Part shown: positions 1 through 26,174 of the stretch, piece by piece | Numbering within the stretch: the first letter of the stretch is position 1 | Layout of the letters: each line of letters begins with the position of its first letter | Source of the DNA: a virus | Virus record (IMG/VR): IMGVR_UViG_3300042516_000903 | Location: 1-26,174 of that record | Strand: one strand, 5' to 3' | Length of the DNA stretch: 26,174 nt | Notes under the pieces: model-generated | What the model was told of the DNA's origin: nothing | Seen by the model: the letters and a program-made list of their open reading frames with translations, nothing else | Databases searched by the model: none | Translations under genes and position numbers: made by a program

Positions 1-88
1 AGCCATTTTGCTCGTCGTAGTCAGCTTCCTTTTCAGCGCAAGCTACTTTAGTTCCGTGATCTGGGTGACGTAGATAGATGACCGCCAT
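1..88 (-). CDS. Small phage protein, 3' end cut off by the window
   Basis: The first 29 codons of a gene that runs off the left edge. The protein starts MAVIYLRHPDHGTKVACAEK and continues with an acidic stretch (EADYDEQNG). It begins one base after the stop codon of the gene to its right, which suggests translational coupling within the virion operon. From memory, similar short proteins with an IYL-HP-HGTKVA opening occur beside virion genes of tailed phages and have no assigned function. The reading frame and tight junction support a real gene; its length and role cannot be judged here. Confidence 0.6.
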   Translation of the reverse strand, partial: MAVIYLRHPDHGTKVACAEKEADYDEQNG

Positions 89-89
89 A

Positions 90-506
90 TTACGCCGCGC
101 AGTGAATGATCGCAAAGTTGAGCACTACTGCCTCAGAGTATGAAGTAGCAGCAGTCAGGTTTCGCAGCGTAATCAAAGCAGAACCAGCAACCATGTAAGA
201 CACATAAACAACATATGCACCAGCGGCACTACCAGTGGTATTGCTTCCGACGTTCACAATCATTGTGTCCTTGGCGCTAATCGTGCTGTTGGTCAGAACA
301 AACGAAACGGCAGTGGCTCCAGCCAAAGCTGCGTTGTTCATCGTAATCTGACCGGCACTCGTGTTTGCAGTCACGCCGGTAGACTTGCTAGTCGCTTGCG
401 TTACGGCAGTTTGAGCGGCTGCGCTGTAGCCAAGTTCTTGGCTTGCGTAGCAGGTAGTAAATTCCGGGTCAGCGTATGCAACGCCGGTTGCTTGGGTATT
501 GGGCAT
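90..506 (-). CDS. Small beta-rich protein of the virion operon, unknown function
   Basis: A 138-residue protein rich in Ala, Thr, Ser, Val and Asn and almost free of charged residues. It has no membrane segment or signal peptide. The C-terminal 90 residues alternate hydrophobic and small polar residues (for example QITMNNAALAGATAVSFVLT and then ALITLRNLTAATSYSEAVVL), the pattern of an all-beta fold. An SD (AAGGAC at 512-517 on the opposite strand) precedes the ATG. It lies two genes downstream of the coat gene, so a head decoration, fibre or other virion-surface role is plausible, but this is inference from position and composition. An intrinsic terminator lies just upstream, so it may depend on read-through. 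Confidence 0.75.
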   Translation of the reverse strand: MPNTQATGVAYADPEFTTCYASQELGYSAAAQTAVTQATSKSTGVTANTSAGQITMNNAALAGATAVSFVLTNSTISAKDTMIVNVGSNTTGSAAGAYVVYVSYMVAGSALITLRNLTAATSYSEAVVLNFAIIHCAA

Positions 507-516
507 GATGTGTCCT

Positions 517-541
517 TTTAAAAACAGGGGCCGAAGCCCCC
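517..541 (-). terminator. Intrinsic terminator between two coat-adjacent genes
   Basis: On the minus strand a GGGGC stem with a TTCG tetraloop and a GCCCC partner (527-540) is followed by a T-rich run (TGTTTTT). It sits eight bases after the stop of the 140-residue gene and immediately before the SD of the next gene, so it probably tunes rather than ends expression of the distal genes. Confidence 0.8.
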
Positions 542-548
542 ATTTGGT

Positions 549-971
549 TTAAGCAACGCGATACATCGTGTAGGCAGCATCGCCGGTCTTGCGGAACAAG
601 AACTCGGCTGCGCCGCCAACACCCGCTGCACTGCCGGTAATAGCGACAACCAAGTTGCCCACCGCAGTAATGCCGGTTCCAACAACCATCGTAATCAACC
701 CGGTGGAAGTACCCAGGTTGATCACAACCAAGCGGAACGTGCTGTTGGGCTTGGCGTTGTTGAACACAGCGTCAAGTGCCGTAGCCGTTGGCAGCGTGTA
801 CGAAGCAGCAGTGGTAGACGGGTTGCCCACCAAGATACCACCAGTAACTTGTGCAGCGGTCAGCGTGGCCGTTGCAGTTGCTGTCTGAGGGGCGGCTTGA
901 ACGCCCATGATGATTTCATTGGTGTTGCCATCAGTGAACTGATACCCACCGCCAGAATTTGGGAGAGCCAT
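549..971 (-). CDS. Beta-rich protein next to the coat gene, putative virion component
   Basis: A 140-residue protein with few charged residues. It opens MALPNSGGGYQFTDGNTNEI, has a Thr/Ala-rich stretch (residues 28-45), hydrophobic beta-like strands (FRLVVINLGTSTGLITMVVG) and ends RKTGDAAYTMYRVA. Proteins of this make-up are common directly downstream of phage coat genes and are suspected head decoration or fibre proteins; I cannot name a characterised homologue. The SD AAGGAA lies 8 bases before ATG. The gene is bracketed by two UUCG-type terminators, so it may be produced at its own level relative to the coat protein, as would suit a protein with a fixed stoichiometry in the capsid. Confidence 0.75.
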   Translation of the reverse strand: MALPNSGGGYQFTDGNTNEIIMGVQAAPQTATATATLTAAQVTGGILVGNPSTTAASYTLPTATALDAVFNNAKPNSTFRLVVINLGTSTGLITMVVGTGITAVGNLVVAITGSAAGVGGAAEFLFRKTGDAAYTMYRVA

Positions 972-997
972 GATAATTTCCTTTGAAAGATGTTACG

Positions 998-1018
998 AAA
1001 GAAGCCCCCGAAGGGGCA
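998..1018 (-). terminator. Intrinsic terminator after the coat gene
   Basis: On the minus strand GCCCC-TTCG-GGGGC (1004-1017) is followed by TTCTTTC, seven bases after the coat stop codon. The U-tract is imperfect, so partial read-through into the two following genes is likely. Confidence 0.7.
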
Positions 1019-1024
1019 TTCAAT

Positions 1025-2239
1025 TTAGCCCCAGAGACGGCAAGCCATCTGCGGACGAATAGCGGCGAAGCCGTACAAAACGTCAATACGGCAAGGCATA
1101 CGGTCATTGTTGATGTCGTACTGACGAACAACACGCAGCGAGATGCCGTTATGGTTTGCGCGAGCAGCCATATCAACCCCTTGGGGCATGAGGAGGTCAG
1201 CCGTAGCAAATGCTATTGCGTCCTTGTGGTAAATCAAGTTCTGCGGATAGCCGGTAGAAGCAGTACCAACAAACGTCACGGCAGCGTTATCAGCAGGGAA
1301 ACTGTTAACGGTAGCCAAGGCGCTGTCGCTGGTGTAGATTGCCGGGCTGATCGCAACGCTCGTCCATGCACCAGAAGATGCAGTGGCAAGCGAGGTGCAA
1401 ACAAACTGCTGCAACGAACCAGTGGACTCGCGAGTCTGTGGATTGACTGCGAACACGTTAGCAATTGTGAATACGTCACCAACAGCAATCGTAGCCGATG
1501 CAGTACCACCGTCAAGGTTGATCGTCGATTGACCTTGAGTGGAGACAGCGCCGTTTACCAAGATCGTGTCAGTCGTAGACCGCGAACCAGTGGTGTGAAC
1601 TTTGATGGACTGGCTCATGTTGACTTCTTCAAAGCCCAGAACACCAGTACCCATCATGCCGTTTTTGAACTGGCGTGACACGGTGTCGGTTGGGTTGAAC
1701 AAGCCTTTCATACCTTCAACCAGACCAGCGTTGGCGGCAGGGTTGACGGTGGCGTAGCGAGGCGACATCACGGCAGCGTTTTCGTTCAGCTTCTGCTGGG
1801 CTTGCAACAGCACCAAAGAAGTAGATGGCGTGGTGCCAGGAGTGCCAACAGTGGCGTAAATCGACTTGTAGGCGTTGGCAACGTCTGCGTCAATGCTGGA
1901 GGCCAACTGCGAGATACGGGGTTTCAACACCCGGTCTGCAAAGTCGTCCAACTGCATGGTCAGTTCGGCGGAGGTAAAGTTCACGCCGATGTGCTTCTGG
2001 CTGGCAACGGTAAGGGTTGTGAACTGCTCGTTGTCGTCCTGAACTTGCAGAGCGGCACCGTCAGTAACCAAAGCGCGGTCAGGCAGGCGGATACGCAGGG
2101 TAGAGCCGATTTTGGCACCGTTAACAGCAAAGCTGTCATCGTACTGGCGGTTCACGTTGCGGGTGATCACAAGGTTGTTCTCGAGAATTTCGAGAGCCTT
2201 CCGGGTGATCATGTCAATGGTAAGAATGCTATTAGCCAC
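1025..2239 (-). CDS. Major capsid (coat) protein, P22 gp5-like
   Basis: A 404-residue coat protein (P22 coat is 430). The N-terminus MANSILTIDMITRKALEILE, followed by NNLVITRNVNRQYDDSFA, is typical of the P22-type coat family, as are the later DGAALQVQDDNEQFTTLTVASQKHIGVNF-type strand region and the MQLDDFADRVLKPRISQLAS helix, which match the HK97-fold core and spine helix. The central part (about residues 220-330) is Thr/Ser/Ala-rich and beta-like, where P22 coat carries its I-domain. The start codon is GTG, supported by a strong SD (AAGGAA) 6 bases upstream; no ATG fits better. The scaffold gene lies directly upstream, the usual assembly order. It forms the icosahedral shell. Confidence 0.92.
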   Translation of the reverse strand: MANSILTIDMITRKALEILENNLVITRNVNRQYDDSFAVNGAKIGSTLRIRLPDRALVTDGAALQVQDDNEQFTTLTVASQKHIGVNFTSAELTMQLDDFADRVLKPRISQLASSIDADVANAYKSIYATVGTPGTTPSTSLVLLQAQQKLNENAAVMSPRYATVNPAANAGLVEGMKGLFNPTDTVSRQFKNGMMGTGVLGFEEVNMSQSIKVHTTGSRSTTDTILVNGAVSTQGQSTINLDGGTASATIAVGDVFTIANVFAVNPQTRESTGSLQQFVCTSLATASSGAWTSVAISPAIYTSDSALATVNSFPADNAAVTFVGTASTGYPQNLIYHKDAIAFATADLLMPQGVDMAARANHNGISLRVVRQYDINNDRMPCRIDVLYGFAAIRPQMACRLWG

Positions 2240-2259
2240 GATATTTCCTTAAAAACAAA

Positions 2260-3000
2260 TTAAAACTTACGCGCTTGTTGCGCTTTCACTTGCCTTGCTC
2301 TTTCGGCCTCAATCCACTGACTGGTTGTCATGGTCTTGGTAGACCGTGGATCAGTCGTGTCGTAAGACCCAGAACCCACCCCTCGGGCGGTGACTGGTGA
2401 AATCGGTTCAGGCGCACCAGAAGTGCGTTTTTGGACGGGGTTATTGGCTAACTTAGCCTCAAGCCGTACAATTTCTGTCGCTTGCAAAATAGGCGCTAGT
2501 CGAGAAATACGATCTGCCTCTTTCGGATTTAAGCCAAGGTGATAAACCAAGTCAGGCCCAATATCCGACGATTGAATCGTCTGCGCCATCACGGTTGTGA
2601 TTTTCAGGTTCGGGTTGTAGGCAACTTGTTCAAAGTCGCTGTACTTAGACCGAGCCGCTTCTTCACGCTCATGATAGTTATCAAGAATCTCAGCTTGCTG
2701 TTTCTGGATTTCCCGCTGCTCAATCAGCTTATAAGCCTTGGCTTCTGCGTAAGCATCAACCGACTCAAACTGATCTTGCGGAGGTAAGTCCACTACCACT
2801 GGTGGCGCAGGCTGTCGCTCTCGTTCCCACTTTCGCTGCTCTCTTGCGAGACGTTTTCCAATTGCGGCATCAAGTTCCTCTTGCGAGAATGTCTTGGGAG
2901 CCTCAACTTCCGGCGTTTCAACTACAGGTTCTGGTGTGGCCGCCGTGGCTTCCAGTTCCGACGCGGGGGCTAATTCCGCTGATTGCTCTACTTCTGACAT
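2260..3000 (-). CDS. Capsid scaffolding protein
   Basis: A 246-residue, highly charged protein without hydrophobic core segments. Residues 1-35 are acidic and rich in Pro/Glu/Ala; residues 36-63 (from KTFSQEELDAAIGKRLAREQ) are a strongly helical Lys/Arg/Glu segment; residues 75-190 are mostly helical, and the last 20 residues are basic (ERARQVKAQQARKF). A basic C-terminal helix is the part of P22-type scaffolds that binds coat. Its place immediately upstream of the coat gene, its composition and its size support the call. It would guide procapsid assembly and leave before or during DNA packaging. An SD-like CAGGA lies 8 bases before ATG. Sequence identity in this family is low, so the call rests on features and context. 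Confidence 0.8.
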   Translation of the reverse strand: MSEVEQSAELAPASELEATAATPEPVVETPEVEAPKTFSQEELDAAIGKRLAREQRKWERERQPAPPVVVDLPPQDQFESVDAYAEAKAYKLIEQREIQKQQAEILDNYHEREEAARSKYSDFEQVAYNPNLKITTVMAQTIQSSDIGPDLVYHLGLNPKEADRISRLAPILQATEIVRLEAKLANNPVQKRTSGAPEPISPVTARGVGSGSYDTTDPRSTKTMTTSQWIEAERARQVKAQQARKF

Positions 3001-3044
3001 TTTGAATCCTGAGATTCCCTGGTTTACCGAGCCAGTACGGGGCT

Positions 3045-3053
3045 ATTATGCCA
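3045..3053 (-). promoter_or_regulatory. Possible extended -10 promoter for scaffold and coat
   Basis: In the 58-base gap before the scaffold gene the minus strand carries TGG-CATAAT, resembling an extended -10 (TGN-TATAAT). No convincing -35 is present. Start of transcription would be about 40 bases before the scaffold ATG. Weak evidence. Confidence 0.25.
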
Positions 3054-3058
3054 AAAAA

Positions 3059-3316
3059 TCATTCCGCTGCGCGAGCCTCAACTTCATACGGGTTATTCCA
3101 GTAACCAAAGCGCAGCAGCCAGTACGTGTACTTGATGAGGTAGATCAGTTTGCCATCGCGCTGCATCTGTTCAAGGTGCTTGCGCTCGTGTCGGATCAGG
3201 GCTTGGTGCATCTCGTAGCCGGGGGCAAGGTAGATGCTGCCCCAGAACGACGTCCAGCCGTGGAAGCCGCAGAGGCGCATATACCAGAGGATTAGGCCGG
3301 TGGCGGTGTGGGTCAT
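3059..3316 (-). CDS. Small HExxH metallopeptidase-like protein
   Basis: An 85-residue protein with an H43-E44-R-K-H47 motif (RHERKHLEQMQRDG) and a distal W-N-N-P-Y-E78-V-E80-A-R motif, the layout of a gluzincin-type zinc site in which a downstream Glu would be the third ligand. Aromatic-rich flanks (LWYMRLCGFHGWTSFWG, YTYWLLRFGYW) suggest membrane contact or a compact hydrophobic core. The ATG at 3316 was chosen because it overlaps the stop of the tailspike-like gene as ATGA; an ATG 24 bases earlier is possible. It lies between tailspike and scaffold, so peptidase action on a virion or cell-envelope protein can be imagined, but no substrate is evident. Activity is unproven. Confidence 0.65.
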   Translation of the reverse strand: MTHTATGLILWYMRLCGFHGWTSFWGSIYLAPGYEMHQALIRHERKHLEQMQRDGKLIYLIKYTYWLLRFGYWNNPYEVEARAAE

Positions 3317-4977
3317 GGTAGATATACACCTGCAAACCAAGTGTATCGGGTGCCAGCTGTCCCAAGCAAATCAACTACTTTAGCGCCGCCAGAAACAGCT
3401 GTGTTCATAACCACAGTGTCACCTTCCAAAACCAGCAAATCAATTGAACCGGCCTCTGAAAAATTTAACCCTGAATTTGAGCCTTGTGCATAAGGGTTAG
3501 AAACTTTAGTTACTGAATTGATGGTAGATCCACCGCGTCTGTGCAGGATTCCACTGTCTTGCCGAGTGTGACTTGCCGTTAATCCTGTAAAACCAAAGCA
3601 CCATTTAAAACTGTATTTGCCGGACAATTTTGCAGTAAAAGTGGTAGAAGAAAACGAACTGTTTTTATCGTAAATTTCAGTATCAAAAGCAACTGAATAA
3701 TTTGTGTTGTCGCCAGTTACATCAGAAATATTAGAAGTAAGAACCGCAAGAAATGCGTCATTTACATTAGAAACAACGCTAAAGTTTGATGCGGCACTTG
3801 TGGCTGATGTAGTTTGAATATTTGCAGAACCCTGCACTAGCGTATTGTTAACATCCAATACCGACACGCGTCCATTAAGAACAACATTCATTGCACTTGA
3901 ACCGCCAATGATTAGATTGCCGTTCAAAATCAAACCATTGAGAACAATATTATCGGAATCGGCGGCAATGGTCATCCCACAAGTACCAGTTCCACTGCCT
4001 GTATCAATCTGCAAATATTCACTTACAACGTGAACGGCTTGGTTAAGATAGATGTACTCATTATTTACAGAACAGTCGCCCACGCGAAACTTATCCATTT
4101 TGATAGACCGCACACCTTTGCTGCCGGGGGTGTTTGCTGCCGTTCCATCGACGTGCAAACCTCTTGACCAATTCCCGCCATTGCCCTGCCAAACAAGGAC
4201 ATTTTCAATAGTGAACTCACCCGGACGATAGTTGTCGCTTGTTGCAAGAAGTTTGATTGCATCGCCACCAGAGAAACCCGTACCCTTGACGCACTGCATA
4301 TTGAAGATACCACCGCCAACGCCATAAGCAGCAACGCCATTACCATCCCAAACAAGCATATTTACTGTGTTGACGTTGTGCGTAAGCACAGTACCTTGTC
4401 CAGTCTGAGCGCCCATAGCGCCTTGACCAATTAGCCTAATCCCGCCGCGAATTACGATGGTGCTGGTAATTACATAATTACCGACTGGAAAAACAATCTC
4501 ATTGTTTCTGTTTGCTTCTGCGGCATTAACTGCCGCCTGAATTGCAGCCGTGTCATCAGTAACTCCGTCGCCTACTGCGCCGAAGTCCTTCACCGAAACC
4601 GATTCACGCAGCTTGGTCTGCACAGTCGTAGCCACGGCTCCAGTGCCTGATTGGATAAACCCAATCAAGTTAGACCCACCAGATGCTGCTAATTGCGCCA
4701 AAGTAGCAAACCCGCCAATGTTGTCCACCGTCCAGATTAGCACATCAGTGGCGCTGTACAAGGCCATCTTGTACAAGGCCGTGCCAAGCCACACAGAAGC
4801 CTCACCACGGCTGTCTAGAATGACGGGGTTAGCATTGGCAGTCCCACCGCCGTAATCGGTGTAGGAGGCTTGTGGGGTGGTTGTACCAGCAACGTAGGTG
4901 TACAGTTTGCCGCCTACCAACGGCGCACCGTTAGCGTCCAAAAATTGGAGTTTGGGTGGCGTGGCAAGTGCGGTCAT
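3313..4977 (-). CDS. Tailspike or tail fibre protein with pectate-lyase-like beta-helix
   Basis: A 554-residue modular receptor-binding protein. Residues 1-95 resemble the virion-binding head of tailspikes (FLDANGAPLVGGKLYTYVAG, then SYTDYGGGTANANPVILDSRGEASVWL). Residues 128-150 (VSVKDFGAVGDGVTDDTAAI) are the signature start of the pectate-lyase superfamily beta-helix, which runs to about 400 with repeated short strands and Asn ladders. The last 125 residues (from about FDTEIYDKNSSFSSTTFTAK, ending TRYTWFAGVYLP) look like a C1q/TNF-type jelly roll, a trimerising tip. It would bind, and perhaps cut, a surface polysaccharide of the host; catalytic residues cannot be assigned by eye. SD AAAGG before ATG; its stop overlaps the next gene as ATGA. 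Confidence 0.85.
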   Translation of the reverse strand: MTALATPPKLQFLDANGAPLVGGKLYTYVAGTTTPQASYTDYGGGTANANPVILDSRGEASVWLGTALYKMALYSATDVLIWTVDNIGGFATLAQLAASGGSNLIGFIQSGTGAVATTVQTKLRESVSVKDFGAVGDGVTDDTAAIQAAVNAAEANRNNEIVFPVGNYVITSTIVIRGGIRLIGQGAMGAQTGQGTVLTHNVNTVNMLVWDGNGVAAYGVGGGIFNMQCVKGTGFSGGDAIKLLATSDNYRPGEFTIENVLVWQGNGGNWSRGLHVDGTAANTPGSKGVRSIKMDKFRVGDCSVNNEYIYLNQAVHVVSEYLQIDTGSGTGTCGMTIAADSDNIVLNGLILNGNLIIGGSSAMNVVLNGRVSVLDVNNTLVQGSANIQTTSATSAASNFSVVSNVNDAFLAVLTSNISDVTGDNTNYSVAFDTEIYDKNSSFSSTTFTAKLSGKYSFKWCFGFTGLTASHTRQDSGILHRRGGSTINSVTKVSNPYAQGSNSGLNFSEAGSIDLLVLEGDTVVMNTAVSGGAKVVDLLGTAGTRYTWFAGVYLP

Positions 4978-4986
4978 GATTTACCT

Positions 4987-5256
4987 TTATTCGTAGGCAA
5001 CAGTAAATGATGCCGAAGTACCGCCAAGCACAATGTACAACCCTTTGTTAAAAAACAAACCAGCAGGGATGTTTAGGTACGTTGTGCCAGCAGTCAAAGT
5101 GATCGTATCGGAAATTTTTGGGTCGCCTGTACTTGATGACTGAGAATCATAAATAACCAAAGTACCGCTAGAAGTTGCGGAAACAAAAATTCCGTACAGC
5201 TTGCCTGCGCCAACCTTGACCTGCTTGGTTTCGGCCAATTGCATATAGTTTGCCAT
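4987..5256 (-). CDS. Small beta-rich protein of the virion operon, unknown function
   Basis: An 89-residue protein, MANYMQLAETKQVKVGAGKL followed by alternating beta-like strands (LYGIFVSA, GTLVIYDS, ISDTITLTAG, TYLNIPAGLFFNKGLYIVLG, ASFTVAYE). The pattern of a Gly-Leu-Tyr strand, a YD turn and a final FTVAYE strand is seen in many small phage proteins next to tail or fibre genes; I believe these are virion surface or tail-knob accessories, but no function is established to my knowledge. SD AAGGAA 6 bases before ATG. It lies immediately upstream of the tailspike-like gene and may be its partner. Confidence 0.7.
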   Translation of the reverse strand: MANYMQLAETKQVKVGAGKLYGIFVSATSSGTLVIYDSQSSSTGDPKISDTITLTAGTTYLNIPAGLFFNKGLYIVLGGTSASFTVAYE

Positions 5257-5265
5257 GATGTTTCC

Positions 5266-5628
5266 TTACGCCAAAAAGCGAAGTTTATAAAGGGTGGTCA
5301 GGTACAGTTCAACGATATTATCTATCAGTTGCTGCAACGTAGAGTCAGACTTGTCGCACACATCGTATCGACCCTTTTCGATCTCTGCAAGTTGGTCTTG
5401 CAGGAACTCAATGATGTTGGTCGTCTTCTTGGCAGCGGGAATAGCAATGGGGCCAATTAGGCCATTGCGGCCCTGGTAGGCTTCCGCAAACGCATCCGCC
5501 ACATCAATTACGCTGTCGTAGAACGTGTTCAACGCCATGTGCTTGGAGTAGCTGCGGGTGTTCAAATGCACCGAATGGGCCACGTTACGGCCTAAAAACA
5601 ATATGCCCATCAGTTGCGCGGCGGTCAT
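5266..5628 (-). CDS. DUF5856-like helical protein
   Basis: A 120-residue, mainly helical protein. The stretch HSVHLNTRSYSKHMALNTFY followed by DSVIDVADAFAEAYQGR is the hallmark of DUF5856 phage proteins, in which a helix with spaced His and a tyrosine-rich turn suggests a ferritin/Dps-like four-helix bundle. The C-terminus (STLQQLIDNIVELYLTTLYK) is a further amphipathic helix. Its start overlaps the portal stop codon as ATGA, so it is translated with the portal. The role in the phage is unknown; metal binding by the conserved His residues is a guess from fold resemblance only. Confidence 0.7.
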   Translation of the reverse strand: MTAAQLMGILFLGRNVAHSVHLNTRSYSKHMALNTFYDSVIDVADAFAEAYQGRNGLIGPIAIPAAKKTTNIIEFLQDQLAEIEKGRYDVCDKSDSTLQQLIDNIVELYLTTLYKLRFLA

Positions 5629-7781
5629 TGCATGGCTCCTTCAACGTCCATCTGCTGCTCTGGCATATCCGGCATTTGACCGCCTTGCGATTCCATTGCC
5701 GCGGCAACCACGCCCATGGCAATGTCTTGAATCTGCTGCTCAGTCATACCGGCCTGCACCGCACTAATACGCTTGGTTTCAGCATCGTATGCCTTGACCT
5801 CGGCCTCAAATTCTTTGACCTTCAGCGTCTGCGCTTCCATTGACTGCTGGACGTTTTGCAGCATTTCTTGCATCTGCTGCATTTCCTGACCCATAGCCTG
5901 CATCTGCATATTGGCAGCTTGCAGGGCTGGGTCGTTGTCATCACCCATGAGTTTGGGGTCAATGGTCTTAGCCAGCCGTTTAGCCAACTCGTCAGCACCA
6001 GGCCAATCCATGTTCTTGACAAACAGGTCGCCAGCCACAGCCCACAGTTGCGGGTTGCCTTGCAGCAGGTTTGCCATTTCTTCCCGAGTCTCCACCCGCT
6101 TGGTGCTGTAACTTGGGCCGGTAGTCACCACCACATCGTACTTGCCGACGTTGGGGTTGTAAATCTTGTCAATCTCAATGCCCTGCTGGTCAACAATCCG
6201 CTTGACCGGCTCCGGCTGCGACGGGTCAATCTTTGCCATGTCGGTAACGCCATCCTCGCCAATAATCCGAGCCACCCGCTGGGTGTCGTAGATTTTGGGG
6301 ATCATGTCCACCAGTTGGCGGGTTACATAGCGAATGGCCCGAGCCAGGTTGTCAACATAGTGGTAAGTGCCAACATCACCCTCGCGCTGCCGGGCAAGAA
6401 TGGCTTTTCCGCTGCGCTCGTTGCCGCCCATGCCCAAACTAGCGTTGTACTGCCCTGTGGCCGCTTTGATGTCCTCAGAAGCGCCAGATTTGGCTTGCAA
6501 AAGTCCGCTGGACGCCATTGGAGGCTGGGCGCGTTGGGGTAGTGGCAGAGTCGCGCCAGCGCCGTCTGTAACGTCTGGATTGACCTCCAGATACGGCCAG
6601 TTGGTGGTGTTGGCAGTCTTCCACTGCAACTCGTAGCCTTCAAACTGACCACCGTAGCCAATGAACGGGGCTTTGGGTGCCAGGGCCAGCATCTCAGCCT
6701 CTTGGCTCACCCAGTAGTTGTACATACGCTGGGCGTCCTTGGCATTACGCACCAGACCAGAGACATAAATCTGCCCGTCAACCTCAAACTCGTTGCCAAC
6801 CACGCGCACGATGGGAATGTACTTACCAGCCCAATCGCGTTTCTCCAGCACCTCGTAACCGTTGGTTTTGACCCAGCAAACCTTCTGCCGCTGCACAACC
6901 CGGTTCTTTAGCGGCTTGCCGTAGAGTGCCTTTAGTTGCTTGTCATCAGGCGTGTTGTTGAACGCCGTGATGTTGTTGGGGTACAAGTTCAGCGTCTCAG
7001 GCTTGTACTCTACGTAGAAATACTCAGCAATCCGAACCGTCTCATCCCGCAGCCATTGCGTCAGGTCTTGGTCGCCAATGCCAAGGGACTGCAAACTGCT
7101 AATCGGCGCGGCATCTGGGTACAGGCGCTCGTACTCGTCCTTGGGTACGTCCTCCGTGACAAAGCACCACCGCGCATCCGCACCGCATGGGTCTTGGATA
7201 GCGGGATCCATGAACACCGAGAATGAATTCCGAACCCGGCCAATCTTCAGGTCTTGGTCAAAGCTATTCTCGTCGCAGTACTCAGTCAGTACGCGAATGT
7301 AACCTTCACCGTAGGTAACCTGGTTCTCGCAAGCCGTGTCGTAGGCCGTGTCGGCGTCACTGATGTACTCAATGTGCCGCACGATGCCGTTGAAGATTTC
7401 CGCCATTTCCGTATTGCCAATCTCGTCGGCAGGGATGACTTTACCGCTTGGACGGTTGTGGCGCTGGTCATTGGTGACTTGCCGAACGTGCTGCGGCAGC
7501 TTGTTAATAGTCAGGCAAGGACGGGCGTTGATGGTCTGCCCCTGGACGGCCCCGCGAGTCGCCAGTACGTCAGCAGGCCATTGCCACTGATTGTCCGGAC
7601 TACCCGCCATAAACCGCAGATCATCCAGTTCGTTGCTGCGCGAGTCGCTGTAGGCATCCACAGCCATTGTCAAGCGTGAGCGCATCGTCGCCAACATATC
7701 GCGCTGGTCGTCCTGCTCGCCCGGCCCCCCGCCAACATTGGCAACCTGACCAACCTTGTTGATACCCGTGTAGTCAGCCAT
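5625..7781 (-). CDS. Portal protein, P22 gp1-like
   Basis: A 718-residue protein, close to the 725 of the P22 portal, and with its typical parts: an N-terminal helical region (MRSRLTMAVDAYSDSRSNEL, DDLRFMAGSPDNQWQW), then TINKLPQHVRQVTNDQRHNRP, the VTYGEGYIRVLTEY segment, and the KAATGQYNASLGMGGNERSG crown/stem region. The last 110 residues form a Gln/Met-rich coiled coil (QMQAMGQEMQQMQEMLQNVQ), corresponding to the long helical barrel of P22-like portals. As a dodecamer it sits at one head vertex, docks the terminase during packaging and later the tail machine. Its ATG directly follows the stop of the 51-residue gene with no gap. Confidence 0.93.
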   Translation of the reverse strand: MADYTGINKVGQVANVGGGPGEQDDQRDMLATMRSRLTMAVDAYSDSRSNELDDLRFMAGSPDNQWQWPADVLATRGAVQGQTINARPCLTINKLPQHVRQVTNDQRHNRPSGKVIPADEIGNTEMAEIFNGIVRHIEYISDADTAYDTACENQVTYGEGYIRVLTEYCDENSFDQDLKIGRVRNSFSVFMDPAIQDPCGADARWCFVTEDVPKDEYERLYPDAAPISSLQSLGIGDQDLTQWLRDETVRIAEYFYVEYKPETLNLYPNNITAFNNTPDDKQLKALYGKPLKNRVVQRQKVCWVKTNGYEVLEKRDWAGKYIPIVRVVGNEFEVDGQIYVSGLVRNAKDAQRMYNYWVSQEAEMLALAPKAPFIGYGGQFEGYELQWKTANTTNWPYLEVNPDVTDGAGATLPLPQRAQPPMASSGLLQAKSGASEDIKAATGQYNASLGMGGNERSGKAILARQREGDVGTYHYVDNLARAIRYVTRQLVDMIPKIYDTQRVARIIGEDGVTDMAKIDPSQPEPVKRIVDQQGIEIDKIYNPNVGKYDVVVTTGPSYSTKRVETREEMANLLQGNPQLWAVAGDLFVKNMDWPGADELAKRLAKTIDPKLMGDDNDPALQAANMQMQAMGQEMQQMQEMLQNVQQSMEAQTLKVKEFEAEVKAYDAETKRISAVQAGMTEQQIQDIAMGVVAAAMESQGGQMPDMPEQQMDVEGAMQ

Positions 7782-7937
7782 TTACTTCTTCTTAGCCGTC
7801 TTGGCCGAGTCTTTGAAGTCCTTGGCAGTAGGCGCTGCCTTGCTGCCAACCTTGTTCATCTTCTCGCCAGAGCCAGCTTTGATGCGCTCCTGCTTGGCGT
7901 GAATGTTGGCATAGAGGCCGGGTTTGGTAGATTTCAT
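7782..7937 (-). CDS. 51-residue basic protein between terminase and portal
   Basis: A very basic small protein (14 Lys in 51 residues): MKSTKPGLYANIHAKQERIK, then AGSGEKMNKVGSKAAPTAKD and a KTAKKK tail. The GLYANIHAK-RI-AGSGEKM pattern is one I associate with unnamed proteins beside terminase and portal genes of many phages. Unknown function; the charge and position would suit DNA or portal/terminase contact, which is inference. It ends directly before the portal ATG and starts two bases after the stop of the gene before it, so it is firmly embedded in the operon. It is short enough to be missed by length-limited gene callers. Confidence 0.8.
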   Translation of the reverse strand: MKSTKPGLYANIHAKQERIKAGSGEKMNKVGSKAAPTAKDFKDSAKTAKKK

Positions 7938-7939
7938 GT

Positions 7940-8194
7940 TTAGCACTTCCATCGTTTAAGAGCAGCCTTGGCGCGTTCGCCATCCTTGGCATTGGCTGCT
8001 ACCGCACCCATCCGGGCGCAAAATGAATCCTTGCGGCCCTGGTCTGCCTTGGTCTTGGGGTTAGGCGCAGGTGCCTTTAAGTTAGAACCAGTAGCAGCAT
8101 TGTACTTTTCCCGACCCTTGGCAGTCAGACCCGCACCTTTGCTGACCGGCAGCTTCTCGCCCCGCCCGACTGATAGAGATACATTCTTTTTCAT
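7940..8194 (-). CDS. DUF6321-like small basic protein
   Basis: An 84-residue basic protein. The stretch KGAGLTAKGREKYNAATGSN, then LKAPAPNPKTKADQGRKDSFCARMGAV and a C-terminal ALKRWKC, matches the pattern of the DUF6321 family of phage proteins, whose function is unknown. The ATG at 8194 overlaps the terL stop as ATGA and is preferred over a TTG 12 bases upstream. Its place between terL and portal, and its small basic nature, are shared with the next gene; a packaging-related role is possible but not shown. Confidence 0.75.
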   Translation of the reverse strand: MKKNVSLSVGRGEKLPVSKGAGLTAKGREKYNAATGSNLKAPAPNPKTKADQGRKDSFCARMGAVAANAKDGERAKAALKRWKC

Positions 8195-9714
8195 GAACCC
8201 ATCCAACCTGTAGACACCGCCGAATAGTCAGAGTACCTGCGAGGGGTCGCCTCACGATACTCCCGATGCGCCACAGGGAAAGCAAACGTCACACAGATCG
8301 CATCCGCAGCATCTGGACTGGCTAAACCCCGTGCTTTCATCTCTTTCTTGCTCTCCAAGAAGATCGTACCCCGTGAATCAGGCTTCATTAAGGGCGAAAT
8401 CAGGTCTGTCTTCAAAAACCTATCGTGCGGAATACTAGCAGATTTCAACCACGCTTTCATATCCCCCCACATCTGCGCCCTCATATTTCCATACATTATC
8501 GGGTTTTTTGACTTGTTCCCAAAGTTCACCCCCTTGATCTTGTACCGCTGCTCCTTGAGCCTATCCACAATCCCCGCCCCCAGCCCACCCTCATCAATTA
8601 CCACCAGCGCAGGCTTGTACTCCTCAATCGCCTCAATAATATGCCCCACCACCGTCATGGTGTCATCGCCCCGGTACTTCTTGATCGCCACAATATCCCG
8701 CCCCTGTCTGACCGCAATCACAGTTGCATCCGCCCCAAACCGCGCCGGGTCAACACCAATAATGATAGGGGCCGTCCCATCCTTGTACTTTGGCCGCTTC
8801 ATCGCCTCGTCGACTACGTCCGACGGAATAAACTGGTCATCCCCCGCCCGTGGAAACTCACCATACACCTCAACGTGCGCCTGGGCACTGTCCGGCCCGT
8901 ACTCCGCAATGATCCGCTCATAAACCGCCTTGTCCGTCCCCTCCACCGTCCGCGCATCCACCACCTTAGTCGCCCAAAAGTCCCGCTTTGAGTGAAAAGT
9001 CTCGTAAAAGTACCCCGTGTTGCGCCGTGGGTTAGAAAACGCCAGCCAGAAACGATTCGGCGTGTTTTCCGTAAAGAATCCACCAGTGACCGACCAAATC
9101 GAGTCATCAATACCACTCGCCTCGTCAAAAATCACCAGCACACCGTCAAAATTGTGCACGCCAGCATAAGCATCAGGGTTCTCCGCTGACCACAGCCTAC
9201 CCTCCACACCCCAGTACCTAGTACCCTTCTTTAGGTCGCGCTCGACTAACTCAGTCAACCACTTGGCTGGCGCCACTCTGGTGGCGGATATTTCAAACCA
9301 GTGGCTGTTTAGCCCCATAGCTAGCCATTTTGTAATCTCCGCCCAGGTAATACTGCGTAACTGGTTTTCCGAGTTGGCCGAGATAATGGTTGTTGAGCCT
9401 ATGCGCGTCGATATCATCCATATAGTTAGCCAACTGACCAACGCCGACTTGCCGATACCCCGTCCGCTGGACACTGCCTCCTGCAATACCGAGTAGTCGA
9501 CAACGCCCTTGTTCTTCTTAATATGGTCGGCAATATCTTGCAGCACCTCGCGCTGCCATTTGCGCGGGCCGGTGAAGTGTTCCAGCGGCGTCCCTTTGCG
9601 TCCCCAGGGGAACAGGTACAGCACAAACGCTAGTGGGTTGTCTTTGAGCGCCGGACTCCACAGCCGGGCCATGAGTTCTTGTTCGTCTTCAGGTTGGTAA
9701 ATTGTGGTCTGCAT
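8191..9714 (-). CDS. terL: Terminase large subunit (ATPase and nuclease)
   Basis: A 507-residue packaging motor. The ATPase domain has a Walker A-like GRGIGKS at 84-90 and a Walker B VLVIFDEAS with D197-E198. The RNase H-like nuclease domain shows IIGVDPARFGADATVIAV (D322), LVVIDEGGLGAG (D374) and a C-terminal ASPDAADAICV, which supply the acidic residues that bind the two metals. It would translocate DNA into the procapsid through the portal and cut concatemers. Its start lies inside the end of terS (26-base overlap), and its stop overlaps the next ATG. Length and motif order are normal for the family, with no sign of damage. Confidence 0.95.
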   Translation of the reverse strand: MQTTIYQPEDEQELMARLWSPALKDNPLAFVLYLFPWGRKGTPLEHFTGPRKWQREVLQDIADHIKKNKGVVDYSVLQEAVSSGRGIGKSALVSWLTIWMISTRIGSTTIISANSENQLRSITWAEITKWLAMGLNSHWFEISATRVAPAKWLTELVERDLKKGTRYWGVEGRLWSAENPDAYAGVHNFDGVLVIFDEASGIDDSIWSVTGGFFTENTPNRFWLAFSNPRRNTGYFYETFHSKRDFWATKVVDARTVEGTDKAVYERIIAEYGPDSAQAHVEVYGEFPRAGDDQFIPSDVVDEAMKRPKYKDGTAPIIIGVDPARFGADATVIAVRQGRDIVAIKKYRGDDTMTVVGHIIEAIEEYKPALVVIDEGGLGAGIVDRLKEQRYKIKGVNFGNKSKNPIMYGNMRAQMWGDMKAWLKSASIPHDRFLKTDLISPLMKPDSRGTIFLESKKEMKARGLASPDAADAICVTFAFPVAHREYREATPRRYSDYSAVSTGWMGS

Positions 9715-10096
9715 CTATGATTTCTATGACGCGCCGCTCTGCCTCTGCCAGCGCCTGGGTTATGGATATGCGTTGGTCAATCTCTACTGAGATGGCCTGC
9801 TTGGCGACCCAGCCGTGTTGATGCTTCAGTATCTCTAGCGCCGCCTTGGCGTCGCCGCCTCGCGCTGCGTTGTGCAGTATCTCTGCCATCTCGCGCTCGC
9901 CGTCGGCTTTGCCCTTCATTGCGGCCATGTTCACGACCGGATCAAAGTTACTCAGCGTCATGAACTCTTGCGGCAGCATACCGGCTGCAAGCGCGAGTGT
10001 CTCGCCGCGCAGGCCCAGTTTTGCTGCGTCGTACACGGCCTGTAAGCGCGACTCTGTTGCTTTTAGCTCTCGAATTGATAGCGGGAATGAGACCAT
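9689..10096 (-). CDS. terS: Terminase small subunit
   Basis: A 135-residue helical protein. Residues 20-50 (YDAAKLGLRGETLALAAGML and on) look like the helix-turn-helix DNA-binding part, followed by an acidic/helical oligomerisation region (MAAMKGKADGEREMAEILHN) and a C-terminal helix that in such proteins touches the large subunit. It would recognise the packaging site and load TerL. It is the first gene of the leftward virion operon. No SD is visible before the ATG; instead a TGA-TATAAA extended -10 ends only six bases before it, so the message may be leaderless. The identification rests mainly on position just before terL plus size and HTH-like content. Confidence 0.82.
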   Translation of the reverse strand: MVSFPLSIRELKATESRLQAVYDAAKLGLRGETLALAAGMLPQEFMTLSNFDPVVNMAAMKGKADGEREMAEILHNAARGGDAKAALEILKHQHGWVAKQAISVEIDQRISITQALAEAERRVIEIIDADHNLPT

Positions 10097-10102
10097 GTCG
10101 GG

Positions 10103-10111
10103 TTTATATCA
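10103..10111 (-). promoter_or_regulatory. Candidate extended -10 promoter for the virion operon
   Basis: Minus strand TGA-TATAAA, six bases before the terS ATG, with T-rich sequence upstream but no clear -35. If used, transcription would start at or within a base or two of the ATG, giving a leaderless terS message, which fits the lack of an SD. Confidence 0.4.
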
Positions 10112-10130
10112 CAAAAAATAAAAATTCTAC

Positions 10131-10158
10131 GCAAAAAATTGTCTGCAAAAAATTGTCT
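10131..10158. repeat. Two tandem copies of a 14-base A+T-rich repeat
   Basis: GCAAAAAATTGTCT occurs twice head to tail (10131-10144 and 10145-10158), just upstream of the terS promoter candidate. A protein-binding site pair for control of the leftward operon is possible. Confidence 0.85.
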
Positions 10159-10204
10159 GCGGGCGCTCCGTAGCCGTGGCCTCAAGCCGTCGGCCCTCCC
10201 CTCC

Positions 10205-10333
10205 CGGCCTCGACCGCCAGCCGACCGCCGACCGCCGACCGCCAGCCGCCAGCCGACCGCCAGCCGCCAGCCGACCGCCAGCCGACCGCCAGCCGCCACC
10301 CGACCGCCACCCGACCGCCACCCGACCGCCAGC
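10205..10333. repeat. G+C-rich degenerate tandem repeat (CCGACCGCCAG units)
   Basis: Irregular array of CCGACCGCCAG (11 bases) and CCGCCAG (7 bases) units, changing to CCGACCGCCAC units toward the right end. The plus strand has no T from 10211 to 10347. The array gives open frames of repeating Pro/Ala/Arg or Gly/Ala/Val, which look artefactual. Confidence 0.9.
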
Positions 10334-10334
10334 A

Positions 10335-10380
10335 CACGGCACGCAGCTACCAGGGCGCACGGCACGCAGCTACCAGGGCG
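10335..10380. repeat. Perfect 23-base tandem duplication
   Basis: The 23-base unit starting CACGGCACGCAGCTACCAGG is present twice without a gap (10335-10357 and 10358-10380). It lies between the G+C-rich array and the 12-base iterons. Confidence 0.9.
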
Positions 10381-10430
10381 CAAAGTGTGTGCCATGTGGG
10401 CAGTGTGGCCGGATGGCACACATGACACAC

Positions 10431-10490
10431 GTGTGGGCAGTCGTGTGGGCAGTCGTGTGGGCAGTCGTGTGGGCAGTCGTGTGGGCAGTG
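10431..10490 (+). repeat. Five tandem 12-base iterons
   Basis: GTGTGGGCAGTC is repeated five times in phase (10431, 10443, 10455, 10467, 10479), the last copy ending in G instead of C. The reverse complement of each unit contains TGCCCACA, close to the core of a DnaA box. Further single copies of GTGGGCAGTG occur at about 10396 and 10619. Typical of initiator-protein binding arrays, though function is not shown. Confidence 0.9.
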
Positions 10491-10524
10491 TGTGCCATTG
10501 TGTTGATATGCCCACACTGCCCAC
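10481..10524. repeat. 12-base perfect inverted repeat (potential hairpin)
   Basis: GTGGGCAGTGTG (10481-10492) is matched by CACACTGCCCAC (10513-10524) across a 20-base loop. The left arm is part of the last iteron, so the structure ends the iteron array. It is followed by GGGTTTTTAT, which weakly resembles a rightward terminator tail. Confidence 0.75.
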
Positions 10525-10708
10525 AAACGGGTTTTTATGTCTCTTTTGGGATAGTTTGTGTCGTTTTTAGCTGTTTTGGTCGCGGCTACGCTCTTTTTTC
10601 CGTTGCAAAAACTGGCGTGTGGGCAGTGTGGGTCATGTGTGCCATCTTTTTTTCAGTCGCAAAACTTTCTGCGTGATTGCGCGCAGCCCTAGTTCCTGTA
10701 CTGTAAAC

Positions 10709-10728
10709 TACTGTATATATATACAGTA
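10709..10728. promoter_or_regulatory. Perfect LexA-type SOS box palindrome
   Basis: TACTGTATATATATACAGTA is a perfect 20-base palindrome identical to the Escherichia coli LexA consensus (CTGT-N8-ACAG with alternating TA). Two further half-site-like TACTGTA copies lie within 15 bases to the left (CCTGTACTGTAAAC). It is followed by TATAAA, usable as a -10. This suggests that host LexA, or a phage LexA-like repressor, controls a promoter in this region. Confidence 0.75.
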
Positions 10729-10816
10729 TATAAACTTTCATAAGTCTAAACAAATACATGACACACATGACACACAACCGGGCTTTTTCAGAGGGCAGTA
10801 CTAGGCCCACGTCGTC

Positions 10817-10859
10817 ACCCACACGTTACCCACAGTTCGACACACATAACCCACAATTC
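10817..10859 (+). repeat. DnaA-box-like motifs phased at about 11 bases
   Basis: ACCCACA occurs at 10817, 10828 and 10849, with a related GACACACA at 10839, giving steps of 11, 11 and 10 bases, close to one helical turn. With their flanks the copies read TCACCCACA, TTACCCACA and TAACCCACA; the second differs from the DnaA box TTATCCACA at one position. Binding sites stacked on one DNA face are likely. Confidence 0.55.
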
Positions 10860-10870
10860 CAGGTTGTCGC

Positions 10871-10914
10871 GTATGTGACAAAAATTGTTGACGTGTGCGA
10901 CAAATATTGTTACG
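10871..10914 (+). promoter_or_regulatory. Doubled 22-base operator-like repeat
   Basis: Two adjacent 22-base units share the pattern GTRTGYGACAAAWATTGTT and each contains a palindromic ACAAWWWTTGT core (ACAAAAATTGT and ACAAATATTGT). They overlap the promoter candidate at 10888-10916, so a repressor or activator of the rightward early genes probably binds here. Confidence 0.6.
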
Positions 10915-10916
10915 CT
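10888..10916 (+). promoter_or_regulatory. Candidate sigma-70 promoter for the rightward early genes
   Basis: TTGACG (10888-10893), a 17-base spacer and TACGCT (10911-10916). The -35 is good; the -10 keeps the three most conserved bases. It would start transcription near 10923, about 45 bases before the first gene. A short GCTCG/CGAGC stem (10914-10928) sits at the start point. Confidence 0.45.
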
Positions 10917-10967
10917 CGTAACGCGAGCAATCGCAGGGCAAACCAATAAACTAAACGAAAGTACCAA

Positions 10968-11240
10968 ATGATCGCATTTAACACTCACCGCACCTACACC
11001 GAACACGGCCAACGTATCGCCGCGCAGCGACTCGAATCGGGCGCAATCGTCATGCTAGACATTGATCGTGGCATTGACTATGTGTTACCCGCCAGCACCG
11101 AATTTACTCAGCGCGGCGTTATGAGCGCATACGATCACAATCGCGTGATCTACCCGACCGATATCGGCCTTTCATATGCGGATTACTACGCGATCCTTAA
11201 AACCCTAAGCGCGGCGGCTGGCGCGGTGACATCGGTCTGA
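10968..11240 (+). CDS. 90-residue hypothetical protein, first gene of the early operon
   Basis: MIAFNTHRTYTEHGQRIAAQ followed by a segment that looks like a small alpha/beta fold (AIVMLDIDRGIDYVLPA, then FTQRGVMSAYDHNRVIYP, then DYYAILKTLSAAAG). No metal site, signal or membrane segment is visible, and I do not recognise the family. A weak GAAAG precedes the ATG. It is the first gene to the right of the control region, so an early role such as host takeover or regulation is plausible by position only. The hairpin after it may stabilise its message or separate it from the next gene. Confidence 0.75.
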   Translation: MIAFNTHRTYTEHGQRIAAQRLESGAIVMLDIDRGIDYVLPASTEFTQRGVMSAYDHNRVIYPTDIGLSYADYYAILKTLSAAAGAVTSV

Positions 11241-11249
11241 TTCCAGCGT

Positions 11250-11270
11250 ATAGCGGCCACTGGCCGCTAT
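11250..11270. repeat. Perfect 10-base inverted repeat after the first early gene
   Basis: ATAGCGGCCA, one central C, TGGCCGCTAT. A strong hairpin in RNA, with no T-tract behind it, so not a classical terminator; it could be an RNA-processing or attenuation site or a protein-binding palindrome. A second small GATGC/GCATC stem follows at about 11273-11287. Confidence 0.7.
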
Positions 11271-11302
11271 GCGATGCAATCCGCATCTCACTAAAGTACA
11301 GT

Positions 11303-12049
11303 ATGAAAATCTTAGGTTACATCGCATACGAGGGTCCATCGATCATTGATGGAAAACCCATTGTCGTTATCATCAACAAGATCGACGGTTCCAAAAACGC
11401 GAAAACCGGCGCCATTGTGCAGAGCTTTATCCTCCGTGCCGATGTTGACCCGGTGAAAGCACTACAGACCGGCGCCGACGCGAGCGTATGCGGCCAGTGC
11501 GAGCATCGCCCGATGCTGGCTAAAAAGTCGGGAAAACCGCCATGTTATGTACAAGTAGCAAAATCAGTGCTATCGGTCTATAACGCATATCTGCGCGGAC
11601 GGTACGTCAAAGCCGATCCGGCCACCATTGCGGCCGCATTAGCGGGCAAAATTGTACGCATCGGTACTTATGGCGATCCATTTGCTGCACCGGTACGTAT
11701 GTGGTCGCAAATCACACGGTATGCCTTAGGTCGCAGGGGTTATACCCATCAATGGGATAGCGCAGGGTTTGACGTTGACGCATGGGCTCCCCTTGTAATG
11801 GCTAGTGCCGATACCATCGATCAGGCTGCAAAGGCTAACCTACTGGGTATGCGGGTTTTTCGCGTATCGCAGGGTATCGATGTCCAACCCGGCGAAGCTA
11901 TGTGTCCAGCCAGCGCCGAAGCCGGTCGAAAATCAACTTGCGCCAAATGTACCCTTTGCGCCGGTACTAGCATCAAGGCGCGCGATATCGTCATAGCAGA
12001 CCATGCTGCGGGTCACGCCCGTCGAACCATCGCGATAGCTACCGCATAA
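11303..12049 (+). CDS. DUF7227-like cysteine-rich phage protein
   Basis: A 248-residue protein with two cysteine groups: C63-x2-C66 with C81 (ASVCGQCEHRP, then PPCYV) and C201, C213-x2-C216-x2-C219 (MCPASAEAGRKSTCAKCTLC). Between them lie IVRIGTYGDPFAAPVRMWSQ and GYTHQWDSAGFDVDAWAPLV. This arrangement fits a widespread phage family (DUF7227, as I recall it) of unknown function that probably binds zinc or an iron-sulfur centre. The GTYGDP and GYTHQW motifs and the two CxxC sets are suggestive of an enzyme rather than a structural protein. Only a weak AAAG precedes the ATG. It is the largest early gene and likely a key early function. Confidence 0.72.
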   Translation: MKILGYIAYEGPSIIDGKPIVVIINKIDGSKNAKTGAIVQSFILRADVDPVKALQTGADASVCGQCEHRPMLAKKSGKPPCYVQVAKSVLSVYNAYLRGRYVKADPATIAAALAGKIVRIGTYGDPFAAPVRMWSQITRYALGRRGYTHQWDSAGFDVDAWAPLVMASADTIDQAAKANLLGMRVFRVSQGIDVQPGEAMCPASAEAGRKSTCAKCTLCAGTSIKARDIVIADHAAGHARRTIAIATA

Positions 12050-12060
12050 CAATGCACTCT

Positions 12061-12104
12061 CTAAACCCTACGTGCTAGGGTTTAGGGGTCTGCATTTTTA
12101 GACC
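12061..12104 (+). other. Hairpin pair after the DUF7227-like gene, possible weak terminator
   Basis: CTAAACCCTA pairs with TAGGGTTTAG over a five-base loop (12061-12085). It is followed by a second inverted repeat, GGTCT/AGACC (12087-12104), whose loop holds GCATTTTT. The T-run is about 11 bases past the first stem, so termination would be inefficient; an RNA stability element is equally possible. Confidence 0.5.
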
Positions 12105-12163
12105 ATATTGGCACCTAGCCCTTATCGGGTATAGGTTTATAGCTATCATTTTAGGAGTGACAT

Positions 12164-12355
12164 ATGACCAAACTACCCGATATGCTGCGCGCTTACAGCA
12201 TTGCCCAGCTACTAGACTTTGCCGACCGGCTCGACCCAAACAACGGCTGGCGCGAGTCGATCAGCGAAGACCCGACGACCACACGCGAAGATTTGGCCGC
12301 TGCCATGCTAGTCGCGTATGACGACGCCGACACACACGCATGGATCAACAAATGA
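12164..12355 (+). CDS. 63-residue hypothetical early protein
   Basis: MTKLPDMLRAYSIAQLLDFA followed by DRLDPNNGWRESISEDPTTTREDLAAAMLVAYDDADTHAWINK, an acidic, mostly helical protein. A clear SD (AGGAG) lies six bases before the ATG. It opens a run of tightly packed small genes, and its stop overlaps the next start as ATGA. No family recognised; small acidic early proteins of phages often bind and inhibit host proteins, but nothing here shows it. Confidence 0.7.
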   Translation: MTKLPDMLRAYSIAQLLDFADRLDPNNGWRESISEDPTTTREDLAAAMLVAYDDADTHAWINK

Positions 12356-12585
12356 TTAAATTTTCTATCGGCGATAAAGTTACATTTCACCGCGACGTCG
12401 TCCGCCGACTCGGGTGCGATAAGCGTGTGGCCGACGCGCGTGGTCGCGTGGTTAACGTCAACGGGCCAGTGGTTTCCGTCGACTTTATGGGCACTTGGAA
12501 TCGTCATATCGACGGTTCAACGGTACGTCACGTACCCGCAGCTAACCTAACCAAAATTTTAGTTAATGGGGTAATTTATGATTAA
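12352..12585 (+). CDS. 77-residue hypothetical protein, SH3/KOW-like barrel
   Basis: Begins MIKFSIGDKVTFHRDVVRRL and contains ARGRVVNVNGPVVSVDFMGT, HIDGSTVRHVPAANLTKI. The GDKV opening and the turn-strand pattern (RGRVVNVNGPVVSVDF) resemble a small SH3-like or KOW-like beta barrel. The ATG at 12352 overlaps the previous stop as ATGA and is preferred over an ATG 12 bases earlier. Function unknown; such barrels may bind nucleic acid. Confidence 0.65.
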   Translation: MIKFSIGDKVTFHRDVVRRLGCDKRVADARGRVVNVNGPVVSVDFMGTWNRHIDGSTVRHVPAANLTKILVNGVIYD

Positions 12586-12805
12586 GACCATGCAAGCCCG
12601 ATATCCCGGGCGCGACGCTATCACCGGCCACCGCATAAACCCGGGTGATGAAATCAAATATGACACTGTGACCCGTAAAGCTTGGATAGCAGAGCCGGGC
12701 GATTTTGCCGTCACGTTCTACGGTGAAAACGGCGCCAGCACGTTCTACCGTAACCCCCGTGGCCGCTGCGAGGACGCGCCATGCTGTGGATGCTGCACGA
12801 TATGA
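12578..12805 (+). CDS. 75-residue hypothetical protein with cysteine-rich tail
   Basis: Contains ARYPGRDAITGHRINPGDEI followed by KYDTVTRKAWIAEPGDFAVT, and ends with a Cys cluster (CEDAPCCGCCTI: five Cys in the last 12 residues). The ITG-x-I-x-PGDEIKYD part resembles small phage proteins in which Cys pairs flank this loop and bind zinc, but here the N-terminal Cys are missing. GGGG lies seven bases before ATG and the gene overlaps its predecessor by 8 bases. Function unknown. Confidence 0.6.
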   Translation: MIKTMQARYPGRDAITGHRINPGDEIKYDTVTRKAWIAEPGDFAVTFYGENGASTFYRNPRGRCEDAPCCGCCTI

Positions 12806-12900
12806 AACGCATTTTGTGGACTATCACGCAAGCCGTCATTGGCGCCGCTGTTTGGGGCGGGCCGTTCATTTACTATTTTATTTGGGGGATGAAACCATGA
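12802..12900 (+). CDS. 32-residue single-span membrane protein
   Basis: MKRILWTITQAVIGAAVWGG followed by PFIYYFIWGMKP: a positively charged start and one hydrophobic segment of about 24 residues, so probably an inner-membrane micro-protein with its N-terminus in the cytoplasm. It is joined to its neighbours by ATGA overlaps on both sides (12802-12805 and 12897-12900), strong support for a gene this small. An in-frame ATG 21 bases upstream would lengthen it slightly. A lysis, membrane or exclusion role is possible; no family recognised. Confidence 0.6.
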   Translation: MKRILWTITQAVIGAAVWGGPFIYYFIWGMKP

Positions 12901-13043
12901 ACGATAGCAACGCCGCGCCTACCTTGTTGGAAGCGCTCAAAATGGCCCTGGAAGCGCCCGACGACGATAGGTCGTGGGAAGACTACGCAATAGCCGCAAT
13001 CAAGGCGGCTGACCCGATGTGGGAAGACCCTTTAGTCAACTAA
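12897..13043 (+). CDS. 48-residue acidic hypothetical protein
   Basis: MNDSNAAPTLLEALKMALEA, then PDDDRSWEDYAIAAIKAADPMWEDPLVN. Acidic and helical. The ATG at 12897 overlaps the stop of the membrane micro-protein as ATGA; the longer in-frame extension upstream covers two other genes and has no start signal, so it was not used. No function known. Confidence 0.6.
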   Translation: MNDSNAAPTLLEALKMALEAPDDDRSWEDYAIAAIKAADPMWEDPLVN

Positions 13044-13058
13044 CCAATGGAGCAAACC

Positions 13059-13256
13059 ATGAAAAATATCCCAATCAAAACCCTACGTGCCGCCCTACGT
13101 GCCAAGTATGGTGCGGGTAACTACCGCATAACTAGGGACGATGAAGTCCATGTCTACGGGCTTATGCCTAATGCCAGGACTGTTGGATGGTGGCTTATGG
13201 GTGACCTTCTCAGCGCTGAATTGTGGCTTGGGTTTCACGACGGGGTGCCAGCATGA
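13059..13256 (+). CDS. 65-residue hypothetical protein
   Basis: MKNIPIKTLRAALRAKYGAG, NYRITRDDEVHVYGLMPNARTVGWWLMGDLLSAELWLGF. A basic helical start followed by a beta-like part. GGAG six bases before the ATG at 13059 decides this start over the ATG 12 bases earlier, which lies on the SD itself. The stop overlaps the next ATG. No function recognised. Confidence 0.6.
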   Translation: MKNIPIKTLRAALRAKYGAGNYRITRDDEVHVYGLMPNARTVGWWLMGDLLSAELWLGFHDGVPA

Positions 13257-13423
13257 CCGACTATGACGATTGGCGCGAGAATGCGCGAGACCAGGCCCGA
13301 CTCATGGCAGACGATGGCCCGGACGACTCAGAGCCGGGCATATGCCCTGCCTGTAATGGTTCTGGCGAAGGGATGCATGAAGGGACTACGTGCTATAGCT
13401 GCAAAGGGGAAGGCGAATGTTAG
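13253..13423 (+). CDS. 56-residue protein with DnaJ-type zinc finger
   Basis: An acidic N-terminus (MTDYDDWRENARDQARLMAD) and then C31-P-A-C34-N-G-S-G and C47-Y-S-C50-K-G-E-G-E-C56: one pair of the CxxCxGxG repeats found in the DnaJ zinc-finger region and in many tiny phage proteins. It should bind one zinc ion and may bind protein or RNA. The ATG at 13253 overlaps the stop of the gene before (ATGA) and is preferred over an in-frame ATG 30 bases earlier. Confidence 0.72.
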   Translation: MTDYDDWRENARDQARLMADDGPDDSEPGICPACNGSGEGMHEGTTCYSCKGEGEC

Positions 13424-13566
13424 ACCACGATATAACCGACAAAATCCACCATCTAATGCATAAATATGCATGGTGCCATCAAGAGGCAATGGAATATCTC
13501 TACTACTCAGAATATGACCCTGCCGACTGGATCGGCACCCGGTGGGAGGGTGAACCATGCTCTTAG
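13417..13566 (+). CDS. 49-residue hypothetical protein
   Basis: MLDHDITDKIHHLMHKYAWC, HQEAMEYLYYSEYDPADWIG, TRWEGEPCS. Rich in His, Tyr and Trp, helical in its first part. Its ATG lies inside the end of the zinc-finger gene (7-base overlap) with a GGGGAAGG SD just before it. No family recognised. Confidence 0.55.
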   Translation: MLDHDITDKIHHLMHKYAWCHQEAMEYLYYSEYDPADWIGTRWEGEPCS

Positions 13567-13610
13567 CCGCCCTATTTGCAGCCCTGATGGCTCTGCTGTT
13601 GAACCTCTGA
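13557..13610 (+). CDS. 17-residue hydrophobic peptide
   Basis: MLLAALFAALMALLLNL, entirely hydrophobic apart from one Asn. An excellent SD (GGGAGG, seven bases before ATG) and placement as the last frame before the operon terminator are the only support. It would insert into the inner membrane. It could be a real micro-protein or a chance frame. Confidence 0.35.
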   Translation: MLLAALFAALMALLLNL

Positions 13611-13612
13611 CT

Positions 13613-13634
13613 AAGCCCCGAAAGGGGCTTTTTT
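13613..13634 (+). terminator. Strong intrinsic terminator of the rightward early operon
   Basis: AAGCCCC, GAAA loop, GGGGCTT, then TTTT. It lies three bases after the last small frame and touches the stop codon of the convergent primase-helicase gene. The minus strand copy has no T-run, so it acts mainly rightward. Confidence 0.9.
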
Positions 13635-15909
13635 ACGCGACCGCCCGGCGCATCTCTGACCGGGTCATATTGACCAACTCGGGCGCCACGAAGATATGCT
13701 TTTTAGAGTTGAAGTCTCGGGAATGGATCAGGCCCATGTCGAGCCAACCGGCCTCGCGGAATGCATGGAACAGGGCGCCCTGGACGATCTTAACGCCGGG
13801 CGGCGCTGCGCCCGACCCCTGGACACGGTCACAGACAACGTGAAACGGCGAACCGATCACGCCCTGGGCGAACGGCCCCTGGCGCCCGCGCATCATCTCG
13901 ACCAGCACCGACTCGGCGGTCGACATACCCGCCTCGACCATGATGGCCTTGGCTTCAGTCATTGGCGGCGGGGCGGCGGGGTTGAAGGCGGATACGTCAC
14001 GGGCCATCAGCCACGCCGCCACGCCCGCGAAGCCGCCCCGGTGGACGTACCAGTTCCAGAGGGCCACGGCGTCGGCCTCGGGCAGGCGTTCGGCAGCCGC
14101 CCATAGGACAAACCAGCGGCGGTCGTCGCTGGGCAGCGATATAGACACGCGCTCATTAGAGAAGGCGACGACCAGCACCCGGTTGAGGGCCATGTAAGGG
14201 TGCAAGCCCTTGCGGTTGACCGGCAGGTACTCGGGCGGGGCGGCGATCACTGGCTTAAGGTGATTCTCCAACGCCCGGCGGTCGCGGGCCTCGGACTGGC
14301 GCAACTCGGCGATCTCCATCACCTCGCACTCCAACCCGTAGCCCCACTGCGAGGTCAGGTCTTCATTCTTGACCAGCGAACAGTTCAGCTTGGCCGGGCC
14401 GCCGATGGCCCAGAAAAACGGGGCCAATAAAGTGTCTTTGCCACTGCCTGGCTTGCCGCCCAGCAGCACGGCATGGTTGATCTTATGGCCGGGGTACTGC
14501 ACCTTATGGGCCAGCACATTAAGAAGATGCTCACGCTCAAAGTCGAGCGGAACCATCCGCTCCAGATGGCGCAACCAGATGCTGACATCGCAGGCCACAG
14601 TCGGCGGGCGGGCGTCGCGCCAGCGGTTGCCGTAAACCAGCCCATCACGCGACACCAGCACCGACTCGCCAGCGGCGAAGGTGATGCCGACCAGCGACTT
14701 AGCGCCAGCGGCCTGCCGGTTCTCGTCGAAACAGACCGACGCCTCAATTCGGCGGGCGGCCTTGCCGGTGGAGTGAATCGACACGCACTTGATATGGCGA
14801 AACAGGGCATTGAAAGTCTGTCGGGGTATCTCGCGACGGTCTTGCATATCAAAGAACGCCTCGTCGTTCTGAAGGTACGCGAAACGCTGATACCAGCCCG
14901 ACTTCTCGACCCGCCCCAGTTCGCGCTGCTCGACCTCGGCGATGATTTCGGCGGCGGCGTCGGGGTAAGCGGCGCTAGGTTTGATCTTGGCAAGGGCCAG
15001 TTCAAGGTGCGCGGCCATCAGTTCGTCGCGCAGGCCGGGGGCGTGGCGGGGGCCGCCCTGGTCAGCGACCCACTGCATAAAGGTGTTGCTGTCCAGATCG
15101 ACGCAGTGGCCGTGCATACAGCAGAACGCCCGGTTAAGGGGCATATAGCGGCCCTCTGGGTTGCCGTCGGTATGCTCGGCGCTGTTGGGGCAGATGACGC
15201 CCGCCCAGCCCTCGGCGTTGGGGTGCGACAGCAGCAGACCCTGGCCGGACAGCCAGACCAGCACATCGTCGGCGCCATCGTCGGCCATTCGTATCGGGCG
15301 GGGGCCGGAGGACTCAGCCGGGCCGGGCGTCACATCAAGGGCGGCGCAGATGTCGGCCAACAGGTACTCGCGCTCGGGGTGGAACTCAACCAACGCAGAC
15401 GCAAACTCGGCCTTGTCAGGCTTAAGGTTGACCGAACCGGGCAGGCGGAAGTTGCGGACGGGGTTACAGGCGCCGGGGTCGGTGTAGCCCGCAGCGGCGA
15501 TGGCCTTGATGGCGGCGGCGAACTCGCCCTTAGGCGGCTGTTCGCTGAAAACGTAACCGTACTGGTAGTTGCCGGGCGACGTTTCCATGATCCAAGTCGG
15601 CGGCAGCGGCGGGGTCTTGGACTTAGTGCCGATGTCATCCAGCACCATCACCGCGCAGTACTCGCAGTTGGCCGCGCTGGCCGACACCCGACCGTCCTCG
15701 AAACGGTCGACGATGAACGACGCAGTATTGCCGTACCATGCCTCGCCCTCACGGACGCCGTGGGACGGCAGGTAAGAGGGCCAAGTGGCCTTGACAGCCC
15801 CGTCGGCGTGATACTGCCGTTCGCCGCCACGCAGTTGTGGTTTTTGGCGCACAAGTAACATTGTCTCGCCCTCGGGCGCCAGCTTAGTGATAAACTCTAG
15901 AAATTGCAC
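13633..15909 (-). CDS. Primase-helicase (RepB-like primase plus SF3-type helicase, DUF5906-like)
   Basis: A 758-residue replication protein. Residues 85-165 resemble an archaeo-eukaryotic/RepB-type primase: VMVLDDIGTK (D91-D92), TSPGNYQYGYVF (110-121) and VRNFRLPGSVNLK. Residues 238-270 hold C240, H246 and a CCMHGHC cluster, probably one zinc site. The helicase part has Walker A GGKPGSGKDT (484-493), an AELRQSEARDRR stretch and AFSNERVSISLPSDDRRWFV, typical of virulence-associated-E/DUF5906 phage helicases. It would prime and unwind at the fork for the polymerase encoded just upstream. The start is GTG, with AAGGA seven bases before it; no ATG fits. It is the last gene of the leftward replication operon. 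Confidence 0.88.
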   Translation of the reverse strand: MQFLEFITKLAPEGETMLLVRQKPQLRGGERQYHADGAVKATWPSYLPSHGVREGEAWYGNTASFIVDRFEDGRVSASAANCEYCAVMVLDDIGTKSKTPPLPPTWIMETSPGNYQYGYVFSEQPPKGEFAAAIKAIAAAGYTDPGACNPVRNFRLPGSVNLKPDKAEFASALVEFHPEREYLLADICAALDVTPGPAESSGPRPIRMADDGADDVLVWLSGQGLLLSHPNAEGWAGVICPNSAEHTDGNPEGRYMPLNRAFCCMHGHCVDLDSNTFMQWVADQGGPRHAPGLRDELMAAHLELALAKIKPSAAYPDAAAEIIAEVEQRELGRVEKSGWYQRFAYLQNDEAFFDMQDRREIPRQTFNALFRHIKCVSIHSTGKAARRIEASVCFDENRQAAGAKSLVGITFAAGESVLVSRDGLVYGNRWRDARPPTVACDVSIWLRHLERMVPLDFEREHLLNVLAHKVQYPGHKINHAVLLGGKPGSGKDTLLAPFFWAIGGPAKLNCSLVKNEDLTSQWGYGLECEVMEIAELRQSEARDRRALENHLKPVIAAPPEYLPVNRKGLHPYMALNRVLVVAFSNERVSISLPSDDRRWFVLWAAAERLPEADAVALWNWYVHRGGFAGVAAWLMARDVSAFNPAAPPPMTEAKAIMVEAGMSTAESVLVEMMRGRQGPFAQGVIGSPFHVVCDRVQGSGAAPPGVKIVQGALFHAFREAGWLDMGLIHSRDFNSKKHIFVAPELVNMTRSEMRRAVA

Positions 15910-15923
15910 GTTGTCATCCTTTG

Positions 15924-15954
15924 CGCCGCCCCTGACCGGGCGGCGTTTTTATTT
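15924..15954 (+). terminator. Rightward-facing intrinsic terminator on the non-coding strand
   Basis: CGCCGCCC, loop CTGACC, GGGCGGCG, then TTTTTATTT on the plus strand. No rightward gene precedes it, so it would stop antisense transcripts entering the replication operon. On the minus strand the same hairpin sits in the leader of the primase-helicase gene, ending just before its SD. Confidence 0.7.
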
Positions 15955-16332
15955 GGTTGCGATTAGACCCAGCTTATGCAGCTTGCGATCCGCCATGTTT
16001 TCTTTAACCGTTCCGTATTTGAGGTTAGATAGCTGGTTGTTAGTTTTATCTCCATCAAGGTGTCTAATTTCGCTGCGCCCCGTTGTACGTGGGCGCGCGC
16101 CGGCGAAGGACAGCAAAACCAGTTCATGTACATAAACTGTTTTTGTGACCCCTGCCCGGGCTAGCTTAACGCTGAGGTATGCGCCGGAAATAAAAAGTTT
16201 TAGCTCGCGTCCCTTGTACGTCATCCCCGTATGTCTTCCATACGGCACAGACCGGGTCAAAGACCGAATGTGGCCGTAGTTGCTGGCCTCATAAAAGCCT
16301 TCATATCCCGGTATTGATGTCCAAAGTTCCAT
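15949..16332 (-). CDS. HNH homing endonuclease (NUMOD4 plus HNH)
   Basis: A 127-residue free-standing homing endonuclease. It begins MELWTSIPGYEGFYEASNYG followed by HIRSL, the NUMOD4 signature, and has the HNH part VYVHELVLLSFAGARP (H69), then EIRHLDGDKTNNQLSNLKYG (H91, N99, N103). It would cut a specific site in the polymerase or primase region of related phages and spread itself by repair. ATG at 16332 with GGAAG upstream is preferred to the ATG at 16347, which would overlap the polymerase end. Its base composition is visibly richer in A+T than the G+C-rich genes on both sides, a sign of recent arrival. Confidence 0.88.
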   Translation of the reverse strand: MELWTSIPGYEGFYEASNYGHIRSLTRSVPYGRHTGMTYKGRELKLFISGAYLSVKLARAGVTKTVYVHELVLLSFAGARPRTTGRSEIRHLDGDKTNNQLSNLKYGTVKENMADRKLHKLGLIATK

Positions 16333-16336
16333 AGCG

Positions 16337-18274
16337 TCACTTCCCATATTTATTCATCGTCTTGATGCCACAAGCCAGCGGCAGGCCAGTGGCCCATGCT
16401 GGCGGCGTAGTCATCACTCTACGCACTTCCTCCTCTGAGCCGCCCTCGACGACGATCTCGTCGTGAACGTGCAGAACCACATCATCAAGCTGGCGCAGCG
16501 CGTAGCGCAGCAGATCGTTGGCGACAGCTTGGGTGACATTCTCACAGGCCAGCCCCTTCCAAAGTCGGGCGCGGGGCCACTCGGTGGCGTCCTGGGCAGG
16601 CTTCCACGCTGCCTTGGCGTAGCTGATGCCGTCGTCCTCCAGCCGGGCGAAGGGGTAGCATAGCACCCGGCCAGAAGGTAGAGCGTACCAGAGATGCAGG
16701 CCGTCGAACAGGTAAGTTATCCGCCCGGCGGTGAACTCCTGCCCACGGTTCCGCATCGCCCTGGTGTACTGCTGCTCCAACTGCGACCAGAAGCCGACCG
16801 CCCACTGATTGTTGCGGCGCCACGCGTCGACCATCCGCTTAGAGTCGGCCTCGGACAGGCGCACACTGTAGATGCGGGCCATCGACGCAAACGCGCCGAC
16901 ACCGCCAGCAAAGCCGCAGGCCAACTCCTGCACCTTGCCGATCTGGCGCTGCGCGGACTCGCCGTCGCGGTCGTAGTCGGCCTTGATGTCGTCATAGGTA
17001 CGGTTGAACGTGCCAGATGCGTTGACGATGTAGGGGTCAAGCCCCGACTCGAAAACGTCCAGCTTGGCCTGACCCTTACCAGACAGCCAAGGGTTAACCC
17101 GCGCCTCAATGGATGACCAATCGGCGACGACGAACTGCCGACCCTTGGCCGGGATCAGCGCGGGGCGCAGCATCCCCCGGAGAACGTCGGTGACGCGCTT
17201 GCCGTACTTAGGGACGATGGCGTGGCCCCGGCACATCGCGGCCCGGACATCCTCGGGGGCTTTAGCGCACTTGCGGGTGAAGTTGTGAACCTGGGCGCCG
17301 TAGCTGCTGGCCCGGCCAGTGGCGCTGCCGCCTGCGAACACGAACGCGCCCCGGACGCGACTGTCCTCCTCGTCGGCCAGTTGGGCCAAGCGGTTGAACT
17401 TGGCTACACTGGACGCCCACAGGTCGTCGGCGCACTGGATGATCTCCTGAACGTCGGGCGGCACTCCGTCGCAGTTCAGCAGGTTAGCGCGGACGGTCTT
17501 GTCAATGCTGACCTTGTCGTCCTTGGTCATCAGGGCGCGGGCCTCGGGGCCGACACGATCCCAGACCCACTGGCGCATCTTAGGCGACCGTACAGAGACA
17601 AGCTCACCCGCCGACACTTCCTTGACGATCTCGGCAATCTCAGCGGCCTCTGCGGCGGCGTAGCTTACCGCTGCGCGGCAGAGCGGCACATCGACCAGAA
17701 CGCCACGGTCGTTGATGCGCTCGTTGACATGGTAGTCGGCCAGTTCCTCGTCCGACAGCGGGCGCATGGCCTGGCTGATGGCCCGCATCGCGCGGACGTC
17801 CTGCATGGCATATTCGCCAAGTTCAACAAGCACTTTTGGGTCGGCGCTAAAAGGTGGAATACAGCAGGCGCGAATTAGTTGCTTACCACGATGATCTTTC
17901 TTCATGCCAGCACCCGCAAATCGACCCGCATCCTCAAGTGAACCAGGGGCACAATTGGCGCGGGCCTGTGCTGCCGTGCAATACCAACGCTCTAACGCAG
18001 GCTCGGCTAAACTGTAGTCCGGGCAAATAGCATACCAAGTTATGAGCCGGTCAAAGCTGGCGTTGTGGCAGCGTATTTGGCCCTCAGATTTAAAATAGTC
18101 GGCCAACCGTTGTGGCACTGGCTCAACGGCCCACCATAGTTGCACATCCTCGTTGTCAAACGCATATGCTGCACACAGCATTTTTGTTGATGAATGCTGG
18201 CTATAGTTATAAGCCCCTCTCGACAAAAGATCGCATTCACTTTTTGACTCATAGTCGAGCCATAACACAGTCAT
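16337..18274 (-). CDS. Family A DNA polymerase with 3'-5' exonuclease domain
   Basis: A 645-residue PolA-type replicase. The DEDD exonuclease is intact: LDYES (D7, E9), HNASFDR (N71, D75) and YAMQD (Y155, D159). The polymerase has motif A DWSSIEAR (385-392), motif B RQIGKVQELACGFAGGVGAF (443-462) and motif C HVHDE (HDE at 604-606). No 5'-3' exonuclease is present, normal for phage versions. The ATG at 18274 overlaps the HNH stop as ATGA and directly precedes the exonuclease motif; the longer frame from 18307 adds nothing conserved. The first 150 codons are about 40-53% G+C in lines I counted, against about 70% for the following region, suggesting a recombination joint near 17830. Confidence 0.95.
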   Translation of the reverse strand: MTVLWLDYESKSECDLLSRGAYNYSQHSSTKMLCAAYAFDNEDVQLWWAVEPVPQRLADYFKSEGQIRCHNASFDRLITWYAICPDYSLAEPALERWYCTAAQARANCAPGSLEDAGRFAGAGMKKDHRGKQLIRACCIPPFSADPKVLVELGEYAMQDVRAMRAISQAMRPLSDEELADYHVNERINDRGVLVDVPLCRAAVSYAAAEAAEIAEIVKEVSAGELVSVRSPKMRQWVWDRVGPEARALMTKDDKVSIDKTVRANLLNCDGVPPDVQEIIQCADDLWASSVAKFNRLAQLADEEDSRVRGAFVFAGGSATGRASSYGAQVHNFTRKCAKAPEDVRAAMCRGHAIVPKYGKRVTDVLRGMLRPALIPAKGRQFVVADWSSIEARVNPWLSGKGQAKLDVFESGLDPYIVNASGTFNRTYDDIKADYDRDGESAQRQIGKVQELACGFAGGVGAFASMARIYSVRLSEADSKRMVDAWRRNNQWAVGFWSQLEQQYTRAMRNRGQEFTAGRITYLFDGLHLWYALPSGRVLCYPFARLEDDGISYAKAAWKPAQDATEWPRARLWKGLACENVTQAVANDLLRYALRQLDDVVLHVHDEIVVEGGSEEEVRRVMTTPPAWATGLPLACGIKTMNKYGK

Positions 18275-18657
18275 GCGGACACCTGCACTTTTCGCTTTGT
18301 GTGCCAATGTTTGTTTTCATATGTGTGTACGCGATGACAGTTGGCGCAAAGAATTTCGCACTTGTCTATTTCAGCCAACAGCTTGTGCATCGCCACTTTA
18401 GGGTCTTGGCTAATGCTAAACGCTTTGTCGCCACATATGTGGTTGAAATCAAGCGCGGCAGAATGCGTGTTGTACCCACACGCCGCGCAGCCGCGCTCAG
18501 TCTTAATCTTATTAAGCAAATCTCGCCGTACCTGCTGGAACGCTTGCGTTGCCAACTTTTTAGACGGCGAATTGTGCCTGCATTTAGGCGCGCAAAATTT
18601 TTGCCAAGCGCGTGCTGGCGTAAACAGCGCGGCGCAAGTAGGGCAATTTATTTCCAT
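18271..18657 (-). CDS. HNH endonuclease with N-terminal zinc ribbon
   Basis: A 128-residue protein with C5-x2-C8 and C22-x3-C26 (a zinc ribbon), then an HNH core: C57-A-A-C60-G, LDFNH73, and C104-A-N-C107-H108-R-V-H111, where the two CxxC pairs hold a structural zinc. It is a probable homing or mobile endonuclease. A strong SD (AAAGGAG, eight bases before ATG) fixes the start at 18657. Its stop overlaps the polymerase start as ATGA, so it has become part of the operon and is translated with the polymerase. Its A+T-richer composition extends into the polymerase gene. Confidence 0.85.
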   Translation of the reverse strand: MEINCPTCAALFTPARAWQKFCAPKCRHNSPSKKLATQAFQQVRRDLLNKIKTERGCAACGYNTHSAALDFNHICGDKAFSISQDPKVAMHKLLAEIDKCEILCANCHRVHTYENKHWHTKRKVQVSA

Positions 18658-18710
18658 AGCACGGTCTCCTTTTCCAATGCCCACTCTTGCGAATGGGCAT
18701 CAGGAAGCGA

Positions 18711-19337
18711 TTACGCTACGCGACGACGGCGCCCGGCTGGTGCCGGTGCCTCGACTTCAGGCTCACCATCCATGCTCACCCATTCGATAATCTCAAACAC
18801 CGGAGTGTAGATTTTGCCGTAGGACTTGTGCTGGTAGTGATCCTTCTTCAACTTCACGACGGCCACAGGCTTGGTCTGATCAACATCAACCTGCTCGGCC
18901 AGCGCGGCGGCAATAGCCTGGACGCCACGCTTACCGCCGACCGAGGTCGTGGTGTAGCGCACTTCCATGCCCTTGTCGTCACCTGACAGGCACTTGAGGC
19001 TCATGCCAATCTGCTGCTCCCAGCCACGCTTGGCTGATGGGGGCGCGTCTTCAATCTCCGGCAGCGGCTGGCTGACGGCGACCATCTTCTCGCCAAGCAC
19101 CTCACCGTCGCCCCAGGCAATAAAGCCGTGGACAAAGGAGAAGGGATTGACGGCCCAGGTCGAGTCGTCCTCAACCTCGGTCTGGTCAGCGCCAAACACC
19201 CAATGGCCGGTCTTGTCCATCTTGAGGATGACAACACCGGATGGGCCAGCCGCCGACACGGCCATGCTCTTCAACGCAGTTGAAAGGGTACTGATAGCTG
19301 GCAGACCAGCTTTTGAGAACACTGAAAGATTACTCAT
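18711..19337 (-). CDS. 208-residue replication-associated protein, possible ssDNA-binding protein
   Basis: Begins MSNLSVFSKAGLPAISTLST and contains GHWVFGADQTEVEDDSTWAV, NPFSFVHGFIAWGDGEVLGE, RYTTTSVGGKRGVQAIAAAL, and ends with a short charged linker and RRRRVA. The beta-rich core with many aromatics (W, F, Y) could be an OB-like fold. It lies between a DUF2800 nuclease and PolA, where other phages carry the DUF2815 (Enc34-like) single-strand DNA-binding protein, but the sequence does not look like DUF2815 to me. Single-strand binding is therefore inferred from position. Good SD AAAGG six bases before ATG. Confidence 0.65.
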   Translation of the reverse strand: MSNLSVFSKAGLPAISTLSTALKSMAVSAAGPSGVVILKMDKTGHWVFGADQTEVEDDSTWAVNPFSFVHGFIAWGDGEVLGEKMVAVSQPLPEIEDAPPSAKRGWEQQIGMSLKCLSGDDKGMEVRYTTTSVGGKRGVQAIAAALAEQVDVDQTKPVAVVKLKKDHYQHKSYGKIYTPVFEIIEWVSMDGEPEVEAPAPAGRRRRVA

Positions 19338-19345
19338 GATTACCT

Positions 19346-20470
19346 TTAGGAGAGTTTAGAAAGATGGGCAAGTCGTTTGCCCAGCAGCAGTACCTCGGGG
19401 CGTGGATCATCCACGCTTGCCAAGGTGTTACCTGAGGAGATGGCGACGACCACATCAGCAGGAAGGGCGATCTTGCGCTTTTTGAGCACCTTCTCAACCT
19501 TCGCGGGCGACATGATAGAAGTCTCCATCACCTCAGATTCGTCAAGGCCCAACGCAAACAAGGCGACCTTGGCCTTGTCCTCGTCAGTCCATTGTCTGAT
19601 CGCCCGTTTAGCGACCAGTTTGTACTCGGGCAGATTAGCCCCGGACTCCATCATGGAGAGCGCCAACTCCCGCAGGCTGGAAATCCAGGTCTCCAACAAA
19701 TCCGCGTTTTTTAAGTAGGTGCTGATTTTTCCCGCGTCTAAATTGTCCAGCTTGACGGCCAGCGCCCGGTCGGCAGCGCCTGTCATCTGTGGGCAGATGG
19801 GCTTGGCGGTACAGAACCGGCAGTGGTCGCCCACCGTAAGCTGCGCGTCAGGGAAGGACGACAGCTTAACGGCCTGCACCAGATCACGCTCGAACTGCCG
19901 AATGCGCTCGGGCGTCGTCACCCACCGCCGTACTGCTGGCGGTTGGATGATGACGCACTCCACCTCGGTGGCGCCATCAAACGCCCAGGCCGACTCTTGC
20001 GTCCGCATGGCAGCCGCAGCGTAGAACATCAACTGCGCGTTCTCCTCGGCGTCGACGATCACGCCGTCGCCGAACTTCCAGTCCAGCACGATGGCGCGGT
20101 TGCCGATTCGACCGATAAGGTCGGTCGAGCCAAACACGCCCGGCAGCAGATCGCCGAAACCGACACGGGTTTCGGTGGCAAAGTTCATCTCCTCCTTGGG
20201 GTCGACTTCGTTCAGCAGCGCCAGCGCCGACTTCAGCTTCTCGCAGTGGTCTTCGCTCAACGCGACGCCGTTGAAGTTCTTGTCGAGCAGGCTGTACGGG
20301 CTGGCGTCGCCGTCGTTGACCAAGTAATCAATGGCAGAATGCAGCGCCGTACCCTCGGCCATGTACTTGTTTTCGGCCTGGGGCGGCATCTTGGCGACCA
20401 GCGCCACACTGCCGGGGCAGGCCATCACACGCTTGGCGGTCGAGCCGCCAACAATTTTACTGTGCTGCAT
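19346..20470 (-). CDS. DUF2800 family PD-(D/E)XK exonuclease (Cas4/AddB-like)
   Basis: A 374-residue nuclease. Conserved pieces: STAKRVMACPGS (C18), YMAEGTALHSAIDYL (H44), GVFGSTDLIG (D117), VLDWKFGDG (D130, K132) and QLMFY (Q147), the RecB-type active site; C217, C220 and C226 (HCRFCTAKPICPQM) with C18 complete the four Cys that hold a 4Fe-4S cluster in Cas4/AddB relatives. It probably processes DNA ends during phage recombination or replication. ATG at 20470 starts the family's usual N-terminus and lies in the end of the previous gene (14-base overlap); the longer frame only adds a Lys run. It is followed by the 208-residue protein after 8 bases. Confidence 0.88.
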   Translation of the reverse strand: MQHSKIVGGSTAKRVMACPGSVALVAKMPPQAENKYMAEGTALHSAIDYLVNDGDASPYSLLDKNFNGVALSEDHCEKLKSALALLNEVDPKEEMNFATETRVGFGDLLPGVFGSTDLIGRIGNRAIVLDWKFGDGVIVDAEENAQLMFYAAAAMRTQESAWAFDGATEVECVIIQPPAVRRWVTTPERIRQFERDLVQAVKLSSFPDAQLTVGDHCRFCTAKPICPQMTGAADRALAVKLDNLDAGKISTYLKNADLLETWISSLRELALSMMESGANLPEYKLVAKRAIRQWTDEDKAKVALFALGLDESEVMETSIMSPAKVEKVLKKRKIALPADVVVAISSGNTLASVDDPRPEVLLLGKRLAHLSKLS

Positions 20471-20618
20471 CTTCTTCTTCTTTCTTCGAGACGGTGATGA
20501 TTGAAGGGATGTTGCTATAGCGAGTATCAATCTCGTTAAAGCTGTAGCCTTCGATGAGGGAATTGGCGTGCGCCAGGATGATGCGCTCGATTTCGGCGCG
20601 GGAGAATTCGATCTTCAT
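20457..20618 (-). CDS. 53-residue small protein at the head of the replication operon
   Basis: MKIEFSRAEIERIILAHANS, LIEGYSFNEIDTRYSNIPSI, ITVSKKEEEDAAQ. Similar short proteins (KIEF-R-EIERIIL-HAN) often stand directly before DUF2800 in phages; their function is unknown. ATG at 20618 was chosen because the longer frame would run into the promoter region and starts with a hydrophobic stretch without an SD. The SD is weak (GAAAGTAAAG). It is the first gene of the leftward replication operon. Confidence 0.7.
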   Translation of the reverse strand: MKIEFSRAEIERIILAHANSLIEGYSFNEIDTRYSNIPSIITVSKKEEEDAAQ

Positions 20619-20656
20619 GGACTTTACTTTCGTTGTTACCCGGATTGGGTGAACGA

Positions 20657-20684
20657 ATAGTAGCACGAAAATAATCTTGTGCAA
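20657..20684 (-). promoter_or_regulatory. Candidate promoter of the leftward replication operon
   Basis: Minus strand TTGCAC (20684-20679), 16-base spacer, TACTAT (20662-20657). Predicted start near 20650, about 30 bases before the first gene. Its -35 overlaps that of the rightward promoter, so the two may compete or share a regulator. Confidence 0.4.
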
Positions 20685-20706
20685 ATATTTTTTTCTGTGC
20701 TAAAGT
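20677..20706 (+). promoter_or_regulatory. Candidate promoter of the VRR-NUC/helicase operon, leaderless layout
   Basis: TTGTGC (20677-20682), 18-base spacer and an extended -10 TGC-TAAAGT (20698-20706). The ATG of the first gene is only seven bases after the -10, and no SD precedes it, so transcription would begin at or beside the ATG. Confidence 0.45.
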
Positions 20707-20713
20707 TCATCAC

Positions 20714-20980
20714 ATGGAAAAACACATTGAAGCCTACCTCGTCAAGCGCGTCAAGGCGCTTGGCGGCATAGCGTACAAGTGGCGCGGCCACGGCGGCGCA
20801 GCCGACCGCATCATCGTCCTGCCTGACGGCACGGTCTGGTTCGTGGAGGTTAAGACCATCGGCGGTCGGCTGTCTGCGCTACAGAAAGTCTTCGCCGCCG
20901 ACATGGCGCGGCTCAAGCAGAAGTACACAGTGCTGTGGACTAAGGAGCAGGTTGATGAATTTACGTCCCTACCAAAATGA
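20714..20980 (+). CDS. VRR-NUC nuclease
   Basis: An 88-residue stand-alone VRR-NUC domain. The active-site parts are visible: E6 in the first helix, G-A-A-D31-R-I-I (usually G-x-P-D-R), VWFVEVKTIGGRLSALQ with E45-x-K47 and Q57. Single-domain phage VRR-NUC proteins cut branched or flapped DNA as dimers. In many phages the gene sits beside the SNF2-like helicase, as here (26-base overlap), and belongs to the same replication set as DUF2800 and PolA. There is no SD; a promoter -10 lies seven bases upstream of the ATG, hinting at a leaderless message. Confidence 0.92.
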   Translation: MEKHIEAYLVKRVKALGGIAYKWRGHGGAADRIIVLPDGTVWFVEVKTIGGRLSALQKVFAADMARLKQKYTVLWTKEQVDEFTSLPK

Positions 20981-22274
20981 GGCGGCGGACTTCTTGTTCG
21001 CCAACGACCGCGCCATGATCCTGGCGCCGGTCGGGGCAGGCAAGACCGCCATCACGCTGACGGCCATGCAGGCCATGCTGACCAGCGGCCATGTCAGTCG
21101 GTTCCTCGTACTAGCCCCCAAGCGTGTGGCCGTCAGCGTCTGGCCGACCGAGGCCAAGTTGTGGGCGCCCGCCCTGCGCGTTAGCGTGGCCGTGGGGACG
21201 CCAGCGCAACGCCTTGCGGCTTTCTATGACAAGGCTGTTGATATTGTTGTGATGAACTACGACAATTTGCAGTGGCTGGCTACGGGTCTGATCGACTTAA
21301 AGTCTGATTTGTCCGACATTGGGTTTGACGGCATCGTGTTTGACGAACTCACGCGCATGAAGAACCCATCCGGCACCCGCTTTAAGGCGCTAGAGAAAGT
21401 CATCAAACGCGTGCCTGTAGCGTGGGGCTTGACAGGTTCGTTCACCAGCAACGGCTTAGAGGACGTATTCGGCCAATGCAAGATCGTCGACCAGTCACTG
21501 CTGGGCCGCAGCAAGGGCGCGTTCCAGCAACAGTACTTCTTCCTGGTCAACAAGGACTTCAACCAGTGGGAGCCGCGCCCAGGTGCGCTGGAGCAGGTCA
21601 TGGAGCGGATCAAGCCAGCCACGTTCGTGCTGGAGCCGGGCGAGTACAAGGACAAGCTGCCCCAACTGCACACCGTGCCGGTGCGGTTTGACATGGTCAA
21701 CCGCAAGCCTTACGACCAGATGAAGAAGGAGTTTGTGGCGCAGTTCCCCGACGCCCAGGCGGTGGCCGTTAACGCCGGTGTGGTCACGGCCAAGCTGCAA
21801 CAGATGGCGTCTGGGTTTGTGTACGGCGACTCGACCGTCTGGTTCGACTCGACCAAGTTCGACGCCCTGGACGACCTGCTGGACGAGAACCAACACGCCA
21901 ACACCATCATCGCTTACACCTACAAGGAAGAGTTGGCCGAACTTAAGCGCCGCCACCCTCGCGCCGTGACGCTGGACGAGCCAGACGCCATCGAACGCTG
22001 GAACGCTGGCAAGGTTGAACTGCTGCTGGCCCACCCTAAGTCGGCGGGCCACGGCCTGAACCTGCAACACGGCGGCAGCAAGATCATCTTCCTGTCGCTG
22101 CCCTGGTCGCTGGAACTGTACGAACAGACCATCGGGCGCCTGCACCGCAGCGGCCAGCGGCACGATGTGTGGTGTTACGTCATGGTGGCGAACAAGACCG
22201 TAGACGAAAAGATATGGGCGGCGCTCCATGACAAACGCGCCATTTCTGACATCGCACTGGAGGCACTGAAGTGA
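20955..22274 (+). CDS. SNF2/DEAD-type superfamily 2 helicase
   Basis: A 439-residue translocase. Motif I APVGAGKTAITL (Lys30), motif Ia LVLAPKRVAVSVW, motif II VFDELTRMKN (DExx form DELT), motif III WGLTGSFTSN, and in the second RecA domain AHPKSAGHGLNLQ (motif V) and QTIGRLHRSGQ (motif VI). This is the short SNF2-like helicase typical of phages with VRR-NUC and DUF2800. It probably remodels or unwinds branched DNA during replication or recombination. ATG at 20955 has AAGGAG seven bases upstream, so it was preferred over the TTG just before it. The stop overlaps the next GTG. Confidence 0.93.
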   Translation: MNLRPYQNEAADFLFANDRAMILAPVGAGKTAITLTAMQAMLTSGHVSRFLVLAPKRVAVSVWPTEAKLWAPALRVSVAVGTPAQRLAAFYDKAVDIVVMNYDNLQWLATGLIDLKSDLSDIGFDGIVFDELTRMKNPSGTRFKALEKVIKRVPVAWGLTGSFTSNGLEDVFGQCKIVDQSLLGRSKGAFQQQYFFLVNKDFNQWEPRPGALEQVMERIKPATFVLEPGEYKDKLPQLHTVPVRFDMVNRKPYDQMKKEFVAQFPDAQAVAVNAGVVTAKLQQMASGFVYGDSTVWFDSTKFDALDDLLDENQHANTIIAYTYKEELAELKRRHPRAVTLDEPDAIERWNAGKVELLLAHPKSAGHGLNLQHGGSKIIFLSLPWSLELYEQTIGRLHRSGQRHDVWCYVMVANKTVDEKIWAALHDKRAISDIALEALK

Positions 22275-22441
22275 ACCGACTCACACAACTGAAGGCAAGG
22301 CTTAAAGCAGCCCAAGCCGAACTTGCAATCCGCACCCGGACGCACAACAGCGCGTCACGGGCCTATAACAAGGTGGTGGCGCACATTGCCGAACTGGAGA
22401 AGAGAATTGATAACTTGGCGAAAATTTCATCAGGAAGCTAA
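22271..22441 (+). CDS. 56-residue coiled-coil protein, GTG start
   Basis: MNRLTQLKARLKAAQAELAI, RTRTHNSASRAYNKVVAHIA, ELEKRIDNLAKISSGS: a nearly continuous basic helix with heptad Leu/Ile. It starts at a GTG overlapping the helicase stop (GTGA), so it depends on helicase translation. Similar short coiled coils occur in other phage accessory clusters. Function unknown. Confidence 0.65.
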   Translation: MNRLTQLKARLKAAQAELAIRTRTHNSASRAYNKVVAHIAELEKRIDNLAKISSGS

Positions 22442-22595
22442 CGAGTACGGCGAAGAGCAATTGCTGGCTATGTTGGAGGAAGAGAAACGGGTGCATAAGC
22501 GCGTGAAGATGCTAGAGCGCATCCACCAACGCTACTGCACCTTACGCGCCAACCGGGAACGGTTGGAGATACTAAAAGAAGGAAAGAGACCATGA
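22407..22595 (+). CDS. 62-residue charged helical protein, TTG start
   Basis: MITWRKFHQEANEYGEEQLL, AMLEEEKRVHKRVKMLERIH, QRYCTLRANRERLEILKEGK: a strongly charged helix or coiled coil. GGAGA sits seven bases before TTG at 22407, which is the only well-placed start; the ATG-initiated longer frame lies entirely over the previous gene. Overlap with that gene is 35 bases. Stop overlaps the next ATG. Function unknown; it may pair with the neighbouring coiled-coil proteins. Confidence 0.6.
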   Translation: MITWRKFHQEANEYGEEQLLAMLEEEKRVHKRVKMLERIHQRYCTLRANRERLEILKEGKRP

Positions 22596-22792
22596 CATTG
22601 ACGCAACAATTTAAGAGGATGACTCGCCGCTTGACGCCAGTTGAGATGGCAGCTACAGAGTTGGCAGAGGCTGAACTGCACCGGCTTGAGGCCCACAGTG
22701 CTATGGAATACGCCAGCAGTGTGGTGTCGTATGAGGATGCCAGGATCAAACGTCTGCGTAAGTTCTTAACCGATGCGGAGAAGGCAACATGA
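22592..22792 (+). CDS. 66-residue conserved phage accessory protein
   Basis: MTLTQQFKRMTRRLTPVEMA, ATELAEAELHRLEAHSAMEY, ASSVVSYEDARIKRLRKFLT. The MTRRLTP-EMA-ELAEAEL-RLEA-SA-EYA pattern is one I recognise from many proteobacterial phages and prophages, always as a short helical protein of unknown role. ATGA overlaps on both ends. Confidence 0.7.
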   Translation: MTLTQQFKRMTRRLTPVEMAATELAEAELHRLEAHSAMEYASSVVSYEDARIKRLRKFLTDAEKAT

Positions 22793-22884
22793 GCATTTGG
22801 CCTTTCCCAACTGAACTACCGCCTAACCGGCCTGTACCGCCAATGCCTTTCAACCCTGCAAACCATGAAGAGAGTCCGCTATGA
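22789..22884 (+). CDS. 31-residue proline-rich micro-protein
   Basis: MSIWPFPTELPPNRPVPPMP, FNPANHEESPL: 9 Pro in 31 residues, no helix expected. It exactly fills the space between its neighbours with ATGA overlaps at both ends, which argues for translation even if the peptide itself matters little. No family known. Confidence 0.5.
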   Translation: MSIWPFPTELPPNRPVPPMPFNPANHEESPL

Positions 22885-23144
22885 GCATCCTAGAAGAAAT
22901 CAAAGTCAACCGCACACCGACTCACATGGTGCGTACCCCGAGCCTAACCTTGAGCCGGGAAGCTCGGCAAAGCATGGGCAAGTACGTCGAGCGCAAGAAG
23001 CTGGCTGGCGAAGTTAAGGCACCGGAGAACGACCTGTGGCAGCGCGGCCACTACAAAACGGGTGACGGTGACTACACCGCACAGGTTCCACGAGCAGGTA
23101 GCCTTGTTGCTTTTAGTCTGCCGAGCAAGGGGAATCGGACATGA
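22881..23144 (+). CDS. 87-residue hypothetical protein
   Basis: MSILEEIKVNRTPTHMVRTP, SLTLSREARQSMGKYVERKK, LAGEVKAPENDLWQRGHYKT and an ending GSLVAFSLPSKGNRT. Basic, mixed fold, no motif recognised. ATGA overlaps with both neighbours and a GAGAG SD. Confidence 0.65.
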   Translation: MSILEEIKVNRTPTHMVRTPSLTLSREARQSMGKYVERKKLAGEVKAPENDLWQRGHYKTGDGDYTAQVPRAGSLVAFSLPSKGNRT

Positions 23145-23359
23145 CAACAAACACAGGAGGCCCAGCGTTCCCAGGCTTGCACCCATCCAAAGAGTGCCAT
23201 TACAGCGACAGCGGCATGACCCTGCGCGACTACTTTGCTGCCAAGGCGATGGAGGGGATGTTGGCCTATTCCTACTTACACCCATTAAGCATGGAGGATG
23301 GGTGTGCCCGTGACGCCTATGATATGGCAGACGCAATGCTGAAAGCGAGGGAAGCATGA
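23141..23359 (+). CDS. 72-residue conserved phage protein (DYFAAKAM type)
   Basis: GGPAFPGLHPSKECHYSDSG, MTLRDYFAAKAMEGMLAYSY, then YDMADAMLKAREA. The order GGPAFP, GMTLRDYFAAKAM and Y-MADAMLKARE defines a very common phage and prophage accessory family with no known function. Complete in length here. ATGA overlaps on both sides. Confidence 0.78.
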   Translation: MTTNTGGPAFPGLHPSKECHYSDSGMTLRDYFAAKAMEGMLAYSYLHPLSMEDGCARDAYDMADAMLKAREA

Positions 23360-23610
23360 CACAACCAGAAGCCTTGCGGTTGGCTGACGACTTACAACAG
23401 CGTTTTCCCAAAAGTGGCAAGGAAGCCGCCGCCGAACTGCGCCGACTCCATGAGGTGAATCAGGAACTGCTGGCGGCATTGAAGATGGCCGAGCCTCTGC
23501 TTCAAGCAATGCTAAACAACATCGTTAGATATCTTCCGCAGTACGAAAAAATGCCAGCACTAGATCAAGTCCGTGCAGCAATAGCTAAAGCAGAAGGAGA
23601 AACCAAATGA
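23356..23610 (+). CDS. 84-residue helical phage accessory protein
   Basis: MTQPEALRLADDLQQRFPKS, GKEAAAELRRLHEVNQELLA, ALKMAEPLLQAMLNNIVRYL, then a short AIAKAEGETK end. The EALRLADDL, AAAELRRLHEVNQELL and AIAKAEG pieces recur, variously combined, in small phage proteins, probably as coiled coils. Role unknown. Coupled to both neighbours by ATGA. Confidence 0.72.
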   Translation: MTQPEALRLADDLQQRFPKSGKEAAAELRRLHEVNQELLAALKMAEPLLQAMLNNIVRYLPQYEKMPALDQVRAAIAKAEGETK

Positions 23611-23735
23611 ACGACGAAATCAAAGACGACCCCGAAACAGTGTACATGAACGAGTGGCTGGAGTACGGCATCGTGATACTTATCACCGCCATCTCAACAG
23701 CGGCATTCGCCTTCTTTATTGGGTACTTGACATGA
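23607..23735 (+). CDS. 42-residue single-span membrane protein
   Basis: An acidic N-terminal half (MNDEIKDDPETVYMNEWLEY) and one transmembrane segment, GIVILITAISTAAFAFFIGY. ATGA overlaps at both ends support the gene. Orientation is uncertain because charge is on the N-terminal side and negative. A lysis-related or membrane-anchoring role is possible; it lacks recognisable holin features. Confidence 0.65.
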   Translation: MNDEIKDDPETVYMNEWLEYGIVILITAISTAAFAFFIGYLT

Positions 23736-23929
23736 AACTACCTGAAATGTCCGTGATTGACACCCACTTGCCGAGCAATACCAAGATCAGAGGCTACACC
23801 GTCGAGCAGATGTTGGCGTGGGGTAAAGCCTGTGCCGAGGCAGAACGCGAGGAATGCGCGAAGTTGTGTGAAGAATACACACATGGGCAATGGCTTGCCG
23901 ACGCCATCAGAGCAAGGGGAAACACATGA
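23732..23929 (+). CDS. 65-residue phage accessory protein (ERE-CAKLCEEY type)
   Basis: MKLPEMSVIDTHLPSNTKIR, GYTVEQMLAWGKACAEAERE, ECAKLCEEYTHGQWLADAIR. The EQM-AW-AC-AEREECAKLCEEY-ADAIRARG pattern is widespread in small phage proteins of unknown function. ATG at 23732 overlaps the previous stop and was chosen over the longer frame. Helical, with three Cys in the central helix. Confidence 0.7.
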   Translation: MKLPEMSVIDTHLPSNTKIRGYTVEQMLAWGKACAEAEREECAKLCEEYTHGQWLADAIRARGNT

Positions 23930-24708
23930 CTGACAGAGAAGTAATGCAGCAGGCGCTGCATGCGTTGGAGAAAATTGCAGACTGGCATGGGGCCTATGGC
24001 CCATTCCCCGAGAACAACGCAGCGTGGCGTGGAATGGCAGTTGTTACCGCCAGAGAGTCAGTTACCGCCCTCCGCACCGCACTGGCACAGTCAGAGCAGG
24101 AGCCTACCTGCCTTGAGTGCAAAGCCGCCGTACTTTACGAGTGCGTGGCTTGCAGCAGCAACAACTATCCACCTAAGCCAGAGCAGGAGCCGGTGGCGAT
24201 TGATGGCAATACATCAGACGGCTATCACACGTTTAACGAGCTGTATGAGTTCCGCAAGGCATACAACGCCGCACTGTTCAACGAGTGGGCGGCTGGCGGC
24301 AAGTGTTCTGTCCACAAGTCATGGCGTCACCACGATAATGAACTGTGCTTTGGCGGTGGCTGGTTCATTGTTGTTGCTGTTTTGCCACAAGGTCAGATCA
24401 GCAATCACTACGAAGCAAAGGATTGGGACTTGTTCGCTGTTCCAGAAGTGGAGCGTGCTTTGTTTGAGTTTGATGGGCACACAGGCGCTGATGTTGTTGA
24501 GAGGCTAAAGACGTACACCACCCCACCCGCACAGCTAGAGCAGGTTGACTGCCCCCGCTGCGGCCACGTTTGTTCACAGCGCCCGTGGGTAGGGTTGACG
24601 GAGGAGGATGTGAAGCACGAATGGGAAGTTTGGAGAGCAAGTTTGCCCCGCTATATTGGTTTTGCACAAGGCATCGAAGCCAAACTAAAGGAGCGCAACA
24701 ATGGATGA
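23926..24708 (+). CDS. 260-residue composite phage protein
   Basis: It appears built of separable parts: a helical start (MTDREVMQQALHALEKIADW, 1-55), a zinc-ribbon-like pair C62-L-E-C65 and C73-V-A-C76, a central domain (98-195) with DGYHTFNELYEFRKAYNAAL, KSWRHHDNELCFGGGWFIVV, GQISNHYEAKDWDLF and FDGHTGADVVERL, then CPRCGHVC (209-216) and a C-terminal module RPWVGLTEEDV to EAKLKERNNG. The central domain is common in proteobacterial phages, and I know no function. The C-terminal module recurs in the next gene. ATG at 23926 overlaps the previous stop as ATGA. Confidence 0.75.
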   Translation: MTDREVMQQALHALEKIADWHGAYGPFPENNAAWRGMAVVTARESVTALRTALAQSEQEPTCLECKAAVLYECVACSSNNYPPKPEQEPVAIDGNTSDGYHTFNELYEFRKAYNAALFNEWAAGGKCSVHKSWRHHDNELCFGGGWFIVVAVLPQGQISNHYEAKDWDLFAVPEVERALFEFDGHTGADVVERLKTYTTPPAQLEQVDCPRCGHVCSQRPWVGLTEEDVKHEWEVWRASLPRYIGFAQGIEAKLKERNNG

Positions 24709-24916
24709 CATTGGTGTTGAGCAAGACAAGCAAGTGTTTGCCCGTATTGCGGAAATGAAGAATAAGCGAGACGCTAACCCGCCCAAGCGCCCGTGGGTAG
24801 GGCTGACGCCAGAAGAGATACTTGATTTGTTTGACAGGGTCAATGTTTACGGCAGCAAGTGGATTGAATTTGCCCGTGCAGTCGAAGCCAAACTGAAGGA
24901 GCGCAACAATGGATGA
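24578..24916 (+). repeat. Duplicated module: two direct repeat pairs across adjacent genes
   Basis: A 23-base repeat (24578-24600 and 24786-24808, one mismatch, GCGCCCGTGGGTAGGG core) and a 34-base repeat (24675-24708 and 24883-24916, one mismatch) are each 208 bases apart. The latter covers the end of one gene, the SD AAGGAG and the start of the next. A diverged third copy ends near 25148. Confidence 0.85.
24701..24916 (+). CDS. 71-residue protein with WVGLT/KERN module
   Basis: MDDIGVEQDKQVFARIAEMK, NKRDANPPKRPWVGLTPEEI, LDLFDRVNVYGSKWIEFARA, VEAKLKERNNG. The second half matches the C-terminus of the preceding protein (RPWVGLT-EE, FA-x2-EAKLKERNNG) and probably arose by local duplication. 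The SD for this gene is the AAGGAG inside the Lys-Glu-Arg codons of the upstream module, seven bases before ATG. Function unknown; the module is common in small phage proteins. Confidence 0.7.
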   Translation: MDDIGVEQDKQVFARIAEMKNKRDANPPKRPWVGLTPEEILDLFDRVNVYGSKWIEFARAVEAKLKERNNG

Positions 24917-25148
24917 AGACAAAGCCTATTGGAGCGAAGATCAATGGCGCAAAAATAACTGGAGGTGTGGTCATGGTTGGTTGCGCGGTGAGCAGTGCGA
25001 AATCTGCAATGCACCCAAGCGTGAGTGGCAGGGACTGACGGATGAGGATGTAAACCGAGAGTCTGCCCCGATTACTTCACAGATGAAGCTGGCATTTCAC
25101 GCCGGGATGTATGTAGCCCAAAAGATATTGAAGGAGCGCAACACATGA
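24909..25148 (+). CDS. 79-residue protein with Cys/His pair and GLT/KERN module
   Basis: MDEDKAYWSEDQWRKNNWRC, GHGWLRGEQCEICNAPKREW, QGLTDEDVNRESAPITSQMK and a C-terminal ILKERNT. C20-G-H22 and C30-x2-C33 may bind one zinc. The second half (REWQGLTDEDV to LKERN) is a diverged copy of the module in the two preceding genes. It uses the same in-module SD (AAGGAG) and shares ATGA with the next gene. Function unknown. Confidence 0.68.
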   Translation: MDEDKAYWSEDQWRKNNWRCGHGWLRGEQCEICNAPKREWQGLTDEDVNRESAPITSQMKLAFHAGMYVAQKILKERNT

Positions 25149-25387
25149 TTACTGAGGACGATGAGTTTGAGAGGATTGAGATGGAGCAGAAGTTCAGGCT
25201 GGACAGCACCCGCACAGCAGTGGTGTCAAACGACTACTACTGGATACCGATTAACGAAAACACACCCACCGGGGTCAAGGTCTTGCTGCTTGGCAGATCA
25301 GGAGTGGCTACGATGGGACACTATGAACACACTCCGGGTACGCAATTTTGGCAATTTTGGGCTCCGTTGCCGAGGAAGCGCCCTTGA
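25145..25387 (+). CDS. 80-residue DUF551-like protein
   Basis: An acidic helical start (MITEDDEFERIEMEQKFRLD) and then YYWIPINENTPTGVKVLLLG, SGVATMGHYEHTPGTQFWQF, WAPLPRKRP. The WIPI-E-TP, VLLL, G-V--G-Y and W-PLP order is that of DUF551, a short beta domain very common in phages and of unknown function; here WAPLPRKRP replaces the usual HWMPLPEPP. The SD is the KER codons of the gene before it. Confidence 0.72.
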   Translation: MITEDDEFERIEMEQKFRLDSTRTAVVSNDYYWIPINENTPTGVKVLLLGRSGVATMGHYEHTPGTQFWQFWAPLPRKRP

Positions 25388-25593
25388 AACGTCCCACCCA
25401 AAATCTTGAGGTGGTGTACACAATAAAACTCAGCAAAGAACAGCGCATCAAACTATTGCAGTTGGGTGGCCCATCTTGGATAAGGAATCAAATTGAACGA
25501 TCTACCAAACTTTGCAGCCTGGGAGAGAACGACACTGGACAAGTTCGCCTTGGACGCCTACCTACGGCTACAGGCCCAGCAAGAGGCACTTGA
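25384..25593 (+). CDS. 69-residue protein, TTG start, out-of-frame tail
   Basis: MKRPTQNLEVVYTIKLSKEQ, RIKLLQLGGPSWIRNQIERS and a tail of unrelated character rich in Gly, Arg and Thr (CSLGENDTGQVRLGRLPTAT). The KLSKEQR-KL--LGG--WIR-QIE part resembles short phage proteins of the ribbon-helix type. The start is a TTG overlapping the previous stop (TTGA), with GAGGA upstream. The last 33 codons overlap the next gene in another frame; the real ancestral protein probably ended near IERS. Confidence 0.55.
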   Translation: MKRPTQNLEVVYTIKLSKEQRIKLLQLGGPSWIRNQIERSTKLCSLGENDTGQVRLGRLPTATGPARGT

Positions 25594-25672
25594 GCAACTC
25601 AGGGGTGACCTGCGGGATGCTATGAACCTACTCAGGATAAAAACAGTGAGCGTTCGTCCTGTCGACGTTTAA
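25493..25672 (+). CDS. 59-residue conserved phage protein (LPNFAAWE type), TTG start
   Basis: MNDLPNFAAWERTTLDKFAL, DAYLRLQAQQEALEQLRGDL, RDAMNLLRIKTVSVRPVDV. LPNF--WE--TL-KFA--A---LQ-Q------LR-DL-DA is a familiar small phage protein with a coiled-coil second half and no known function. TTG at 25493 has AAGGA six bases before it. It overlaps the preceding gene by 101 bases and, on the other strand, the end of the endolysin gene by 41 bases, the densest packing in the window. Confidence 0.7.
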   Translation: MNDLPNFAAWERTTLDKFALDAYLRLQAQQEALEQLRGDLRDAMNLLRIKTVSVRPVDV

Positions 25673-26105
25673 CTAATCCTGGCAAAACTTTACCACCCCC
25701 CCTGGTGAACTTCAGGAACTCATCAGCGGCTTCTGCTTCACCCCTAAGAACCTTCTGACGGAGGGTGCTACGCTGTACGCCTCCCAGACCAAGGTTAAAA
25801 GCAAAGCTGACAAGAGCATCGAATTGGCCTTGGGTAAGAGCCACGGGAATAAGCTGGGCCACACCGCGCTCAAAGCGCTGGAGATCGGCTCTAAGAATTC
25901 CATTTACTTCGTCTTTTGAAAACGTGCGATTGTCTTCTGGGCGAAGCGGGTAAGCGCCTCTTTGATCCATTGGTATCTTAGCTTGTTCGGGGTACAGAAC
26001 ATGGCCGACACACGCAGTCCAGAGCAGAGCCGGGCATCTGTATGGTTTGAACCTAACGCCTTCATGATGTTTTATAAGCTCAATTGCTTTTAGACTAGTT
26101 TGCAT
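25632..26105 (-). CDS. Endolysin, GH24 lysozyme (T4/P22 type)
   Basis: A 157-residue muramidase that would cut the glycan strands of host peptidoglycan at the end of infection. The catalytic set E-x8-(D/C)-x5-T is present as E15 (KHHEGVRF), C24 (YRCPALL) and T30 (LWTACVGH), the Cys-containing variant seen in many phage lysozymes. Later pieces AQLIPVALTQGQFDALVSFA, FNLGLGGVQRSTLRQKVLRG and PGLVKRRQDERSLFLS are typical of the family. No signal or anchor segment is seen, so a holin is needed for release. The gene is on the minus strand, convergent with the accessory operon and divergent from the right-edge gene. Codons near residue 136 contain a run of seven G. Confidence 0.93.
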   Translation of the reverse strand: MQTSLKAIELIKHHEGVRFKPYRCPALLWTACVGHVLYPEQAKIPMDQRGAYPLRPEDNRTFSKDEVNGILRADLQRFERGVAQLIPVALTQGQFDALVSFAFNLGLGGVQRSTLRQKVLRGEAEAADEFLKFTRGGGKVLPGLVKRRQDERSLFLS

Positions 26106-26139
26106 TTGTACAAATGTCCTGCTATAGTATTGACACTAT
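26099..26139 (+). promoter_or_regulatory. Promoter and operator between endolysin and right-edge gene
   Basis: Rightward TTTGCA (26099-26104), 18-base spacer, extended -10 TGC-TATAGT (26121-26128), with the ATG nine bases further and no SD. Two palindromes lie here: CATTTGTACAAATG (26103-26116, perfect, covering the endolysin start codon) and ATAGT-N6-ACTAT (26124-26139, covering the -10 and the next ATG). The layout fits an autoregulated small repressor gene. Confidence 0.5.
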
Positions 26140-26174
26140 GAACCCAATAAAAGTTATTGAAAAAGGCGCTTCTT
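26138..26174 (+). CDS. 5' end of a gene cut by the window edge, possible small repressor
   Basis: Only 12 codons are present: MNPIKVIEKGAS. A M-N/D-P-I start with a following helix is common in YdaS/Cro-like helix-turn-helix proteins, and the palindromes and promoter upstream fit an autoregulated repressor. With so few residues this is a guess from context; the frame itself is plausible. Confidence 0.4.
   Translation, partial: MNPIKVIEKGAS

Follow-up and report, generated by a model that had tools for sequence, protein, structure and literature searches.

The locus considered here raises the question of why the DNA polymerase gene of a bacterial virus changes its base composition part way through the reading frame, near the end of the proofreading domain and next to a gene encoding an HNH endonuclease. 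The window, by which we mean the whole stretch analyzed, is the 26,174-bp virus fragment IMGVR_UViG_3300042516_000903. On its minus strand, transcription runs from the gene of an SSB-like protein (18711-19337, a name guessed from gene order alone) through those of the HNH endonuclease, a family A DNA polymerase, and a second nuclease with NUMOD4 and HNH_3 domains to that of a primase-helicase-like protein (Table 1). The initial annotation had read the composition change as co-conversion during homing, in which the endonuclease brought its flanking polymerase sequence with it.

Table 1. Genes, domains, and junctions at the polymerase locus of the window.
Feature	Position	Strand	Remarks
SSB-like protein gene	18711-19337	(-)	First of these genes in transcription order
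Free-standing HNH endonuclease gene	18271..18657	(-)	128 aa from ATG; GGAAAAGGAG ahead of start
Family A DNA polymerase	16337-18274	(-)	645 codons; joined to HNH gene by ATGA overlap
NUMOD4 + HNH_3 nuclease gene	15949..16347	(-)	Pfam NUMOD4 2.3e-13, HNH_3 2.4e-7; at polymerase 3' end
Primase-helicase-like protein	13633-15909	(-)	Last of these genes in transcription order
Polymerase codons 1-157, 3'-5' exonuclease (proofreading) domain of HNH-associated type	17804..18274	(-)	G+C 0.50
Resident rest of polymerase, codons 158-645	16337..17803	(-)	G+C 0.65; 97% aa identity to L002/L003; groups with L002/L003 in tree
Foreign (putatively co-converted) tract, HNH gene plus polymerase codons 1-157	17804..18667	(-)	About 864 bp; limits from DNA identity, GC3 change point
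Right junction, exo III motif split Y155-A-M / Q158-D159-V	17794..17812	(-)	Likelihood junction, codon 157, against L002 and L003
Left junction, ribosome-binding site and polymerase start of empty allele (GGGCATTGGAAAA)	18658..18690	(-)	DNA comparison

The G+C values per 60-base line given in that annotation, falling from about 70% to 53% and 40%, were all reproduced (0.717, 0.700, 0.533, 0.533, and 0.400). The change had been placed at about codon 150, within the polymerase gene and near the end of the exonuclease domain, and a likelihood change point in third-position G+C (GC3) indeed falls at codon 155, GC3 being 0.465 before it and 0.812 after it. The LLR of this change point is 33.4, whereas the maximum among 2000 codon shuffles was 10.2 (p <= 0.0005), which rules out a chance swing in composition. 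As also claimed, the A+T-richer part runs on into the HNH gene, whose G+C of 0.50 equals that of polymerase codons 1-155, compared to 0.65 in the polymerase remainder and 0.64 in the primase gene. The lowest-G+C 864-bp stretch of the replication block (13633-20530) begins at 17810; across the whole window, 10% of the 864-bp stretches have equal or lower G+C, and the signal therefore consists in the local step inside one gene. In L002 and L003, the closest relatives lacking the HNH gene, GC3 of the exonuclease part is 0.76 and 0.74, respectively, versus 0.81 for the rest of the gene. Neither shows a comparable step, and the deep drop is thus peculiar to the HNH carrier.

The same relatives delimit the foreign DNA, which occupies positions 17804 to 18667. 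On both sides of it, the window shares about 96% DNA identity with L002 and L003; this identity breaks off at 18667, where the polymerase has its ribosome-binding region, and restarts at 17804/17803. The tract of 17830-18657 proposed in the initial annotation is real, but its limits as set by homology are slightly wider. At the amino acid level, identity to L002 and L003 amounts to 100% for the SSB-like protein and to 97% for both polymerase residues 151-645 and the primase, as opposed to only 53-54% for polymerase residues 3-142. The closest exonuclease part, with 86% amino acid identity, belongs to L049, which has no HNH gene, while the closest relative of the HNH protein is 76% identical. 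Searches with the exonuclease and the HNH protein as queries did not find the actual donor of the tract. Among cellular genomes, only distant relatives were found, at most 49% identical over part of the protein.

Separate phylogenies of the two polymerase parts, a check suggested in the initial annotation, were built from 82 representatives and gave a well-supported conflict. In the exonuclease tree, the window falls within a 22-row clade (support 100/98) holding every HNH carrier, whereas in the tree of the remaining polymerase part it groups with L002 and L003. Forcing the window exonuclease to its native relatives was rejected (AU p = 7.2e-8), and a tree constrained to make the polymerase parts of all HNH carriers monophyletic was rejected as well (p = 1.05e-5). 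The presence of the HNH gene requires 8 changes on the exonuclease tree versus 13 on the polymerase tree, and HNH distances correlate with those of the exonuclease only moderately better than with those of the polymerase remainder (Mantel 0.52 versus 0.40).

We then considered 234 distinct related polymerases, 33 of which have the HNH-associated exonuclease type and 201 other types. An HNH gene lies upstream of 19 of the 33 and of none of the 201; the 14 polymerases of the HNH-associated type without it need either a later loss of HNH or a transfer free of HNH. Pairs of polymerases were taken as close when their polymerase parts were at least 90% identical and as discordant when their exonucleases differed by more than 20 points. 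By these definitions, discordance is seen in 151 of the 153 close pairs that combine the two exonuclease types, and exonuclease swaps are absent from all 1571 close pairs of other types; when the cut-offs are relaxed to 85% and 15 points, 6 of 2141 other-type pairs are discordant. Close pairs are not independent of one another, and the relevant count is that of five mixed groups, represented by the window, L088, L110, L111/L113/L115, and L129 with the HNH-less L141 and L145, each of which includes an HNH carrier with a foreign exonuclease. Recent exonuclease swaps therefore always involve the HNH-associated type. A sign test on independent pairs, which comprised only 6 starred pairs, gave a median p of 0.06 and is not significant on its own. 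Judging from these comparisons, the same package of HNH gene and exonuclease, with the same two ends, appears to have entered related viruses at least five separate times. The co-conversion proposed in the initial annotation is thereby supported by the conflicting trees, by the absence of the step in HNH-less relatives, and by the recurrence of one package in five recipient groups; this recurrence with the same end points goes further than what had been proposed.

The composition follows the package. The difference in GC3 between the exonuclease part and the rest of the polymerase averages -0.158 among the 19 HNH carriers, being negative in every one of them, is intermediate (-0.081; negative in 11 of 14) where the same exonuclease type occurs without HNH, and has the opposite direction among the 201 polymerases of other types (mean, +0.057). 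The A+T-richness thus belongs to the travelling unit, and its simplest source would be a donor lineage with lower G+C, the mark of which is erased only slowly.

The end points of the unit were compared among the groups. The right junction, fitted by likelihood, lies after codon 157 in the window, at 157-158 in L088, at 157 in L110 and L129, and at 158-161 in L111, and in all five groups it falls inside the exo III catalytic motif, which it splits as Y155-x-x / Q158-D159. This motif reads YCEQDV in 176 of the 201 native alleles and Y(A/G)xQD(V/I) in all 33 polymerases of the HNH-associated type. The left junction, which is resolvable in every group except that of L111, maps to the start codon of the polymerase or to its ribosome-binding site in the window, L088, L110, and L129. 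In the window, the ribosome-binding site that serves the polymerase in the empty allele (GGGCATTGGAAAA) serves the HNH gene, and L129 and L354 share a 169-bp stretch of 100% identity that runs through the first polymerase codons. In the older events L090 and L117, where divergence is high on both sides, the right junction is fitted at codon 97 and not at 157. L117 and the HNH-less L118 are nearly identical apart from the HNH gene upstream of the polymerase, which is flanked in L117 by a 10-bp direct repeat, ATGAGCATTT, equal to the start of the polymerase gene. This difference fits either a clean loss of HNH or its gain at the start codon. That the right end always falls at exo III may mean that the nuclease cuts there, that homology is sufficient in this patch, or that a working hybrid exonuclease is not possible beyond this point. 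Stretches with a comparable length of match exist near codons 100-110 but did not serve as junctions, a mild argument against homology alone fixing the right end. The recurrence of the junction suggests where the nuclease may cut.

The upstream endonuclease matches the HNH endonucleases of PHROG 2255 (E = 1.9e-24), and its catalytic and zinc-binding residues (CxxC, FNH, CxNCH) are invariant across 15 relatives. The Pfam HNH match is weak (best E, 0.023; 3 of 15 members), neither NUMOD nor HNH_3 was matched in this gene or its 14 aligned relatives, no relative was found by sequence in the PDB, and AlphaFold returned a low-confidence model (mean pLDDT, 63). The polymerase frame is unbroken and the HNH gene is a gene of its own directly upstream, not located within an intron or intein; a search of the window against Rfam gave no match to a group I intron or to any other known RNA. 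The nuclease is under strong purifying selection, with dN/dS of 0.06-0.15 in eight pairs. In most carriers its stop codon overlaps the polymerase start as ATGA, and for this reason the polymerase is probably translated by coupling to HNH. Relatives of the HNH protein, down to 47-50% identity, are encoded directly upstream of family A polymerases at nearly every locus with enough flanking sequence, even where these polymerases are only about 30% identical, and HNH is thus a mobile gene dedicated to that site. Its intact domain, its own gene, the constraint on it, the co-conversion tract, and the empty alleles of close relatives (L002/L003; L118 in comparison with L117) make it a probable free-standing homing endonuclease. 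Members of the same HNH family (50-62% amino acid identity) are also found upstream of polymerases that are only about 30% identical to that of the window and have their own exonuclease domains, in L216, L217, L219, L222-L227, and L229, where HNH seems to move without the exonuclease domain.

The NUMOD4/HNH_3 gene, located at the 3' end of the polymerase, was inserted separately and is unrelated to the upstream HNH gene. It is absent in L002, L003, and L012 and has a counterpart of 97% amino acid identity in L013, which has the native exonuclease type; the window copy is closer to that of L013 than the flanking sequences are. The gene ends on the former polymerase stop codon and terminator hairpin, and its insertion altered only the last few polymerase codons. 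With HNH at its start and NUMOD4/HNH_3 at its stop, the polymerase thus lies between two homing-type genes that are unrelated to each other. In L025, L031, L097, L100, L101, L112, L148, and L149, the gap between the SSB-like and polymerase genes is occupied by genes for NUMOD-type nucleases, and because these lie at the same site, the gap looks like a hotspot for homing genes. In L088 (3505-3624), the HNH gene is immediately preceded by a structured element of about 110 nt that is highly conserved. The element is present in five carriers, L088, L059, L086, L087, and L091, and is absent upstream of the HNH gene of the window; a nearly identical element precedes the NUMOD4-type genes (MENWK..IPGYEG start) of L165, L178, L188, and L192. 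Its hairpin loop TTGGCGG can pair with CCGCCAA in a second, long hairpin terminated by a T run, covariation is seen at 7 of 38 pairs among 8 sequences, the RNAfold z is about -6, and no Rfam family was matched. The element looks like a leader or terminator common to unrelated homing genes.

We consider intronless homing with co-conversion of the proofreading domain to be the best explanation of the locus, with a probability of roughly 80%. In this scheme, a phage family A DNA polymerase gene has a free-standing HNH homing endonuclease at its start, which, during mixed infection, would cut the polymerase gene of an HNH-less phage. Repair off the carrier would copy the nuclease gene and, with it, the polymerase sequence from the start codon through the exo III motif, as far as codon 157, where the two sequences resemble each other once more. 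In the recipient, the nuclease would come to lie behind the polymerase's own ribosome-binding site, the polymerase would restart at the ATGA overlap, and the new proofreading domain would presumably resist the nuclease. Only tentatively do we extend this to a single co-adapted selfish unit of HNH and exonuclease, with a predicted cut at the exo III codons (native YCEQDV), about 460 bp from the HNH gene, and a resistant travelling Y-A/G-x-QD variant, leading to repeated replacement of the proofreading domain.

Ordinary phage mosaicism, in which the exonuclease is exchanged by recombination at conserved patches (the start region and exo III) and HNH is a passenger, agrees with the fact that both junctions fall in conserved sequence and with the 14 HNH-less polymerases of the HNH-associated type, which include L141 and L145 from a recently converted group. 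However, close pairs of other types have the same conserved patches and no swaps, an HNH carrier is present in every recent swap group, and the patches at codons 100-110 were passed over, and we deem this account unlikely. Still less probable is that the exonuclease variant is itself selected, for instance because it alters the rate of proofreading or evades a host factor, with HNH kept only by linkage or translational coupling: the variant does persist in HNH-less lineages, and the polymerase start is embedded in the HNH stop, but HNH is intact and strongly constrained, and it adjoins very different polymerases that keep their own exonuclease domain. An intrinsic step, whether vertically inherited and caused by local codon bias close to the start of the gene or produced as an assembly chimera, has nothing in its favor beyond the step itself and only a negligible chance of being correct, given that the step is absent in HNH-less relatives and that the phylogenies of the two polymerase parts conflict. 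A chimera was rejected, as contig L001 is identical over 7 kb and the same junctions are found in five groups.

In Bacillus phages, the HNH nucleases I-HmuI and I-HmuII are encoded in introns of the DNA polymerase gene and bias the inheritance of its flanks. The HNH protein of the window is likewise an HNH nuclease tied to a phage DNA polymerase gene, but I-HmuI and I-HmuII are intron encoded and have NUMOD/HNH_3-type domains, whereas it has neither an intron nor a NUMOD match; it is the nuclease at 15949-16347 that carries I-HmuI-like domains, NUMOD4 and HNH_3. PMC2988022 cites marker exclusion for the HMU phages. Free-standing phage endonucleases can cut at a distance of hundreds of bases, recognize active-site codons, and have the interval co-converted (PMC2988022), and the pattern in the window fits this behavior well. 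T4 SegF, SegG, and MobE are, like the HNH of the window, free-standing nucleases beside an essential replication gene whose neighboring sequence is replaced; they are known for intronless homing and marker exclusion, and the cut site may lie hundreds of bases off the nuclease gene (PMC2988022). SegF and SegG are GIY-YIG enzymes, and the HNH of the window may belong to a different sequence family. In contrast to the T4 systems, what is replaced here, as read from the sequences, is one of the catalytic domains of the polymerase, and the replaced stretch has the same ends in five natural groups. In ICP1 and other phages, nucleases near or bracketing essential genes also flank exchanged regions, but these HEG-bounded islands exceed 10 kb and comprise whole genes (PMC10448857), while the unit of the window measures 864 bp and ends inside a catalytic motif. 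Skunavirus HNH endonucleases, in the excerpted text of PMC12724721, resemble that of the window in their fixed sites and marker exclusion, and an HNH-adjacent DNA polymerase gene is reported there to be similar over part of its length only; a domain-level tract with fixed ends, as present in the window, is not among the features described in that excerpt.

The kind of event described here is already known; what is new is the recurrent exchange of a proofreading domain between fixed boundaries. What is known of co-conversion by homing endonucleases comes mainly from crosses of T4-like phages made in the laboratory, and in the natural sequences analyzed here it is seen as repeated events with identical ends. 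Since the exchanged piece is the proofreading domain of the replicative polymerase, a selfish element could influence the fidelity of phages and the evolution of their polymerases, and two histories would be mixed in the polymerase trees on which viral ecology draws.
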